From: Bacteroidaceae bacterium
GTDB taxonomy: Bacteria; Bacteroidota; Bacteroidia; Bacteroidales; Bacteroidaceae
Direction: 5' to 3'
DNA: 64,000 bases
Assembly: GCA_024398615.1 (NCBI GenBank)
Contig: JAKSIU010000001.1
Span: 97,694 to 161,693 of the forward strand
Shown here: positions 1 to 64,000 of the stretch, one piece after another
Position numbering within the stretch: position 1 is the stretch's first letter
Layout: each line of letters opens with the position of its first letter
Translations under genes and position numbers: made by a program
Notes under the pieces: generated by a model
Database searches by the model: none
What the model saw: only the letters and a program-made list of their open reading frames with translations
Told to the model about the DNA's origin: nothing

Positions 1-375
1 GGCGTTCTCAAGATAGGCAACGACATCCTGTTCAAGGAGGAGAAGATCAAGGTTGACCGCATTACAGGTCACGGCGGTCTGTTCACCACTCCCGGTGTAG
101 GTCAGCGCATTCTGGGTGCCGCCCTCAATTCACCGATCTCATGCATGGAGACAGCCGGTGAAGGCGGTCCGTGGGGTATGGCTATCCTGGCCGCCTACCG
201 TATAAACGGTGGAGGTCAGAACCTGGCCGACTATCTGGACGAGAAGGTATTTGCCGGCAACACCGGCACATCGGTAGCTCCAGATCCCGAAGACGTGGAA
301 GGCTTCAACGCCTACATTGAGAACTACAAGGCATGCCTGCCAATCGAGGCAGCTGCCGTAGCTCACAAGAAATAA
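1..375 (+). CDS. FGGY-family carbohydrate kinase, C-terminal part (ribulokinase/xylulokinase type)
   Basis: Only the last 124 codons are present; the gene enters from the left edge. The remnant shows the second FGGY ATPase lobe, including a HGGLFTTPGVGQR stretch and a METAGEGGPWGMA stretch near residues 50-61 of the fragment, as in bacterial xylulokinases and ribulokinases. Such enzymes phosphorylate a ketopentose in the cytoplasm. GH51 arabinofuranosidase, aldose epimerase, rpiB and transketolase nearby favour L-ribulose or D-xylulose as substrate (inference). The C-terminal tail ends in an Ala/Val-rich stretch and two lysines. It stops ten bases before a perfect palindrome that probably ends transcription. 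Confidence 0.8.
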   Translation, partial: GVLKIGNDILFKEEKIKVDRITGHGGLFTTPGVGQRILGAALNSPISCMETAGEGGPWGMAILAAYRINGGGQNLADYLDEKVFAGNTGTSVAPDPEDVEGFNAYIENYKACLPIEAAAVAHKK

Positions 376-385
376 TCTGACTCCC

Positions 386-441
386 AGCGAACAGGGGACA
401 GGAACCGTTCAGGCTTGAACGGTTCCTGTCCCCTGTTCGCT
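386..441. repeat. Perfect 26-bp inverted repeat (gaacaggggacag element), probable terminator
   Basis: Bases 386-411 and 416-441 are exact reverse complements with a 4-base loop. The core reads gaacaggggacaggaacc. No T-run follows immediately. It lies between the convergent kinase (+) and Ntn-hydrolase (-) genes, so it could terminate both. The same core occurs again at 12784-12818, which marks it as a dispersed repeat and not just a local hairpin. Confidence 0.85.
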
Positions 442-454
442 GCTGTTCGCTTGA

Positions 455-1732
455 TTATTCGACAGAATTGAGAGGCTTTGGGAAATGACTGTTCTCAAGT
501 GAAACCTCGTAATAGTCCTGCTGTCCATCCCGTCCCTCATGAACCAGTACACGGAATGACTTTGACTCCAAATCATAGATACTGGTATGGGTGGAGTACC
601 AGAGAGGGGTGTCATCGGAATGCCAGTTATCAGGATCATCATAGATTTTCAGGAAATCCCTGAAACCCTCAACAAATTCGGTTTTGTCGCAAAGGGCATA
701 GTTCCTGTACATGTCAATTGACGATAAGCCGCCATCACACCACTCGGTAAACCAGAAGTCATGCGATGACGGGTCAATGGTATAGGCATTTGTATACCAC
801 ACCTTTTTCATAAGTTCCTGCATCCCTTCAAAGGTCTCGGGAGTCGAGGCATAATTGTCATGAAGTATATCCCAACGCTCCAACCCACATCCGTGTTCCT
901 GTATCACCCCCTTCTCCATCAGGCAGTTAGTGAAGTTTGTCATGATATTGCCCAATGACGGCTCACAGTTATCAGGAGCAATGGTATAAACTGCCTCATT
1001 GTCCATAAACTCAAGTACTACGCTCTTTTCGGAATCGCAGATCAGCCAGTGAAAGGCTTGGGAGACACCTTGCTGCGGGAAATCGACAGGGTCGGTCCAG
1101 TCTATTCCGGCAATCACATCCATAGCCTCATCCACGCTCCCGGCACGGTCAAGAACAACGCGTACCAGATACATCACACAATAATGCATGTCCGATGAGG
1201 GATTGGTATGGGCTGCTCCGTGTCCGTATGCATACGGTTCCCATGTTGAAGGATCAAAGGAAGTTTCTCCCGTAGGAGCCACATTAATCCCAATATACAG
1301 TCCTTTCTCGTTGATTCCATCCACAGTTTTGAAAGGCAAATACCTATAGGCATCGGAAAACACTCCTGACTTTGCCAATGCATTGCTCAAATCCGGAAAA
1401 CATCCGGTCATTCCTATTGATGCATAGTGGTCATCAGTATGGTTGATCTTAATGATGGCCGATGCATCGTTATTGATGTACCAGTCAAGATTACGTCCAA
1501 CGAACCTGCCTTTGCGAACCTCCGAACAACCCGGATAATCAGGCATCAGCTGTTCATTGAAAAAAGCAAGGTTTGCCTGAAAGTCATAATCGTCATATTC
1601 GACAGCATAAAGGTAATCCGCAATCTGTCTGTTTGCAGCATTTTGAGAATCCATGTCATCTTTCTGACATGAAACTGCAGCAAAGCACAGGAATAAGCCG
1701 GGAAAGAGTATATTCAATATCTTCATAATCAA
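455..1732 (-). CDS. Lipid-anchored Ntn amidohydrolase, choloylglycine hydrolase / acid-ceramidase-like
   Basis: 425 residues. An N-terminal signal ends in a lipobox (AAVSC, Cys22), so the protein should be a lipoprotein. Cys69 is followed ten residues later by GRNLDW, the layout of choloylglycine-hydrolase/NAAA enzymes, where autocleavage exposes a catalytic Cys. Further family marks are FHWLICDSEKSVVLEF and IMTNFTN. The 46 residues between the lipid anchor and Cys69 would be a pro-segment. Substrate is open: conjugated bile acid, N-acyl amide or a beta-lactam-like amide. A start at the third codon (1726) is equally possible; a TATTTTTG -7 box lies just upstream at 1743-1750. Confidence 0.75.
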   Translation of the reverse strand: MIMKILNILFPGLFLCFAAVSCQKDDMDSQNAANRQIADYLYAVEYDDYDFQANLAFFNEQLMPDYPGCSEVRKGRFVGRNLDWYINNDASAIIKINHTDDHYASIGMTGCFPDLSNALAKSGVFSDAYRYLPFKTVDGINEKGLYIGINVAPTGETSFDPSTWEPYAYGHGAAHTNPSSDMHYCVMYLVRVVLDRAGSVDEAMDVIAGIDWTDPVDFPQQGVSQAFHWLICDSEKSVVLEFMDNEAVYTIAPDNCEPSLGNIMTNFTNCLMEKGVIQEHGCGLERWDILHDNYASTPETFEGMQELMKKVWYTNAYTIDPSSHDFWFTEWCDGGLSSIDMYRNYALCDKTEFVEGFRDFLKIYDDPDNWHSDDTPLWYSTHTSIYDLESKSFRVLVHEGRDGQQDYYEVSLENSHFPKPLNSVE

Positions 1733-1742
1733 AAGGTGTGTA

Positions 1743-1750
1743 CAAAAATA
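1743..1750 (-). promoter_or_regulatory. Bacteroidetes -7 box (TATTTTTG) for the Ntn-hydrolase gene
   Basis: On the minus strand this matches TAnnTTTG. It ends only about ten bases before the ATG, so the 5' leader would be extremely short. No clear TTTG -33 box was seen. Confidence 0.45.
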
Positions 1751-1844
1751 CTCAAATATTCTGCATATTCAAGCACATTGGAAGATGTTTGTTAATTGAC
1801 GTTAAATATCCGATGCGCATATCAGACTATCCGATTTAGTCCGA

Positions 1845-1852
1845 TATATTTG
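1845..1852 (+). promoter_or_regulatory. Bacteroidetes -7 box (TATATTTG) for the lipoprotein gene at 1899
   Basis: TATATTTGC fits the sigma-ABfr -7 consensus and lies 46 bases before the ATG. The intervening leader is A-rich. Confidence 0.55.
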
Positions 1853-1898
1853 CAAAATATATATAGAAAAAAAATAACCAATCCTTTTTCCATAAACA

Positions 1899-3347
1899 AT
1901 GAAACAGATTAAATTACTGTCATTTTGCCTTGCAGCAGTTCTTTTGGCATCCTGCAATGAAAAACCTCTTGACGAACCGGAACAGGAGAATGTGACTTTT
2001 TCCAACATTGATGCCCAAGCACTTTCAATCAATATCAAGTGCTCATTTGACCAGCTGTCTGAAAAGGACGTGCTGTACGGCACTTTTGTAACCCTATACT
2101 GCGAATCGGATCCCGAAAGCGCATCGATGTTCGAGTCATGGAAGAACGGCAATGACAATCCCGGCTGCCAGAAATTCACCGCAGGGAAAATCAAGTCAGG
2201 TGGCGGTTATGAGGCCAACATCTCAGGCTTGAAGCCAGGAACGGACTACGATTTCTGCGTAGGATTCATTTCAGAAGACGACACTCATAGGGAAATAAGC
2301 AAGATCCAGCAGTTCAGAACCAATGACTTTGCTCCCAAATTCGAGAATAACGCTGTAAATTCCAGATTCTTTTCCGCTGACCTGTCATGCAATCTTGCAG
2401 GTCTTGGAGCTGCCGACATGGCATACTGCACCTTTGGTTACGTCATAGGAAAGGATCACAACCCCACTGCCCAGAACGGAACAGAGTTCAAGGTTGAGAT
2501 GAAGGACTCCACAATGACGGCCAAGGTCACAGGGCTTGCACCTGAAACCACCTACTATTACCGTTCTTTCGTCAAGGTCAATGCCACTGACAACATCTGC
2601 TACGGACAGGAACAGACCTTCCAGACAAGCAATCTGGACGGACTCAAGCTTGATCTTGGCCTGCCATCGGGCACAATATGGGCAAGCAGCAATCTGGGAG
2701 CCGACACCCCGTTCGAATTCGGTGACTACTATTTCTGGGCAACCACAAAGCCCATCAACGGTCCCAGCACAACCTCCGACCTCTGGTATTATGACCCGGA
2801 AACTGGCTCATTCCAGAACGTAGGTGACATTGCCGGAACCGAGCATGACGCAGCACACATGCAGATGGGAGGCAAGTGGCGCATGCCAAGAAAGGAGGAG
2901 CTTGAGGAACTGTTTGGCAACTGCACCATCGTTGACCACATGGTAAACGGCGAATACGTTTCGGAACTGAAGAGCAAGAACAACGGCAAATCCATGATCA
3001 TTCCGTTTGCGGGCTATATGTCCTACACAGGAGAGAAGCGATATTACTGGGACAAGGAAGAAGAACTGGGTGCATATTACAGCAGCAACAGGAAATACAA
3101 CACATACTCATTGTGGCTGATGCTTCCGTCCAGCACACAATGCGATGCCAATGGCGAGAAAACCGACGAGAGCACATATTACATTTCAGCCTATCAGGAC
3201 TGCTATATGGATTTCGAATACCACGAACACGACTACTGGTACAGTTATATTGACGGCAAGGATATAAAAGTCGACATGTACGGCGTGTTCATCTTTTATC
3301 CGGACTATGCCACACCCATCCGCCCGGTATGGGATCCCAATCTCTAA
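1899..3347 (+). CDS. Surface lipoprotein with fibronectin-like repeats and a Fib_succ_major-type C-terminal domain
   Basis: 482 residues. The signal peptide ends in LLASC with a lipid-anchor Cys. Two similar segments of about 100 residues follow, each ending in a phrase like LKPGTDYDFCVGF or LAPETTYYYRSFV, typical of Ig/fibronectin-like modules. From about residue 250 the LDLGLPSGTIWASSNLG and GGKWRMPRKEELEEL signatures mark the domain widespread in Bacteroidetes and Fibrobacter extracellular proteins (TIGR02145-like). Function is unknown; adhesion or glycan binding is only a guess. It is a single gene with its own promoter and a strong terminator behind it. Confidence 0.75.
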   Translation: MKQIKLLSFCLAAVLLASCNEKPLDEPEQENVTFSNIDAQALSINIKCSFDQLSEKDVLYGTFVTLYCESDPESASMFESWKNGNDNPGCQKFTAGKIKSGGGYEANISGLKPGTDYDFCVGFISEDDTHREISKIQQFRTNDFAPKFENNAVNSRFFSADLSCNLAGLGAADMAYCTFGYVIGKDHNPTAQNGTEFKVEMKDSTMTAKVTGLAPETTYYYRSFVKVNATDNICYGQEQTFQTSNLDGLKLDLGLPSGTIWASSNLGADTPFEFGDYYFWATTKPINGPSTTSDLWYYDPETGSFQNVGDIAGTEHDAAHMQMGGKWRMPRKEELEELFGNCTIVDHMVNGEYVSELKSKNNGKSMIIPFAGYMSYTGEKRYYWDKEEELGAYYSSNRKYNTYSLWLMLPSSTQCDANGEKTDESTYYISAYQDCYMDFEYHEHDYWYSYIDGKDIKVDMYGVFIFYPDYATPIRPVWDPNL

Positions 3348-3372
3348 GAATCATTCAGATTCAACGCACATA

Positions 3373-3410
3373 AGCACAGGCGCAGAAGAATGCGTCTGTG
3401 CTTTCTTTTT
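3373..3410 (+). terminator. Rho-independent terminator after the lipoprotein gene
   Basis: A 12-bp stem (agcacaggcgca / tgcgtctgtgct, one G-T pair) with a 6-base loop, followed by ctttcttttt. Confidence 0.8.
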
Positions 3411-3454
3411 GCACCACCTTTCCAGCATCAAAAACCTGTATTAAAAATAAAAAA

Positions 3455-3479
3455 CAGGGCGGGGATAATCCCCACCCTG
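3455..3479 (-). terminator. Terminator at the end of the aquaporin transcript
   Basis: cagggcgggga and tccccaccctg form a stem with one mismatch and a 3-base loop. On the minus strand the stem is followed by a T-rich tract, so it serves the GH9-NSS-aquaporin string. Confidence 0.7.
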
Positions 3480-3506
3480 CTTTCTATCGGGCAATAGAGC
3501 CGGAAA

Positions 3507-4163
3507 TCACTTTGAAAGGCACTTCCATACGCCGGCTGCAAGAGCACCGCCGCAAAGAGGAGCAAGAATGAATATCCAGAGCTGGCTCAGTGCCTCACCG
3601 CCTGCGAAGATAGCCGGGCCAATTGAACGGGCCGGGTTGACTGATGTGCCGGTGTAGCGGATGCAGACCAGATGAACCAGGACCAGTGTCAGACCGATTG
3701 CAAGACCTGCAAGATTGCCGGCACCCTTTTCAGAATCGGTAGTACCAAGTACGACAAGCACGAATACGAATGTGAACACCAGTTCAGCAATGAAGCCGGT
3801 GGCAGGATTGATACCTTCCTGACAGACGTTCTGTCCAAGTCCTCCGGTCGGAGTGAGTGCGAACAGGATGGCAGCACCGATAATGGCACCGATAACCTGG
3901 AAAATCACGTACATGATGGCATCCTTACCGCTCATGCGGCCTGACATCCATACGCCGAGGGTGATAGCCGGGTTGATGTGGCAGCCCGAAATTCCACCGA
4001 TTGCGTAAGCCATTGCCACAACGGCAAGACCGAATGCAAGTGCAGTACCTACAACACCGGGAACGCCGGGAGCAGCCGATGAGCAGCCCAGACTTACGGC
4101 AGCACCGCAACCCATGAGAACCAGAACCATGGTTCCAACCATTTCAGCCAAATACTTTTTCAT
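3507..4163 (-). CDS. aqpZ: Aquaporin (MIP family), AqpZ-type water channel
   Basis: 218 residues, within the usual 220-240 of bacterial aquaporins. Both half-helix NPA boxes are present: HINPAITLGVW (about residue 63) and SVNPARSIGPA (about residue 174). The second is followed by the Arg of the selectivity filter. Six hydrophobic segments are evident. It should be an inner-membrane water (or small neutral solute) channel. The start lies only 37 bases from the end of the Na+ symporter gene, and no promoter is visible in that gap, so it is probably co-transcribed with it. The first translated stretch doubles as a signal-like first membrane helix. Confidence 0.93.
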   Translation of the reverse strand: MKKYLAEMVGTMVLVLMGCGAAVSLGCSSAAPGVPGVVGTALAFGLAVVAMAYAIGGISGCHINPAITLGVWMSGRMSGKDAIMYVIFQVIGAIIGAAILFALTPTGGLGQNVCQEGINPATGFIAELVFTFVFVLVVLGTTDSEKGAGNLAGLAIGLTLVLVHLVCIRYTGTSVNPARSIGPAIFAGGEALSQLWIFILAPLCGGALAAGVWKCLSK

Positions 4164-4200
4164 TTCCGTATAAATTTAAAAGTTTAAAAAAATAAAGTTT

Positions 4201-5559
4201 CTATAAGATTCCGGACAGGAATATGGAAATGACGGCAGCCGGAGCAAGCCATCGGATCATGAAGAGCAGCAGCTTGCGCCATCGGCGATGATACTGCTCG
4301 TTTTGAGCATATTCGTATCCGACAACTTCATCCAGAATGACATTGCGGCTCATTTTCCATCCGACAAAGATAACGATTACCAGACCCGCCAGAGGCATGA
4401 GGTAATTGCCTATCGTATAGTCAAACAAATCGAACAGCACACGTCCGCCGACAGTGAAACCGCTCAGCACCCCGAATGACAGGGAACATAGTGCACCTAT
4501 TGCAAACGCACATACGAATACGAGTACCGATGCCCCCACGCGGCTCATCTGATAACGGTCAATGAGCCAGGACACTGGCACCTCAAACAGTGACATGGCC
4601 GATGTCAGGGCTGCCAGAAGAACAGCAAAGAAGAACACCACTGATACGACGCCTCCGGCCGGCATTCTCGAGAACACCACCGGCAGGGTCTTGAATACCA
4701 GTCCGGTACCCTGGTCTGTAGGCATGCCGTATGCGAACAATGCAGGAATGATGGCACAACCGGCTATGATGGCAAACACGAAATCGGCGATGATGGTCGA
4801 TACGGCCGTCTGTGTAAGACCTATCTTTCTGTCAAGATACGATGAGTAGGTAATGAGAATGCCCATTCCTATTGACAGGGAATAGAATGACTGGCCCATT
4901 GCCGCCAGAAACACTTTAGGCGTTATCTTTGAGAAATCGGGTCTGAAGAGATATGCCATTCCCTGCCCAGCTCCAGGCTGGATGGCAACCCAGACGGCAA
5001 TGAATATCATAACGAAGAACAGGACCGGCATCATGACCTTAGAACATTTCTCAATGCCTTTATGGACTCCGTTCATGATTATCAGCGCAGTGACAAGCAG
5101 GAACGCCCCATCCAGAACAACCGGCCGCACTGGCGATGCTACAAGATTGCCGAACATACCCTGAATGGCTTCATCAGTTCCGGCCCGGCGGAATGACAGG
5201 AGACATGAATCGGCAAGATACTGGAGCGTCCATCCGCCAATCACACAATAGTAGCAGAGCGTGAAGAATGGAATTCCTACAGCCAGTATGCCGTAATGTT
5301 TCCACAGACCGCGCGGTTCAAGCTGTCCCACCGCATCGGCCGCACCGACGTGGCTGCTTCGGCCCACAATGAACTCGGACATCATGATGGGCAGGGAAAA
5401 GAGCACTATGCACAGTATATAAACCAGCAGGAACGCACCGCCGCCATACTCGCTCAGCATGTAAGGAAAACGCCAGATGTTACCCAGCCCGACAGCACTC
5501 CCTGCCAGAGCCAGGACTGAGCCAGTCCTGCTTCTGAATGATTCCCTTTCCTGTACCAT
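4201..5559 (-). CDS. Sodium-dependent transporter, NSS/SNF family
   Basis: 452 residues with about 11-12 membrane helices. The N-terminal SRTGSVLALAGSAVGLGNIWRF region is the unwound TM1 Na+/substrate site of LeuT-like transporters, and GGGAFLLVYI follows as in the family. It should import an amino acid or amine with Na+; the substrate cannot be read from sequence. It lies 24 bases downstream of the GH9 gene and 37 bases upstream of the aquaporin on the same strand, so a three-gene transcript is likely although no shared pathway is obvious. Confidence 0.9.
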   Translation of the reverse strand: MVQERESFRSRTGSVLALAGSAVGLGNIWRFPYMLSEYGGGAFLLVYILCIVLFSLPIMMSEFIVGRSSHVGAADAVGQLEPRGLWKHYGILAVGIPFFTLCYYCVIGGWTLQYLADSCLLSFRRAGTDEAIQGMFGNLVASPVRPVVLDGAFLLVTALIIMNGVHKGIEKCSKVMMPVLFFVMIFIAVWVAIQPGAGQGMAYLFRPDFSKITPKVFLAAMGQSFYSLSIGMGILITYSSYLDRKIGLTQTAVSTIIADFVFAIIAGCAIIPALFAYGMPTDQGTGLVFKTLPVVFSRMPAGGVVSVVFFFAVLLAALTSAMSLFEVPVSWLIDRYQMSRVGASVLVFVCAFAIGALCSLSFGVLSGFTVGGRVLFDLFDYTIGNYLMPLAGLVIVIFVGWKMSRNVILDEVVGYEYAQNEQYHRRWRKLLLFMIRWLAPAAVISIFLSGIL

Positions 5560-5582
5560 GCCGCGAATATAACTAAAAAATG

Positions 5583-7664
5583 CTACTTGCGCCAGATGTA
5601 TTCAGCCTTTGGACGGGCAACCTTGCCGCCTGACAATATCGGATATACCACCGATGGGAAGCAAAGACTCTGATATATGGTATATTCGTTATTCTGGTAG
5701 TTGTCCAGAACATCGATGTAGGCACGCTCACGGGCTGTTCTGCCGCGTTGGATTACCGGATAGCTTGGATAGTCCCGCACATAGTTTCCGGCTCCGAACA
5801 CCAGAATGCCCGGTCTGGGACCCCAGCCCTGCTCAATGGTATAGGCCGATTCACGGTCATGCGGCCAGTGCACGCGGTCATGGCCCATTCCTGTCAGATA
5901 GCACTTGCCAAGCGGATTCAGGCCAAGCGCATAGTCCATCATCTGACTCACCACATCAATGTAATTCTGGTCACCTGTGAGTCTCCACATCATGACAAGC
6001 GGATATGAGTACTGTCCCTGGGCCACATTGCTGCCCCACCAGTTCACATTCATCGGGGCACCGTTCGGATAAGCGTTCGCTTCAAAGGCTGCAATCTGCT
6101 TTTTTGCGGTTTCATCGAGTATTTCACGGAACACGGCAACCGTGGCTGCATCGGTCTTTGACGAAGGAGCCAGCACATATGACATGAAGTACGATGCAAG
6201 CCAGCCGCGTCCGGCAAAGATTTCGGAACCCTGGTTGTAGGTGGTCAGCATAGCTTGAGCATCCTGAGCGTGCTCCTTCACGTAAGCATGACATGTTTCG
6301 TTGCCTGTCATCAGGTACTTCTCCACATTATAATACATCTGGAAATTGGTCTGGATGCCGCCTCTCGAAGCCAGAGCCTTTTCGGCGGCATCATGAGCCA
6401 GTTCGGCCCTCGATGTGTATTCCTTTGACTTCGCTTCATCAAAAGGTCCTATTATCCTGGCAAAATGGTAGAACAGGCCGGCAGCCCATGACGATGTGCG
6501 GGCATCGAGCACCTCGCTGCCGAACAGATGGTCCTCGAAGTCATAGCTGGTGAAAGGCGAATAGCCCTGGGTCTCAGTCCCCCATGGAATCTGGCCATCC
6601 TCCTCCTGGAAGTATTTCCAGAACATAGTACCCCACTCGGCCTCGTCCAGAATGTCAGGAATGCCGTTGCCGCTTCCCAGAATGTTCCATTCGCTGTCGA
6701 ACATGTCCGGCATGTCGAACTGACGGTCTGTGAACAGTTCGGGAAAGGCCTCGAAAGTGGTCAACAGGGTCGATGGCACGTCCATGTGATAGGTGCGGCG
6801 GTCAGCATCGCCTGCATCGTGATAACCGCCCCAGGCCTGCATGGTGGGTTCATCGCCCTTGACCGGAAGCGATGCTTCATTGATGCGGTAATACGTTTTG
6901 TATATGGTCTCGTGACACCTCTTTGTCCTGTACGGATAGTCAACATACGGAGGTATCAATTGGATGCCGCAGCGCTGGTTCAGAAGCGAGCGGAAGCTCA
7001 TGTATGCCAGCTGTGCTGACTGTTCGCCACCCACATGGAAAGGGTACGAACTGCCGTAGCCGCTCACGCAGATTCGGTACGGACCGCCAGCAGGAACGCC
7101 TGACAGGTCAATCCTGTATACATGGTCACCCGATGACTGGTCCTGTCCCAGATCCTTGAGTACTCCCTCAAAGACCTTCTTTCCGCCCTTCTCCCGATAA
7201 ACGGTATATTTGGGCATCTCGCCTTCAATCTCACGGCCGCCGCCATCGCCCAGCCAGATAGCCAGGTTGGCGAAACGCTTTGTCGACAGAGCGCTGTAGG
7301 CCACCTGATTTGTCTTTATGGATTCGCAGAACACCTTTTTCTCATCGAATTTGAAGCTGAAACTGCCGTACGGTGTATCAATGGAATACTTTTTCCCGTT
7401 CTGGAGTGTCGGAACAGTAAGATACACGAAATGGTCGCACATGTCGGCAGCAGCGGCGGTACGGTTGACAGCCAGAGCCGGTTCTCCATTGACCTTCCAG
7501 GCCTGTATGTCGCTTATGTCGCATTCGTTCACGTCAAGAGTGTCGCTCTTGAAATACAGTTCTATGACATTGTCAGCAGCTGTGCGGATCTCTTGGAAGA
7601 CCAGTCCGGCCCTTGCCTCAAAAAGGCAGCACAGTGACAGAATGGCAAGCGTAAGTCTTTTCAT
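5583..7664 (-). CDS. Secreted glycoside hydrolase family 9 (endoglucanase-like) with N-terminal Ig-like domain
   Basis: About 693 residues from the Met at 7664, which begins a signal peptide (MKRLTLAILSLCCL, cut after ARA). A TTG-initiated extension to 7694 overlaps the -7 box and is unlikely to be translated. Residues 20-110 look like the CelD_N Ig-like domain of GH9. The catalytic domain carries GGYHDAGDADRRTYH (nucleophilic-water Asp pair) and, near the C terminus, DVLDNYQNNEYTIY with the acid Glu. FGAGNYVRDYP and TGMGHDRVHWPHDR are also family features. It should cleave beta-1,4-glucan or a mixed-linkage glucan in the periplasm or outside. First gene of a GH9-NSS-aquaporin string. Confidence 0.88.
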   Translation of the reverse strand: MKRLTLAILSLCCLFEARAGLVFQEIRTAADNVIELYFKSDTLDVNECDISDIQAWKVNGEPALAVNRTAAAADMCDHFVYLTVPTLQNGKKYSIDTPYGSFSFKFDEKKVFCESIKTNQVAYSALSTKRFANLAIWLGDGGGREIEGEMPKYTVYREKGGKKVFEGVLKDLGQDQSSGDHVYRIDLSGVPAGGPYRICVSGYGSSYPFHVGGEQSAQLAYMSFRSLLNQRCGIQLIPPYVDYPYRTKRCHETIYKTYYRINEASLPVKGDEPTMQAWGGYHDAGDADRRTYHMDVPSTLLTTFEAFPELFTDRQFDMPDMFDSEWNILGSGNGIPDILDEAEWGTMFWKYFQEEDGQIPWGTETQGYSPFTSYDFEDHLFGSEVLDARTSSWAAGLFYHFARIIGPFDEAKSKEYTSRAELAHDAAEKALASRGGIQTNFQMYYNVEKYLMTGNETCHAYVKEHAQDAQAMLTTYNQGSEIFAGRGWLASYFMSYVLAPSSKTDAATVAVFREILDETAKKQIAAFEANAYPNGAPMNVNWWGSNVAQGQYSYPLVMMWRLTGDQNYIDVVSQMMDYALGLNPLGKCYLTGMGHDRVHWPHDRESAYTIEQGWGPRPGILVFGAGNYVRDYPSYPVIQRGRTARERAYIDVLDNYQNNEYTIYQSLCFPSVVYPILSGGKVARPKAEYIWRK

Positions 7665-7691
7665 AATTAACTGATTAGCATGTGTACCTTG

Positions 7692-7699
7692 CAAAAATA
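7692..7699 (-). promoter_or_regulatory. -7 box (TATTTTTG) for the GH9 gene
   Basis: Matches TAnnTTTG on the minus strand, 27 bases upstream of the signal-peptide Met. It argues against the longer TTG start that would lie within it. Confidence 0.5.
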
Positions 7700-7767
7700 A
7701 TCAATATTGGAGGAGATTATCTCCCTGATTGGGTTATTTACATTACGAATACGTAGATTTATTTTCC

Positions 7768-7775
7768 TACCTTTG
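7768..7775 (+). promoter_or_regulatory. -7 box (TACCTTTG) for the tricorn-like protease gene
   Basis: TACCTTTGC lies 31 bases before the ATG at 7807 in an otherwise AT-rich gap between divergent genes. Confidence 0.5.
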
Positions 7776-7806
7776 CGAACTAATTGAAACTAACAGACAA
7801 TAAGAT

Positions 7807-10800
7807 ATGAAGAAAGTCCTTTCTGCGGCAGTATTTTTTGCAGCTGCCATTTCGGCTCAGGCCGTTACTCCACTTTGGATGCGAGATGTTCAGATTTCTC
7901 CTGACGGACAGACAATTGCCTTCTGCTACATGGGCGACATCTATTCCGTTCCGGCAGCCGGCGGCACGGCTGTGCAGCTTACAACCAGAGACAGCTATGA
8001 GCAGAATCCAGTGTGGAGTCCGGACAGCAAGTCAATTGCCTTTGCCAGCGACCGCTTCGGGAACTTTGACATTTTCCTGATGCCCGCCACCGGAGGGCAG
8101 GCCACAAGGCTTACCTTCAACTCGACATCGGAAATTCCCCAGTGTTTCAGTCCTGACGGAAAGAATGTGCTGTTCAGCGCAAACATTCAGGATCCGGCCG
8201 CAAGCGCAATGTTCCCCACAGCCAGGTTCAGTGAACTGTACTCCGTACCGGTCAAAGGAGGCAAGACCGTCCAAGTGCTTGGCACCCCTGCCCTTTCAGT
8301 CAGCTATAGTCCTAAGGGTGACTATTTCCTGTATCAGGACAACAAGGGTATGGAGGACACCTGGCGCAAGCACCACATTTCATCGGTCACACGGGATATC
8401 TGGAAATATGACTTGAAAAGCGGGAAGCACACCAACCTGACGAACCGCCCGGGTGAAGACCTGAATCCGGTCATTGACCCTGCAAGCGGCAAGGTATATA
8501 TTCTGAGCGAGCCCGCCCAGGGTGACGGCTACCCTACGGCAAAGGGCTGGCAGACCAGCATCAATGTATTCTCGTTCAATATGGACAGCCCCGACAAACT
8601 TGTGAAAGTATCGGACTTCAAGACACATCCGGTGCGTTTCCTGAGCATCGGAGGCGGACTGCTATGCTATACCTGGGACGGCGAAATCTATACCCAAAAG
8701 CCCGATGGCAAGGCACAGAAAGTCAGGATCGAGCTGACCCGCGACGAGGAGAACCTGCCCGAAATCCTGACCAAGACCAGCGGAGCACAGGATGCCGCAG
8801 TCAGTCCCAACGGCAAGGAGATTGCATTCACGTTGCGCGGCGAAGTATTCGTGACATCGGTCGAATACAAGACCACAAAGGCAATCACACATACTCCACA
8901 GGCAGAAAGCGGTGTGACATTCGGCCATGACAACCGCTCAATTGTCTATGCCAGCGACCGTGACGGCAAGAGCCAGCTTTACATGGCAAGCATAGAACGT
9001 GAGGCCGATCCCAACTTCGCCAATGCCACAACAATCAAGGAGGAGCCCATTTTCAAGGACATGAAGGTGGAACGTTCCAACCCCAAGTTCTCACCCGACG
9101 GAAAGCTGCTGGCCTTCATTGAGAACCGCACAAAGCTCATGGTAGCCGATATGGACAGCAAGAAGATAACCCAGGTGACCGATGGCAGCCAATGGTATGA
9201 CCTGGGTGACGCCTTTAACTATGCATGGAGCAATGACAGCCGTTACCTGACACTTGAATTTGTCCCCAACGCCCATGACCCGTACTACAATATAGGTGTG
9301 GTAAGCGCCAAGGGTGGCCAGATTACTGACCTGACCGGCAGTGGCTACATGAACGGCGCACCGGAATTCGTTCTTGACGGCAATGCGGTGATTTTCCGCA
9401 GCGACCGTTACGGTATGCGTTCACACGCATCGTGGGGTTCGCAGGAAGACGTGTTCCTGTGCTTCATGAATCAGGACGCATACGACCGCTATCGCCTTTC
9501 TAAGGAAGACTACGAACTGCTCAAGGAACAGGAAAAGTCCGCAAAAAAGGACGATGAAAAGAACAAGAAAGATACAGAAAAGTCAGGAAAATCAGGAAAG
9601 AAGGATTCAAAGAAAGACGACGCCAAGGACACTGACAGCGAAAAGAAGGACGAGGTGAAGGAAATCACGTTCGAGCCCGAAGGCATACGCGACCGCATAG
9701 TCCGTGTCACCATAAACAGCAGCGACCTTGGCTATTACATGCTTTCAAGCGATGGTGAGACTCTGTACTATACAGCAAGTTTTGAAGGTGGTCAGGACTT
9801 GTGGAAGATGGATGTCCGCAAGAAGGAGACCAAACTTATCTCGAAAGGTGCCGGCATCGGGAAATTTGTCTATGACGGAGACGGCAAGACGCTGTTCCTG
9901 CTTGGAAGCAGTTTCAAGAAACTTGACGGCGACAACCTGAAGTCCATTGATTTCAGTGCCGAGCTGAGCATCGACCATGCTGCCGAGCGTGAGTACATGT
10001 TCAATTATGTCGAGAACGAAGAGAAGAACCGTTTCTACGATGCCGCAATGCACGGCGTTGACTGGGACAGCTACTGCAAGACATACCGCCGTTTCCTGCC
10101 CCACATCACCAATAACTACGATTTCAGTGAAATGCTGTCAGAACTGCTTGGCGAACTGAACGTGTCACATACCGGTGCGCGCTACAGTGCAGGCGGCAAG
10201 TCACAGCCCACAGCACAACTGGGTCTGCTCTACGACCTTGATTATGCAGGCAAGGGACTGAAAGTAAGCGAAATCATTGCAGGAGGCCCGTTTGACCGCG
10301 CATCGCTGAATCTTAAGGAAGGTGACATCATAACCGCCATCAACGGTCAGGAAATCACCACCGAGCAGGACCCCAGCCTGCTGCTCATGAACTGCAGCGG
10401 AAAGAAGACCCTTGTAAGCGTCAAGGGCAAGGATGACATGGTGGTCATTCCCATCAGCATATCGGCCCAGAACGACCTCCTGTACGAGCGCTGGGTCAAG
10501 CGCAATGCCGATTACGTGAAGAAGATTTCAGGCGGCCGTCTTGGCTACGTCCACATCAAGGGCATGAACGATGCCAGTTTCCGCACCATCTACGAAGACA
10601 TCATGGGCGAATACTACAAGTGCGACGGCATAGTCATTGACCAGCGCTTCAACGGCGGCGGACGCATGCACGAGGACATTGAAATCATGTTCGGAGGACA
10701 CCAGTACCTGACTCAGGTAATCCGTGGCCGCGAATCGTGCGACATGCCTTCACGCCGCTGGATCAAGCCAAGCATCATGCTCCAGTGTGAATGCGACTAC

Positions 10801-11094
10801 AGCAATGCTCATGGCACTCCCTGGGTCTATAGCCACACAGGACTGGGTTCGCTGGTCGGCACTCCCGTTCCAGGAACCATGACCAGTGTGAACTGGGTCG
10901 ACCTGATTGACGACTCAATGTACTTCGGCATTCCGATAATAGGCTACCGTCAGGAGAACGGACGCTATCTGGAGAACACCCAACTTGAGCCCGATGTACT
11001 GGTCTATAACACTCCTGAGCAGATTGTCAAGGGTCAGGACGACCAGCTCAAGGCCGCAGTTGAAGAACTGCTGCGCCAGATTGACGCGAAATAA
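7807..11094 (+). CDS. Tricorn-like S41 peptidase with beta-propeller and PDZ domain
   Basis: 1095 residues with a signal peptide (cut near AQA, residue 19), so periplasmic. Residues ~20-560 contain repeated SPDGK/SPDSK-type WD40/PD40 blades forming one or two propellers. Residues ~571-621 are a Lys/Asp/Glu/Ser-rich low-complexity linker. GELNVSH (~784) matches the Ser-His pair of tricorn. A PDZ-like domain follows (~798-891), then the S41 core with DQRFNGGG (~945) and the nucleophile region DYSNAHG (~997). Family members process oligopeptides to short peptides. It ends seven bases before the convergent deacetylase gene and seems monocistronic. Confidence 0.88.
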   Translation: MKKVLSAAVFFAAAISAQAVTPLWMRDVQISPDGQTIAFCYMGDIYSVPAAGGTAVQLTTRDSYEQNPVWSPDSKSIAFASDRFGNFDIFLMPATGGQATRLTFNSTSEIPQCFSPDGKNVLFSANIQDPAASAMFPTARFSELYSVPVKGGKTVQVLGTPALSVSYSPKGDYFLYQDNKGMEDTWRKHHISSVTRDIWKYDLKSGKHTNLTNRPGEDLNPVIDPASGKVYILSEPAQGDGYPTAKGWQTSINVFSFNMDSPDKLVKVSDFKTHPVRFLSIGGGLLCYTWDGEIYTQKPDGKAQKVRIELTRDEENLPEILTKTSGAQDAAVSPNGKEIAFTLRGEVFVTSVEYKTTKAITHTPQAESGVTFGHDNRSIVYASDRDGKSQLYMASIEREADPNFANATTIKEEPIFKDMKVERSNPKFSPDGKLLAFIENRTKLMVADMDSKKITQVTDGSQWYDLGDAFNYAWSNDSRYLTLEFVPNAHDPYYNIGVVSAKGGQITDLTGSGYMNGAPEFVLDGNAVIFRSDRYGMRSHASWGSQEDVFLCFMNQDAYDRYRLSKEDYELLKEQEKSAKKDDEKNKKDTEKSGKSGKKDSKKDDAKDTDSEKKDEVKEITFEPEGIRDRIVRVTINSSDLGYYMLSSDGETLYYTASFEGGQDLWKMDVRKKETKLISKGAGIGKFVYDGDGKTLFLLGSSFKKLDGDNLKSIDFSAELSIDHAAEREYMFNYVENEEKNRFYDAAMHGVDWDSYCKTYRRFLPHITNNYDFSEMLSELLGELNVSHTGARYSAGGKSQPTAQLGLLYDLDYAGKGLKVSEIIAGGPFDRASLNLKEGDIITAINGQEITTEQDPSLLLMNCSGKKTLVSVKGKDDMVVIPISISAQNDLLYERWVKRNADYVKKISGGRLGYVHIKGMNDASFRTIYEDIMGEYYKCDGIVIDQRFNGGGRMHEDIEIMFGGHQYLTQVIRGRESCDMPSRRWIKPSIMLQCECDYSNAHGTPWVYSHTGLGSLVGTPVPGTMTSVNWVDLIDDSMYFGIPIIGYRQENGRYLENTQLEPDVLVYNTPEQIVKGQDDQLKAAVEELLRQIDAK

Positions 11095-11101
11095 GGGCTG
11101 A

Positions 11102-11779
11102 TCAGCGGGTCTGCAGTGCATTGGAATACACAATGCCGTTATGCGGCTGCGGTGTAATGCCCTTGCGCTTGAACAGTTCCGGAACTGTAACCAGTTCGAA
11201 ACCGAGTTTCTTGAGAGCCGGTATCAGCGTCTTTATGGCCTCGACAGTCTGAACGTTGTCGGCCATATCGTGCATCAGAATGACGTCCCCGTCCTTGGCC
11301 TGGTCAAGGATACGCTGTGTACGCGTGGCAGCATCGACTCCAGGTTCCCAGTCCTCGCAGTTGATTCCGTTGATGAATGTAAGCCCCACGGTCTCGTGAA
11401 GCAGCGGACTCACGTTGATGTAAGGCGGGCGGAAGAACTCCGGGCGCTCGCCTATGAATGATTCAATCCAGTCGGCATTGCGCTCAATCTCGTCGGCCAT
11501 CTGCTCAGCTGAAAGACGCGCCATATACTGGTGGCTCCAGGAATGGTTCTCAATGGCATGGCCTTCACGATAAGCGCGGACCATGTCCTGGGTATTATCC
11601 CCACCCCATGAACCGACCACAAAAAAACTTGCCTTGACCTTCTCCTTCTTCAGAATGTCAAGAATGTCGGCAGTCACATTAGAAGGACCGTCATCAAAAC
11701 TAAGTGCAATGATCTTGTCGGGTTTCGGCCCGCACGAGGCAAGTATTGCCATAACAAGGATAGGAATGATTCTTTTCAT
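11102..11779 (-). CDS. Polysaccharide deacetylase (NodB fold), lipoprotein
   Basis: 225 residues from the Met at 11779, giving a short signal peptide with lipobox LASC (Cys16). SFDDGPS (residues 27-33) holds the catalytic-base and metal-binding Asp pair; HSWSHQ is the metal-binding His motif; RPPY and an LMHD-type motif complete the NodB set. It should remove N- or O-acetyl groups from a polysaccharide or peptidoglycan at the periplasmic face. The long reading upstream of 11779 is discarded because it runs through a -7 box (11787-11794). It is transcribed divergently from the esterase gene. Confidence 0.87.
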   Translation of the reverse strand: MKRIIPILVMAILASCGPKPDKIIALSFDDGPSNVTADILDILKKEKVKASFFVVGSWGGDNTQDMVRAYREGHAIENHSWSHQYMARLSAEQMADEIERNADWIESFIGERPEFFRPPYINVSPLLHETVGLTFINGINCEDWEPGVDAATRTQRILDQAKDGDVILMHDMADNVQTVEAIKTLIPALKKLGFELVTVPELFKRKGITPQPHNGIVYSNALQTR

Positions 11780-11786
11780 AATGGTA

Positions 11787-11794
11787 CAAAAATA
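11787..11794 (-). promoter_or_regulatory. -7 box (TATTTTTG) for the deacetylase gene
   Basis: Minus-strand TAnnTTTG match ending eight bases from the ATG, implying a nearly leaderless mRNA. It is back to back with the plus-strand box at 11797. Confidence 0.45.
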
Positions 11795-11796
11795 CA

Positions 11797-11804
11797 TATA
11801 TTTG
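11797..11804 (+). promoter_or_regulatory. -7 box (TATATTTG) for the esterase gene
   Basis: TATATTTGC lies 33 bases before the ATG at 11837 and two bases from the divergent box. Confidence 0.55.
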
Positions 11805-11836
11805 CGGGTAGCAAACAACTTAACGCACAGAATATT

Positions 11837-12664
11837 ATGAAGAAGATACTGCTATTTCTGGCCATGCTTCCGGCCATGCTCGTCATGCAGGCCCAGAACG
11901 GACGTTTCACATACACCACCGAAAAGGATATTCCATATCGTACCGATGCCGAAGGATACGCCGCAGAACGCTGCAAGCTGGATTACTACTATCCTCAGAA
12001 TGCAAAGGACTATCCCACTGTCATCTGGTTCCACGGAGGCGGCATAGAGAGCGGGAACAAGGAGATTCCGCGGGAACTTCAGAACAGCGGAATGGCCGTG
12101 ATCGGAGTGGGTTACAGGCTTCTTCCAAAGGCCACTGTCCAGGAAGCCATTGACGATGCGGCAGCAGCTGTCGCCTGGGCTTTCAAAGAGGTTGAAAAGC
12201 GTGGTGGAAACCCCAAAAAGATATTCGTGGCCGGACATTCTGCCGGAGGATATCTCATTGACATGATAGTTCTGGACAAGCACTGGCTTGAGAAATATGG
12301 AGTCGATGCCGATGAAATAGCCGGTGCTTTCCCCTACAGTGCGCAGGTGATCACCCATTATAACGTACGCAAGCAGACAGGAGTGGGAGCCCTTACACCA
12401 CGCGTTGACGATACAGCCCCACTCTACCACATACGCAAGATAGCAATGCCGATGCTCGTCCTCTCAGGTGACCGCGAGCTGGAACTGTACGGCCGCTACG
12501 AGGAACAGGCATATTTCTGGCGTATGATGAAGCTGAACGGCAACGAAGACTGTCTGCTGTACGAATTCGACGGCTACGACCATGGCGGCATGCCGTCCCC
12601 CGCACACGCAGTAGTGAAGCGTTTCATCCGGGGTATCTGCAACGGCAACATGCCGGAACGCTGA
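11837..12664 (+). CDS. Secreted alpha/beta-hydrolase, carbohydrate-esterase/HSL-like
   Basis: 275 residues with a signal peptide cut near VMQAQ (residue 20). HGGG at 66-69 forms the oxyanion hole, GHSAGG holds the nucleophile Ser135, and the late GYDHGGM supplies the His; the acid is probably the Asp in LVLSGDREL. This set fits the BD-FAE/acetyl-xylan-esterase-like group of secreted esterases, consistent with deacylating plant polysaccharide next to deacetylase and arabinofuranosidase genes. The exact ester is not predictable. It converges with GH51; the 149-bp gap holds an inverted repeat and a tandem repeat. Confidence 0.8.
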   Translation: MKKILLFLAMLPAMLVMQAQNGRFTYTTEKDIPYRTDAEGYAAERCKLDYYYPQNAKDYPTVIWFHGGGIESGNKEIPRELQNSGMAVIGVGYRLLPKATVQEAIDDAAAAVAWAFKEVEKRGGNPKKIFVAGHSAGGYLIDMIVLDKHWLEKYGVDADEIAGAFPYSAQVITHYNVRKQTGVGALTPRVDDTAPLYHIRKIAMPMLVLSGDRELELYGRYEEQAYFWRMMKLNGNEDCLLYEFDGYDHGGMPSPAHAVVKRFIRGICNGNMPER

Positions 12665-12703
12665 CCGGCGTTTCTTTCAATTAAAACCGGAAAAGATAAA
12701 AGA

Positions 12704-12733
12704 AATGGAACAGCCCGTCAAGACCGTTCCATT
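12704..12733. terminator. Possible hairpin terminator between esterase and GH51 genes
   Basis: aatggaac and gttccatt form an 8-bp stem around a 14-base loop. A run of A-rich bases precedes it, which would give a T-rich tail for the minus-strand transcript. Confidence 0.4.
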
Positions 12734-12783
12734 CCATTCAATAACCGGACTTTGTCAAGTCATAATTCCGTAACACGCGAACG

Positions 12784-12818
12784 GAACCTGTCCCCTGTTC
12801 ACATGTCCCCTGTTCACA
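12784..12818. repeat. Copy of the gaacaggggacag element with a tandem 15-bp duplication
   Basis: The core ggaacctgtcccctgttc matches one arm of the palindrome at 386-441. The unit tgtcccctgttcaca occurs twice head to tail (12789-12803 and 12804-12818). The second copy contains the TGA stop of GH51 (12814-12816). Confidence 0.75.
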
Positions 12819-14826
12819 GAGAGATGGTGTACATGACCATTGAGAAAGGTTCGACATCAAGGTTCATCTTCTTGCTGACCTTGACAGATTCGGTGACAGG
12901 AGCGATTGGCTGGGCATCGAAGTTGTTCTCGTCCATGGCATTGCCTTTCAGGACTGTCAGAGTGGCATTTGACTTGAGACCGAAACGTGAAAGGTTCAGA
13001 CTGGCCTTGGCGGCATTCTCGCTGGCATTGCAGATCTTCACATAGAGCTTGCGTGCCTTGCTGTCAAGAACCACAGACTGTCCAAGGAGATTGTCCTCAC
13101 GGTCAAACTTCACGCAGTCACCATAGAACCAGTCACCGCTTGACTGACCGAACATCTGCTGTACGTAATAGCTGCAGGTCAGATACGGTCTCTCATTGTC
13201 GAAATATATAAGGTCCGGATTCCAGTTGTTGGTGCCCTTCTTTGCGAACAGGGGGGCATATGATGTCATGCAGACAACATCGCCATTGCGCTCGACGTGA
13301 AGCAGGTACAGTCCCTCGGAAAGGGCGTCAATGAGTTTCTTGTCCTTGGCTGCGTATTCACCAAGATAGACCTTGGTTCCACGGTCACGCGGATAACTGT
13401 CATACTGACGGCTCGTCTGGAAGTAATTGCGCTGCTCATAATAGTGCTCGTCCAGAATGGGAACCTGAAGATCCAAAGCGAACTTCCAGCCCTCCTCGTA
13501 GTCACCGTTACCGGGATGTGAGCCCGGGCCTGCTGTGCCTACAATAACGATTTCCGGATGTGCGGCACGAACCTTATCGTAAATGTATTTGAAACGTTCT
13601 TCAAATTCAGGAGTGATCTTCTCTTCGTTTCCAAGTCCCAGATATTTCAGATTGAAGGGTTCCGGATGACCGGCATCGGCACGCACCTTACCCCACTTTG
13701 AATCAGCAGGACCGTTGGCCCACTCTATCAGGTCAAGAGCGTCCTGAGCCCATTCGTCCATATCCTCCATTGGAGCTGCATCCTGAGCCTGTGTACGCAT
13801 GTTCCAGCCGCCATTGGTTCCCTGGCAGTTCACACCGCAAGGCAGAATCGGCAGGGGTTCCATGTCAAGGTCCTCGCAAAGCTGGAAATACTCGAAGTAG
13901 CCCATCTCCATTGACTGGTGGTAGCCCCATGTATTCTTGATCTGACGGCGCTGCTCACGCGGTCCTACAGTGGTCTTCCAGCGGTAGGTATCCCAAAATC
14001 CGTCACCGCCTCCATGTACCACGCAACCGCCCGGGAAACGCATGAAACTGGGCTTGAGGTCAGCGAGGGCCTGAACCAGATCCTTTCTGAGACCATGTCC
14101 CATGTAAGTGTCCTGTGGGAACAGTGACACCATATCAACGTCCAGGTCACCCACGGTCAGCGAAAGAAGCTGGAATGTGGCATTTGTGGCCGATGATGCG
14201 GCCGTCAAGGTAAGTTCATACTTTTTCCAGTCCTTGCCTGACACCTTGATTATGGTATCTGAAACAATCTGGGGCTGACGCATGCCGAAACCCGGAAAAC
14301 CGCCCTGTCCGCCTGTCGGGCGGGCTGCCGGTGCCGTCAGAGCAATGCGAACCTCCTTGTCAACGCCGTCAGGGTTGCGCATGAACACGGAGAAATCATA
14401 TTTTGCACCTTCAGTAAGGACAATTCCGTCATAACCGTTGTTGCTTATTCCGAATCCCTTCCATCCGTTATAGTCATAGAACTCCTTGGAACGTTCGGTG
14501 TGAAGACGCATGTAGTTCGGGTTGTTGCTGTGTATGGGGTCCTGCTGTTTGGGCTCGATATAACCTAATGAATGTCCCGGCCTTTCGGTTCTCCAGGCGG
14601 TGCCTGCCCCCCATCCGTCACGTTCTGCCGGACTGTATTCGAACGATCCGTTCTGAATGAGTTCCGCACAAAGACCGCCGTCGGCTGACGAACTGATGTC
14701 TTCAAAGAAAATGCCAATGAGTTCATTACTGATCTGCTTTCCGCCGGCAGGTGCCTTGACAGGTCTCTGGGCCTGTGCCGTCACTGTGGCAGCAGCCAGA
14801 GCCATAAGAATAATTGTTTTTTTCAT
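12814..14826 (-). CDS. Alpha-L-arabinofuranosidase, GH51
   Basis: 670 residues with a signal peptide (cut near AQA, residue 19), so exported. ELIGIFFEDISSSADGG near the N terminus is the GH51 opening strand. GLGNEEKITPEF carries the acid/base Glu and KVYLGEYAAKDKK the nucleophile Glu. The C-terminal beta-sandwich ends in a VEPFSMVMYTI phrase. It removes terminal arabinofuranose from arabinoxylan or arabinan, feeding the pentose kinase, rpiB and tkt in this window. An N-terminal insert (residues ~90-210) looks like a carbohydrate-binding-type sandwich and contains a Gly/Pro-rich loop. The stop codon lies inside a dispersed repeat. Confidence 0.92.
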   Translation of the reverse strand: MKKTIILMALAAATVTAQAQRPVKAPAGGKQISNELIGIFFEDISSSADGGLCAELIQNGSFEYSPAERDGWGAGTAWRTERPGHSLGYIEPKQQDPIHSNNPNYMRLHTERSKEFYDYNGWKGFGISNNGYDGIVLTEGAKYDFSVFMRNPDGVDKEVRIALTAPAARPTGGQGGFPGFGMRQPQIVSDTIIKVSGKDWKKYELTLTAASSATNATFQLLSLTVGDLDVDMVSLFPQDTYMGHGLRKDLVQALADLKPSFMRFPGGCVVHGGGDGFWDTYRWKTTVGPREQRRQIKNTWGYHQSMEMGYFEYFQLCEDLDMEPLPILPCGVNCQGTNGGWNMRTQAQDAAPMEDMDEWAQDALDLIEWANGPADSKWGKVRADAGHPEPFNLKYLGLGNEEKITPEFEERFKYIYDKVRAAHPEIVIVGTAGPGSHPGNGDYEEGWKFALDLQVPILDEHYYEQRNYFQTSRQYDSYPRDRGTKVYLGEYAAKDKKLIDALSEGLYLLHVERNGDVVCMTSYAPLFAKKGTNNWNPDLIYFDNERPYLTCSYYVQQMFGQSSGDWFYGDCVKFDREDNLLGQSVVLDSKARKLYVKICNASENAAKASLNLSRFGLKSNATLTVLKGNAMDENNFDAQPIAPVTESVKVSKKMNLDVEPFSMVMYTISL

Positions 14827-14876
14827 AAATGCTGTACGTAAATTATTATCACTGATATATGGGCATTTGATTACTG

Positions 14877-14884
14877 CAAAACTA
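14877..14884 (-). promoter_or_regulatory. -7 box (TAGTTTTG) for GH51
   Basis: Minus-strand TAnnTTTG match about 50 bases upstream of the GH51 start, in the divergent gap with the epimerase. Confidence 0.45.
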
Positions 14885-14891
14885 TCGTTAA

Positions 14892-14921
14892 TTTGTCAAA
14901 TCGCAAAAAGAATTATCTTTG
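14892..14921 (+). promoter_or_regulatory. Full Bacteroidetes promoter (TTTG ... TATCTTTG) for the aldose epimerase
   Basis: TTTG at 14892-14895 and TATCTTTG at 14914-14921 are 18 bases apart, close to the usual -33/-7 spacing. The ATG is at 14951. Confidence 0.65.
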
Positions 14922-14950
14922 CCAGTGAGATAACCCCAAACATTACAGAT

Positions 14951-16129
14951 ATGAAGAAAGCATCATTGTTTCTTGCCATCGCTGCAGCGGTTTTGTGCAG
15001 CATGCCGGCTTGTGCCAGAAAAGTTGCGTTTCCACTTGTCGACAGCGCGCCTTTCGACACCATCATTGACGGGCAGAAGGTTGCCCTCTATACCATCAGG
15101 AAGGGAAACGTTGCCGCCCAGATAACCAACTACGGCGGATTCGTGGTAGGTCTGTATTCTCCCGACAGGAACGGAGAATATGCGAACCTGGTCAACCACT
15201 ATGACAACATTCATCAGTACATGCGCTACAACATGGGTATGATAGGACCGGCCCTTGGACGTTATGCGAACCGTATCGCCAACGGCAAGTTCACGCTTGA
15301 CGGAGTTGAATACAACATCACGAAGAACAGCGGCCAGCACACCCTTCACGGAGGCTCGAAGGGCTTTGACCACACGGCATGGAAGGTTGTCAAGGCAAAG
15401 AAGAGCAAGCTGGTTCTGAGCTGTGTGCTGCCCGACGGACTTGACGGCTTCCCCGGTACTCTGACCACCACCCTGACCTACTCCATCACCAAGGACGGAG
15501 GTCTGCAGATAAGCTACGAGGCCACCACCGATAAGGCAACCGTTGTCAACCTGTCCAACCACACCTATTTCAACCTGAACGGCACAGGCAACGGCGACAT
15601 TCTGGGACATTACCTGACCATCAACGCCGGTTTCATTACCGAAACTGACCGCAGCAACATCCCGACAGGCGACTACGTGATAGTTGACGGTTCTGCCTAT
15701 GATTTCCAGAAGGCCACCAAGATCGGTGACCGCCAGTTCACACCACAACCCGCCGCAGGTACCGCCGGGCGTTCTGCTGCCGGATCCGGAGGAATGGGAG
15801 GATTCGGAGGATTCGGAGAGTTAGGAGGAACACGAGGTCTGATTCCCGAAGGCATGGTCCGCAGCTTCGACAACAACTACTGCCTTATCCACCAGAATTC
15901 AGAAAAGGTGGAAAAGGTTGCTGAACTTTATTCGCCGGAATCGGGCCGCAACATGGAAGTCTGGAACAACCAGCCAGGAATGCAGGTGTTCACCGGCGCA
16001 CGCACGGCCATTGCCCTGGAATCGCAGAACTACCCGGATGCGCCCAATCACCCCGGTTTCCCCAGCGCCACCCTTCGTCCAGGCGAAAAGTATCAGCACA
16101 CCGTGATATACAAACTGTCCGTGAAGTGA
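14951..16129 (+). CDS. galM: Aldose 1-epimerase (mutarotase), exported
   Basis: 392 residues from the Met at 14951, which opens a signal peptide ending near ACARK (lipobox-like MPAC). The upstream reading overlaps the GH51 gene and is not used. YGGFVVGLYSPDR, LGRYANRIANG, HTLHGGSKGFDHTAW (catalytic His region) and NLSNHTYFNLNG are all GalM motifs; the Glu base lies near the C terminus (ALESQNYPDAPNH). It interconverts sugar anomers released in the periplasm. Around residues 270-295 a Gly-rich insert (GGMGGFGGFGELGG) interrupts a region usually compact in GalM; this looks like a lineage-specific loop. Confidence 0.9.
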   Translation: MKKASLFLAIAAAVLCSMPACARKVAFPLVDSAPFDTIIDGQKVALYTIRKGNVAAQITNYGGFVVGLYSPDRNGEYANLVNHYDNIHQYMRYNMGMIGPALGRYANRIANGKFTLDGVEYNITKNSGQHTLHGGSKGFDHTAWKVVKAKKSKLVLSCVLPDGLDGFPGTLTTTLTYSITKDGGLQISYEATTDKATVVNLSNHTYFNLNGTGNGDILGHYLTINAGFITETDRSNIPTGDYVIVDGSAYDFQKATKIGDRQFTPQPAAGTAGRSAAGSGGMGGFGGFGELGGTRGLIPEGMVRSFDNNYCLIHQNSEKVEKVAELYSPESGRNMEVWNNQPGMQVFTGARTAIALESQNYPDAPNHPGFPSATLRPGEKYQHTVIYKLSVK

Positions 16130-16153
16130 TTTTCACGGGCAGTCCGATGCCTT

Positions 16154-16201
16154 GAACCGGCGCCTACATCCTGTCCTTGACGGACTGGCCGGCGCCGGTT
16201 C
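16154..16201. terminator. Inverted repeat at the convergent end of galM and the outer-membrane barrel gene
   Basis: gaaccggcgcc (16154-16164) and ggcgccggttc (16191-16201) form an 11-bp stem spanning the stop codon of the barrel gene. No T-run is present, so termination is only a possibility. Confidence 0.35.
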
Positions 16202-18566
16202 CCTTATACTTGCTTCCAGCGCTGTTGAAACGGTATGACAGACGCAGTTCCACACTTGGTGTATATCCGTCATTGTTCTGATTGTTATAGACATAACCGT
16301 AATCGGAACGTAAATACGGAACGCTGGAATTGAAGATATCGTTCCATGCGATGCGTGCTGTCAGAGCCTCGTTCCTGAAGAATGACTTGCTCAGTCCCAG
16401 GTCAAAACGCTGGATGGGCTTCTCAATGTACATCAACAGGTCATTGCACGGACTGATATACTGGTAGTCGGCATCAAGCGCCCAGTTGTGTTTGAAATTG
16501 AATGCGTTGGCGGCCTGGAACAGGAACATGGGATGAGTGTACTTTTCAGTGCGCTGACCGCCATCGGCACGGGGATCATTCACTGTCAGCGAATAGAACT
16601 GCTTTTCAAGACCGATGGTAACGCGCGGATTCCACACTCCGACTACCGGCGCAGCATTCAGATATGCGCCTATCTTGTCCAACGGATTCTGCGAATTGGC
16701 GTACCGGATCATGACAACACCGTCATTGCTGTATGGCGATGCCCACTGGAAGAAACTGTTTTCAATGTTCTCATACGATGCGCTCAGATTCACCCACTGC
16801 CATCCGGCATTCAGTGCCAAAGTACGGTGAATCTCGTTCTTCATTGTGGGATCACCGCTCTGATATGTGAAACGGTTGTCGTATGTAACTTCAGTCGTCA
16901 TCTGGTCAAAGCGTGGACGTATGGTCTTGTAGGTATAGCTGAGATTCATGCTGACCGGACCGGCTTTGGTAGAGAAACTGAACGACGGGAACCAGTTATC
17001 CTGCCTGCGCGTCATGCTGTTCTCTTCAACAATCCTGTCAGTATAGTCAAAGTTCACATGCTCATATCTCATGCCGGCACTCAGCTGGCCGAACGGCAGT
17101 CCCAACGCATATTCGGCAAAACCGGCAATGGTGTTCTCCATGATTAGGGCATCGGTCTGCGGAATGTCCACTCCGGAAATCCTGTAATTCTGACCGGCTG
17201 TAAAATAGGTTTCCTCAACTCCAGTCTGGAGACTTCCCTTCCATACAGGATAGCTCAGTATCAACTTTCCGGCCCCCATGACAAAGTCACCGCCCGATTC
17301 AGATTCCATTGTCGCTGGACCTGTCCAGCCTGTCTCGGTGACATCGGTCACTGTAGTATAGCCGCCACTCATGAAATCAGCGTTGAAATTGATGCCAAGC
17401 TTATCGATTTTCCCATCATAATAGAGATTGCCGCTCAACTGGTCATTATCATTGTTGTGGCTGTCATTCACGGCGATCAGATGATCTATGAGCTGACCAT
17501 TCCTGAATATATCGTTCTCCATTACCATATTGCTGTTTCCTATGGTGTTGCGGTCCAATCCAACTTTCATACCTACGGAATGGTTGTCGCTTATCTGCCA
17601 GTTTGCTCCGGCTATGTACTGGAATCCGCCATTATGACCAACGTAATTCAATGTGCCCACCTGGGTATTGGTCAGAATCCCATTTTCTGCACTTACAATG
17701 GAACCGCCTTCGATACCACTGTTCTGATATCCGCGCTGGTTCCAATAGACTATCTTGCCGAACCAGTCCCATCCGCCGTTGCGGTAATTCAGGTCCAACA
17801 CAGTCCATGAAGGATCAAAGTCATGATTGTCATAGATATGCTGACGGGCCTGACTTGTCAGAGCATAGCTGAAACCATCGCCCTGACGCTTTACGGTGCG
17901 GATAATCACGACACTGTTCACATCGCCTCCATACATGGCTCCGGGATTGCTGATCACCTCAATGGACTTTATATCGGCAGCCATGAGATTTCTGAGTTCC
18001 GAATCATCAGTCATTTTCCGACCGTTGATGTATATTACCGGTTCGCCACGGCCAAGCACCTCCAGCTTGTCGCCGATGGTAATCATGCCGGGCACCTTGT
18101 CAAGAACATTCTGCGCATTGCCATAATGTTCAAGGACTGATCCGGCTACGCTCGTGACAACGGCATTACCCTTGATTTCAGTTTTCGGAAGTATGCCGGT
18201 AATTACGACCTCATCCAGAACCTTTGTGTCAGGACGCATGTGGACATCGGCCCCGCCGGATGCAAAATCCTGCAGTTTCAGAGTCTCGGTAACATAGCCC
18301 ATCATTGAAACCTGGGCTATCTGCCACTTTCCATCACTCTCTATCATGAACTTGCCGTCCATATCGGTAATCCCGCCATTGACTATGACCGAATCGGGCA
18401 GAGTGCGCAGTGAAACCGTGACAAAAGGCATAGGGTCACCATTCTCATCCCATACCGTACCTTCAGCAATCTGTGCCTTCAGCGGAACGAAGGGAAAAAC
18501 AACTGACATGATGAAAAACGCAATAACAAGCGTCAATGATTTCTGAGAGCTTTTTTCAAACAACAT
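16164..18566 (-). CDS. TonB-receptor-like outer-membrane beta-barrel protein (PF14905 type) with carboxypeptidase-like N-domain
   Basis: 800 residues with a signal peptide (about 31 residues, ending LKAQ). A CarboxypepD_reg-like domain follows (EGTVWDENGDPMPFVTVSLR), then a plug domain with VLDEVVITG, VLDKVPGMI and VIYINGRKM, and a large C-terminal barrel of alternating aromatic strands. No SusD partner is adjacent, so this is not a classical PUL pair. Members are outer-membrane proteins of uncertain cargo. A promoter could not be assigned; the gene is divergent from the exported flavoprotein across a 164-bp AT-rich gap. Confidence 0.85.
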   Translation of the reverse strand: MLFEKSSQKSLTLVIAFFIMSVVFPFVPLKAQIAEGTVWDENGDPMPFVTVSLRTLPDSVIVNGGITDMDGKFMIESDGKWQIAQVSMMGYVTETLKLQDFASGGADVHMRPDTKVLDEVVITGILPKTEIKGNAVVTSVAGSVLEHYGNAQNVLDKVPGMITIGDKLEVLGRGEPVIYINGRKMTDDSELRNLMAADIKSIEVISNPGAMYGGDVNSVVIIRTVKRQGDGFSYALTSQARQHIYDNHDFDPSWTVLDLNYRNGGWDWFGKIVYWNQRGYQNSGIEGGSIVSAENGILTNTQVGTLNYVGHNGGFQYIAGANWQISDNHSVGMKVGLDRNTIGNSNMVMENDIFRNGQLIDHLIAVNDSHNNDNDQLSGNLYYDGKIDKLGINFNADFMSGGYTTVTDVTETGWTGPATMESESGGDFVMGAGKLILSYPVWKGSLQTGVEETYFTAGQNYRISGVDIPQTDALIMENTIAGFAEYALGLPFGQLSAGMRYEHVNFDYTDRIVEENSMTRRQDNWFPSFSFSTKAGPVSMNLSYTYKTIRPRFDQMTTEVTYDNRFTYQSGDPTMKNEIHRTLALNAGWQWVNLSASYENIENSFFQWASPYSNDGVVMIRYANSQNPLDKIGAYLNAAPVVGVWNPRVTIGLEKQFYSLTVNDPRADGGQRTEKYTHPMFLFQAANAFNFKHNWALDADYQYISPCNDLLMYIEKPIQRFDLGLSKSFFRNEALTARIAWNDIFNSSVPYLRSDYGYVYNNQNNDGYTPSVELRLSYRFNSAGSKYKGTGAGQSVKDRM

Positions 18567-18715
18567 ACAATACTTATTTTTATAGATATCATTACAAAGA
18601 CGAACATTTTCGACTTTTGTTAATTTGCTTGTGCATCAAAAACATTTCTTTCCTTTAGACAACGGACAGCCATAAAAACTACAGTCTTCCGGATGATATT
18701 TGAAAGACAATAGAT

Positions 18716-18723
18716 TATATTTG
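18716..18723 (+). promoter_or_regulatory. -7 box (TATATTTG) immediately upstream of the flavoprotein gene
   Basis: The box ends seven bases before the ATG at 18731. Transcription would begin at or next to the start codon. An alternative start at 18746 would give a short leader. Confidence 0.45.
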
Positions 18724-18730
18724 CGCAACT

Positions 18731-19486
18731 ATGAAAAAAAAGGAAATGACAAGACGCGAGGCACTCAAGAAAATGGGTGTCATTGCAGCCGCGACAGCAG
18801 TCACCACCAGCGGAATTGAAGCGCTGGCAGCATGCAGTCCGGACAAACCATACAATTTCAGGAAAATGAAAGTATTGCTCATCAACGGCAGTCCGCGTCC
18901 CAGCGGCAACACTGCCACACTGCTGAAAGAAGCAGCAGCCCAACTCGAAAAGAACGGAATAGACAGCGAGATAGTGAACATAGGCGGAAAGGCCGTACAC
19001 GGATGCACGGCCTGCTCTGTCTGTCGCGGCGACAATGAGCACCACTGCACGTTCAAGGATGACATCTGCAATCATCTCATAGACCTCATGGCAAAGTCCG
19101 ATGCTCTGATAGTAGGTTCGCCCGTCTATTACGGACAGCCCAACGGAGCGGTTCTGGCTCTTCTGCAGCGCATGGCCTACGCAGGCGGCGCATTCATGCA
19201 GGGCAAGCCGGCAGCAGCCGTAACCGTTTGCCGCCGCGGTGGAGCATCGGCAGCCTTCCAGACTCTCCAGATGCCATTCCAGATGCTGAACATGCCCATT
19301 GTGACATCGCAATACTGGAACATTGCGTACGGTTCAGCCCCGGGACAGGTGTCACAGGATGCTGAAGGTATGCAGACCATGCGTACCCTGGCTGACAACA
19401 TGGCCTACATGCTCAAGCAGTTCGACAGCGGCAAAGCCGGGAAGCCTGAACGCGAACCCGGAACATTCACCAATTTCATAAGATAA
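18731..19486 (+). CDS. Exported flavodoxin-fold NAD(P)H oxidoreductase, Tat-type lipoprotein
   Basis: 251 residues. The N terminus has a twin-arginine motif (TRREALKKMG), a hydrophobic stretch and a lipobox-like LAAC (Cys35), so export by Tat and lipid anchoring are likely. The mature part has the FMN loop NGSPRPSGNT and SPVYYGQPNGAV of NADPH-dependent FMN reductases. CTACSVCRGD followed by a fourth Cys (HHC) resembles the Cys set of iron-sulfur flavoproteins. Most relatives are cytoplasmic, so an envelope location is notable. The PI-PLC-like gene follows 25 bases later and may be co-transcribed. Confidence 0.8.
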   Translation: MKKKEMTRREALKKMGVIAAATAVTTSGIEALAACSPDKPYNFRKMKVLLINGSPRPSGNTATLLKEAAAQLEKNGIDSEIVNIGGKAVHGCTACSVCRGDNEHHCTFKDDICNHLIDLMAKSDALIVGSPVYYGQPNGAVLALLQRMAYAGGAFMQGKPAAAVTVCRRGGASAAFQTLQMPFQMLNMPIVTSQYWNIAYGSAPGQVSQDAEGMQTMRTLADNMAYMLKQFDSGKAGKPEREPGTFTNFIR

Positions 19487-19511
19487 GTCACGTAGCCGTA
19501 GAACTTCGGTC

Positions 19512-20411
19512 ATGAGACGGCTTCTGACAATACCGCTTCTATGCTTGTGTCTTACGGCATCGGCCCAAAGAAGCGCATGGATGGCGCTATTGCCCGATGA
19601 CATGCCGGTCTGCCGCGTCTCCATTCCGGGAACGCATGACAGCGGCACAGCCGGAGTGCGGTTTCCGACCAGGCACTATGCCAGGACCCAGACCCTGACG
19701 CTGGCAGAGCAGTGGGATGCCGGAATCCGATTCTTTGACCTTCGCCCCAAGCCTGACGGTGACCGTCTTGAGATTTACCATGGCCCCGCCAATTGCCATC
19801 TGACGTTTTCCGAGGCGCTTCTCATACTTATGGAAAAACTGCAGGCACACCCTACAGAATTCTGTATAGTAATGACCAACCTGGCAGGTGGAGACCGGCA
19901 AGCCATGAGAATGGTCAATGAGGAAATCCGGCAGACCGTCCCTGATTCCATGACCGCCAGATTCACATCGGACCTGAAGACAGGCAGTCTGCGCGGACGC
20001 ATTCTGTTCCTGCATCGCAGCGGCAAGGCTACAGGAGCATACTTTGCCGGACCAAGCCCTTCGGGACCCGAATTCAGGACCATAGAGGCCTCGGACTCCA
20101 ATGAAAGCGCGTCCGTTCTCTGGCAGGACTATTACTGCGGCGGTGACGACTATCTGGAGCGCAAGTGGCAACTGATGTCTGCAAACCTGCTCAGAAACTC
20201 CGGAATGGATGATTCCACCGGCATCTGGTGCATTAACCATGCATCGGGCTACACCGGACACGGCATTTCTACAAACATAAGGCGTAACGCAACCGCAACA
20301 AATGCCAGGCTGCTGCAACAGCTGCAGCAACACCCCTCTTCCACCGGCATCATCCCAATGGATTTTCCCAGTCAGGACCTCATCGATGCCATTATCGCCT
20401 GCAACCTTTGA
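19512..20411 (+). CDS. Secreted PI-PLC X-domain phosphodiesterase
   Basis: 299 residues with a signal peptide (cut near ASAQ, residue 19). IPGTHDSG holds the general-base His42; GIRFFDLRPK holds the substrate Arg; LEIYHGP holds the second catalytic His90. This matches phosphatidylinositol-specific phospholipase C, which cleaves the glycerophosphate-inositol bond to a cyclic phosphate. Substrate in this organism could be its own or host inositol lipid (inference). The C-terminal third forms the other half of the TIM barrel. It is likely co-transcribed with the flavoprotein upstream. Confidence 0.85.
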   Translation: MRRLLTIPLLCLCLTASAQRSAWMALLPDDMPVCRVSIPGTHDSGTAGVRFPTRHYARTQTLTLAEQWDAGIRFFDLRPKPDGDRLEIYHGPANCHLTFSEALLILMEKLQAHPTEFCIVMTNLAGGDRQAMRMVNEEIRQTVPDSMTARFTSDLKTGSLRGRILFLHRSGKATGAYFAGPSPSGPEFRTIEASDSNESASVLWQDYYCGGDDYLERKWQLMSANLLRNSGMDDSTGIWCINHASGYTGHGISTNIRRNATATNARLLQQLQQHPSSTGIIPMDFPSQDLIDAIIACNL

Positions 20412-20471
20412 TTGCATTTTCCGCAATCTGTTAAATTATGTCATCAATTAAAATGGCATTTCCACACTTTG

Positions 20472-20479
20472 TAGATTTG
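20472..20479 (+). promoter_or_regulatory. -7 box (TAGATTTG) four bases upstream of the uvrA-like start
   Basis: Matches TAnnTTTG. The ATG at 20484 is fixed by homology, so if this box is used the mRNA would be leaderless. Confidence 0.4.
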
Positions 20480-20483
20480 CAGC

Positions 20484-22742
20484 ATGAACGACAGGATAAT
20501 AGTCAGGAATGCCCACTGCAACAATCTGCAGAACATTGACATTGAGATTCCAAAACACAGTATTGTTGTATTCAGCGGTGTGAGTGGAAGCGGCAAATCA
20601 TCACTTCTGTCCGACACCATCTACACCGAGGCGCAGCGTCAGCTCATAGAGACTTTCTCGTCATTTGCCCGTGCAAGACTGCCAAGGCTCTCACGGCCCG
20701 ATGTTGATGAAATTCTCAATCTCTCGACGCCAATTGTCATTGACCAGAAAAAGATGGGCAGCAACCTGCGCTCAACCGTAGGCACTGCCACGGAACTGGC
20801 CACCTACATACGGCTGCTGTACTCGCGCATAGGACAGCCGCAACTGGACCTGCCGTCATGGTGTTTCTCGTTCAACCACCCTGAAGGCATGTGTCCCCAC
20901 TGTCAGGGTCTGGGCAAAGTCATGAAAATAGACTTGGACCTGTTTCTTGACCGTGAGAAATCCCTGCGCCAGGGAGCCATACGGCATCCGTTCTACAAAA
21001 ACGGATCCTACATGCTCAAGGAACTTATCAGATACGGCATATTCGACAACGACAAGCCGCTCAAGGACTGGTCCGATGACGAACTGCACAAGCTTCTCTA
21101 CAGCGAACCGATAGAACTGGACAAGGATACGACCGGACTTACCTACAACCGTTTCCACGAGGGAATCATCACAAAGCTTGAAAGGGCCGCCGTGGAGAAG
21201 GCCGATGACGAAAAGGCCCAGGACGAGCAGAACGCCCGTGACCGGTTCATGACATACAGAACCTGTCCCCACTGTCACGGGACACGCATAAACGGGCGCG
21301 CACGAAGCGTCAAAATAAACGGAGTCAGCATAGACCAGGCTTTCGGCATGGAACTGGTCGACCTGCTGGAGTTCATGCGGGGAGTCAACGACCCCATGGG
21401 AATATCGGTCCCGATAATACGCAAAACGGTATACATGCTGGAACAGCTGGTGAAGATTGGCGTGGGATACCTGTCGCTTGACCGCCCCGTATCCACTCTC
21501 TCGGGCGGCGAAAGCCAGCGCGTCAAGATGGCCCGCCAACTGGACTGCGACCTCACGGACCTGCTCTACGTGCTTGACGAACCCAGTGTAGGCCTGCACC
21601 CGCGTGACACGGAAATGCTGATAGGTCTGCTGCGTGAACTGCGCGACAAGGGCAACAGCGTCTTCGTGGTCGAGCATGACCCGGACATAATACGCTCAGC
21701 CCAATGGGTAGTCGACATGGGCCCCAAAGCCGGAAGCCTGGGCGGCAGAGTCATTTACAACGGTCCCGTTCAGGGTCTGGAGCAGTCCGATGGCATGACC
21801 GGCCGTGCCCTGCGCCAGCGCATGCTGCCCGCAGCACCCGTCCGGCGCCGGCCATGGACGGAATCATATCTGGTGGAGCATGCATCGGCCAACAACCTGA
21901 AGGACATAACAGTACGTATTCCAAAGGGCATTCTTACCTGCGTGACAGGCGTTGCCGGCTGCGGAAAGAGCAGTCTTATTCACGAATGCTTTGCAGTCCA
22001 GCACCCCGATGCCGTTGTCATTGACCAGCAACCCATAGGCCGCACGTCACGCGGAACCATAGCATCGTACATAGGCATTTTCAACCATATCCGGAGTTTC
22101 TTTGCCGATGCCTGCGGCCAGGATGTTTCGCTATTCTCATTCAATGCCGACGGTGCCTGCCCCAAGTGCGAGGGACGCGGCTATCTGAGTTACGAGATGA
22201 GTTTTCTGGATGCCGTCAAGACCCGCTGCGACTGTTGCGAAGGCAAACGCTACAACCCCAAGGCCCTGAGTTTCCGCTACCATGGCAAGGACATCGCCCA
22301 GGTGCTGGACATGACCGTGCTGGAGGCATCGGACTTCTTCAAGGACGAAAGGAAGACCGCAAAGTGTCTGGACCTGCTCACACAGGTGGGTCTGGGATAC
22401 CTGAAGCTTGGCCAGACCCTGAGTTCACTGTCGGGCGGCGAAAGCCAGCGCCTCAAGATTGCCACCTGTCTCAAGAAAGAGGGCGGGATCTACATAATGG
22501 ACGAGCCCACCACCGGTCTCCACATGAGCGACATAGACACGTTCTTCCAGATTGTCTCCAGACTGGTCGACAAAGGCAACACGGTAGTGATCATAGAGCA
22601 CAACCTGGACTTGATCCGCAAAGCCGACTGGATTATCGACCTTGGGCCCGAAGGCGGAAAGAACGGGGGACAGGTAATGTTCGAAGGCACCCCAGACGAC
22701 CTGAAGCACTGTCCCCACTCCATTACCGCCCGCTACCTGTAA
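20484..22742 (+). CDS. UvrA-like ABC ATPase (short UvrA paralogue, class II type)
   Basis: 752 residues against about 940 for housekeeping UvrA. Two ATPase halves are present: Walker A GVSGSGKSS (residues ~32-40) with signature LSGGESQRVKMAR, and Walker A GVAGCGKSS (~490) with LSGGESQRLKIA. Zinc-finger Cys sets occur as CPHCQGLG, CPHCHGTR and CPKCEGRGY with CDCCEG. The N-terminal UvrB-binding region is shortened, as in UvrA2 proteins linked to DNA-drug tolerance. The start aligns with the MxxKIIIxGAxxHNLKN opening of UvrA. It stands alone between a plus-strand phosphodiesterase and a convergent membrane-protein operon. Confidence 0.9.
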   Translation: MNDRIIVRNAHCNNLQNIDIEIPKHSIVVFSGVSGSGKSSLLSDTIYTEAQRQLIETFSSFARARLPRLSRPDVDEILNLSTPIVIDQKKMGSNLRSTVGTATELATYIRLLYSRIGQPQLDLPSWCFSFNHPEGMCPHCQGLGKVMKIDLDLFLDREKSLRQGAIRHPFYKNGSYMLKELIRYGIFDNDKPLKDWSDDELHKLLYSEPIELDKDTTGLTYNRFHEGIITKLERAAVEKADDEKAQDEQNARDRFMTYRTCPHCHGTRINGRARSVKINGVSIDQAFGMELVDLLEFMRGVNDPMGISVPIIRKTVYMLEQLVKIGVGYLSLDRPVSTLSGGESQRVKMARQLDCDLTDLLYVLDEPSVGLHPRDTEMLIGLLRELRDKGNSVFVVEHDPDIIRSAQWVVDMGPKAGSLGGRVIYNGPVQGLEQSDGMTGRALRQRMLPAAPVRRRPWTESYLVEHASANNLKDITVRIPKGILTCVTGVAGCGKSSLIHECFAVQHPDAVVIDQQPIGRTSRGTIASYIGIFNHIRSFFADACGQDVSLFSFNADGACPKCEGRGYLSYEMSFLDAVKTRCDCCEGKRYNPKALSFRYHGKDIAQVLDMTVLEASDFFKDERKTAKCLDLLTQVGLGYLKLGQTLSSLSGGESQRLKIATCLKKEGGIYIMDEPTTGLHMSDIDTFFQIVSRLVDKGNTVVIIEHNLDLIRKADWIIDLGPEGGKNGGQVMFEGTPDDLKHCPHSITARYL

Positions 22743-22761
22743 CCGTCAGGATTGGCCGGAA

Positions 22762-24480
22762 TCAGTAGAAGAGCAGGCCGCTGATGTTCATTGACTTGTC
22801 TTCGTCATCGGAGCGCAGATAGAAATGGTTCAGGTAGAACACGCATGCCCTTCCGTCTGACAGAACGCCCTGATAGCCGGGTCTGATACCATTGTGCGAT
22901 TCCAATATGCCTTGGAAATCCTTGGACATGGCCTGCAGATCAGACATGGGCAAATCCAGTTCAAAACTTAACGAATCATTCAGAGGGAAGCATGCCCGGA
23001 CGTTGTCTTCAGTCATTTCCAGGTCACCCATATTTGAACGGTTCTCATATGGAACGACTGCAGTCTTGCCTTCCGGAACCTCCAGCTCCACATTTTCAAG
23101 ATTCAGGTGGTAGCTTGACAGGTATAGCGCATCGCGCTTTTCCTTCTCCATTCCGCCTGTCAGTGCATCCGGGGTCACGAACAGTCCTATCACGTCACGC
23201 GGGTACCTGGATCTCAGATAATCCAGCTTGCTGTCCACCTTGAACGCGGTCTCACGGTCCAGACCGGCCAGCCACTCACGGTAGGCATCGGCATCCATGG
23301 GAACATCGGCCCTGCCACTTACGGCCATGGCGGAACGGACCTGTCGCAGCATGCTGTCACGGACTGCCGATGACACGTTGACCGGAAAGACTGACAGCAG
23401 TATGAACAGCACGACCGGAGTCAGAGCCAGCCACATGATACGGTCGTCATTCTTGAGCCATAGAATGATACAGGCCACATAGCACCACAGATTGAACGCA
23501 ATCAGATATGCGCGGCTGACCGTAATTCCGTAGTCCGATACACGGCGGACAATGCCCACGCTCATGAGCACCAGCAGCGGCAGCATGAGCCTTGGCATCC
23601 AGACACATACCAGACGCACTGCAAAGCCGCCGAAAGTCCGGTCTTGTCTGTACGGCCTCACCGCCAGCTGCAACAACACCACCAGAAGCATGGAAGCCGA
23701 TACCAGATACGACACCCATCCGTCCGGCAGTGTCCAATTGGCAATGATCTTGACCGCATAGCAGTATAGAGTAATGAAATAAAGCGATACAAGCGGAATG
23801 AACAGGTATCGGACTGCGCCCCGCAGAAAGGCGGGCATGACGGCCAGGGCCGCATTGTGTTTGTCCTGGCCTGACGGCACTCCCTGCAGCACAAGCATCG
23901 GAGCCACAAGAAAGAAACTGAAACAAGCAAGGTCCTCATACAGATCGGAGTCCACATTCAGGCCGAACAGCTTTTCAAACGAAAGCAGCAGCAGAGACAT
24001 GCCGCCCCAGAGCACCAACGCGACCAGAAGCGCCACAACCGCAGTACAGCCAACTGTCAAAGAGAAGTTCCACATTGGCATATCCTCCTTCCTGCCGATG
24101 AACGGCAGCACAATCACCGAAATCACAGCCAGAACAAGCAGAGCAGCGAATATAAGCACATATGGCTGACGGTTCATCACATCCTGATACCGGCTCATCA
24201 GCACCCAGATACCGGCCCAAAGCACATATGCCGCTATGGAAGGAATCCGGAACGGGCGTTCCTCGCCAAGCAGCGAAAGGCCCAGTGACAGCATCATGGC
24301 AGTGGCAGGATACCAGTACAGGAAGAACTGTACCTCCTGTCCGACAGCATCGGACGGAACATGATTCAGGACTATGCCCACAACTGTCAGCACCACAGCA
24401 AACGCCACAGTCAGCGGGAAGCGCCCTACGCATTCCCTTATCCCCGCCGCAAGTTTCGCGGCCATTCCTGCTATTGTCAT
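22762..24480 (-). CDS. DUF4153-type multi-spanning membrane protein
   Basis: 572 residues, roughly eleven membrane helices in the first ~370, followed by a soluble C-terminal region. The phrase KLFGLNVDSDLYEDLACFSFF and neighbouring helices resemble DUF4153 family members; function is unknown. The start overlaps the stop of the upstream gene by ATGA (24477-24480), implying translational coupling. Last gene of a five-gene minus-strand operon that begins near 26353 and includes a winged-helix regulator, so it may respond to an envelope signal (inference). Confidence 0.75.
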   Translation of the reverse strand: MTIAGMAAKLAAGIRECVGRFPLTVAFAVVLTVVGIVLNHVPSDAVGQEVQFFLYWYPATAMMLSLGLSLLGEERPFRIPSIAAYVLWAGIWVLMSRYQDVMNRQPYVLIFAALLVLAVISVIVLPFIGRKEDMPMWNFSLTVGCTAVVALLVALVLWGGMSLLLLSFEKLFGLNVDSDLYEDLACFSFFLVAPMLVLQGVPSGQDKHNAALAVMPAFLRGAVRYLFIPLVSLYFITLYCYAVKIIANWTLPDGWVSYLVSASMLLVVLLQLAVRPYRQDRTFGGFAVRLVCVWMPRLMLPLLVLMSVGIVRRVSDYGITVSRAYLIAFNLWCYVACIILWLKNDDRIMWLALTPVVLFILLSVFPVNVSSAVRDSMLRQVRSAMAVSGRADVPMDADAYREWLAGLDRETAFKVDSKLDYLRSRYPRDVIGLFVTPDALTGGMEKEKRDALYLSSYHLNLENVELEVPEGKTAVVPYENRSNMGDLEMTEDNVRACFPLNDSLSFELDLPMSDLQAMSKDFQGILESHNGIRPGYQGVLSDGRACVFYLNHFYLRSDDEDKSMNISGLLFY

Positions 24481-24947
24481 TTTTTTGAAGGTTTACAGAA
24501 CAGACATATAAAAACGAACCCCACAAGTACCGTCACCGCGTATATGACCACTTGCCAGACGACAGGTACGGACGGCTGCATGGCCGACATTCCCGCCAGT
24601 CCGGCATCCATGAAAACAAAGGCCGATGCAATGCACATGGCAATGGGCAGGAGCATCCACCACGGACAGACTCCAGCATCACGCAGGCGGCGTGAAGCCA
24701 CTGCAAGAGACGGGCAAAGAACTGCCAGGTGAAAACAGGCAAACAGGATGAGCAGCACTTTGAATGCCACCTCATAAAAAAGGCAGGACGGAGTCCTATT
24801 GCCAAAGACAGCAATCATGACCGCCAGAACACATGCCATAAGCAGTGAAACACCCAGTACGGAGAAGCACCATTTCCAGAACTCCTTCAATGAGGCCTTG
24901 CCGCCAAAACTGAAATACTTTTTCAAACAGGTTTTGATCTCGTTCAT
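24477..24947 (-). CDS. DUF805-like small membrane protein
   Basis: About 156 residues from the Met at 24947, whose ATG overlaps the upstream TGA (ATGA). FSFGGKASLKEFWKW and RRLRDAGVCPWWM are DUF805-like features, with four hydrophobic helices. DUF805 proteins are inner-membrane proteins of unknown role. Coupled by a second ATGA to the DUF4153 gene downstream. Confidence 0.7.
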   Translation of the reverse strand: MNEIKTCLKKYFSFGGKASLKEFWKWCFSVLGVSLLMACVLAVMIAVFGNRTPSCLFYEVAFKVLLILFACFHLAVLCPSLAVASRRLRDAGVCPWWMLLPIAMCIASAFVFMDAGLAGMSAMQPSVPVVWQVVIYAVTVLVGFVFICLFCKPSKK

Positions 24948-25438
24948 ATGCACCAACTGTCCATTGTCCATTCCAGCGAATCACGCGGAATGGTTATTTC
25001 ATAATACTCTCCTATTGAAGGAACCAGATCCTGCGGGAAACCCAGTTCCATCATGTGCTCATTGTACAGGCTGTCTTTTTCCGGATAATAATAACGCCAT
25101 CTGCCGTCCTTGTATCTCCATGGGGCAATACGGCAAAGCGAATCCAGCTTCATGTAAAAGCCGCTGTCAGGCACTTCATTGAAACGGAATGTCGTTCTGT
25201 TATGGTAATCGGGAAACTGCGGACCTATCCACTCATAACTTACGAATTCATATGGAGGGAACTCCACCCCCTCGGCAAATTCTTCCACATACTCCGCCCA
25301 ATCCGGAGCATGTCTGCAGGTACAATAATCAATGATTTTGCCTATTATGATGAATAACAGGACAATGCCTGCAAATACACAGATCATGATCAGGCATCCC
25401 CTGCCACAACCTCTGTTCTCCTTCGGTGTTTCGCTCAT
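24944..25438 (-). CDS. Hypothetical single-pass membrane protein
   Basis: About 164 residues from the Met at 25438, which overlaps the upstream stop by ATGA and gives MSETPKENR. One strongly hydrophobic helix (CLIMICVFAGIVLLFIIIG) is followed by a soluble, Tyr/Trp/Pro-rich domain of about 120 residues that probably faces the periplasm. No family was recognised. Position between the regulator and the DUF805 protein implies a shared role in the operon. Confidence 0.6.
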   Translation of the reverse strand: MSETPKENRGCGRGCLIMICVFAGIVLLFIIIGKIIDYCTCRHAPDWAEYVEEFAEGVEFPPYEFVSYEWIGPQFPDYHNRTTFRFNEVPDSGFYMKLDSLCRIAPWRYKDGRWRYYYPEKDSLYNEHMMELGFPQDLVPSIGEYYEITIPRDSLEWTMDSWCI

Positions 25439-25740
25439 ACCTTCAGCAGTTTTGAAAGGGCAGTTATATGCGCGGTGAATGCGCATCGGCCCTGTTCGGT
25501 GATTGAATACGATGTGTTTGGCTTGCGGCCTATGAACTGTTTGACCGATGTCACATAACCGGCCGTTTCCAGGGCACGCAAGTGTGTGGTCAGGTTACCG
25601 TCAGTCACGCCCAGCATCTGTCTCAAGCTGACGAAGTCATAGCTGTCATTGGCAGCCAGCACCGACATGACACCCAGGCGTACACGGTTCTCGAACAGCT
25701 TGTCGTAGCCGTCCAGCAATATGGGATTCTGCTCAGCCAC
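25435..25740 (-). CDS. Winged-helix transcriptional regulator (HTH_34-like)
   Basis: 101 residues. LRQMLGVTDGNLTTHLRALETAGYV is a winged-helix recognition segment, and the following FIGRKPNTSYSIT forms the wing. Similar one-domain regulators (PF13601-like) often sit with small membrane proteins in Bacteroidetes and Actinobacteria. No ligand domain is present, so activity may depend on abundance or a partner. Its start overlaps the end of the upstream membrane gene by eight bases, and its stop overlaps the next start by ATGA. Confidence 0.8.
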   Translation of the reverse strand: MAEQNPILLDGYDKLFENRVRLGVMSVLAANDSYDFVSLRQMLGVTDGNLTTHLRALETAGYVTSVKQFIGRKPNTSYSITEQGRCAFTAHITALSKLLKV

Positions 25741-26353
25741 GGCTTTTGAAAATCAGATAGACACCATAAACGACATGCACCGCACCGAATCCCAGGATCC
25801 AAAGTTCAAGCGCATACCGGCGCAGGAAACATGCCGTCAGTCCAATGAGAATCAGAATCAGTCCCGGCCATTCAAGGCTTGGTTCACTGCATTTCGACAG
25901 ATTTGTCACTGCCAGCCCGTAGAAGCACAGCATTACAGCCGGAATCCACTCATACATGCCTGTCTTCGCAAAACACATTGCAATGCTCATCATCCCGCCA
26001 ATGAAAACCGGCAGGAAAAGCGTGACGAACAATCTGCGGTTATTTGCATTGAAAGACAGCGCAATGCCATTCTTTCCTGCACGTATCAGTGAAAACACGA
26101 ACGGCACCAGGACTCCCAACGCAAGAGTGACAACAGCTACAATGCAGACAGGTGCAATCGGGAAGCCTGAATCGTAGGCATGAGCATCGGCAGAGCCAAT
26201 CAGCCTTCTCACCAGCAGACCCCCAGCCAGCGCAACAAGTCCGCACAGCAGCGGCGACCACCCGCAAAGATACGAGCGGGTAGAACGGTTCATCATATCA
26301 CGGATCTCCTCCAGAGCTTGTCCTGGAGCCATTTTCCCTTCTTCTTTCTTCAT
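25733..26353 (-). CDS. Hypothetical four-to-six-helix membrane protein, first gene of the regulator operon
   Basis: About 206 residues from the Met at 26353 ([12 protein letters not shown]). The more upstream Met would lie beyond the -7 box at 26374-26381, so it is rejected. An amphipathic N-terminal segment ([16 protein letters not shown]) precedes alternating hydrophobic helices. No family was recognised with confidence. Such proteins commonly precede a winged-helix regulator in Bacteroidetes; the pair may act as a membrane sensor and its regulator (inference). Confidence 0.65.
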
Positions 26354-26373
26354 ATTAAAAGTACTTTGCACCA

Positions 26374-26381
26374 CAAAGTTA
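26374..26381 (-). promoter_or_regulatory. -7 box (TAACTTTG) for the five-gene membrane/regulator operon
   Basis: Minus-strand TAnnTTTG match 21 bases upstream of the Met at 26353. Confidence 0.5.
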
Positions 26382-26415
26382 ATCATTTATTCAAACATCA
26401 AGCCACAATTTGTCT

Positions 26416-26423
26416 TATTTTTG
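26416..26423 (+). promoter_or_regulatory. -7 box (TATTTTTG) for pfkA
   Basis: TATTTTTGC lies 28 bases before the ATG at 26451; the leader includes an A8 run. Confidence 0.5.
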
Positions 26424-26450
26424 CGTCTGAAGAAAAAAAAGATTATCACA

Positions 26451-27425
26451 ATGGCAGAAATAAAGTCTATCGGTGTGCTGACATCTGGCGGAGATGCCCC
26501 AGGTATGAATGCGGCTGTACGTGCGGTGACACGCTCGGCCATATATGCGGGATGGAAGGTTTTTGGAATATACCGCGGCTATGACGGACTCATAAGCGGC
26601 GACATAAAGGAGTTCACCACCGAAAGCGTATCGGGTATAATCTTTGAAGGAGGAACCGTGTTACGCACGGCACGCAGCAAGGAGTTCATGACCCCGGAAG
26701 GACGCAGGAAAGCATACGACAACTGCGTACGTTTCGGAATAGACGCCCTTATTGTAATAGGTGGCAACGGTTCGCTGGCAGGAGCACAGGATCTGGCACG
26801 GGAATACAGCATCCCTGTCATCGGATTACCGGGAACCATTGACAACGACCTGTACGGCACCGACAATACCATAGGATATGACACAGCGCTGAACACGATA
26901 GTGGAATGCGTCGACAAGATACATGACACGGCCAATTCGCACAACCGCATTTTCTTCATTGAAGTAATGGGGCGCGATGCCGGTTTCCTGGCCCAGAACA
27001 GCGCCATTGCCGCCGGAGCCGAGGCAGCCATCATTCCGGAGAGCAGTACCGACATTGACCAGCTGGCCGCATACATTGAACGCGGGATCCGCAAGTCAAA
27101 ACGCAGTTCCATAGTCATAGTTTCCGAAAAGGACGGCGGTGCCATGCACTATGCCGAACGCATGCGCAAGGAATACCCCGAGTTCGATGTGCGTGTTTCC
27201 ATTCTGGGTTATCTGCAGCGTGGCGGCCGTCCCAGTGCCTTGGACCGCATTCTGGCAAGCCGGATGGGCGTAGCCGCAATCGAAGCCCTAAAGGAGGGAC
27301 AGACCAACGTGATGATTGGAATAGACAACAATCAGATGGTATATATCCCTATTGCAAGAGCGATCAAGAAGGACAAGCCAATAGACGAGGAACTGATAAA
27401 CGTACTCTCTATCCTTTCAATCTGA
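26451..27425 (+). CDS. pfkA: ATP-dependent 6-phosphofructokinase
   Basis: 324 residues from the Met at 26451 ([14 protein letters not shown]), the standard PfkA start and length. GGDAPGMN binds ATP, PGTIDND carries the catalytic Asp, and MGRDAGF and the late QRGG motif are typical. It phosphorylates fructose 6-phosphate in glycolysis. The longer reading from 26421 would begin inside the -7 box region and is rejected. It converges with the AraC gene nine bases away. Confidence 0.95.
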
Positions 27426-27434
27426 GCGGAAACG

Positions 27435-28325
27435 TCAGTACTTCTGCTTGCGGTATGCCAGTGGGGAAAGCCCCGTGAGACGCTTGAAGAACTTGCCGAA
27501 ATTCGACTGTGAGACGAAATTGAGTTCGTCGCTTATCTGCTGTACTGACAGTTCCTGTCTGTCCAGCAGATTCTTTGATTCCGACAGCAGATACCAGTCT
27601 ATCCAGTAGCTGGCCGATTTTCCGGTCACCGACTTCACCGTCATGTACAGGTAACGTTCGGTTATGCAAAGCCTGTCGGCATAGAAACCAAGACTGTGAT
27701 GTTCCCTGAAATGCTCACGCATCAGTTTCATGAATTCGGCACAAAGGCTGGCCGCCCTTGCCTTTCCGCTCTGGTCCTGCCGTTCGAAAAGCGTATTGAG
27801 AGAACCGTAGAACAGTGCCAGTATCAGGAACTTGAGCGAGTTGAGACGCTGCTCATTACCCACATTCTCAACAATCGAGACACAGGCATCGACAAAAGTT
27901 CCCATTGACTTTGCACTGCCTTCTTCCAGTTGGACAATGGGATTGACCATAAGTGTCGAGAAAATCTCATTCATACGGAGTGCCATTGAATACAGTTCCT
28001 GCATGAATGTCTCGGAAATGACTATGACCTTGGATTGGGCCGGCTGGTCAGGATCCACATCGTATTGGACAACCTGATCAGGCAACAGAATTACAAGACA
28101 GGGTGCCTGGAAACGGTAAGACACTGAATTGACTGAAACCGTACCACCGCCGGCCGTCACGACCACGCCAAAGGTATAACCTGCCTTGAATGATTTTTTG
28201 AGCAGAGGATTCACGGTATAGTCATCGAACATGAAGATATCGTCCCCGATGCGTCTTTCAGGGACAACCAGCTTTCCCAATATTTCCCTGAATGCCTTAA
28301 CTCTTGATCTGGAATCCTGTATCAT
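27435..28325 (-). CDS. AraC-family transcriptional regulator
   Basis: 296 residues: an N-terminal cupin-like half (residues ~20-160) and a C-terminal pair of HTH motifs. The second motif is the canonical QQISDELNFVSQSNFGKFFKRLTGLSPLAYRK. It should act as a cytoplasmic activator or repressor responding to a small ligand. Neighbouring rpiB and tkt suggest a pentose-linked role, but the gene has its own -7 box (28354-28361) and is separated from them by a terminator, so the link is unproven. Confidence 0.88.
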   Translation of the reverse strand: MIQDSRSRVKAFREILGKLVVPERRIGDDIFMFDDYTVNPLLKKSFKAGYTFGVVVTAGGGTVSVNSVSYRFQAPCLVILLPDQVVQYDVDPDQPAQSKVIVISETFMQELYSMALRMNEIFSTLMVNPIVQLEEGSAKSMGTFVDACVSIVENVGNEQRLNSLKFLILALFYGSLNTLFERQDQSGKARAASLCAEFMKLMREHFREHHSLGFYADRLCITERYLYMTVKSVTGKSASYWIDWYLLSESKNLLDRQELSVQQISDELNFVSQSNFGKFFKRLTGLSPLAYRKQKY

Positions 28326-28353
28326 AATCCGATGAGCATTACGTTTCTTTACG

Positions 28354-28361
28354 CAAAAGTA
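28354..28361 (-). promoter_or_regulatory. -7 box (TACTTTTG) for the AraC-family gene
   Basis: Minus-strand match 29 bases upstream of the start. Confidence 0.45.
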
Positions 28362-28412
28362 GTATTAATCAATTACTTACATACAATATTCAAGAAAATT
28401 TCATCTCCGGAA

Positions 28413-28453
28413 ATGAAAAAAAAGAAGCCCCGTCAGAAACTTTTTCTGACGGG
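28413..28453 (-). terminator. Rho-independent terminator of the tkt-rpiB transcript
   Basis: cccgtcagaaa (28429-28439) and tttctgacggg (28443-28453) form a perfect 11-bp stem with a 3-base loop. On the minus strand the stem is followed by a long T-rich run. Confidence 0.85.
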
Positions 28454-28488
28454 ACTTTCAAAAAAATCCGATATTCTGGAATACAGGA

Positions 28489-28917
28489 TCAGTGCAGCGG
28501 AATGCTGTCAACACGAAGCTGATGACGGCCGCCTTCAAACTCGGTATTCAGATATTCATCCATGATTTTGCGGGCCATGTCATTGTCAATGAAACGTCCC
28601 GGCATGACAAGACAGTTGGAGTCATTGTGCTGACGGATAAGGTGTGCTATCTCAGGAATCCAGCACAGACCGGCCCTGACGCCCTGATGCTTGTTCAGGG
28701 TCATTGATATTCCTTCGCCGCTGCCGCACATGGCAATGCCCTTCTCCACCTCACCGTTTTCAATGGCGAAGCCCAGCGCATGACCGAACTCGGCATAGTT
28801 GCAGCTATCCGGGGTAAAGGTACCGAAGTCCTTGAATTCCAGCCCTTTCTCCTCAAGATATTGTTTTACAAACTGCTTCAATGGAAAAGCAGCGTGATCA
28901 CTTGCAATTCCTATCAT
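28489..28917 (-). CDS. rpiB: Ribose-5-phosphate isomerase B
   Basis: 142 residues, normal RpiB length. IGIASDHAAFPLK opens the protein (phosphate-binding Asp-His), and CGSGEGISMTLNKHQGVRAGLC carries the catalytic Cys and anion hole. It interconverts ribose 5-phosphate and ribulose 5-phosphate. Its ATG overlaps the transketolase TAA by one base, so the two are translated from one mRNA. A strong terminator follows. Confidence 0.94.
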   Translation of the reverse strand: MIGIASDHAAFPLKQFVKQYLEEKGLEFKDFGTFTPDSCNYAEFGHALGFAIENGEVEKGIAMCGSGEGISMTLNKHQGVRAGLCWIPEIAHLIRQHNDSNCLVMPGRFIDNDMARKIMDEYLNTEFEGGRHQLRVDSIPLH

Positions 28918-30932
28918 TACTTGAGCATTTTCTTGACCTGGTCATAGACATTCTGAGCAGTGAAGCCCAGTTTTTCATCCAGGACCTTGTAAGGAGCTGA
29001 GAAACCGAACGATTCCAGCCCCCATACCTTACCGTTGCCACCTACCAGACCTTCAAGGTTCACAGGCAGACCGGCTGTCATACCGAACTTGCGCTTGTTG
29101 CCAGGAAGGATTGAACGCTGATAGGCCTTCGACTGGCTGCGGAACAGACCTTCTGAAGGAACGCTGACTATGCGGCACTTGATTCCATCGGCACGGAGCA
29201 GTTCGGCACCGGCAACCAGAGTAGCCACTTCAGAACCCGATGCAAGCAGAATGACATCGTACTCGGCATCGCTGCCTGCCACGATGTAAGCGCCCTTTGC
29301 AGCCTGGCTGTAGTCGTTGCCTGCAGGCAGGGTCTTGATGTTCTGACGGCTCAGGATAAGACCTGTAGGTGATGTGGTATTCTCCATTGCAAGCTTCCAG
29401 CATGCTGTTGTCTCATCGCTGTCGGCAGGACGGACTACCAGCATTGAGTTCTTGCCCTTATGGGTCTTGAGCTTCTCCATGAGACGGATCTGGGCCTCCT
29501 GCTCGACAGGCTCATGTGTAGGACCGTCTTCACCTACGCGGAATGCATCGTGTGTCCAGATGAACTTGACAGGGAGTTCCATGAGAGCAGCCATACGTAC
29601 AGCCGGCTTCATGTAGTCCGAGAATACGAAGAATGTACCGCATGCAGGGATGACACCACCGTGCAGAGCCATACCGATGCAGCAGCATGCCATAGTCAGT
29701 TCGGCAACACCTGCCTGGAAGAAAGCGCCCGAGAAGTCGCCGGCAACCATATTGGTGGTATATTTCAGGAATCCGTCAGTCTTGTCCGAATTGCTCAGGT
29801 CAGCGCTGGCGCATACCATGTTGGGAACCTGCTGTGCAAGCTGGCTCAGGACTGCAGCCGATGCCGAACGGGTTGCATCATCGGGCTTCTGCTGAACCTT
29901 GCTCCAGTCAATGACAGGGGCCTTGCCGCTGAACCATTCCTCAAGCTGCTTTGCCTTTTCAGGATTTGCTGCTGCCCATGCTGCCTTCTTTGCATACTTG
30001 GCATCCATGATCTTGCGCAGCTGCTTTGCACGGTCAGCATAAAGCTTCTGCACTTCGGGGAAAATCTGGAAAGGATTCTCGGGATCACCGCCAAGAGCCT
30101 TGATGGTGTTGGTGTAAGCGTCACCGCCAAGAGGAGCACCGTGAGTCTTGCAGTTGCGTTCGTAGCTGGTACCATCGGCCTTCAGGGCGCCCTTGCCCAT
30201 GATTGTCTTGCCAATGATGATGGTCGGCTTGCCGTTGCGGTTCTGGGCCATTGTCAGAGCGCCACGAATCTGGTCAACATCATTTCCGCAGATTTCATAT
30301 ACGTTCCAGCCCCATGCGCGATACTTGGCAGCGGTATCCTCGCTGGTAACGACGTTGCACTCGGTTGAGAGCTGGATGTCATTCGAGTCATAGAACATGA
30401 TAAGGTTGTCAAGGCCCAGCTTGCCGGCAATACGGCCTGCGCCCTGGCTGATCTCTTCCTGGATACCGCCGTCTGAAATGTAGGCGTAGATCTTGTGGTT
30501 CATGACCTCTTCGCCCAGAACAGCTGCCAGATGCTTTTCAGCGATGGCTGCACCTACTGCGAATACATGGCCCTGTCCCAGAGGACCTGATGTGTTTTCA
30601 ATGCCGCGTGCGACTTCCAGTTCCGGATGGCCGGTTACAGGTGAACCCCACTGGCGCAGTGTTGCCAGTTCCTCCATTGAGAACTTGCCGATGAGAGCAA
30701 GCTGTGAATAGAGCATTGGAGCCATGTGACCAGGATCAAGGAAGAAACGGTCACGGCCTTCAAACTTCATGTTACGGGGATCGTATTCAAGGAACTCGCT
30801 GTAGAGCACGTTAATGAAATCGGCACCGCCCATGGCACCGCCCGGATGACCGGATTTGGCCTTTTCAACCATTGAAGCAGCCAGAATACGGATGTTGTCG
30901 GCCGCCTTGTTCATCAGTTCTTTACTGTTCAT
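28917..30932 (-). CDS. tkt: Transketolase
   Basis: 671 residues, typical length. KSGHPGGAMGGAD near the start, the thiamine-diphosphate region GDGGIQEE-like (SDGGIQEEISQGAGRIAG ... NDIQ) and the C-terminal pyrimidine-domain motif HDAFRVGEDGPTHEPVEQ are all present. It transfers two-carbon units in the non-oxidative pentose phosphate pathway. First gene of the tkt-rpiB operon, with a TAAATTTG -7 box at 30973-30980 overlapping the divergent phosphatase promoter. Confidence 0.95.
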   Translation of the reverse strand: MNSKELMNKAADNIRILAASMVEKAKSGHPGGAMGGADFINVLYSEFLEYDPRNMKFEGRDRFFLDPGHMAPMLYSQLALIGKFSMEELATLRQWGSPVTGHPELEVARGIENTSGPLGQGHVFAVGAAIAEKHLAAVLGEEVMNHKIYAYISDGGIQEEISQGAGRIAGKLGLDNLIMFYDSNDIQLSTECNVVTSEDTAAKYRAWGWNVYEICGNDVDQIRGALTMAQNRNGKPTIIIGKTIMGKGALKADGTSYERNCKTHGAPLGGDAYTNTIKALGGDPENPFQIFPEVQKLYADRAKQLRKIMDAKYAKKAAWAAANPEKAKQLEEWFSGKAPVIDWSKVQQKPDDATRSASAAVLSQLAQQVPNMVCASADLSNSDKTDGFLKYTTNMVAGDFSGAFFQAGVAELTMACCCIGMALHGGVIPACGTFFVFSDYMKPAVRMAALMELPVKFIWTHDAFRVGEDGPTHEPVEQEAQIRLMEKLKTHKGKNSMLVVRPADSDETTACWKLAMENTTSPTGLILSRQNIKTLPAGNDYSQAAKGAYIVAGSDAEYDVILLASGSEVATLVAGAELLRADGIKCRIVSVPSEGLFRSQSKAYQRSILPGNKRKFGMTAGLPVNLEGLVGGNGKVWGLESFGFSAPYKVLDEKLGFTAQNVYDQVKKMLK

Positions 30933-30972
30933 ATCTATATTGATTTTGTTAAGTAGTTTGCTTTGTAAACTG

Positions 30973-30980
30973 CAAATTTA
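30973..30980 (-). promoter_or_regulatory. -7 box (TAAATTTG) for tkt-rpiB
   Basis: Minus-strand TAnnTTTG match about 40 bases upstream of the tkt start. Confidence 0.5.
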
Positions 30981-30993
30981 CAATTATTATTGT

Positions 30994-31001
30994 TATTTTT
31001 G
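30994..31001 (+). promoter_or_regulatory. -7 box (TATTTTTG) for the histidine phosphatase-glk operon
   Basis: TATTTTTGCC lies 42 bases before the ATG at 31044, 13 bases from the divergent tkt box. Confidence 0.5.
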
Positions 31002-31043
31002 CCCTGTTTTACGAAATAATAAGAACAGAAACCGATTATAAAA

Positions 31044-32429
31044 ATGAGAAAGCAGTTATTTACCGGCCTTTTCCTTCTGGCCTGTCTTGCGCTGAACGCC
31101 CAAGTAATAAAGAAGGAAGACATCAACAAGGACAACCTTTACAATTTCGGAGGCAGCATGACAGAGTACATTGCGCCTGACGTCACATACAGCAAGCCCC
31201 CCAAGGGATTCAAGCCCTTCTACCTGAGCCACTACGGACGTCACGGATCACGCTACCTGCTCAACGACCCGCAGTACACCGGCCCGTACAACACGCTGAA
31301 GGAAGCCGCCGACAAGGGGGTCCTCACTCCTTTCGGCAAGACCGTCCTGGACCGTCTGGAGAAGATGAAGGACGATGCAGCCGGCAAGCTTGGCGATCTG
31401 ACAAAGAAGGGACAGCGCCAGCACCGCGGAATAGCACGCCGCATGGTCGAGAACTACCCTGAGATCTTCAACAAGAAGTCTGTCATCGTTGCCAAGTCCA
31501 CGACTTCTCACCGCGTCATGAACAGCATGACATCGGCCCTCATGGAATTCTCGGCACTGCTGCCCAAGATGGAGATCGACTATGCAGTCAGCAGCGAGGA
31601 CGCAGGTTATCTGAACAGCGAGGACCGTGCTGTCAACTCAGCCAAGAACAACCGCGAGAAGAGTGCTGCAGTAAGCGAATTCAACGCACGTCACACTCAT
31701 CCGGAACGTCTCATGACCGCACTGTTCACTGACACCACCTTCATTACCAGCTATGTGAAGCCGAACAGCACATCGGCCCCAAGAGACAATTCGGCAAGCC
31801 TCTACAACCAGATATACGAGGTTGCAGCCAACATGGGCAGCCACGACCTGGGTTTTGACCTTGACGATGTGTTCACCTACGAGGAATGGTACGACAACTT
31901 CCTGCAGAACAACATGTACTGGTACACCCAGTCCGCATGGAATCCCATCACCGAAAACATAATCCCCTACGGTCACGCCACACTGCTGCAGGATTTCCTT
32001 GACAAGGCCGACGAAGCCATCGCCAAGGGCACTCCCAGCGCAAACCTGCGCTACGGCCACGACACGGCACTGTTCCCCCTGCTCTGCCTCATGAAGGTCA
32101 ACGACTGCGGCTGGGATCCGGCCGACCTGGAGCAGGTAGCCGACAAGTGGGTCGCCTACCGTATTGTCCACATGGGTAGCAACCTCCAGCTCATATTCTA
32201 CAAGCACAGGAAAACCATCCTGGTACGTGCCCTGCTCAACGAAGAGGAAGCAACCCTGCCGGTTGAATGCTACAAGGACAACAAAGGCGTGGAATACCCG
32301 TACTTCTACGAATGGAACAAGGTTGAAAAGTATTACCGCGATGTCCTGAACGAATGGACCCGCATCAAGGAGACCATCCCCGCAGGCACAACCTCATCAT
32401 CAACAGGCGGTTTCAGAATGCCACGATGA
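31044..32429 (+). CDS. Exported histidine acid phosphatase, MINPP/phytase-like
   Basis: 461 residues with a signal peptide (cut near LNAQ, residue 19). HYGRHGSRYLLND holds the catalytic RHG-type phosphohistidine motif; KKGQRQHRGIARR is typical of the multiple inositol polyphosphate phosphatase branch; an HD-like proton-donor motif occurs as GHDTALFPLL. Relatives in Bacteroides hydrolyse inositol hexakisphosphate. It should act in the periplasm or on vesicles, releasing phosphate and inositol phosphates. Its stop overlaps the glk start by ATGA, an odd partner. Confidence 0.85.
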   Translation: MRKQLFTGLFLLACLALNAQVIKKEDINKDNLYNFGGSMTEYIAPDVTYSKPPKGFKPFYLSHYGRHGSRYLLNDPQYTGPYNTLKEAADKGVLTPFGKTVLDRLEKMKDDAAGKLGDLTKKGQRQHRGIARRMVENYPEIFNKKSVIVAKSTTSHRVMNSMTSALMEFSALLPKMEIDYAVSSEDAGYLNSEDRAVNSAKNNREKSAAVSEFNARHTHPERLMTALFTDTTFITSYVKPNSTSAPRDNSASLYNQIYEVAANMGSHDLGFDLDDVFTYEEWYDNFLQNNMYWYTQSAWNPITENIIPYGHATLLQDFLDKADEAIAKGTPSANLRYGHDTALFPLLCLMKVNDCGWDPADLEQVADKWVAYRIVHMGSNLQLIFYKHRKTILVRALLNEEEATLPVECYKDNKGVEYPYFYEWNKVEKYYRDVLNEWTRIKETIPAGTTSSSTGGFRMPR

Positions 32430-33388
32430 AAAAACTCGCCATTGGAATAGACATAGGGGGACAGTCGGCAAAGCTTGGAGTTGTTGACCGTGACGGCAAC
32501 GTCATCGAGACTGCAGTCGTCACATCCATACAGCCTACTGTACAGGAATTCGTAAGCGACCTGGCCAGAGCAGTAAACAACCTGCGTGAAAAGACCGCCC
32601 ATCTGGGCGAAATGGAAGGCATAGGAGCCGATGCTCCCAACGCCAACTGTCTGAACGGCAGCATTGAATACGCCCCCAACCTAACTTGGGGACGCGATTC
32701 TGACGGACAGCCCACAATCATTCCATTGGCAGAACTCATAAGCAGGGCAACCGGACTGAGAGTTACCCTCACCAACGATGCCAATGCCGCAGCCTTGGGT
32801 GAACACACCTACGGCGCGGCCATCGGCATTGACAATTTCATAATGCTCACACTGGGCACCGGAGTAGGCAGCGGCATAATAATCGACGGAAAGCTGGTCT
32901 ATGGCCACGATGGCTTTGCCGGTGAGCTTGGACACGTGTGTGCCGTTCCGGGCGGACGTCCCTGCAACTGCGGACTGTACGGCTGTCTCGAAACGTACGC
33001 CAGTGCCACAGGCGTTGCGCGTTCAGCGCGTCAGGCCCTTCACGAAAGCGACAAGCCAAGCATTCTGCGTGACATTGACGAAGACCGTATAAGTTCAAAA
33101 GACGTATACGAGGCCGCAAAGAACGGTGACGCTACAGCCATTGATGTGTTCAGGTTTACCGGAAAGCTGTTAGGCAAGGCAATGGCCGATTTCGTGAAAT
33201 TCAGCGCACCGGAAGCAATTGTCCTTTTTGGCGGTCTTACGCATGCGCGCCAGTTCTTCCACGACGATATGGTGGAAGCCATGAATGCCAATCTTCTGAA
33301 AATCTGGAAAAACAGGATAAAAATCCTCTACTCAAGCCTGCCGGAATCAAACGCCGCAATACTCGGCGCCTCGTCATTGGTCTGGTAA
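32426..33388 (+). CDS. glk: ROK-family glucokinase
   Basis: 320 residues from the Met at 32426, whose ATGA overlaps the phosphatase stop. IGIDIGGQSAKLGVVD is the phosphate-1 loop; NDANAAALGEH holds the catalytic Asp; GELGHVCAVPGGRPCNCGLYGCLETYAS is the ROK zinc-binding signature. It phosphorylates glucose or a related hexose in the cytoplasm. The longer upstream reading is in another frame of the phosphatase gene and is not used. Confidence 0.9.
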   Translation: MKKLAIGIDIGGQSAKLGVVDRDGNVIETAVVTSIQPTVQEFVSDLARAVNNLREKTAHLGEMEGIGADAPNANCLNGSIEYAPNLTWGRDSDGQPTIIPLAELISRATGLRVTLTNDANAAALGEHTYGAAIGIDNFIMLTLGTGVGSGIIIDGKLVYGHDGFAGELGHVCAVPGGRPCNCGLYGCLETYASATGVARSARQALHESDKPSILRDIDEDRISSKDVYEAAKNGDATAIDVFRFTGKLLGKAMADFVKFSAPEAIVLFGGLTHARQFFHDDMVEAMNANLLKIWKNRIKILYSSLPESNAAILGASSLVW

Positions 33389-33407
33389 GGAAACCGGAGG
33401 GTCCTGT

Positions 33408-33887
33408 TCAGCGTTTGTCCTCCTCCCAGTTCTTGTCCACGAATTCCTCGCGGCGCAGCGCTGCAGCCACTATCTCGTTGGCGCCGTTGATTATATCGGT
33501 TTTGATTTTTGTAGTACTGACACCCGGAGTATATGGGAAATAGACCACCTCCTTTCCGGGTTGCTGTTTCATCCATTCCAGGCCTTCCAGGTACTTTCCC
33601 TTCCAGTCATCGCCTATTGTGACAACGTCAATGTTCTCACGCTGAAGCTGGGCTATCTCGGTCAGCTTGGTCTGCTTCACGACCTTGGTGACGCACTTGA
33701 TTGATTCGACTATGCGCACACGCTGTTCAAAGGGAATGATAGGTTTCATACCCTTGTAATGCTCAATGAGTTCGTCGGTGCTGACTCCGACAATCAGTTC
33801 GTCACCCAGTGCAGCTGACTTTTCAAGAATGTTCAAATGTCCTACATGGAACAGGTCAAAGCTTCCTGACGTAAAAACCCTGCGCAT
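33408..33887 (-). CDS. Cytidylyltransferase-like nucleotidyltransferase (TagD/GCT fold)
   Basis: 159 residues. GSFDLFHVGHLNIL is the HxGH nucleotide-binding motif, and the late STTKIKTDII matches the ISTTxI motif of glycerol-3-phosphate and ethanolamine-phosphate cytidylyltransferases. It should make a CDP- or other nucleotide-activated alcohol phosphate. The C-terminal 25 residues are charged and may be lineage specific. It follows the class V aminotransferase by 24 bases on the same strand, so the pair probably serves one pathway. Substrate is not determined. Confidence 0.83.
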   Translation of the reverse strand: MRRVFTSGSFDLFHVGHLNILEKSAALGDELIVGVSTDELIEHYKGMKPIIPFEQRVRIVESIKCVTKVVKQTKLTEIAQLQRENIDVVTIGDDWKGKYLEGLEWMKQQPGKEVVYFPYTPGVSTTKIKTDIINGANEIVAAALRREEFVDKNWEEDKR

Positions 33888-33911
33888 ATCAATATAATCT
33901 TTTATTGTGAA

Positions 33912-34949
33912 TCACATCAGTTCAATTTCACGTATCATCCCCGCAAGTTCCTTCAGATCATCCCTGGTGTCGGCACCCATGTGTGAAACGCGGAAATAGC
34001 CGGGCCTGCCGCATGGCATTATGAACACGCCCTTCTTCTGCAGTTCGGTGCACATGACATCGGCATTCCTGTGTACGAAAAAGCCGGTTATTGCATTGGC
34101 CGGAGTCTCGGACGGCATTTCCCAACCATTCTCACGACACAGTGAACGGAAATACAGAGCCTTTTCACGCGTACGGGCAATGACATTGTCTATTCCGATT
34201 TCCAGATTACGGCGCATGCGTTCATGTATCTGCATGAATATGGTGGTGGCCGGTGAAAAAGGAGTCTGCCCGCGTTCCAGATTCTTCAGGTTGTCCTGAA
34301 AATCGAGGTAATAGTTGGAATGCGCGAATTCACGCTCCAGGGCCCGTTCAGACAGGAAGACCAGTGCCGCCCCGGGAGGCACGTTGAGTCCCTTCTGAGA
34401 ACTGGTGACGGCCACATCGATGCCAAGTCCGTCCATATCCAGTTCCTGGGCCAGAAACGAACTGATGACATCGACAACAAGACTTACGGAATATTTACGG
34501 CAGATGGCCGAAATCCTCTTCAGGTCAAAAAGCTGCCCCGATGAAGTCTCGTGATGCTGCACAAGGAATACTGCCGGGCGGTACTGGCCGACCTCATTGT
34601 CAAGTCTGTCGTAATCAATGTCCTTGGCGAACGGGACCTGCATGGCCCTGTTCTCCACCCCATGGTAGTTGCACAGCTCCACCCAACGGTGACCGAACGA
34701 GCCGCCGTCAATTATGAAAGCCTTCCCCTGGGCAGCCACATAGTTCTGAACGACAGCCTCCATTGCGGCAGTTCCAGATGCCGTGAAGAACATGACACGT
34801 CCGCCCCTGCACCCTATGGCCTCAAGCAGCATGCGTTCATTCTCCAGCATAAGACCCGAGAACCAGCCGGTCCTCATATAGGGAATCTGGCCGGCTGCAA
34901 TGGAAAGGATATCATCCTCTATTATTCCGGGGAATGCGAAAGTCTTCAT
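33912..34949 (-). CDS. Class V aminotransferase, PhnW/alanine-glyoxylate type
   Basis: 345 residues. FFTASGTAAMEAVVQN is the phosphate-binding turn, VVDVISSF holds the PLP Asp, and VTSSQKGLNVPPG holds the Schiff-base Lys. The fold matches 2-aminoethylphosphonate:pyruvate and serine/alanine:glyoxylate aminotransferases. With the adjacent cytidylyltransferase it could form an amino-alcohol headgroup, but no PEP mutase is visible, so phosphonate chemistry is unsupported here. First gene of the pair; no clear -7 box was seen before its start. Confidence 0.82.
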   Translation of the reverse strand: MKTFAFPGIIEDDILSIAAGQIPYMRTGWFSGLMLENERMLLEAIGCRGGRVMFFTASGTAAMEAVVQNYVAAQGKAFIIDGGSFGHRWVELCNYHGVENRAMQVPFAKDIDYDRLDNEVGQYRPAVFLVQHHETSSGQLFDLKRISAICRKYSVSLVVDVISSFLAQELDMDGLGIDVAVTSSQKGLNVPPGAALVFLSERALEREFAHSNYYLDFQDNLKNLERGQTPFSPATTIFMQIHERMRRNLEIGIDNVIARTREKALYFRSLCRENGWEMPSETPANAITGFFVHRNADVMCTELQKKGVFIMPCGRPGYFRVSHMGADTRDDLKELAGMIREIELM

Positions 34950-34986
34950 GATGCAAAATATATGTTCTGGTCAAAAGACACAAATA

Positions 34987-35018
34987 CGGGAGACAATCCA
35001 CATATCGGCTGTCTCCCG
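34987..35018 (-). terminator. Hairpin after secG
   Basis: cgggagaca and tgtctcccg form a perfect 9-bp stem with a 14-base loop just downstream of the secG stop on the minus strand. Confidence 0.65.
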
Positions 35019-35037
35019 CACTTTATATCCTACGCTA

Positions 35038-35388
35038 TCATTCGTTGGCCGGTTCTGCTGCAGGAAGTTCAACCGGAGCGTCAAAAGTTGTAGCAGGAGC
35101 TGCAGGATTGACGGTCTGTGTTTCTGTTGCAACATCCTTCATGACAGAGCCTGAGGTAACGTTTGTGGGCTTTGCCACATAAGCGGTAATGATGCTCAGT
35201 ACTGCAATGGCTGCAATGAGAGTCCATGTGGTCTTCTCAAGAATATCGGTTGTCTTGCGGACACCCATAATCTGGTTTGATGATGCGAAGCCGGCTGCAA
35301 GGCCACCTCCTTTTGAATTCTGGATTGTGACAACAAAGCAAAGGAAGATTGCAAGAATCACAATGATGATAAGCAGAACCTTAAACAT
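35038..35388 (-). CDS. secG: Preprotein translocase subunit SecG
   Basis: 116 residues: two membrane helices flanking a Gly-rich cytoplasmic loop (QNSKGGGLAAGFASSNQIMG) typical of SecG, then a Pro/Ala/Thr-rich C-terminal tail. It is a component of the SecYEG channel in the inner membrane. Last gene of the sigma54 activator-lptE-TPR-secG operon, seven bases after the TPR gene, with a hairpin terminator behind it. Confidence 0.92.
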   Translation of the reverse strand: MFKVLLIIIVILAIFLCFVVTIQNSKGGGLAAGFASSNQIMGVRKTTDILEKTTWTLIAAIAVLSIITAYVAKPTNVTSGSVMKDVATETQTVNPAAPATTFDAPVELPAAEPANE

Positions 35389-35395
35389 ATTCTAT

Positions 35396-35890
35396 TCAGT
35401 TTTTTTGATTTATTCGCACTAATAATTCCAAATAGCGGATTTGGTCCGCAAAGTAAATGCTTTTATTCGGAAAATTCAAATAAAGCGACCTAATTATTTC
35501 CAATGCCTTCTCATATCGGTGCTGTTTCAGATATATTCTGGCCAAAGACTCCGTGAAGTATGACTCATCCAGACTTTCAGCCGTGGTCACCTCATCGGAT
35601 TCCGCCTCATCGGATTCATCGTCGACGGGAATATCCGGTTTCAGGTCAAACAGTCTGCAGCCCGGATCGGCAGCCTTACTCAGGAATGCATCCAGAAGAG
35701 ATTCGGTGGTTGAACGTATTGTCCTGTCAGCCGGTGTTTCGGGCAAATCGGGAGTCATCTGCTCAAGTTGTGCCAGATAATCCTGAACGGGAAACGCATC
35801 GGTTCCGGAAACAGCCTTTCCAGCGGAAACCTCATCACCGAGAAAAGCGTCAAGCAGCTCGTTGAGTCTGCGGTCCTTGGCAGCGTCCAT
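35396..35890 (-). CDS. Hypothetical protein with a C-terminal TPR-like repeat
   Basis: 164 residues. The N-terminal two thirds are acidic and poorly ordered (DESDEAESDEVTTAESLDES). Residues ~110-145 form one TPR-like helix pair (ESLARIYLKQHRYEKALEII). No signal peptide. It overlaps the lptE stop by one base and precedes secG by seven. The placement in an envelope-biogenesis operon suggests a scaffold role, but no function is known. Confidence 0.75.
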   Translation of the reverse strand: MDAAKDRRLNELLDAFLGDEVSAGKAVSGTDAFPVQDYLAQLEQMTPDLPETPADRTIRSTTESLLDAFLSKAADPGCRLFDLKPDIPVDDESDEAESDEVTTAESLDESYFTESLARIYLKQHRYEKALEIIRSLYLNFPNKSIYFADQIRYLELLVRINQKN

Positions 35891-36411
35891 TACCAGATTG
35901 CCACAGTGGCATTGAATATCTGATCCACGATATCGTCAATCATCTGCTGCACCAGTTCCTCCTGAACAGCCGACAGCTGCTGGCTGGAATCATACTCGCG
36001 GCTGGCCGAGAAGCTCTTGTCAAAGTCCTGCTCGTGATCCTTGTTGTTCTTGAACCTGATCTGAACGGTCATCCTCAACTGGACCATCGATGAATAACCG
36101 GTTGCGCTGACAGACTTGTTGGTCTGGTCATAAGAGGTAATTTCACCGGCAATGACCAGATCGCCGTCCTTCTTGACCTGTTTCAGCTTGGTCTGACGGT
36201 TATAGATGTCGCTCAAGGAGGTGTTGAACATGGGAGCCATGGGACCCCACTGGTAAGACGCACGGTTCGTGACGGTTTCCAGCTGTATGCTCTTTATGAC
36301 ATTGTAGTCAATCGAAGCCCCGTTGAGCTTATACGAGACAGTGCAGCCGGCCAGCAGCACGAGTGCCACCACCGTAACCACACAGGCTATTATTCTGTTT
36401 ACAGTCTTCAT
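35890..36411 (-). CDS. LptE-like LPS-assembly lipoprotein
   Basis: 173 residues with a signal peptide and lipobox LLAGC. YKLNGASIDYNVIKSIQLE, the NRQTKLKQVKKDGDLVIAGEIT phrase and a C-terminal amphipathic helix match the LptE family of Bacteroidetes. It should sit in the outer membrane and plug LptD during LPS insertion. Its ATG overlaps the stop of the sigma54 activator (ATGA), so the regulator and LptE are translationally coupled. Confidence 0.85.
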   Translation of the reverse strand: MKTVNRIIACVVTVVALVLLAGCTVSYKLNGASIDYNVIKSIQLETVTNRASYQWGPMAPMFNTSLSDIYNRQTKLKQVKKDGDLVIAGEITSYDQTNKSVSATGYSSMVQLRMTVQIRFKNNKDHEQDFDKSFSASREYDSSQQLSAVQEELVQQMIDDIVDQIFNATVAIW

Positions 36412-37580
36412 TCCAGATTATACTCCTTGATTTTGCGATACAGTGTCCTTTCGGAAATGTTCAGGTCCTGGGCAGCCCCGCGGCGTTTGCCTGCATGTTT
36501 GGCCAGAGCGCGGCGAATGAGATCCTTCTCGACCTCATCCAGCGACAGGGTCTCCTCGACATAGACCTCGGTATCCTGAATGTCATCATCGACCTTTGCT
36601 TCGGCCTTATGGATGGGAATGTTCTGGACGGGAGCCATATTTTCCTGCTGGGACATGCTGTTGACCTGCGCCTTCAGGTCAGTGATGTCACGGCGGAGAT
36701 CGAACAGCACCTTATACAGAATCTCGCGCTCGTTCTCGAAACTGTTCTCGGAATGCACAGGGCGCGCCAGTGCCGGCAGCGTATGGGTCATGCGGTCCGG
36801 CAGGTAGTACTGCAGCATCTCGGCCGTGATGACACGCTGCTGGGCCATGATCGATATCTGCTCGGTAACATTCTTGAGCTGGCGTATGTTACCCGGCCAG
36901 TGGTAGGTCATGAGCATCTGACGGGCATCGTCAGTAAGCTGGATGGCAGGCATACGGTATTTTTCGGCACAGTCCGATGCGAACTTGCGCAGAAGCAGCG
37001 GAATGTCCTGACCGCGTTCCCTCAATGGCGGAACCTTGATGGGAATGGTGCTCAGACGGTAGAACAGGTCCTCGCGGAAGCGGTGGGACTCAATGGCCTG
37101 GGCCAGATCCACGTTGGTGGCGGCCACAATGCGCACATCGGTCTTTTCAACAATCGATGAACCCACCCTGATGAATTCGCCGGACTCCAGCACACGCAGC
37201 AGACGGGCCTGGGTGGAGAGAGGCAGCTCGGCCACCTCGTCCAGGAAAATGGTACCGCCGTTGGCTTCGGCAAAATATCCGTCACGGTCATTGATGGCGT
37301 TGGTGAAAGCGCCCTTCACATGGCCGAAAAGTTCAGAATCGATTGTGCCCTCAGGTATGGCGCCGCAGTTTACGGCAAGGAATTTCTTTGTCTTGCGCAG
37401 ACTGTTCTCGTGTATGATACGCGGGAACACGTCCTTTCCCGAACCGCTCTCACCGGTTATCAGGACAGACAGGTCTGTACGGGCCACCTGCATTGCAACG
37501 TCAATGGCCCTGTTCAACGCCGCATCGTTCCCGACAATGCGGAAACGCTGTTTCATTCTCTGTATTTCTTCTACATTCAT
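36408..37580 (-). CDS. Sigma54-dependent AAA+ transcriptional activator with Fis-type HTH
   Basis: 390 residues, no receiver domain. Walker A is GESGSGKD (43-50); Walker B is GGTIFLDEVAEL; the sigma54-contact loop reads GAFTNA (residues 90-95) instead of the near-invariant GAFTGA. A C-terminal Fis-type HTH follows (KHAGKRRGAAQDLNISERTLYRKIKEY). Members activate RNA polymerase with sigma54 from upstream sites. Lacking an input domain, it may be controlled by level or by partners. First gene of the lptE-secG operon, with a TACTTTTG -7 box at 37603-37610. Confidence 0.9.
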   Translation of the reverse strand: MNVEEIQRMKQRFRIVGNDAALNRAIDVAMQVARTDLSVLITGESGSGKDVFPRIIHENSLRKTKKFLAVNCGAIPEGTIDSELFGHVKGAFTNAINDRDGYFAEANGGTIFLDEVAELPLSTQARLLRVLESGEFIRVGSSIVEKTDVRIVAATNVDLAQAIESHRFREDLFYRLSTIPIKVPPLRERGQDIPLLLRKFASDCAEKYRMPAIQLTDDARQMLMTYHWPGNIRQLKNVTEQISIMAQQRVITAEMLQYYLPDRMTHTLPALARPVHSENSFENEREILYKVLFDLRRDITDLKAQVNSMSQQENMAPVQNIPIHKAEAKVDDDIQDTEVYVEETLSLDEVEKDLIRRALAKHAGKRRGAAQDLNISERTLYRKIKEYNLE

Positions 37581-37602
37581 ATCAATCCTCCATTAGGACT
37601 GA

Positions 37603-37610
37603 CAAAAGTA
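37603..37610 (-). promoter_or_regulatory. -7 box (TACTTTTG) for the sigma54 activator operon
   Basis: Minus-strand TAnnTTTG match 22 bases upstream of the start at 37580. This indicates housekeeping-sigma, not sigma54, transcription of the operon. Confidence 0.5.
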
Positions 37611-37634
37611 CACAATTTTCCAGATATTCGGAAA

Positions 37635-39590
37635 TTATGGCAGATAGAGATTGAAATAGTCCGTGACTTTCTGCATAAGGTGGATGCGGTCACGGCCGCT
37701 CACGTTGTGCTCGTGGGTGGGATACGGGAAGTAGTCCAGCTGGACTCCGGCTTTGATGCATGCCTCGACAAAGCTCAGGCTGTGCTCCCAGACCACGGTA
37801 TTGTCAATTGCACCCTGGCAGATGAGCAGCTTGCCCTTCAGGTCCTTTGCCCGCGGAATCAGGCTCGTGCTCTCCATTCCTTCAGGATTGGTGACGGCAG
37901 TCTCCATGTAGCGCTCGCCGTACATGACCTCATACCACTTCCAGTCAATGACGGGACCGCCGGCAACACCCACCTTGAACACTTCCGGATAATTGACCAT
38001 AAGGCTGATGGTCATGAATCCGCCATAGCTCCAGCCGTGTACGCCCACACGGTCGGCATCGGCCCACGGATGTGAAAGCAGCCACTTCATGCCGGCCATC
38101 TGGTCCTCCATCTCGGCCTTGCCGCACTGGCGGTGGATGGCCTTTTCGTATTCAGCGCCATGGTTGGAAGTCCCGCGGTTATCCATTACGAACACCACAT
38201 AGCCGCGCTGGGCCATGTACATCTCCCACTGGCGCAGATTAGCCTGGAACGAGTTATTGACCATCTGGCTGTGGGGGCCTCCGTAGACATACAGTATCAC
38301 CGGATATTTCTTGTCCGGATCAAAGTCCAGGGGCCTGATAAGACGGTAATGGTTATCGTACTTGCCATCGGCACTTCTTATTGTTCCAAGTTCGATATCG
38401 CAATAGTTCAGTTCACGGGTGGGATCATCGGCCACGAACAGCTGTTTCAGCATTTTGCCGTCTGTGCCCATCAGATTCATTACACGGGGCACGTCCAGAG
38501 ACGAATACTCATCGACAAAAGACCTGCCGTCAGGTGCAAGGCTTACCGTATGCCAGCCGGGCTCTTTTGTCAGACGCTGCGTCTTGCCGTTCTTGAGCGA
38601 CACACGGAAAAGATGGCGCTCGGCAGGTGACACTTCAAACGAATAATAATACGCATAGCCATTCTTGACGGTTATGAGTTCCAGATCGGCATCGGTCTTG
38701 ACCAGCCTTCTCACAGACTTGCCGTCACCGTCTACAAGATACATGTTCCAATAGCCGTCACGGACATTGGTCTGATAAATGAAGTTCTCATTGTCAATGA
38801 AATACAGCTGATGCTGAGGTTCGACATAGCGGTCATCGTGATCGGTCAGCACGGTGCCGATGAACTTGCCGGTCAGGGCATCGTATTCATTCAGATGCAT
38901 GTTCTTCTGCGCACGGTCCAGCACCTGTACATAGATGCGGCGGTTGTCCGGACTCCAGCTGACATTGGTAAGGTAACGCTCCTCATCGAAATCGGTCACG
39001 TCAAGCCATACTGTGGTGTCCTTGGCAAAGTCATACACGCCAACCCTGATGATTTCAGACTCCATGCCGTTCATTGGATATCGTATTTCCTTGAGCGTCC
39101 CGGTTCGGCTGGTTATATCCAGAAGCGGGAATCGGGTGACCCTGCTCTCGTCCTTTTTATAGAATGCAAGCAACTTCTTGTCCGGAGACCAGAACAGACC
39201 GCCGTCAATGCCGAATTCATTACGGCTCACAGACTCACCGCATACAATGCCCGGCTCATGGAAGTCCGTAATGGCATGCTCCTTTCCGAAAAGGCTGTAG
39301 TAGATGTTGCCGTCACGGGTATAGGCGTTCCTTTCGTCTATATGTGACTCTTCTGCATAGACTATAAACGTCTTTTTCAGATTCATAGGGTCGATGACAT
39401 TCGATACGCTGTCGTTTTCCCAATATTTCAGATAGGACTTGTCCTTCATGCCAACCCAACTGAACTTCATTCTATCCACTCCTATGCCGGTTTTCAGCAC
39501 AGCCTCTTCCATAGTCAGCAGCCTGCGTTCCTGTGCGGCCGATGCAACCGTCACCGCAATCAGGGCAGACACAATCAAGAACCTTCTCAT
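37635..39590 (-). CDS. Prolyl oligopeptidase-family S9 peptidase, DPP-IV type
   Basis: About 651 residues from the Met at 39590, which starts a signal peptide (MRRFLIVSALIAVTVASAAQ). The N-terminal half is an eight-bladed-type propeller; the C-terminal alpha/beta-hydrolase has the nucleophile in GWSYGGFMTI, the Asp in QGAIDNTV and the His in THEHNVSG. DPP-IV enzymes in Bacteroidetes release X-Pro dipeptides in the periplasm. The upstream extension to 39653 crosses a TATATTTG box (39613-39620) and is rejected. Confidence 0.92.
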   Translation of the reverse strand: MRRFLIVSALIAVTVASAAQERRLLTMEEAVLKTGIGVDRMKFSWVGMKDKSYLKYWENDSVSNVIDPMNLKKTFIVYAEESHIDERNAYTRDGNIYYSLFGKEHAITDFHEPGIVCGESVSRNEFGIDGGLFWSPDKKLLAFYKKDESRVTRFPLLDITSRTGTLKEIRYPMNGMESEIIRVGVYDFAKDTTVWLDVTDFDEERYLTNVSWSPDNRRIYVQVLDRAQKNMHLNEYDALTGKFIGTVLTDHDDRYVEPQHQLYFIDNENFIYQTNVRDGYWNMYLVDGDGKSVRRLVKTDADLELITVKNGYAYYYSFEVSPAERHLFRVSLKNGKTQRLTKEPGWHTVSLAPDGRSFVDEYSSLDVPRVMNLMGTDGKMLKQLFVADDPTRELNYCDIELGTIRSADGKYDNHYRLIRPLDFDPDKKYPVILYVYGGPHSQMVNNSFQANLRQWEMYMAQRGYVVFVMDNRGTSNHGAEYEKAIHRQCGKAEMEDQMAGMKWLLSHPWADADRVGVHGWSYGGFMTISLMVNYPEVFKVGVAGGPVIDWKWYEVMYGERYMETAVTNPEGMESTSLIPRAKDLKGKLLICQGAIDNTVVWEHSLSFVEACIKAGVQLDYFPYPTHEHNVSGRDRIHLMQKVTDYFNLYLP

Positions 39591-39612
39591 TGCAATAATC
39601 CTTTGTTTGACG

Positions 39613-39620
39613 CAAATATA
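39613..39620 (-). promoter_or_regulatory. -7 box (TATATTTG) for the DPP-IV gene
   Basis: Minus-strand match 23 bases upstream of the signal-peptide Met. Confidence 0.5.
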
Positions 39621-39654
39621 TGGAAATACGCTTTTCAAATTTGTAAAATACAAC

Positions 39655-39662
39655 TATATTTG
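39655..39662 (+). promoter_or_regulatory. -7 box (TATATTTG) facing the small ORF and beta-propeller gene
   Basis: Plus-strand TAnnTTTG match, 98 bases before the small ORF at 39760. Confidence 0.45.
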
Positions 39663-39759
39663 TTGATGACAGGAAGAAAGAATGTAGTAAATCCACTTTT
39701 CTGTTGTCATATATACAGAACGCATTTTTCATTTACTTCAACTTTACAAGAAAAAAGGT

Positions 39760-39909
39760 ATGAACTTCGTATTCAGACTTAAAATGGCCAATTCAACAAG
39801 GGCAACTGACAGAAAATTCAAGTTCGGTCAGAAGACATTCACCGAAAAGCACATAAAAAAAGATGAGAATCAAAAGGATGATTCTACAGAAAAAAGTTTC
39901 ATATCTTAA
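39760..39909 (+). CDS. Possible small peptide gene upstream of the beta-propeller lipoprotein
   Basis: 49 codons beginning MNFVFRLKMANSTRATDRKF and ending KSFIS. The A-rich leader (aagaaaaaaggt) before the ATG and a -7 box upstream suit translation. The product is basic with no signal peptide or membrane helix. In Bacteroidales, beta-propeller lipoproteins of this class are often preceded by tiny genes, but this one does not show the NVEALA motif. Coding status is uncertain. Confidence 0.3.
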   Translation: MNFVFRLKMANSTRATDRKFKFGQKTFTEKHIKKDENQKDDSTEKSFIS

Positions 39910-39945
39910 CACAATGCTACCGAGCGTATATCGCAACTGCATCAT

Positions 39946-41133
39946 ATGGCAACGGCCAAGAGACTAGCAGCAACAATCATTGCCGCAATACTGTTGTCGG
40001 CGTGTGGCGGCAATGGCAAGAAGAGCGCGTCCCAGACAGGTGTGCAGGTAATCGACAAGGATGACATCCTGACTCTGGAGGAATGGCCGGTTGAGAGTTG
40101 GGAGCCTCTGTTTCTGAAGGATGGCGATGATGAGCCCATAATCGGGGGCGAGATTGTAGATGTAAAATACGATGACGGAATATTCTTTCTGCTTTGGTTC
40201 TCCAGAACTGATGCTAAAGTCAGAATTACCGCTTTTGACAGCTCTGGCCAGTATCTGAACGACATAGGCCGTCAGGGAGGCGCGGGATACGAGTATTCAA
40301 TGCCAAGGTGCTGGGCACTGGACAGTGAGCGCAATGAGGTACTGATAATGGACTATCCGGCCACACTCAAGCATTACGACTATTCCGGCAATTTCCTGAG
40401 GAAAGAGAGACTGAGAGAGGACTTTGCGGAACTGATGGGTTATATCTCCTATGCATCCTGTATGTCGGACGGCACTCTCCTTGTGTCAAACATGCTTGAT
40501 ACAGAGCCTTCGGACCAGTTCATCATGCTGCATCCAGACAGCACCGTCACAATTCCTTTCACCGGAAACGGATATGTAGGGACATACCTGCGAGGCAGAG
40601 ACCACGTGTACAGTTCCGTATCGTATGGCGATGAGATATGGCTGATGCGCCCATACGACAATCACATTTACCGTCTTGACGGCATTACCGGCGATACAAC
40701 ATGTGTAGCAAATCTGAGCTTTATCAAAGACGTACCGGACAAAATCAAATACAATGCATATAACATTGATATGGCCGATCCGTACAAGGAGAGTCTGCTT
40801 ATCGGGTGCTCGGATTTGAAAAACCACCTGCTCATTCAATATTTTGGCTCAGCCTATTTCTTCGACAAATCATCCTGCAGGCTTTACAAATATCCCGATA
40901 AGGTTTTTGAGGAAGAAGAGTTTCTGCCGTCACCGACAATGATTTTAGGATACTATGAGAATACCATAGTGAACATAATCCTGCCGGAATGGCTCGGATC
41001 ACGTGCCGATGACCTTGAGAATGACACGTCAAATAATCCCGACCTAAACAAGCTCAAGGAGTTCTACAGGAAAGCCGGATCCTGCGAGAATCCGGTTCTC
41101 GTGCTGCTCCACCTGAAGCCCCAGCTGAAGTGA
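39946..41133 (+). CDS. 6-bladed beta-propeller lipoprotein (BF3164-like), copy 1
   Basis: 395 residues; signal peptide with lipobox LLSACG. Repeated blade strands such as ITAFDSSGQYLNDIGRQGGAGYEY and HYDYSGNFLRKERLREDF mark the six-bladed propeller family common in Bacteroidales surface loci. Function is unknown. It shares layout and C-terminal phrase (ENPVLVLLHL) with the two AT-rich paralogues at 60050 and 62513, but has the balanced base composition of the host. The stop is followed by a 347-bp structured intergenic region. Confidence 0.82.
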   Translation: MATAKRLAATIIAAILLSACGGNGKKSASQTGVQVIDKDDILTLEEWPVESWEPLFLKDGDDEPIIGGEIVDVKYDDGIFFLLWFSRTDAKVRITAFDSSGQYLNDIGRQGGAGYEYSMPRCWALDSERNEVLIMDYPATLKHYDYSGNFLRKERLREDFAELMGYISYASCMSDGTLLVSNMLDTEPSDQFIMLHPDSTVTIPFTGNGYVGTYLRGRDHVYSSVSYGDEIWLMRPYDNHIYRLDGITGDTTCVANLSFIKDVPDKIKYNAYNIDMADPYKESLLIGCSDLKNHLLIQYFGSAYFFDKSSCRLYKYPDKVFEEEEFLPSPTMILGYYENTIVNIILPEWLGSRADDLENDTSNNPDLNKLKEFYRKAGSCENPVLVLLHLKPQLK

Positions 41134-41480
41134 CATGACAAAAAGCCCCAGCTACAAATCATGAATTTGCGACCAGGCCAATTCATGTGGCATTCGGTGG
41201 AACGGAAACCGCCACCAAAAGGCCGGTGTGGCGGGGAATGTGACGGGCCATTGTGGAGTGACCGGAAAAGCGTGAAGGAACGGAGGCCGGAAAGGGCCGC
41301 GGCTGTCTGAGCGGAGCGAGTTCCGCGGACCCGGCCGCAGTGACGCGCACGCCGGTCACGGAACGCAAGGCCCGTCACATCCCCACCATACCGGCCGTGG
41401 CGGCTTCCGCTCCACCGCTGAAGGTGTGGCGGTTTCCGCTCCACCGCTAAATGCGGGGCTTTCGGAGCACCGCTGAAAAA
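41134..41480. other. 347-bp gene-free region filled by a large nested inverted repeat
   Basis: No convincing coding frame. An 11-bp direct repeat aagccccagct joins the gene end (41116-41126) to 41143-41153. A short inverted repeat atgaatt/aattcat (41161-41186) follows. The rest (41195-41448) is a GC-rich imperfect palindrome listed separately. Both flanking genes end here, so it could terminate both transcripts. Confidence 0.7.
41195..41448. repeat. Large imperfect palindrome with nested stems plus a tandem 23-bp unit
   Basis: Arm 41195-41249 pairs with 41369-41417 over about 50 bases with a few gaps. Inside, 41258-41274 pairs with 41348-41359, and ccgcgg at 41297-41302 pairs with 41323-41328. 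Adjoining the right arm, a 23-base unit (gtggcggcttccgctccac + cgct) at 41397-41419 recurs at 41426-41448 with one difference. The form suggests a MITE-like element or a structured RNA. Confidence 0.8.
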
Positions 41481-43703
41481 TCAATTGACGCGCTCGACAG
41501 CGCTGACCCCCTTGACCTGACGGATCTTCCTGACAAGCTGGTTCAATGACGAAAGGTCGCTGACCAGAACGGTAAGGTGTCCTTGGAACATTCCACCGTT
41601 GGAATCGATGGAAATGGAACGGAGCAGAGTGTCCGGCTCCTTGTTTATGACCGACGAAATATTGGATACAATGCCGATGTCATCACGCCCCACCACCTTG
41701 AGCGTAATGCTGTACTGGCTTCCGCTCTTACCCGACCAGCGGGCGCGGACTATGCGGTACGGGTAGCGTTCCTCCATACGCTTCAGGTTGGGACAGTCGC
41801 TGCGATGAATGCGTATGCCGCCATTCACGCTCACGAACCCCGTGACACTGTCACCATAGATGGGATGACAGCACCCCGCCATCTTGAACTGTATGCCCGT
41901 AAGTCCGGAATCGATGACCAGTTCGTCGCCTGCACCAGAAGGCTCCTGCGACTGCAGCACCTGGTCAAGCGAGAAGTCACCTGCGCTGTGGACATCGGCC
42001 TGCACGGTACGGGTCATCTCATCGTACTGGCGCAGAACGTCATCGACCGTTATGCGCTGTTCCACAAGTGCATGGTAGAAAGGTGTCTGGGCCTTGTAGC
42101 CCATTCGGACAATAAGACGTGCCATTTCGCTCTCCGACATCTCGATCTTGCGGTTCTTGAGACGTCTCTCCAGCAGTTCACGGCCAGCCTGTGCCTTATT
42201 GTTTGCAATTTCGTTCAGGCCCTGACGTATGCGCATGCGGGCTCTGGACGTTACCGCTATGTTCAGCCAGTCCTGTTTCGGGGTCTGGCTGGCCTGGGTC
42301 AGAATCTGTACCGTGTCACCGCTTTCCAGCTTATGGCTGATGCGCACGTTCCTGCCGCCCACCCTGGCCCCGACACATGTCAGTCCCAATTTGGAATGGA
42401 TGGAGAAGGCGAAATCAAGCACCGTGGCGCCCTTTGGCAGCTGGCGCACCTCGCCTGTCGGAGTGAACACGAAGATCTCCTCCTGATAAAGGTCCATTGA
42501 GAAGCTGCGGCTCATTTCCTGTGCCGAGCTGCCGCTCTCAAGGATTTCACGGATTCCGGCCAGGGCCGCATCGACCGCACCCTCGCTCCTTATGCCCTTG
42601 TAAGCCCAATGTGCAGCCAGACCGCGCTCGGCTATGTCGTCCATGCGGCGCGAACGTATCTGCACCTCCACCCACCGGTTCTCCGGACCGTTCACCGTTA
42701 TGTGAAGCGATTCGTATCCGTTGCTCTTGGGTATGCTGAGCCAGTCGCGCAGACGCTTGGGATTAGGCTGGTACATATCGGTCACTATGCTGTATACCTG
42801 CCAGCACTGCGCCTTTTCCTTTGACTGCTCCACATCAAGGATGACACGTATGGCAAAAAGGTCATAGATATGGTCCAAGGTGGTATTCTGGGCCTTCATC
42901 TTTGCCCATATGCTGGAAATGGACTTGGTGCGTCCCTTTATGGTGAACTTGAGTCCGGCTGCCTCGAGACGTTCCCTGACAGGGCCGATGAAAGCGGCTA
43001 TGTATGCCTCACGGGCAGCCTTTGTCTGACTGAGCTGGTGAGCAATGTCATCGTAGACATCACGATGCTCGTATTTGACCGCCATATCCTCAAGTTCGCT
43101 CTTGATGGCATAGAGTCCCAGACGGTGTGCCATAGGAGTGAAAAGCAGCTTTGTCTGGGCGGTTATCTTGAGACGGTCCTCTTCGCTGACCCCGAAATCC
43201 GGTTCCCCGGCCATTTTCATGATGACATAGCTTTCGGCAATCATCGAGATGATAACGCGTATGTCACCGGCCTTTGAGAGAAGCAGCTTTCTGAAATTCT
43301 CATCAAGGACCGAATCATGCTGGCTGCGCAGGAGTCTCACGCCATGCAGATTCTCCATGAGTCCCGCTGTCTCGGAGTCGAACAGGGTACACGGTCCCGC
43401 AGGGCTGTCTTGTCCGCCTGCCAGTCTGACGGTACCATTCTGGGGAACCAGCATACCGGCCTGCACCATAGGGTCGAAAAGAACCGTAAGCAGGACCTGA
43501 CGGCCAAGACCGGCCTTGTCCTTGATGACCAGTACGGTTCTCAATGTGCGTTCAAGCACCGGCAGGCCGTACGAACCGGTTGAGGAATAGACACCTGAGT
43601 CCATTCCCTGTCTGAACAGTCCCTTCAATCCGGTTCTCTGAGCATCATCGAACAATGGTCTCAGGCACCGGAACACATTTCTCACCAATCCGTATCCGGC
43701 CAT
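41481..43703 (-). CDS. RelA/SpoT-family (p)ppGpp synthetase with degenerate hydrolase domain
   Basis: 740 residues from the Met at 43703 (MAGYGLVRN). The synthetase domain is intact (YDLFAIRVIL, SIPKSNGYESLH, EVQIRSRRMDDIAERGLAAHW near residue 345). A TGS domain (IFVFTPTGEVRQLPKGATVLDFAF) and a C-terminal ACT domain follow. The N-terminal HD region lacks the HD and ED motifs: the usual LHDxxED position reads LFDPMVQ, and KLADRxHNMR reads MIAESYVIMK. It should therefore make (p)ppGpp but not degrade it. Last gene of the rlmN-pdxA-lipid cassette string, 23 bases after the HAD gene. Confidence 0.88.
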   Translation of the reverse strand: MAGYGLVRNVFRCLRPLFDDAQRTGLKGLFRQGMDSGVYSSTGSYGLPVLERTLRTVLVIKDKAGLGRQVLLTVLFDPMVQAGMLVPQNGTVRLAGGQDSPAGPCTLFDSETAGLMENLHGVRLLRSQHDSVLDENFRKLLLSKAGDIRVIISMIAESYVIMKMAGEPDFGVSEEDRLKITAQTKLLFTPMAHRLGLYAIKSELEDMAVKYEHRDVYDDIAHQLSQTKAAREAYIAAFIGPVRERLEAAGLKFTIKGRTKSISSIWAKMKAQNTTLDHIYDLFAIRVILDVEQSKEKAQCWQVYSIVTDMYQPNPKRLRDWLSIPKSNGYESLHITVNGPENRWVEVQIRSRRMDDIAERGLAAHWAYKGIRSEGAVDAALAGIREILESGSSAQEMSRSFSMDLYQEEIFVFTPTGEVRQLPKGATVLDFAFSIHSKLGLTCVGARVGGRNVRISHKLESGDTVQILTQASQTPKQDWLNIAVTSRARMRIRQGLNEIANNKAQAGRELLERRLKNRKIEMSESEMARLIVRMGYKAQTPFYHALVEQRITVDDVLRQYDEMTRTVQADVHSAGDFSLDQVLQSQEPSGAGDELVIDSGLTGIQFKMAGCCHPIYGDSVTGFVSVNGGIRIHRSDCPNLKRMEERYPYRIVRARWSGKSGSQYSITLKVVGRDDIGIVSNISSVINKEPDTLLRSISIDSNGGMFQGHLTVLVSDLSSLNQLVRKIRQVKGVSAVERVN

Positions 43704-43726
43704 AACAAATGCAATGGATTGCGAAT

Positions 43727-44425
43727 TTACAAAAAAGGTACCAAAGGAAGGTCGGCAAAAGTGTGAATTGTGCAATCGGCTCTGAAGTCCGATGCCGGTG
43801 CGCCCTCGAACGACAGTCCCCGGTCAAGCAGACATGTGCGGCAGCCGGCCGAAGCTGCAGGTACGATATCCTTGTCGGGACTGTCACCGACCATGAGGAT
43901 TTGGCAAGGTGGCAGGCCAAGGACATCGCAGCCCATGCCGAATATCCGGGAATCCGGCTTGCGCACACCCACGACCGACGACTCCACCACCCCCTTGAAG
44001 AAACGGGCTATCCCCAGTTCGTCAAGGACACGGTTCATGTTGCCGTAGAAATTGGTCACAAGCACTATCGGATATCTTTCAGAAAGGGATTCCAGTACAG
44101 GCGATGACACCGTAGCGACATTGTTCCTGACCTTGTCCATACAGAAGTCGCATATAGCATCTGCGCCAGTCACATGAACGCCTTCAGACAAAAGGAATCC
44201 GGTCTGAAGGGCAATCTTCGTTTCCAGGGTACGGCTGAACGTGAATGAAGGCTCAATCACGTGATTGCGGCCCAGAGTACGTTCGGCATGGACGTATGCC
44301 ATGCGGAGCATATCTTCGGGCAGGTCATTTCCACAGCGGGAATATGCCTCCCGGAACATGCGGAACCAGTGGATGCCGTCAGTATCGACAGTTCCTCCGA
44401 AATCAGTCAGTATTCCCCGTATCAT
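43727..44425 (-). CDS. HAD-superfamily hydrolase with atypical motif I
   Basis: 232 residues. Motif I reads DFGGTVDTDG: the nucleophile Asp8 is kept, but the usual second Asp (general acid) is Gly. Motif II lies at LVTNFYG; motif III Lys is in GVRKPD; motif IV is MVGDSPDKDI. The cap between residues ~15-90 is helical (subfamily I). Phosphonatase and haloacid dehalogenases also lack the second Asp, so simple phosphatase action is not assured. It overlaps the flippase-like gene by 23 bases and closes the five-gene cassette, where a phosphate-removal step would fit. Confidence 0.8.
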   Translation of the reverse strand: MIRGILTDFGGTVDTDGIHWFRMFREAYSRCGNDLPEDMLRMAYVHAERTLGRNHVIEPSFTFSRTLETKIALQTGFLLSEGVHVTGADAICDFCMDKVRNNVATVSSPVLESLSERYPIVLVTNFYGNMNRVLDELGIARFFKGVVESSVVGVRKPDSRIFGMGCDVLGLPPCQILMVGDSPDKDIVPAASAGCRTCLLDRGLSFEGAPASDFRADCTIHTFADLPLVPFL

Positions 44426-45425
44426 GATGCAGTTTCATAAGAAGTATTCCGACAACCGTCCAGACCAGTTCGCGCACTCTCGTAACCAGAGACACATAGA
44501 CACCGTAGGCGCCCGGCACCTGAAGACCGCTGGCTGCAATGGCCATTCCGCCTTCACGTCCGCCAAGCTGCATTGGCGAGAAGAACACCATATTGCTGAA
44601 CAGTGACGAGAAAGCCAGGACCAGCAGTCCGTCAAAGAAGGTGAAACCGGGAACCAGCAGTCCTATGAGCAGCCAGTATTCCAGGCTTGAGAGCACTCTG
44701 GCCATGTATTCCAGCAGAAGCGAGCCCCAGAACGGAGTCCTGCGCTCAGCATGCAGGGCGGCAATCTGTTCATCGACTGACGCAAGCTGTTCCAGATGTG
44801 AATCACGGAATCCTACAGCCCACCGTCTGACCAGAGGGACCCTGCACAGCAGGCCGAACACCTTCACCACAAAGCCCTTGCGGTATCCCAACGAGAACAG
44901 GTACAGGACCGTGGCGAACACAACGCCCATCAGCGAAAGCAGTATGACCATTCCCGTGCCCAACGGATATTTTCCGGCATCGGCAAGGAAATGGAGCAGC
45001 ACATAGACAATCACTCCCGTCATCCAGAGGCAGAAATGCGAGCAGACATGCATCATGGCATACAGGATAGTGCTTGAGGCGGCTTTTCTCCTACCCACAT
45101 ACCCGCCCAGTTCGAGGATTCTGTAAGGTTCGCCTCCAAGCAGTCCGAGCGGGGTGACATAGTTCAGCGCATAGCCGGAGACCGTAAGCTGGAATATCCT
45201 GCCGAACGGCACACGTCCGCTGTGTCCGTCACGTATTATGAGTCCGAAAGAGCAGGCATTCAGCACGTAGACCGCTCCCCATAACAGCACGATGACCGGG
45301 AACCATATTCCGGCCTGGGTCAGGACACCGCGTACCTGATGCCAATCGGACTTCATGGTGAGCAGCATTATGACAACAGCCGCCAGTCCGCACAGGAAGA
45401 ATATGTTACGCCAGCGTTTCTTCAT
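44403..45425 (-). CDS. LPG-synthase-TM / UPF0104 flippase-like membrane protein
   Basis: 340 residues with about eight membrane helices. NYVTPLGLLGGEPYRI and SPMQLGGREGGMAI are the two short signature loops of the lysylphosphatidylglycerol synthase transmembrane (PF03706) family, seen in lipid flippases and MprF-like proteins. There is no soluble aminoacyl-transferase domain. It probably moves a lipid or lipid-linked product across the inner membrane. ATGA overlap (45422-45425) couples it to the CDP-alcohol phosphotransferase. Confidence 0.85.
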   Translation of the reverse strand: MKKRWRNIFFLCGLAAVVIMLLTMKSDWHQVRGVLTQAGIWFPVIVLLWGAVYVLNACSFGLIIRDGHSGRVPFGRIFQLTVSGYALNYVTPLGLLGGEPYRILELGGYVGRRKAASSTILYAMMHVCSHFCLWMTGVIVYVLLHFLADAGKYPLGTGMVILLSLMGVVFATVLYLFSLGYRKGFVVKVFGLLCRVPLVRRWAVGFRDSHLEQLASVDEQIAALHAERRTPFWGSLLLEYMARVLSSLEYWLLIGLLVPGFTFFDGLLVLAFSSLFSNMVFFSPMQLGGREGGMAIAASGLQVPGAYGVYVSLVTRVRELVWTVVGILLMKLHHDTGNTD

Positions 45426-46348
45426 ATTCCGGCAGTCATTTCCCGACAGACCTTTTCATGCGAATGTTTCATATAGGCCTTGATGACCTGCATCACTGTC
45501 ATCTCAAAGATGAAATACACCCATGGCACTCCGGCCAGAAGAGTCACATACAGCACTATGGCACGGGTGTTGAAAGTCAGGATGTTGGTCCATTTGAGCA
45601 GATGATACGTACGGCGGCAGAATTCCGTCCCTGTTTCCTGCGGGATGATGTCACCATATTCTGCGCGTAACGCGTTCCTGAAAGACTGGAAGCACGGGGT
45701 CATGAGCTCCTGGGAACGGGTATAGTTCTTGTAGAAGAAGAGGCCTGTTTTCCATGGCCAGTCATTCTTCCATGTCAGCGTTTTCCATTCACTGTCCAGT
45801 TCACGGCTGTCATTGAGCTCCGAGTGGTCACCGTGGAACAGCAGATAGATATTCCGGTAGTAGTCGGCCAGTGCAGCCTGGGGCACATGAAACAGGAAAC
45901 CGCATGTCATTTCAAGAACCAGCAGATGCCATACGCGCCACTCATGGCCTTCAAGGAAGGGCATCGGAGTGTGCAGGAGCCTGAAACCCAGGCAGATGTA
46001 TATGGCTATGAACCAGGCGTCACCGGCAAGACCGTCAAGCAGACGTCCCCAAAGGGTCTTCTGCCCGGTCATACGTGCCAGCTGGCCATCAGTGCTGTCC
46101 AGGAAGTTGGCAAGGACCAGCAGGACTATGCCCGCAACGGTCCACCCCAGACTGCGGTCCAGCCAGCAGAGTCCGGCTCCCACTCCAAGGAATATGGACA
46201 GTATGGTCACAGCATTGGGATGAACCCCGAACCTCTTGAAGAACAGGGCCAGAGCGTAACCGACACGGCGCGTGAAGACCACATCCAGCCATTCCTCGGT
46301 ATCCTTTGATTTGAAAGTGGCCTGCAGGCCATCGGATTTTCCACTCAT
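45422..46348 (-). CDS. CDP-alcohol phosphotransferase family protein
   Basis: 308 residues with several membrane helices and a hydrophilic insert of about 70 residues (~160-225). The family motif DxxDGxxAR occurs as D84-S-T-D87-G88-Q-L-A91-R92, followed eight residues later by G101 and then D105. The final catalytic Asp expected at position 109 is Gly, with Asp at 110, so the last spacing is one residue longer than usual. It should transfer a phospho-alcohol from a CDP donor to an acceptor. ATGA overlaps on both sides couple it to the ATP-grasp and flippase genes. Confidence 0.85.
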   Translation of the reverse strand: MSGKSDGLQATFKSKDTEEWLDVVFTRRVGYALALFFKRFGVHPNAVTILSIFLGVGAGLCWLDRSLGWTVAGIVLLVLANFLDSTDGQLARMTGQKTLWGRLLDGLAGDAWFIAIYICLGFRLLHTPMPFLEGHEWRVWHLLVLEMTCGFLFHVPQAALADYYRNIYLLFHGDHSELNDSRELDSEWKTLTWKNDWPWKTGLFFYKNYTRSQELMTPCFQSFRNALRAEYGDIIPQETGTEFCRRTYHLLKWTNILTFNTRAIVLYVTLLAGVPWVYFIFEMTVMQVIKAYMKHSHEKVCREMTAGI

Positions 46349-47124
46349 AATACACGTAACTTATCTGATACCAGCCGTGCAATGGCCAGAGCCGCCCTTT
46401 CACGGCATACGCCAAAGCTGGGCCAGTCGTTTATATCGACAGCAACAGCACTCCCATCGTTGCAGATGACCGCATCGCCGCCAAAGACTTCCAGGCCAAG
46501 CAGCGCGGCCGCCCTCTCCGCAATATCCCCGATAAGGCCGATGTCCGTCCCCTCGCTGTCCATGCCCACGATTCCGGCACCTTTGACCGCGTAGAACTTG
46601 ACCGTCCGGCCCGACATATGTTTCTGAAGGACGCACTCCCCTATCCCACGATTGCCGAACGTCTGCATTATCCCGGCGCATTCGTCAGCATTCCCGGCAA
46701 GACTGACATCGCCGGTTCCAAGCGATGCCTGGCTGTCCGCCCTTTTGACCCAGCACGGCCATGAATGCCAGCCGGCCGGCACACCGTGGACAGTCCGGCA
46801 GACCATGCTTTCCGGAATCAGTCCGCTTCCTTCAAGTCTACGGACCAGCGTTCCCCTGACACAGGCCCGGACCGATGCCGTACCGTTAACGGCAGGCACC
46901 CCGGATATGTCAATACGTTCCAGTGCCTCTTCGCTCCGTGTCATGTGCAGGACCGCATCCATGCCGTCAGGAACGCTACCGGCCGCCAGTGAATCCTCGT
47001 CAGTTACAGTCACCCCAAAGCCCATCTGCTCCAGATTCCGGCCAACGGAATCGAGGATGGCGGAATCGGCCTCAGTGCTGTGAGGCGAAAAACGTGGACT
47101 GCGTCTTACGAGAAGTATGTTCAT
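46345..47124 (-). CDS. ATP-grasp family enzyme (RimK/ITPK-like)
   Basis: 259 residues from the Met at 47124, whose ATG overlaps the upstream stop (ATGA). A central WVKRADSQAS strand-loop and QKHMSGRTVKFYAV resemble ATP-grasp nucleotide and substrate loops. The metal-binding strand ends VAVDINDWPSF: the DIN-x-x-P pattern is closer to inositol-phosphate 5/6-kinase (DINYFPG) than to the E-x-N of most RimK ligases. It could be an amino-acid ligase or an alcohol-phosphate kinase. Third-party confirmation is absent; the fold call is firm, the reaction open. Confidence 0.7.
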   Translation of the reverse strand: MNILLVRRSPRFSPHSTEADSAILDSVGRNLEQMGFGVTVTDEDSLAAGSVPDGMDAVLHMTRSEEALERIDISGVPAVNGTASVRACVRGTLVRRLEGSGLIPESMVCRTVHGVPAGWHSWPCWVKRADSQASLGTGDVSLAGNADECAGIMQTFGNRGIGECVLQKHMSGRTVKFYAVKGAGIVGMDSEGTDIGLIGDIAERAAALLGLEVFGGDAVICNDGSAVAVDINDWPSFGVCRERAALAIARLVSDKLRVL

Positions 47125-47819
47125 CTGCAATCACCTATCAGGCGGCGGGCCCCCTCGAGGTCTGCCAAATGATCGACATCAATTACCCGTCCCATATCAA
47201 ACGCGCTGAGTTCCAGTCCGTACTCAAGCAGGCGGCGTTGGAAATGGCGCATTCTTCTCTCCCCGTCAGCAACCGCACTTCTCAGGACATCAAGCGCGAC
47301 AGGGGGAAGGCAGTATACACCGGCCGACACGAAACGGCTGTCGCCACGGCTATCCAGGAATGCACGGATCATCATGCCTTCATCAGTATCGACATACAGC
47401 GGCTTCTCGTCATCGGCATAAGAGGTCACCCCCATAACTCCGTCAGCCCCGCAGGTCCGTGCATGTTCAAGCAATGCCTCAAGACCGGACTTATGGAAAA
47501 CGGTATCGACCGTAGTCGCGCAGAACGGTTCCCCATCCAGGAACGGGGCAAGCTCCAGCAGGCTGTGCATGGGACCCGGAGTCTCCTTCACGACCAGGTC
47601 CAACGGCATACGGGTCTGCAGGGCACGCATGAACCCGACAGTCTCATTCTGCGTTGGATTGACTATGACAGCGACCCTTTCAGCACCGCAGTTCAGGAAA
47701 ATTCCGGCAAGGCGTTCAATCATGGGCATGCCTCCCAGGCTGAGCATGGGTTTCGGCAAGTCAGCCCCTTCGGCTGCCAGACGACTGCCGTTTCCGGCTG
47801 CTATTATGGCAAAGCGCAT
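47121..47819 (-). CDS. NTP-transferase (sugar-nucleotidyltransferase/LicC-like)
   Basis: 232 residues. FAIIAAGNGSRLA and LPKPMLSLGGMPMIERL form the nucleotide-binding loop and catalytic Lys of the GT-A-like NTP_transferase fold. The strand TTVDTVF holds the metal-binding Asp. Size and single domain are like LicC, MurU and inositol-1-phosphate cytidylyltransferases. It probably makes the nucleotide-activated phospho-alcohol used by the CDP-alcohol phosphotransferase two genes on. First gene of the cassette, 30 bases after pdxA. Confidence 0.82.
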   Translation of the reverse strand: MRFAIIAAGNGSRLAAEGADLPKPMLSLGGMPMIERLAGIFLNCGAERVAVIVNPTQNETVGFMRALQTRMPLDLVVKETPGPMHSLLELAPFLDGEPFCATTVDTVFHKSGLEALLEHARTCGADGVMGVTSYADDEKPLYVDTDEGMMIRAFLDSRGDSRFVSAGVYCLPPVALDVLRSAVADGERRMRHFQRRLLEYGLELSAFDMGRVIDVDHLADLEGARRLIGDCR

Positions 47820-47849
47820 GGATCTAACACGTCATGGAGGGCGGACCGG

Positions 47850-48938
47850 TTATTCTTTAGGAATGTCGAAACGCAGTCTTTCACTGTCATCACGACGTTC
47901 GAAATACAGTTTCTTGAGCGGATTGGCATGAATCTCCTTCTCGTTCCTGCGATTGCGTTCTATGTCTATGGCAGCGAATATGGCCTGGCGCATTGAATCC
48001 TCGCTGGCCAGTCCCTTGCCGGCTATATCGTAAGCGGTACCATGATCCGGTGAAGTGCGCACTACCGGCAAACCTGCCGTATAGTTGACACCGCCCTCCA
48101 TGTCCATGGCCTTGAGAGGAATCAGTCCCTGATCATGATACATGGCCAGAATGGCATCGAAACGGCGATAGTCACCGCTGCCGAAGAACCCGTCGGCAGG
48201 GAAGGGTCCGAAAGCCTGGATCTTCTGTGCGGCAGCCTCTTCAATGGCCGGACGTATAATCTCCTCTTCCTCACGCCCAAGAAGGCCGCCGTCTCCGGCA
48301 TGCGGATTCAGTGCCAGAACGGCTATACAGGGCTTCTCGATTGCGAAATCCTGTTTGAGCGACTTATGCAGGATTTCCAGCTTTTCGACAATCAGTTCCT
48401 TTGTCAGGCTTCCGGCAACCTGGGCGATAGGCTCGTGGACAGTGGCCAGTGCAACACGCATGGTACTGTTCATAAGTATCATCAGAGCCTTCTGGCCATC
48501 GCCGAGACGGTCTTCCAGATATTCGGTATGACCGGGAAAGCTGAACGATTCACTGTGTATGGTCGCCTTGTTTATGGGAGCGGTCACTATTGCGTCAATC
48601 TTGCCGTCACGGTAATCGCTGACGGCACGTTCAAGAGCCTCGAATGCGGCCTTTCCGCTTTCCTGACTGGCCACGCCCAATTCAATCCTGACCTCACCGG
48701 GATTGCATTCCACCAGATTCAGACGGTTGGGCTCGGCATTTGCGGCATCGGCAATGACATCGGTATGTGTCTGCAGGTCAAGTGCCTTGCGGTGATAAGA
48801 AGCGATTTTTGACGAGCCGTAAACAACAGGTATGCAGAACTCGTACATCATGGGGTCCTCAAAAGTCTTGAGAATTGTCTCGTATCCTATTCCATTGACA
48901 TCGCCCTGGGTGATGCCTATCTTCAATCTGTTTTCCAT
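47850..48938 (-). CDS. pdxA: 4-hydroxythreonine-4-phosphate dehydrogenase
   Basis: 362 residues. IGITQGDVNGIGYE opens the protein; metal-binding His residues lie in FPGHTEYL and YHDQGLIPLKAM; RTSPDHGTAYDIAGKG is the C-terminal PdxA signature. It oxidises 4-phosphohydroxythreonine in pyridoxal phosphate synthesis. It begins two bases after the DUF4837 gene ends, in the rlmN-DUF4837-pdxA order, and leads into the five-gene lipid-type cassette. Confidence 0.93.
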   Translation of the reverse strand: MENRLKIGITQGDVNGIGYETILKTFEDPMMYEFCIPVVYGSSKIASYHRKALDLQTHTDVIADAANAEPNRLNLVECNPGEVRIELGVASQESGKAAFEALERAVSDYRDGKIDAIVTAPINKATIHSESFSFPGHTEYLEDRLGDGQKALMILMNSTMRVALATVHEPIAQVAGSLTKELIVEKLEILHKSLKQDFAIEKPCIAVLALNPHAGDGGLLGREEEEIIRPAIEEAAAQKIQAFGPFPADGFFGSGDYRRFDAILAMYHDQGLIPLKAMDMEGGVNYTAGLPVVRTSPDHGTAYDIAGKGLASEDSMRQAIFAAIDIERNRRNEKEIHANPLKKLYFERRDDSERLRFDIPKE

Positions 48939-48940
48939 AA

Positions 48941-50077
48941 TCAGTCTTCAGGTGATATTGTTATTTCATCCAGATCAAGCTGGAAGTTCTGGGTTTCAAG
49001 TTCTTCGGGAAGACGCAGAGTGTAAAGTGCGGCCTCCATGCGGCGCATAAGGTTCTTCTTGATTCCGTTAGGAGCAAAGACAAAACCTTCAACCACAATG
49101 ACACGGCCGTTCTTCTCATCGACTCTGGAGACCGATACGAACGGTCCGCCCATGTCGTAGTTGCGTATGTTCCAGAGTCCGCGGGCAATCTGGGCGTATT
49201 CCCCATGCACTTCCGAATCATACACCTGCACAAGAGGCATGTCATCCAGTCTGCTGGTCATCATGTACTGGCCTTCCCTGGGTCCGGGGATATTGGCCTT
49301 CATGACGCTGTCACGCATGCTTATGCAAAACTCCTCCGTAAAAGTATCCGGATCGGTATAGGGATATGCATAAATCACGAAATTCATGTCATTCTCGCCC
49401 CTGTCGGTGCTTGCCCAGAAGAATCCCTTGGCGTTCTTCGTCTTGGAAAGTTCTGTCGGAACCCACACGTCGCAGCCGAATTTCTCCTTTACCCTTTCCT
49501 GAATGACGGGATTATGGTCATTGCGCAGGAAATCGGCCTCACGGTTCATCTCGACACGGGTGAAGAAGCTTATTATGTCATCGTGGCTCTCGGTCACGAA
49601 ATCGCAGAAACTCCCTGCATCGGGTGCCTGGATGGTCATGATTATCTGTGGTGTCGAATACACATCCCTCCTGAACTTCATCTTGCAGGTAGTGTACATG
49701 GCCTTGTCAATCTTCACCTCTATTATGTTGCGGCAGTAGCGCAGGTTCTTCGAGAAATTGCCTGTCGTGACCTTTGAAACGCGGAAATGGCATTCCGGCT
49801 GGGGCAATCCGGGTATGTCGTCATTGAGCACGTTGAAAAGCGAATCATAGGCACCGGTCTGGAAATCTTCTGAATCGGCGACTACAAGCACTTCGTATGG
49901 AGATCCGGTGGCACCCGGAGTCATAAGCGACTTCTTCTTTGTACCGTCCTTTGCCGTTCTGACTTTGATGGGAGTTTTCCCGTCAGTTGTATCGGCTGCC
50001 TTCTTTCCGCACGATGCGGCCATCAGAGTCAGTCCTGCAAGCAGCAGTGTGGCTTTCAATGAAATCTTCATAATCAT
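48941..50077 (-). CDS. DUF4837 family lipoprotein
   Basis: 378 residues with a lipobox (MAASCG). SPYEVLVVADSEDFQTGAYDSLF and the paired FRVSKVT / NIIEVKIDK strands match the DUF4837 family found across Bacteroidetes. Function is unknown; it is expected at the periplasmic face of a membrane. A start at the third codon (50071) is equally plausible. It lies seven bases after rlmN and two before pdxA. Confidence 0.85.
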   Translation of the reverse strand: MIMKISLKATLLLAGLTLMAASCGKKAADTTDGKTPIKVRTAKDGTKKKSLMTPGATGSPYEVLVVADSEDFQTGAYDSLFNVLNDDIPGLPQPECHFRVSKVTTGNFSKNLRYCRNIIEVKIDKAMYTTCKMKFRRDVYSTPQIIMTIQAPDAGSFCDFVTESHDDIISFFTRVEMNREADFLRNDHNPVIQERVKEKFGCDVWVPTELSKTKNAKGFFWASTDRGENDMNFVIYAYPYTDPDTFTEEFCISMRDSVMKANIPGPREGQYMMTSRLDDMPLVQVYDSEVHGEYAQIARGLWNIRNYDMGGPFVSVSRVDEKNGRVIVVEGFVFAPNGIKKNLMRRMEAALYTLRLPEELETQNFQLDLDEITISPED

Positions 50078-50084
50078 ATACCGT

Positions 50085-51113
50085 TTATTGTTGTTCTTTT
50101 TCCTTTGCTGTACTCAACATGCCACAGGCCGCCCATATATCCTCTCCGCGCGAAGCCCTGATTGTGGCAAAGACCCCATGTGCAGTAAGATAATCCCTGA
50201 ATTCCAGCATTCTGTCCTCAGGAACAGTGCGCAACGGGCTGTCCGGGATGGCATGGAAGCGTATCAGATTGACGCGGCATGGGATACCCTGCAGCGTACG
50301 CACCAGCTGGTGTGCATCGTCCGGACTGTCATTGACACCTTGGAACATGGTGTATTCGAATGACAGACGGCGCTGATGGGCGAAATCGTAACCTGACAGG
50401 ACCTGCAGCATCTCGGTCATGGAGAAGGCCTTTTCAGCGGGCACCAGCTGCAGGCGCTTTTCCGGTGTGGGGGCATGCAGACTGACAGCTATATGGCACT
50501 GACAGCTCTCGACGAGCCGTTTGAGCTCGCGTCTCAGGCCTACGGTGGAAATGGTAATGCGCTTCGGACTCCAGGCCATGCCCCAGGCCGATGTAAGTAT
50601 CTCCTGTACGGCCAGCACATTGTCCAGATTGTCCAACGGCTCACCCATACCCATGAACACCACATTCGTAAGACGTTCCTTTTCAGGGAGTGACAGGATC
50701 TGGTTCAGGATCTGTCCGGCAGTCAGACTGGCAGTGTAATGCTGGCGTCCCGTCATGCAGAACACGCAGCCCATCTTGCAGCCCACCTGCGACGAGATGC
50801 ACAGCGTCCCCCTGTCACCGTCCGGAATGAAAACCGATTCGACACTGTGCCCCTGACCTGCATCGAACAGATACTTGACCGTTCCGTCAACCGATTCCAC
50901 CCTATGTATTGGGGCCGAGAGACCCATTTCATATTCTCCGGCCAGTTTCTCACGGAACTTCAAGGAGATGTTGGTCATCTGGGAAATGTCAGTTATCTGT
51001 CTGACATACAGCCATTCAGCCATCTGCTTGGCCGAAAACAGCGGCATGCCCATCTCAATGGCAACCTGCTGAAGTCCGGCAAGTGTAAGTCCCACAAGAT
51101 TCCTTTTGCCCAT
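50085..51113 (-). CDS. rlmN: 23S rRNA/tRNA (adenine-C2)-methyltransferase, radical SAM
   Basis: 342 residues. CKMGCVFCMTGRQ holds the CxxxCxxC cluster motif; GMGEPLDNLDNV is the SAM-binding loop; the late WAACGML supplies the second catalytic Cys. It methylates A2503 of 23S rRNA and A37 of some tRNAs. First gene of the long minus-strand string ending with the Rel-like gene; a TACATTTG -7 box lies at 51133-51140. Confidence 0.95.
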   Translation of the reverse strand: MGKRNLVGLTLAGLQQVAIEMGMPLFSAKQMAEWLYVRQITDISQMTNISLKFREKLAGEYEMGLSAPIHRVESVDGTVKYLFDAGQGHSVESVFIPDGDRGTLCISSQVGCKMGCVFCMTGRQHYTASLTAGQILNQILSLPEKERLTNVVFMGMGEPLDNLDNVLAVQEILTSAWGMAWSPKRITISTVGLRRELKRLVESCQCHIAVSLHAPTPEKRLQLVPAEKAFSMTEMLQVLSGYDFAHQRRLSFEYTMFQGVNDSPDDAHQLVRTLQGIPCRVNLIRFHAIPDSPLRTVPEDRMLEFRDYLTAHGVFATIRASRGEDIWAACGMLSTAKEKEQQ

Positions 51114-51132
51114 ATTTTTGCAATATAATGTG

Positions 51133-51140
51133 CAAATGTA
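51133..51140 (-). promoter_or_regulatory. -7 box (TACATTTG) for the rlmN-to-rel string
   Basis: Minus-strand TAnnTTTG match 20 bases upstream of rlmN. On the plus strand TATCTTCG at 51155-51162 is a weaker candidate for the divergent GT2 gene. Confidence 0.5.
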
Positions 51141-51168
51141 ATAAAAAACTTGAGTATCTTCGCCCTAT

Positions 51169-52509
51169 ATGATTCAAACAGTGCAAATACCGCTTTACGG
51201 TTCTTCGACAGAACTTGTACGTAACATACTGGCGTCCTGCAGCGGGCAATTCCTGGCTGTCTGCACTGGGCCCGTCGAAGTCACATATTCCCCACAAGCC
51301 CTTGAACGGCTGGAGCAGTTCGCCCTGCAGTGCGGAGCAGGCATGGCATACAGCGACTATCTCATCATACCGAATCCCGACAGCATTGCCCCGGCCCCGG
51401 TCTGCGACCTTCAGACAGGCTCGGTACGTGACGATTTCGATTTCGGCCCCCTGGTTCTGCTGACACGTGCCGGCATGGACTGCTATCTGGCACAGAAAGA
51501 CCTTGTGCAGTCTGAAACGGGCGGATTCTACCAGATGCGTCTGGCCATCCAGCGGCATCTGCCCATTGTCTGCCTCCATCAGCCGCTGTATTCAGTCGGC
51601 GAAACCGACAGCCGCGCTTCGGGTGTCAGGCAGTTCGACTATGTGAATCCCAGAAACCGCAGCGTGCAGATTGAAATGGAGAAGGTCTGCACCGAGCACC
51701 TCAAACTCACTGGAGCGTATCTGGAACCCGGACAGGGTCTGAAAGTCAGTGAGGACTGCGGCAATTACCCGGTCACGGCATCGGTCATCATACCCGTCCG
51801 CAACCGCGAGCGCACCATTGCCGACGCTGTGGAATCGGCCCTCGGGCAGGAATGTACGTTTCCTTTCAACGTGATAGTAGTAGACAACCATTCGACTGAC
51901 GGTACCACAGCCATTCTGGAACGCATGGCGGCAGCCGACAGCCGTCTGGTCCATATCATCCCGGAACGCACCGACCTTGGCATAGGCGGTTGCTGGGACC
52001 TGGCCGTACGCGACAGCCGGACAGGTCAGTTTGCCGTACAGCTTGACAGCGATGACCTGTACAGCAGTCCGGGAACTCTGCAGACAATAGTGGACAAGTT
52101 CCGTGAAGGCGGTTACGCCATGGTGATAGGCAGTTACCGCATGTGCGACTTCCAGCTGGAGACACTGCCTCCCGGAATAATCGACCATAAGGAGTGGACC
52201 GATGAGAACGGTCCCAACAACGCCCTGCGCATAAACGGTCTGGGAGCCCCGCGCGCCTTCCGCACCGGAATAATCAGGGAAACAGGCTTCCCGAACGTGA
52301 GCTACGGCGAAGACTATGCCGTGGGACTGGCCATTTCGGGCCGATGGAGAATAGGCCGCATTTTCGACGAGCTCTATCTGTGCCGGCGCTGGGAAGGCAA
52401 CAGCGATGCAGCCCTGAGCAGGGAACGCGTCAACGCCAACAACACATACAAGGACAGTCTGCGCACTCAGGAGATTGAGAGCAGGATACAGCGGAACAGA
52501 GCAAGATGA
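51169..52509 (+). CDS. Glycosyltransferase family 2 with a degenerate first domain
   Basis: 446 residues. From about residue 203 the sequence [24 protein letters not shown] starts a canonical GT2 domain with [10 protein letters not shown] and the DxD-type LDSDD near residue 291. The first ~190 residues look like a second, worn GT-A domain ([21 protein letters not shown]) without a DxD. It should add a sugar from a nucleotide donor to a cell-envelope acceptor. First gene of the coupled amino-sugar operon; its stop overlaps the next start by ATGA. Confidence 0.83.
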
Positions 52510-54587
52510 ACACTGCCGTTTTCAGTCAGCTGGACAGTTTTCTGGAGAGTCAGCTGGAACATTGGCCCCAGGCACGGAAAGCCTTTGACGACCTGAAGGA
52601 CGTGATGGTCCGCAAAGTTCCGGGCACGGATATAGTCCTTCAGTACAACCCTGCCCGGATCAGTTCCACGACAGCCCGGACCAAGCCGGGAGAGATAGCT
52701 GCCAGGCCGTGTTTCCTATGCGCCGGAAACAGACCGGCACAGCAGACCGCCGTTGATCTTGGAAACGGTTTTGAGTTGACCGTAAACCCTTATCCCATTC
52801 TGCGCAACCATCTGTGTGTGATAAGCCGAAGCCACCGTCCCCAACGGTTTGCCGACTGCTGCCAGGCAACGCTTGACATAGCTGCAGTTCTGCCTGAAGA
52901 CCACATTATCCTGTATAACGGTCCGCACAGCGGGGCATCGGCTCCCGACCACCTGCACATGCAGATAGGACTTGCCGACGGCATTCCCCTGGTGGAATGG
53001 CTGAAAGGACATTTTCCAGAAATTCCGCAGTCGCCTGCCACAGTCCGGCCCCTGGGATTTCCCGTAACCGTCTTATCAAACCCTGACTGCCGGTCCATGA
53101 CCGACTGTCTGGATGCCATGCCAAAGGCACCCGACGAATACGAGCCGCGTTTCAACCTGCTCGCCATGAACCATCAGGGCCGTGTGATATGCGCGGTCAT
53201 TCCAAGGACCTTCCACCGCCCTTCCTGCTATTATTCCACCGACAGCAGGCTGAGGCTTGTCAGTCCGGGCGCGATTGACATGTTCGGCCTGCTCATCACA
53301 CCAAGGAAACAGGACTTTGACAGTCTTGACGCAGCCCAGGTGGAACGCATATACAGTCAGGTCACACCGTCCAGGCCCCGGATAAGGGTCGGGATAATGT
53401 CAGGGACGGACATACGTTTCACCCTGAACGGTACATTCAGGTTCAACGGTACTCCCGTTACCGGAGAGCACGGAGTTTCGCTTCAGGACGGACGTCTGGC
53501 ATGGATGGGCGGATTTCACGACAGCATCACGCTTATCCCGGACTGTTCTGAATCGACATTCACGCTTGAAGACGTCACCATAGGTTCGAACTTTCACTGG
53601 CAGCGCCGCGAAAGGCAGACATTTCCGGGCGCACTCCAGTTCATTGCCGACAGCGGGACCATTCACGCCATAAATGCAGTTGACATTGAAGACTATCTGA
53701 CAAGTGTCATATCGTCCGAAATGAAAGCTACAGCCGCACCTGAGTTCCTCAAGGCCCACGCAGTCATTTCCAGGAGCTGGGTCATGGCACAGCTGCGTCC
53801 CGGGCCGGAGGAAAGCGAAGCCGGACAGACAGCCGCGCAGGACAGGATCATAAGATGGTACGACCATGACCAGCACCACCTTTTCGATGTCTGCGCCGAC
53901 GACCACTGTCAGCGCTATCAGGGTCTGACGCGGGTCATAAGCGAAGCTGCACGCAAAGCCGTGTCAGACACATGCGGTCAGGTGCTCCTGTACGAAGGCC
54001 GTCTGTGCGATGCCCGTTTCAGCAAATGCTGCGGAGGTATGACCGAACAGTTCGAGACCTGCTGGCAGGACAGACACGTGCCATACCTTGTACCCGTAAG
54101 CGATCCGTTCTGCGGACAGGCCGATGCGGACACACTGCGCTCATCACTGAACGGATATGACCTCGAGACCCCGGACTGGTACCGGTGGACACGACATTAC
54201 AGTGCGGAAGAACTGTCAGAACTGATAGCACGGAAGACTGGCATCGGTTTTGGAACAGTCATCGGTCTCAAACCTTTGAAACGCGGTCCTTCCGGACGCA
54301 TTTTCGAGCTGGAAGTCCAGGGCACAGAACGTTCCGTCATTTTCGGCAAAGAGCTTGAAATCAGGCGTATACTGTCAGGCACTCACCTTCTGAGCAGTGC
54401 CTTTGAAGTGGAATGTGAACATGATGCCGACGGAAATGTCGTGGCATTCACCCTGCACGGTTCCGGTTGGGGGCATGGCGTAGGCCTGTGCCAGATAGGA
54501 GCAGCCAGGATGGGCAGTCTGGGCTACACTTACAGGGAGATTCTTGAACATTATTATCCCGGAACCGAAACGGGAAAAGCATATTGA
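52506..54587 (+). CDS. DUF4922 (HIT-like phosphorylase) fused to SpoIID/LytB domain
   Basis: 693 residues. The N-terminal ~290 residues are DUF4922, with the HIT-like triad in DHLHMQ (~148) and [13 protein letters not shown], as in nucleotide-sugar phosphorylases/ATP adenylyltransferases. From ~300 a SpoIID/LytB domain follows, with AHAVISRSW (~420), GGMTEQF and [19 protein letters not shown] (~651). SpoIID cuts or activates cutting of denuded peptidoglycan glycan. No signal peptide is visible, which is odd for a wall-acting domain. It is coupled to GT2 upstream and three bases from the kinase gene downstream. Confidence 0.8.
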
Positions 54588-54590
54588 AAT

Positions 54591-56027
54591 ATGGACAGAG
54601 AACTTGATTCATTATTCAGACAATATACAGGAGAGAGCCCGGTAAAGGCCGAAAAACTGGCCGGAGCGGGGTCAAACCGCAGCTATTGGAGGCTGACCGG
54701 GACCGATGGAATGACTCTGATCGGCGTCCGCGGCACCAATGTCGAGGAGAACCGCGCCTTCCTTGCCATAGACAGCCAGCTGCTGTCGAAAGGCATCCGG
54801 GTTCCAAAGGTTTTCGCCGTATCCGATGACTCCATGTGCTATCTGCAACAGGACCTCGGCGACACCCAGCTGTTCAGCCTGCTTGAAGACGCCCGCCATC
54901 CTGACGGATTTGAAGGCAGTGTCATGACGCTGCTCGAGAAGACAGTGGCCGCCCTGCCCGACATCCAGTTCAAAGGCGCCGATGGCATGGACTTCAGCCG
55001 ATGCTTCCCCTGCCCGTCATTTGATCGCCGCAGCATAATGTGGGACCTGAACTACTTCAAATACTGTTTTCTCAAGGGAACAGGCATCGAGTTCCACGAA
55101 TCGCTGCTGGAGAACGATTTCGAGCATCTGGCCGACATACTACTGGAAGAAGGTCCGTGGAATACGTTCATGTTCCGTGACTTCCAGGCCCGCAACGTGA
55201 TGATCAAGGACGGCTGTCCCTGGTTCATAGATTTTCAGGGAGGACGGCGCGGTCCGATAGAATATGATCTGGCATCGTTCATCGGACAGGCACGTGCGGC
55301 TTATCCCCTGAAAGTCCGCAGACATCTGACCGAGGTATATCTCGAATCCCTGTCACGTTACCGCAATGTCGACCGCAAGCAGTTCGAGCGCCGTCTGGAC
55401 CTGTTCACCGCCATGCGCACGCTCCAGGTACTCGGTGCATACGGCTACCGCGGATTCTTTGAGCGCAAATCACATTTCCTGCTCAGCATTCCATCGGCCA
55501 TAAGGAGTCTCAGCATAATCATGCCCACCCTGAAGAAATGTTGCCCGTACCTGTCGGAACTGCTGTCACAGGTCTCGGACCTGCCACGTTTCCACAGTCA
55601 GGAAACGTTTGAAGGACAAGTCCTTACCGTACATGTATGCAGTTTCTCATACCGACAGGGAATACCGGCCGATGAAAGCGGCAACGGAGGCGGTTTCGTG
55701 TTTGACTGCCGCGGCATGCACAATCCGGGACTCCATGCCGAGTACAGGGACCTGACCGGAAATGACGATGCCGTGATTGATTTCCTTGAACAGCGCGGTG
55801 AAGTGCAGCCATTCCTGCAGGCCGCCTATGAAATGGTGGACGCATCGGTCAGAAAGTATCTGGAACGTGGATACACAAGTCTGACGGTCTGTTTCGGCTG
55901 TACCGGAGGGCATCACCGTTCAGTGTACTGCGCCAACCACATGGCCGCACATCTGTCGGAAAAGTTCCAGTTCCAGGCCGCCATCGAACTTGAACACCGC
56001 GAACTTGGATTAAGAATACTGTCATGA
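54591..56027 (+). CDS. AmgK-like phosphotransferase fused to RapZ C-terminal domain
   Basis: 478 residues. Residues 1-~320 are an APH/choline-kinase-type domain: the loop FRDFQARN matches Brenner's HxDxxxxN with Phe in place of the first His, and IDFQGGRRGP holds the metal Asp. AmgK-type members phosphorylate C1 of MurNAc or GlcNAc. From ~340 the sequence is the RapZ C-terminal domain (VHVCSFSYRQGIP, FDCRGMHNPG, CTGGHHRSV at ~436), which in enteric bacteria senses GlcN6P. The fusion suggests a sugar-sensing kinase. ATGA overlap couples it to MurU. Confidence 0.85.
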   Translation: MDRELDSLFRQYTGESPVKAEKLAGAGSNRSYWRLTGTDGMTLIGVRGTNVEENRAFLAIDSQLLSKGIRVPKVFAVSDDSMCYLQQDLGDTQLFSLLEDARHPDGFEGSVMTLLEKTVAALPDIQFKGADGMDFSRCFPCPSFDRRSIMWDLNYFKYCFLKGTGIEFHESLLENDFEHLADILLEEGPWNTFMFRDFQARNVMIKDGCPWFIDFQGGRRGPIEYDLASFIGQARAAYPLKVRRHLTEVYLESLSRYRNVDRKQFERRLDLFTAMRTLQVLGAYGYRGFFERKSHFLLSIPSAIRSLSIIMPTLKKCCPYLSELLSQVSDLPRFHSQETFEGQVLTVHVCSFSYRQGIPADESGNGGGFVFDCRGMHNPGLHAEYRDLTGNDDAVIDFLEQRGEVQPFLQAAYEMVDASVRKYLERGYTSLTVCFGCTGGHHRSVYCANHMAAHLSEKFQFQAAIELEHRELGLRILS

Positions 56028-56770
56028 ACGCACTGATTCTTGCAGCGGGACTTGGAACCCGGCTCGGCACTTACACACAGGATCGGCCCAAAGCCCTGGT
56101 AATGGTTGACGGACGCACCATGCTGGAACACCAGCTGCGCCGTCTGGCACGTTTCGGATTTGACCGTTTTGCAGTCAATGTACACCATTTTGCCCCGATG
56201 GTCATGGAATTTCTGGAAGCGAACCATAATTTCGGTCTGGACATCAGAGTCTCTGACGAAAGCGGTCTGCTGCTCGATACCGGCGGAGGCATAAGACGGG
56301 CCATGCATCTTTTCGACAACACGGAACCGGTACTTGTCCACAATGTCGATATTTTCTCCAACACCGACATCGGTCTGCTGTACCGCAGCCATCTTGAAAG
56401 CCGATGCCATGCCACCCTCCTGACCCAGGAGCGCAAGACAAGCCGATATCTGTACTTTGACGGAAACGACCGCCTTAAAGGATGGTGCAACACCAAAACG
56501 GGGCAGACACGTTCCCCCTTTGCGGATTTCAAGCCAGAAGACAATGCCGCAAGGGCCTTCCAGGGCATACACGTCATTTCGCATGACATGCTTGAACAGC
56601 TTGATGCCATAGAAAGTGCCGCCTTCAGCATAACAGACTTCTATGTTGACCATTGCGCGGCCCTTGACATACGCGGGATAACGTTTCCGGACATGCAGTG
56701 GGCCGATGCCGGACGCCCGGAAACACTTCCGCTGGCCGACAAACTGGCTCGCGGACATTACCGTGATTGA
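56024..56770 (+). CDS. murU: MurU-like N-acetylmuramate 1-phosphate uridylyltransferase
   Basis: 248 residues. LILAAGLGTRLGTYT with DRPKALVMVDGRTMLEHQL is the nucleotide and catalytic-Lys motif of NTP transferases; LLLDTGGGIRRA and VHNVDIFSNTD are strong MurU features. It should convert MurNAc 1-phosphate to UDP-MurNAc, bypassing part of de novo wall synthesis. Paired with the AmgK-like kinase it forms the AmgK-MurU salvage route. A related mannose-1-phosphate guanylyltransferase activity cannot be excluded. Confidence 0.83.
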   Translation: MNALILAAGLGTRLGTYTQDRPKALVMVDGRTMLEHQLRRLARFGFDRFAVNVHHFAPMVMEFLEANHNFGLDIRVSDESGLLLDTGGGIRRAMHLFDNTEPVLVHNVDIFSNTDIGLLYRSHLESRCHATLLTQERKTSRYLYFDGNDRLKGWCNTKTGQTRSPFADFKPEDNAARAFQGIHVISHDMLEQLDAIESAAFSITDFYVDHCAALDIRGITFPDMQWADAGRPETLPLADKLARGHYRD

Positions 56771-56780
56771 AAAAATGAAC

Positions 56781-56788
56781 TATCTTTG
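56781..56788 (+). promoter_or_regulatory. Internal -7 box (TATCTTTG) before the AmpG-like gene
   Basis: Exact TATCTTTG nine bases upstream of the ATG at 56798, inside the operon. It could give the last two genes extra expression with an almost leaderless mRNA. Confidence 0.45.
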
Positions 56789-56797
56789 ACAACGATT

Positions 56798-58072
56798 ATG
56801 GGAAAACGCAGATCATCATGGGCTTGGGTCCCGTCATTGTACTTTGCCGAAGGATTGCCTTACGTGCTGATAGTCACAGTGTCAGCAATCATGTTCAAGC
56901 AGATGGGTGTCAGCAATGCCCAGGTAGCATTATACACCAGCTGGCTGTACCTGCCCTGGGTCATCAAGCCGCTCTGGAGTCCGTTCGTCGACATTGCCAG
57001 GACCAAACGCTGGTGGCTGCTGCTCACGCAAACCATTCTGGGAGCAGGTTTCGCCGCAATCGCCCTGACTCTGAACACCACATCGTTTCTGAAATGGACC
57101 ATAGCCATCCTGTGGCTGCTGGCATTCAGTTCCGCCACCCATGACATCTCAATTGACGGATTCTACCTTCTGGGACTTGACGACGGTGAACAGTCCATGT
57201 TCGTCGGCATACGCAATACGGCTTACCGCATAGCCATGATTGCAGGCAATGGCGGTCTGCTCGTAGTGATCGGACTCATTGAAAAGCACAGTACGACAGC
57301 TTTTGCCTGGAGTGTTGGCTTCCTCATAGTCGGAGCCATAATGATACTGCTTGCGCTATACCATTCGGCCGTGTTGCCAAGACCTGACGGGGACACCCCG
57401 CTCACCGTCTCCGGCAAGCAGGTTCTCAAGGAATTCGGACAGACATTCGTATCATACTTCAAAAAGCCCGACATCATTACAGCGCTCCTGTTCATTCTGC
57501 TGTTCCGCTTTCCCGAAGCCCAACTGGGCAAGATCGCCCCTCTGTTCCTCATCGACAGCATTGAGAACGGCGGTCTCGGCCTGAGTACCGAGCAGCTGGG
57601 TCTGGCCCAGGGAACACTCGGAGTCATAGGACTTCTTGCCGGAGGAATTCTGGGAGGAATAACACTCTCAAGATACGGGCTCAGGAAATGCATCTGGTGG
57701 ATGGTTGCCGCCATCTCGCTGCCCGACATGGTTTACGTATTCCTGAGCTGGTTTCCGACCGACAGCATAATAACAGTCAGCAGCTGCATTTTCATAGAGC
57801 AGCTTGGCTACGGATTCGGATTCACAGCATACACGCTGTTCCTCATGTATCTGGCCCGAGGCAGCCACAGCACATCACACTACGCCATCAGCACCGGCAT
57901 CATGGCGCTTGGAATGATGCTCCCCGGAATGATTTCCGGCAGTCTCCAGCAGGCAATGGGATACCGGACCTTCTTTGTCTGGATCATGGGCTGTTGCCTT
58001 GTGACATGCCTGGTTTCAGCACTGATTAAATACGAACCTGATTTTGGAAAGAAAAAACAGAACACAATATGA
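56798..58072 (+). CDS. MFS permease, AmpG-like muropeptide/MurNAc transporter
   Basis: 424 residues from the ATG at 56798; a TTG four codons earlier lies in the -7 box and is unlikely. Twelve membrane helices. The opening WVPSLYFAEGLPYVLIV and YTSWLYLPWVIKPLWSPFVD match AmpG and related Bacteroidetes permeases (MurT of Tannerella-type). It should import MurNAc, GlcNAc-anhydroMurNAc or muropeptides across the inner membrane. Its stop overlaps the MurK-like gene by ATGA. Confidence 0.88.
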   Translation: MGKRRSSWAWVPSLYFAEGLPYVLIVTVSAIMFKQMGVSNAQVALYTSWLYLPWVIKPLWSPFVDIARTKRWWLLLTQTILGAGFAAIALTLNTTSFLKWTIAILWLLAFSSATHDISIDGFYLLGLDDGEQSMFVGIRNTAYRIAMIAGNGGLLVVIGLIEKHSTTAFAWSVGFLIVGAIMILLALYHSAVLPRPDGDTPLTVSGKQVLKEFGQTFVSYFKKPDIITALLFILLFRFPEAQLGKIAPLFLIDSIENGGLGLSTEQLGLAQGTLGVIGLLAGGILGGITLSRYGLRKCIWWMVAAISLPDMVYVFLSWFPTDSIITVSSCIFIEQLGYGFGFTAYTLFLMYLARGSHSTSHYAISTGIMALGMMLPGMISGSLQQAMGYRTFFVWIMGCCLVTCLVSALIKYEPDFGKKKQNTI

Positions 58073-58914
58073 TACTTGTAACTGACAGCGGATCAACAAA
58101 AACGGACTGGGGCTTCTTCAACTCCAAGGCCGACCTCAGGACTTTTCGCACAGCAGGAATCAATCCATGCCATCAGACCATGGACCAGATACGCGAAATA
58201 ATCCGGTTGGAACTTTTGTCAAAAGCCGATGACATTGACCCGGAAGACATCACGCAGGTCCATTTCTATGGAGCCGGCTGTGCCACACCGTCAATTTGCC
58301 GGAGCATGGAGGACCTTCTTCACGAATTCTTTCCGAATGCGGCAATTGTAGCTGCAAGTGATATGCTTGGAGCAGCCCGTGCCCTCTGCGGCAGGTCAGA
58401 AGGTGTCGCATGCGTTCTTGGAACCGGATCGAATTCCTGTCTGTACAACGGTCAGGACATCATCGGCCAGGTTCCTTCACTGGGTTACATTCTTGGAGAT
58501 GAAGGCAGCAGCGCCGCACTGGGACGCCGTCTGTTGAGCGACTGCCTCAAGCACCAGTTGCCGGAAGCCTTGAGCCAGGAGTTCATGCAGCGCAACAATC
58601 TTGACATGGATACCATCCTGGACAATGTCTACCGCAAACCGCTTCCCAATCTGTTCCTGGCCGGTTTTTCACCATTCCTGTCTGAAAAGAAGGATGTCCC
58701 CGAAATTCACAAGCTGCTGGTCCAGTGCTTCTCAGAGTTCTTCACCAGGAACGTCATCAGTTACCACCGTCCCTGGCTGCCTGTCCACTTTGTAGGTTCC
58801 GTAGCCGAGAACTTCGCTCAGGAACTCACCCAGGCAGCCGACATGCTGGGCATGACAGTCGGCAACATCATGGCCGCCCCATTGGAAGGACTTGTGGACT
58901 ACCACAGCAATTAG
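58069..58914 (+). CDS. BadF/BadG-family kinase, N-acetylglucosamine/MurNAc kinase-like (MurK)
   Basis: 281 residues. LVTDSGSTKTDWGF is the ATPase phosphate-1 loop, GTGSNSCLYNG the phosphate-2 loop, and LGYILGDEGSSAALG the adenosine/sugar region of N-acetylglucosamine kinases. MurK-type members phosphorylate MurNAc or GlcNAc at C6. With AmgK and MurU upstream, the operon can phosphorylate amino sugars at either C1 or C6. Last gene of the operon; a large structured repeat follows it. Confidence 0.87.
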   Translation: MILVTDSGSTKTDWGFFNSKADLRTFRTAGINPCHQTMDQIREIIRLELLSKADDIDPEDITQVHFYGAGCATPSICRSMEDLLHEFFPNAAIVAASDMLGAARALCGRSEGVACVLGTGSNSCLYNGQDIIGQVPSLGYILGDEGSSAALGRRLLSDCLKHQLPEALSQEFMQRNNLDMDTILDNVYRKPLPNLFLAGFSPFLSEKKDVPEIHKLLVQCFSEFFTRNVISYHRPWLPVHFVGSVAENFAQELTQAADMLGMTVGNIMAAPLEGLVDYHSN

Positions 58915-58924
58915 TATACTGGAA

Positions 58925-59045
58925 GTTTTCGGGGACGCGGCTCCCAAACTACGCGCTTCGCGCTATCCCTCCCACCGCTTTGCGGCGGGCCCCTCCCTCT
59001 CACGCTGCGAGGGCGCAGACGGTTTGGAGCCGCGTCCCCGAAAAC
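58925..59045. repeat. 121-bp cloverleaf-like inverted-repeat element
   Basis: Outer arms 58925-58949 and 59022-59045 are reverse complements (24 bp, one bulged C). Between them lie three small hairpins: 58953-58963 (gcgc/gcgc), 58971-58989 (ccc-ccgc/gcgg-ggg) and 58995-59013 (ccctc/gaggg). It sits 11 bases after the MurK-like stop. No T-run follows. It may be a terminator, a MITE or a structured RNA. Confidence 0.8.
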
Positions 59046-59209
59046 CGGCCTCTCCGGCAGGACGGCAGACTGATGTTTCTATAGAACAGACAGTCGTTGC
59101 CTGATCATGCAATGCTCATTTCTTGACCTGAGAATCAAAAAATTGCAGAAGTCATTGGCAGAACAGAAAAATCCAGTAATTTAGCAGTGGTGAATATTTT
59201 TTACATTGG
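59046..59209. other. Gap after the structured repeat, no feature recognised
   Basis: AT-rich toward the 3' end. No coding frame and no clear TAnnTTTG box were found before the gene at 59210. Confidence 0.5.
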
Positions 59210-59926
59210 ATGAATAAAAAAAGCAAACTGATTTTCATTGTTTTTCTACTGGGCAACAGTTTGACGATTAGCGCCCAGCAGGAATGGGCTAACGGCATCG
59301 GGCTTGAAGGGAGTGCGTACGGACCGGCCATATATGGTCGTTACTGCGCATCTTTGGGAGTGAAGTACGTTTGGAAATACGACAGATTCCTTACATTATC
59401 ACTTGGTGGAATGTTTGTTCATTACACAACGGATTATATCCCGGAATGGAGAGTCGAAGGGAAGGGAAATGAATATCTTCGTTATTCAATATTGACTGGT
59501 GGAGAAGATGACGACCAGAAACATCTTTCCATAGATCTTACTGCATCGGCCCAGGTGAATCTGCCTGTAACTGAGAAATTCGGATTGTTCGCAAGCATTG
59601 ACGCATCCTGCAGCATATTGCCATTTAATTCAGTATGTCTGACAAAGCACGACATAATGAACATGGGGTATCATGAATCATATTCCAGCAGAGTTTTCAA
59701 TGACTTCGCACCCGGCCTGTTTTCCGGAGCAGGATTGTACTATGACAAAGCAACTTCATCCACCGGCCGTTCATTCGTAAGATTTGCCCTCAGTTACAGT
59801 CGTGGAAAATACGACCCGCTGTCGGGCTACAGGGGAGTCACGTTGGATGGCCAGAACCTGAGTGACCATCTGCCTGAATCCAAAATACTAAACAGACTGA
59901 CATTGACAGTTCTCATATTTGAATAA
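59210..59926 (+). CDS. Hypothetical outer-membrane beta-barrel protein
   Basis: 238 residues with a signal peptide cut near ISAQ (residue 23). Alternating strands rich in Tyr/Phe/Gly (LSLGGMFVHYTTDY, SFVRFALSYSRGKYD) and a final hydrophobic strand ending in Phe-Glu suggest an 8- to 10-strand barrel. No family was recognised. Base composition is intermediate between the chromosome and the AT-rich tail. A diverged IS end begins 18 bases after its stop. Confidence 0.65.
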   Translation: MNKKSKLIFIVFLLGNSLTISAQQEWANGIGLEGSAYGPAIYGRYCASLGVKYVWKYDRFLTLSLGGMFVHYTTDYIPEWRVEGKGNEYLRYSILTGGEDDDQKHLSIDLTASAQVNLPVTEKFGLFASIDASCSILPFNSVCLTKHDIMNMGYHESYSSRVFNDFAPGLFSGAGLYYDKATSSTGRSFVRFALSYSRGKYDPLSGYRGVTLDGQNLSDHLPESKILNRLTLTVLIFE

Positions 59927-59943
59927 TAATTATGATTTGAATT

Positions 59944-59980
59944 CACTAGTGTCTTCTGCCGATGAATTGTCGATTAATAT
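59944..59980. mobile_element. Diverged end of an IS4-type element (relic)
   Basis: cactagtgtc, then exactly 17 other bases, then cgattaatat: the same two blocks at the same spacing form the left end of the intact IS at 61176. On the minus strand both share a final TAT-TAA at the equivalent of the transposase C terminus. The remainder is not similar. It marks the start of the AT-rich tail. Confidence 0.6.
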
Positions 59981-60049
59981 ATCAAAAACAGACTATTTGA
60001 ATTGTAGATTATTGATAACAAAATGTTTAATAACTTTTATGAACCATTG

Positions 60050-61201
60050 ATGAAAAAATCAGTTATTTCAGTTTCGCATATTATCTTCACAATTTGTTTT
60101 TGGTGCTCTTGTTCTAACACTGGCCAAAACCATCTAGAATCAATTCATGTTGATATTGTTGATTCATTATTCATATCATGCTACTCTGATTCTTGTGATA
60201 TTCTATTTTTAAAAAGTGATACCGTTCAAGGGCAATTGGGAGTTGTGACAAGAGTTATGTATGACGATGGACTTTTTTTCGTATCGCACAAACCTACTTC
60301 GTTAAGTTCTGACATGCAACAACTGATTGAGGTGTTTGATTCAACTGGTACTTTCGTTAATCAGATTGGTCGCATTGGTAGGGCAACTAATGAATATCAA
60401 GGGTTTCGGGGATGGACGGTTAATCCCATAAATAAAGAAGTGCTGATATGTGATGACTTCCGTTCAAGAACGATTAGATATAATTATGATGGTTCTTATA
60501 TTGGCTATTATAGAAATCAAGACCATCTAAACAATAATCAGTTGTTCTTTAGTGGAAATAAAGTTTTTTATCAGAATATGATCCCATCTGACATTGACGA
60601 TATGGCATATTATGATGAAACAGGAAAGTTTAATGCAATTTTTCAGGAAAGAAAAATCAAAACTGAAGGATTTATTATGCCAGGAATTAGAGAATTGTCA
60701 GATTGTCATACTGACACATTGTATCATATTAGGCCATTTGACAATATTCTGTATTCAATATCAGATGGCCGGTTGAACAGAGGTATATCCTTGCCATTTA
60801 TGCCTCAATTGTCGAAAAAAGATGTTCGAAGAATAAAAACAGATAGTAATCTTTTCAAACATATTCCTTTATATGGAATAAACACAAGGGATTATTATTT
60901 TCTATCAATAATTAATGAGGGGGTCGGAACATATGCTTATGAAAAACGAAATAATAGGTGGGTTCGCTATACTAAGGCTTTTTATAGCGACGATTTAATT
61001 ATGTCTACGCAGTTCGTAGGAGTCGGTCTTGGTAATGATATTATTGGAGTCATAAACTTTTCTGAAGAAGATTTAAAACAATTATTTGAAGAAGACCAGG
61101 CAATAAAAACAAGATTTATTGAGAGCGGTTATTGCGATATTGATAATCCTTCGTTAGTTATTTATCATTTGAGATCACTAGTGTCCAAAGAAAATTTTTG
61201 A
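60050..61201 (+). CDS. 6-bladed beta-propeller lipoprotein, copy 2, 3' end supplied by an IS
   Basis: 383 residues from the Met at 60050 (MKKSVISVSH), giving a signal peptide with lipobox-like WCSC; an in-frame Met at 60023 is less likely. Blade phrases such as FDSTGTFVNQIGRIGRATNEYQ and IRYNYDGSYIGYYR match the BF3164-like family. The last residues (LVSKENF) and the stop are encoded by the IS terminal repeat from 61176. The natural C terminus was therefore lost, probably by only a few residues, because copy 1 ends at the equivalent LLHL position. Strongly AT-rich. Confidence 0.75.
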   Translation: MKKSVISVSHIIFTICFWCSCSNTGQNHLESIHVDIVDSLFISCYSDSCDILFLKSDTVQGQLGVVTRVMYDDGLFFVSHKPTSLSSDMQQLIEVFDSTGTFVNQIGRIGRATNEYQGFRGWTVNPINKEVLICDDFRSRTIRYNYDGSYIGYYRNQDHLNNNQLFFSGNKVFYQNMIPSDIDDMAYYDETGKFNAIFQERKIKTEGFIMPGIRELSDCHTDTLYHIRPFDNILYSISDGRLNRGISLPFMPQLSKKDVRRIKTDSNLFKHIPLYGINTRDYYFLSIINEGVGTYAYEKRNNRWVRYTKAFYSDDLIMSTQFVGVGLGNDIIGVINFSEEDLKQLFEEDQAIKTRFIESGYCDIDNPSLVIYHLRSLVSKENF

Positions 61202-62509
61202 ACGATTAATATTTAAACGCAAACTCCAGTTGAACAGGTTGGTCACATACGTCAGGCAACTTCTCGGTTCCATTGAACAGGTCCCTTATAGGGGTCTTGT
61301 CCGTCAGCACTCTGCTGACAACTCTCAGGACATTGAAGGTCGTCCTCTTGAGTTCGCATTCGTGCTCAACAATGGCTACCAGGCAGTATGTGATAACCGC
61401 AACATAGATTTGTATCCTCACAGCATTTTCGGTGTTGCCCCAGAAGGACGTGACTCTGAGATGCTGCTTTATCCATCTGAAGAACAGTTCCACCTGCCAT
61501 CTCTGCTTGTACAGCAAGGCAATATCGCTTGCCTTGAGTGCAAAGTTGTTGGTCAGGAACGTGAACGTTCTCTTCAGTTCAGGAGCGTAGTAAACGATTC
61601 TCCTGAGAGCACCCGGATACTTCTTCTTGGTCTGATAGCCCGTAAGGCGTATCGTCTGGTCAAGCAGAACGTTATCCGTACCGTCAAGCAAGTCCTCACC
61701 TTCAACAACCTCATAGTTGAGATGAGACTTCTGTCTGATGACAAAGAACGAGTCGATGATGTTGATTCTGTACAGTCTGGCAAGGTCATAATACCCTTTG
61801 TCAAAGATGTAGAACGCATACGGCTCATACGGAATGTCATCCATCGCATTCACGTCATGGACTTTGGCTTCCGTGATATGAATGTAGGTCGGGATCTGGG
61901 TCACAACATCAAACAGGGTGTGAACCTTGATGCCTCCCTTGGCTTTTCGGAAGGATGCCCACCGGAACAAACTCAGGCAGAGGTCAATGGTGGTGGAGTC
62001 GAATGCATAGAACTTTCCATGCAGGATGAACTCCCTGTCAAGCCTCTTGCTCTGCGCAAGATTGATCATATAGTAGGCAAACTCCTCGAATATCCTGTAA
62101 TCCCGGTTCGCATTGGCGTAGGCAACATTGCTGAGCTTGATGTCTCCGCTGCCGAATCCGAGATGGTAACTCTTGTTCTTGATGGCGCTGATGATGCAGA
62201 TAACCTCCCTGAGGCTGTCGCAGCTGGAAAGTTGTCCGAACATCATCACAAGAAGCTGGTTCCAGCATGTGAAGGTCTTCACGTACCTGTCACCTCCGTA
62301 CTTCTTGACTATTCCATCAAATGTTCGCTTGGGCAAAAAGCCAACGAGCTGATTGAAGATATGTTTTCCGCTATTCATTACCGCCTGGATTGTTTACAGG
62401 CTGCGAAATTACGGAATCAATTCAAATCGACACGCGCTGTTTTTGCTTATAACTAATTTACTAACAATATATTACAAAGAACTGTTTTGATTTTCTTTGG
62501 ACACTAGTG
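61176..62509. mobile_element. Complete IS4-family insertion sequence
   Basis: 1334 bp bounded by inverted repeats of at least 20 bp (cactagtgtccaaagaaaat). The outermost cactagtg is itself a palindrome, so the exact boundary and target duplication are ambiguous: a 4-bp ctag or larger duplication inside it would fit. One minus-strand transposase fills the element. Base composition of the IS is closer to the chromosome than to the AT-rich flanks. Confidence 0.9.
61206..62378 (-). CDS. IS4-family transposase (DUF4372 + DDE)
   Basis: 390 residues. The N-terminal DUF4372 domain (NQLVGFLPKRTFDGIVKKYGGD, TCWNQLLVMMFGQLS) is typical of Bacteroidales IS4 elements. The catalytic core has Asp in AFDSTTID, Asp in IFDKGYYD, and the Y-2-R-3-E-6-K signature in YKQRWQVELFFRWIK. 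The frame is intact, so the element may be active. An identical first 54 bases recurs at the right edge of the window. Confidence 0.93.
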   Translation of the reverse strand: MNSGKHIFNQLVGFLPKRTFDGIVKKYGGDRYVKTFTCWNQLLVMMFGQLSSCDSLREVICIISAIKNKSYHLGFGSGDIKLSNVAYANANRDYRIFEEFAYYMINLAQSKRLDREFILHGKFYAFDSTTIDLCLSLFRWASFRKAKGGIKVHTLFDVVTQIPTYIHITEAKVHDVNAMDDIPYEPYAFYIFDKGYYDLARLYRINIIDSFFVIRQKSHLNYEVVEGEDLLDGTDNVLLDQTIRLTGYQTKKKYPGALRRIVYYAPELKRTFTFLTNNFALKASDIALLYKQRWQVELFFRWIKQHLRVTSFWGNTENAVRIQIYVAVITYCLVAIVEHECELKRTTFNVLRVVSRVLTDKTPIRDLFNGTEKLPDVCDQPVQLEFAFKY

Positions 62510-62512
62510 TTC

Positions 62513-63682
62513 ATGCATAGATTTTTCAAATTCATTTTGAGTATGTTCATTTTGAACATTTTTCTATTAACGATTGATTCGTGTCGTAGTCAAATTGAAG
62601 ACGGCAAATTGAACGGTTTCCAATGTAAAACAATCAATGTCGACCTTCTTTCAAACGATTATGTTGATTGCGATAGCCTTTTTGATGTTGTGCGTTTCAT
62701 TAAGTTAGAAACAGATAACAAATGTTTTATTGGGAAAATAGATAAACTTATTGTTACAGATAACGAATTTGTTGTTGTTGATAAGCAAATATCAAAAAAG
62801 GTATATGTTTTTAATATGGATGGTTCTTTCAGGCTTTCACTATCAAACAATGGTCGAGGCCCACAAGAGTATTTAGGAATTTCGGATGTATTCTTGATGA
62901 ATAATGATTCGGAAGTGGGAATCCTTGATAATGAAAATGGCAAAATAATGTGTTTTGATTTTTATGGACATTATTTGAATGCCATAAAAAATGTTCCTTG
63001 GTATACTTCAATTGAGACCATAGATACTTGCACCTTCGTAGGATATGATTTTTATAATGTTTTGGAGGATAAAAGGTCTTTTGTTGTACAAGACTACCAG
63101 AGTAATATTGATTATGTCTTTGGAAGTAACTGTTATTCTTCGAATTTTTCTTACGGAAGAGAAAAGAATTTGTACAAGAGCAGTGAAGGAATTATGGGCT
63201 CACTAAATTTTGAAAATACAATATATAAGTTTACCAAAGATTCTGTAATGGCATGTTATAAAATACTTACAAATCCTCCAATCTTAGATGATTGTAATAT
63301 TAAGACTGATAAGTCGTTTGTCGAGCGTAGAGATAAAATGGGTTTTTTCAATGGGCGTTTTATCAATTCTGAAGATGTAATTCTATTCTCATTATCAACA
63401 CCTCAATCAATAGATTTAAATTGTATTTACCTTAAAGATAAATGTAAAACAATGAAAATCAATAATGCGACACGTGATCCCAAATTTGCGTTATGGTCAT
63501 TCCCTGTGGAATGTTCAGATAATGGTTTCTTTTATCATATTATTTCCGCATCACGTGCTTGTGGACTCAAAGATTTTCTTTACATGGAAGATTTGAATGA
63601 TGCACTCTTGGATTCTTTGTATTTTGGATTGACGGCTGACTCAAATCCTATAATTATGGTTACAAAATATGATAATGAATAA
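62513..63682 (+). CDS. 6-bladed beta-propeller lipoprotein, copy 3
   Basis: 389 residues from the ATG at 62513; an in-frame GTG at 62507 lies inside the IS end. The signal peptide has lipobox-like IDSC. VVDKQISKKVYVFNMDGSF, LSNNGRGPQEYLGISDVFLMN and the DFYGHYLNAIKN strand repeat the blade pattern of copies 1 and 2. Very AT-rich. The gene begins three bases after the IS, so its original promoter has been replaced or cut off by the insertion. It overlaps the next small gene by about eight bases. Confidence 0.78.
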   Translation: MHRFFKFILSMFILNIFLLTIDSCRSQIEDGKLNGFQCKTINVDLLSNDYVDCDSLFDVVRFIKLETDNKCFIGKIDKLIVTDNEFVVVDKQISKKVYVFNMDGSFRLSLSNNGRGPQEYLGISDVFLMNNDSEVGILDNENGKIMCFDFYGHYLNAIKNVPWYTSIETIDTCTFVGYDFYNVLEDKRSFVVQDYQSNIDYVFGSNCYSSNFSYGREKNLYKSSEGIMGSLNFENTIYKFTKDSVMACYKILTNPPILDDCNIKTDKSFVERRDKMGFFNGRFINSEDVILFSLSTPQSIDLNCIYLKDKCKTMKINNATRDPKFALWSFPVECSDNGFFYHIISASRACGLKDFLYMEDLNDALLDSLYFGLTADSNPIIMVTKYDNE

Positions 63683-63980
63683 TTCCACGAAATTATTAAA
63701 CATAGCGTTAATCATCTTACTATCTTCTAATATATTTTTGTTGTGCATGTTGTTTCGGCATAATAGATTAGAGCCTTTAGACTTATTTGATTCCACGGAT
63801 TATGAATCCACTAATTACGTCACTTCGTATCTTGATATATTGGAAAATGATGGTTTAAGCATGGATATAAAGATGATTGATGTTTTCAATGATTCAGTCA
63901 TTACAACTAGGGATTTATTTATGAGAAATGATTCTATATTGTATTTCACTAGTGTCCAAAGAAAATTTTTGAACGATTAA
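63675..63980 (+). pseudogene. Small membrane-anchored protein truncated by a second IS copy
   Basis: 101 codons from the Met at 63675. One N-terminal hydrophobic helix (LLNIALIILLSSNIFLLCML) is followed by an acidic soluble region. The last twelve codons or so (TSVQRKFLND and stop) come from the IS end beginning at 63947, so the true C-terminal part is missing. Small thioredoxin-like proteins often follow BF3164-type genes in Bacteroidales; that identity is a guess here. It overlaps the upstream beta-propeller gene. Confidence 0.6.
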
Positions 63981-64000
63981 TATTTAAACGCAAACTCCAG
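63947..64000. mobile_element. Left end of a second copy of the IS4-family element (cut by window edge)
   Basis: 54 bases identical to 61176-61229, including the terminal repeat and the last transposase codons on the minus strand. Same orientation as the first copy. Confidence 0.92.

Follow-up and report, generated by a model that had tools for sequence, protein, structure and literature searches.

A conserved ATP-grasp partner in a predicted inositol-lipid gene cassette of Bacteroidaceae

The five-gene cassette at positions 43727-47819 (minus strand) of the window, i.e. the whole stretch of 64,000 nucleotides analysed here, probably belongs to the predicted "alternative" (CDP-inositol) type of inositol-lipid cluster of Bacteroidota and would include a soluble ATP-grasp/HAD pair. 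Its assignment to inositol lipids is very likely, and ranks far above the role that we tentatively consider for the pair, the reworking of a soluble inositol phosphate before CDP activation. The sequences themselves show that the five genes are present, that their order is conserved and that they are associated with MIPS.

The cassette and its upstream neighbour are as follows.

47850..48938, minus strand: pdxA, upstream neighbour (TIGR00557, above its cut-off)
47121..47819, minus strand: nucleotidyltransferase (NTP), proposed inositol-phosphate cytidylyltransferase (NTP_transf_3, PF12804, 9.9e-15; NTP_transferase, PF00483, 1.8e-8)
46345..47124, minus strand: ATP-grasp protein, proposed inositol(-phosphate) kinase or ligase (PDB profile matches)
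45422..46348, minus strand: CDP-alcohol phosphotransferase homologue (CDP-AP; PF01066, 9e-13)
44403..45425, minus strand: LPG_synthase_TM (MprF/HpnL-like) membrane protein (PF03706, 1e-18)
43727..44425, minus strand: HAD subfamily IA protein, motif I DFGGT (PF00702, 2.1e-14)

ATGA overlaps join NTP to ATP-grasp, ATP-grasp to CDP-AP and CDP-AP to the LPG gene, and the LPG and HAD genes share 23 bases (44403-44425). The five-gene cassette with three ATGA overlaps and one of 23 bases, as given in the preliminary description, is thus borne out by the ORF listing, the Pfam matches and the junction sequences. The first overlap uses the ATG at 47124 as ATP-grasp start; the TTG at 47130, chosen in the ORF listing, is a possible alternative. 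The cassette begins 30 bases past pdxA, and 23 bases lie between its downstream end and position 43703, the first in-frame ATG, and candidate start, of a same-strand relA/spoT gene.

The NTP, ATP-grasp, CDP-AP and HAD genes were found together in 69 of the 80 named loci, a conservation of gene order far from chance, and pdxA shares the stretch with this four-gene core in 47 of the 80. Scattered homologues, the outcome that had been named beforehand as speaking against a common pathway, were not seen in this comparison of neighbourhoods. The LPG_synthase_TM protein is encoded in many of the clusters. As to the ATP-grasp gene, it is hardly accessory, since it was found in 79 of the 80 named genomes having the CDP-AP. 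Eight of the 80 named loci have none in the stretch, and seven of these eight genomes carry it elsewhere, so that a version of the cluster made of NTP and CDP-AP alone is unsupported. A genome search of G400 returned no ATP-grasp gene. At another locus (L061) NTP is fused to CDP-AP, and its genome (G036) gave no ATP-grasp match.

The preliminary description had seen no MIPS and left the headgroup unknown. The genome does encode a MIPS, on another contig than the cassette (C4:13490-13828; PF01658, 1.1e-32), which makes inositol the most likely headgroup. In the order sample (197 genomes), MIPS was detected in 25/25 ATP-grasp carriers vs 8/172 others; two weak ATP-grasp matches (G026 and G135), both in genomes without MIPS, were left out of this count, which becomes 25/27 if they are kept. 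In the family sample (199 genomes), the figures were 115/129 and 26/70. With a MIPS in the genome itself and an ATP-grasp gene that tracks MIPS across genomes, the notion of an unknown headgroup is weakened. MIPS went undetected in the remaining 14 of the 129 family-sample carriers, four of them about 99% complete, so inositol supply or headgroup may differ there. CDP-AP, ATP-grasp and MIPS share one stretch in 20 of 33 order-sample loci. A further set of 12 loci, mostly deep-branching, has MIPS directly after HAD in 10 cases.

The assembly also contains the same cassette on contig C40, at 39-66% identity, flanked by rlmN, DUF4837 and pdxA at 57-78%. Given a GC content of 47%, vs 51-52% for the window and the MIPS stretch, we take C40 to be probable assembly contamination rather than a paralogue or second pathway.

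Heaver et al. 2022 (PMC9246714) described in B. vulgatus and Prevotella an "alternative inositol lipid cluster" of NTP transferase, CDP-AP, HAD and MIPS, whose gene functions are predictions. The idea of a lipid-headgroup pathway using a CDP-activated polyol fits the evidence, conserved neighbours included, but the pathway can no longer be called uncharacterised, its gene content having been published. NTP transferase, CDP-AP and HAD lie together in the window as in that cluster, with an LPG-synthase-like gene nearby. In the published cluster MIPS is linked or, in P. copri, not directly clustered (PMC9246714); in the window's genome it is unlinked. The word "ATP-grasp" does not occur in the main text of that paper. 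One locus (L151) has the five genes in identical order, with MIPS 2.2 kb further on. We take its genome to be P. vulgatus; if so, we infer that the unnamed tags between BVU_RS13095, 13105 and 13115 would be the ATP-grasp and LPG genes. The PHI-BLAST pattern described in PMC9246714, with the fourth Asp present, would miss the L151 CDP-AP, where that position is Gly. The cluster type is already known as a prediction, and what is new is its nearly constant ATP-grasp companion, possibly an inositol kinase of a type not recognised before. Also new are a module split that leaves ATP-grasp and HAD beside MIPS, a CDP-AP without D4 and a HAD without the second Asp of motif I.

The BT_1522-1526 genes of B. 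thetaiotaomicron, whose route runs through a PIP synthase and a PIP phosphatase, likewise serve a MIPS-fed inositol lipid and include a CDP-AP-type enzyme, whereas the window's cluster carries NTP and ATP-grasp instead. Searches of the window's genome (about 82% complete) with PF01066 and PAP2_3 did not show the BT-like arrangement, in which PIP synthase, PIP phosphatase and IPC-synthase-like genes adjoin MIPS: three PF01066 matches were found, none of them on the MIPS contig, and PAP2_3 matches stayed under the cut-off.

The CDP-AP passes the gathering score of Pfam CDP-OH_P_transf (PF01066; 49.3 bits vs 22), and the closest solved sequence is AF2299 (4o6m, 7e-12). The signature of these enzymes comprises eight residues, D1xxD2GxxAR...GxxxD3xxxD4, and in RsPIPS a change of D4 to Asn left almost no activity (PMC4634129). 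Seven of the eight are present in the window (DxxDGxxAR and GxxxD), with Gly at D4; over the 80 named loci this position is Gly in 77, Ser in 2, Ala in 1 and never Asp. Since the full signature is not present, the protein is best described as a divergent homologue of putative activity. The LPG protein, presumed to be a flippase or transporter, also matches the HpnL subfamily (2.5e-17), under that model's cut-off. HAD subfamily IA phosphatases have the motif I DxDGT, in which the second Asp is the usual acid/base. Here Gly replaces it, and this Gly is kept in 23/23 and 72/72 relatives. Some active HADs, such as YihX, share DxGGT, so the protein may be active, and it may act on a soluble inositol phosphate instead of a lipid.

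In the pathway that we propose, MIPS would supply D-inositol-3-phosphate, which the soluble ATP-grasp/HAD pair would phosphorylate and dephosphorylate, in effect moving the phosphate. NTP would then form CDP-inositol, CDP-AP would transfer phosphoinositol to diacylglycerol or dihydroceramide as the lipid, and flipping or export of the product would fall to the LPG-type membrane protein. At L070, an alpha-oxoamine-synthase-type gene has an adjoining SDR-like second gene; it scores under the family cut-off and may be serine palmitoyltransferase (SPT) or a paralogue.

Searched alone, the ATP-grasp protein of the window matches neither Pfam nor NCBIfam models. With profiles of related sequences, ATP-grasp entries of the PDB are reached, both ITPK kinases and ATP-grasp ligases, with similar scores; the ITPKs amount to six sequences, retrieved by three overlapping profiles. 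Single sequences reached RimK-type models in 2/50 cases and ITPK (PF05770) in 4/50, and in a second set in 4/30 and 2/30, the best single-member PF05770 match over both sets having an E-value of 7e-4. Unlike true ITPKs, then, few single members reach PF05770; the window protein does not, and its genome gave no PF05770 match at E up to 10. On the side of likeness, besides the fold, D219, D232 and N234 are invariant in 30/30 aligned relatives. These are presumably the metal-site Asp/Asp/Asn of the ATP-grasp C-terminal lobe, and ITPKs show the same letters in the alignment, with P[SG][FY] after D...DxN. The window protein lacks a stretch of some 25 residues that most of the aligned Bacteroidales relatives have. 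We do not call it broken, because a near relative (L071) also lacks the stretch and distant relatives miss part of it; degeneration was therefore dropped as a candidate. A bacterial inositol-phosphate kinase, distantly ITPK-like and forming with HAD a phosphate-relocating module (D-Ins-3-P to bisphosphate to D-Ins-1-P), is a specific reading that we regard as fairly unlikely.

The protein could instead be a carboxylate ligase decorating the inositol headgroup, e.g. with an amino acid, HAD removing a phosphate or being regulatory. We hold this to be possible, if rather doubtful. The best PDB match in two of three profile searches is 7drm, which we take to be a peptide ligase of the ATP-grasp type, and chains of ribosomal protein S6 glutamate ligase (RimK) as well as 3vpb, presumably ArgX, match too. 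An aminotransferase and an inositol-dehydrogenase-like gene, in the stretch at 8 of the 12 further, mostly deep-branching loci, could supply an amine to acylate. However, relatives of that aminotransferase were absent from the 80 named and 20 family-sample loci, and the 33 order-sample loci gave one, in L064, the MIPS stretch of the window's own genome. Moreover, the second metal-site residue is Asp (D-x-N) in 30/30 relatives, as in ITPKs, but Glu in 7drm and 3vpb in the alignments. Against the proposed pathway itself stand the lack of D4 and the roughly six helices of CDP-AP, the missing acid/base Asp of HAD, the unlinked MIPS, the 14 family-sample carriers in which MIPS went undetected, RimK-type matches about as frequent as ITPK ones, and the rank of 7drm.

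The scheme of Heaver et al. (PMC9246714), in which NTP turns the MIPS product directly into CDP-inositol, CDP-AP links this to diacylglycerol (Kennedy-like), HAD converts PI-DAG to PI-DHC and ATP-grasp would be accessory, seems unlikely to us. CDP-AP+HAD fusions, seen in L136 and L147 and described for P. veroralis (PMC9246714), agree with it, as do the weaker CDP-AP matches in the PDB, cholinephosphotransferase 1 (9.7e-5) and CEPT1 (7e-4), which both use lipid acceptors. However, an accessory role fits poorly with the near-constant presence of ATP-grasp. In five Prevotella-type genomes the operon is split into NTP+CDP-AP and MIPS+ATP-grasp+HAD modules, with ATP-grasp fused to HAD in four of the five, which points away from the role of PI-DHC synthase given to HAD in PMC9246714; a soluble HAD would also be an odd lipid transferase. 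Finally, hydropathy gives CDP-AP about six membrane helices (a coarse estimate), as in soluble-acceptor enzymes of this type; for enzymes with a lipid acceptor nine or ten helices, three or four more, are typical.

That helix number could also indicate a product which is not a lipid, such as a surface phosphodiester or a soluble compound resembling di-inositol phosphate, although we consider this improbable. A cytidylyltransferase next to such a CDP-AP recalls the IPCT/DIPPS pair of hyperthermophiles, and the archaeal inositol-1-phosphate cytidylyltransferase/DIPPS model NF041135 weakly matches both; it is matched by 30/30 NTP members, the window protein reaching 25 bits where the cut-off is 580. 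Here, in contrast, the proteins are separate, CDP-AP lacks D4, and ATP-grasp and HAD are added. MlaE/F/D-type lipid-transport genes in 8 of the 12 further, mostly deep-branching loci, the frequent LPG_synthase_TM gene, and the PI-DHC that B. vulgatus is described as making without BT-like genes (PMC9246714) argue for a lipid. Among the solved structures matching NTP, sugar-type enzymes rank first; 1jyk, a phosphocholine cytidylyltransferase, and 2xme, an inositol-1-P cytidylyltransferase, are matched too. Another polyol or amino alcohol as headgroup, with an indirect MIPS link, is very improbable, for although sugar nucleotidyltransferase models fit the 30 NTP members equally well or better than NF041135 and the 14 carriers lack a detected MIPS, many loci hold MIPS in the same stretch and all order-sample carriers, the two weak matches aside, have it.

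Gut Bacteroidota make inositol lipids similar to lipids of their host, and for B. thetaiotaomicron a lowered fitness in mice was described in Heaver et al. 2022 (PMC9246714). The second inositol-lipid route has so far been a prediction, and the conserved ATP-grasp protein, with a possibly reassigned HAD, provides concrete enzyme candidates for it. The pair also raises the question of which inositol stereoisomer is present in the final lipid. If the phosphate is indeed relocated, CDP-inositol and the final lipid would bear eukaryote-type stereochemistry, and the cassette would encode a new route to phosphatidylinositol.

The five-gene, translationally coupled cassette of the preliminary description was found at 43727..47819, on the minus strand, with the overlaps claimed for it: ATGA at three junctions and 23 bases at the fourth. 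It encodes, in order, a nucleotidyltransferase (NTP), an ATP-grasp protein, a CDP-alcohol phosphotransferase (CDP-AP), an LPG_synthase_TM protein (LPG) and a HAD protein. Pfam matches were obtained for four of the five; the window ATP-grasp alone had no Pfam or NCBIfam match, and profiles built from its relatives matched ATP-grasp structures in the PDB. The neighbouring genes are as follows.

pdxA: upstream of the cassette, 30 bases away, same strand
putative DUF4837 reading frame: upstream of the cassette, same strand
putative rlmN reading frame: upstream of the cassette, same strand
relA/spoT: downstream of the cassette, first in-frame ATG 23 bases away

The window ATP-grasp gene (46345-47124) lacks about 25 residues (FFYWFY...HSKFG region) found in most aligned Bacteroidales relatives, as does its near relative in locus L071. 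The genomes used are drafts, and the source genome is about 82% complete. On its contig C40 (L032, 1-12000), a second rlmN-DUF4837-pdxA group occurs with an entire cassette, with 39-78% protein identity and a lower GC content; this contig is probably contamination by a related species. The source genome also holds an alpha-oxoamine-synthase-type enzyme adjoining an SDR-like gene (L070:1441-2709), possibly a sphingolipid step.

In the single-contig genome of L151, presumably P. vulgatus ATCC 8482, the order is rlmN, DUF4837, pdxA, NTP, ATP-grasp, CDP-AP, LPG, HAD, with MIPS, which makes D-inositol-3-phosphate, 2.2 kb beyond. According to Heaver et al. (2022, PMC9246714), nearly all MIPS-bearing Bacteroides and Prevotella species have one of two clusters: that of the B. 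thetaiotaomicron type, or an alternate in which NTP transferase, CDP-AP and HAD genes occur near a lysylphosphatidylglycerol synthase-like gene. The window cassette likewise has NTP, CDP-AP, HAD and an LPG-type gene. Because of this match in gene content and the same gene order in L151, it was filed as a member of the predicted alternative inositol-lipid cluster. The pathway had been called uncharacterised, but the gene set was already predicted: its authors propose a CDP-inositol, Kennedy-like route, which they call unconfirmed (PMC9246714) and which is described elsewhere as predicted in silico (PMC10191378). The term ATP-grasp is absent from the main text of PMC9246714. A literature search covering few subscription papers and no preprints returned no paper joining inositol lipid, ATP-grasp and Bacteroid-, and its listings showed no later biochemical test of the alternative route.

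The comparison of CDP-AP neighbourhoods proposed in the preliminary description bears out the set: NTP, ATP-grasp, CDP-AP and HAD occur together in 69 of 80 named loci. These are the best 80 of at least 505 confirmed CDP-AP loci, and some of their stretches end at contig ends. In this best 80, the counts are 76 for NTP, 72 each for ATP-grasp and HAD, 48 for pdxA, 32 for LPG and 20 for MIPS; for seven of the eight loci without ATP-grasp in the stretch, it lies elsewhere in the genome. HMM cut-offs, our own, were 40 bits for order- and family-sample loci, and 25 bits for the split genomes and 12 further loci described below. Over 113 loci, including the best 80, we counted fusions of NTP+ATP-grasp (5), CDP-AP+HAD (2), LPG+HAD (2), and one each of NTP+ATP-grasp+CDP-AP, ATP-grasp+CDP-AP, LPG+NTP and NTP+CDP-AP, the majority joining genes already adjacent; three more LPG+HAD fusions were found among family-sample loci. 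The NTP+CDP-AP fusion (L061:620-1894, 425 residues) has no ATP-grasp in its 9-kb stretch, and its genome is not among the order-sample ATP-grasp matches.

We then quantified the association with MIPS. The source genome has a single MIPS match, on contig C4, in a stretch with a GC content near that of the window. In the order sample, 27 of 197 genomes matched the ATP-grasp profile; with two weak matches left out (G026 and G135, neither with a MIPS match), MIPS was found in 25/25 carriers versus 8/172 remaining genomes. In the family sample (199 genomes), the figures were 115/129 carriers versus 26/70 non-carriers. Fisher tests gave 5e-25 (order) and 3e-14 (family), values which overstate independence because the sampled genomes are related. 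The 14 family-sample carriers without detected MIPS (L153-L166) all have ATP-grasp, CDP-AP and HAD, and NTP was seen in 12; such genomes might take up external inositol or rely on a different alcohol.

At five loci with Prevotella or Prevotellaceae labels (L089, L092, L100, L101, L133), only NTP and CDP-AP are left at the site, and ATP-grasp and HAD lie together elsewhere, adjoining MIPS, fused into a single 512-542-residue frame in four genomes and as overlapping adjacent genes in the fifth. This pairing is informative because the usual order does not place the two genes adjacent. It suggests that ATP-grasp and HAD act on the soluble MIPS product, and the split suggests that NTP and CDP-AP activate and attach the MIPS-derived product.

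Is the ATP-grasp protein a kinase or a ligase? Three overlapping profiles (A2, A3, A6) run against the PDB matched six distinct inositol-phosphate kinase (ITPK) sequences (1z2n and 7pup, together with four titled inositol-tetrakisphosphate 1-kinase: 2odt, 13lz, 2q7d and 2qb5), at 1.4e-6 to 1.5e-3 with A2, 3e-4 to 5e-3 with A3 and 3e-7 to 1.8e-4 with A6. The top match was 1z2n with A2, and 7drm, titled simply an ATP-grasp domain protein and presumably a peptide ligase, with A3 and A6; RimK chains and 3vpb, which we take to be ArgX, were also matched. Similarity to ITPK lies chiefly at the metal site, D-x-N-D-[WF]-P-S-[FY] in 72/72 members, whereas aligned 7drm and 3vpb have Glu replacing the first Asp of D-x-N. 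Single members matched the ITPK Pfam model in 4/50 and 2/30 cases, and RimK in 2/50 and 4/30. The ATP-grasp fold is thus clear and the reaction is not. ITPK1 is reported to accept inositol-3-P, the MIPS product, and to reject free inositol (PMC8024741).

The CDP-AP proteins keep DxxDGxxAR and GxxxD, and the fourth-Asp position is Gly in 77, Ser in 2, Ala in 1 and Asp in none of the best 80 of at least 505 loci; four more distant order-sample homologues do have it. At L053:5025-5906 and L055:6379-7266, a few kb upstream of the cluster, there is an additional, more distant CDP-AP in which the canonical fourth Asp is present. Hydropathy, a coarse measure, gives about six membrane helices, none past residue ~295. 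According to PMC4634129, the fourth Asp is the putative catalytic base of RsPIPS, whose change to Asn nearly abolishes activity, and three or four more helices are typical of lipid-acceptor enzymes. The missing Asp and the six or so helices fit poorly with a simple Kennedy-type reaction. The HAD proteins carry DxGGT in 72/72 relatives (DxG[GA]T in a set of 23) and miss the usual second Asp; because YihX-type phosphatases also lack it, the motif is compatible with phosphatase activity.

The mechanism that we favour, for which the evidence is gene content and associations, would run as follows. MIPS would make D-Ins-3-P, which ATP-grasp would phosphorylate, and HAD would then take off the other phosphate; NTP would make CDP-inositol, CDP-AP would transfer phosphoinositol to a lipid, and the LPG-type protein would move the product across the membrane.

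In the phylum sample of 392 genomes, the ATP-grasp profile had strong matches in 15 and weak ones (E 8e-10 to 4e-4) in 11 more, 26 in all. Twelve further loci, 11 of them from ten genomes that lie outside the class and the other from within it, all have NTP, ATP-grasp, CDP-AP and HAD, and ten have MIPS. Four of these deep-branching loci (L190-L193) carry a tandem pair of ATP-grasp genes of the cassette family. Pfam identified an Mla trio (MlaE, MlaD and an MlaF-like ABC ATPase) inside the L197 cluster, along with a class-III aminotransferase gene and another of the Gfo/Idh/MocA type, weakly similar to inositol 2-dehydrogenase. Relatives of the last two occur in 8/12 further loci (L190-L193 and L196-L199), and relatives of the Mla trio in 8/12. 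No aminotransferase, Gfo, MlaD or MlaE relative was found in the 80 named loci (best 80 of at least 505) or 20 family-sample loci; an MlaF-related ABC ATPase was present in 2 of these 80, and the 33 order-sample loci had one aminotransferase relative (L064) and three ABC ATPases. The gene content of the deep branch favours a lipid product, with a hint of amino-inositol variants in that branch.
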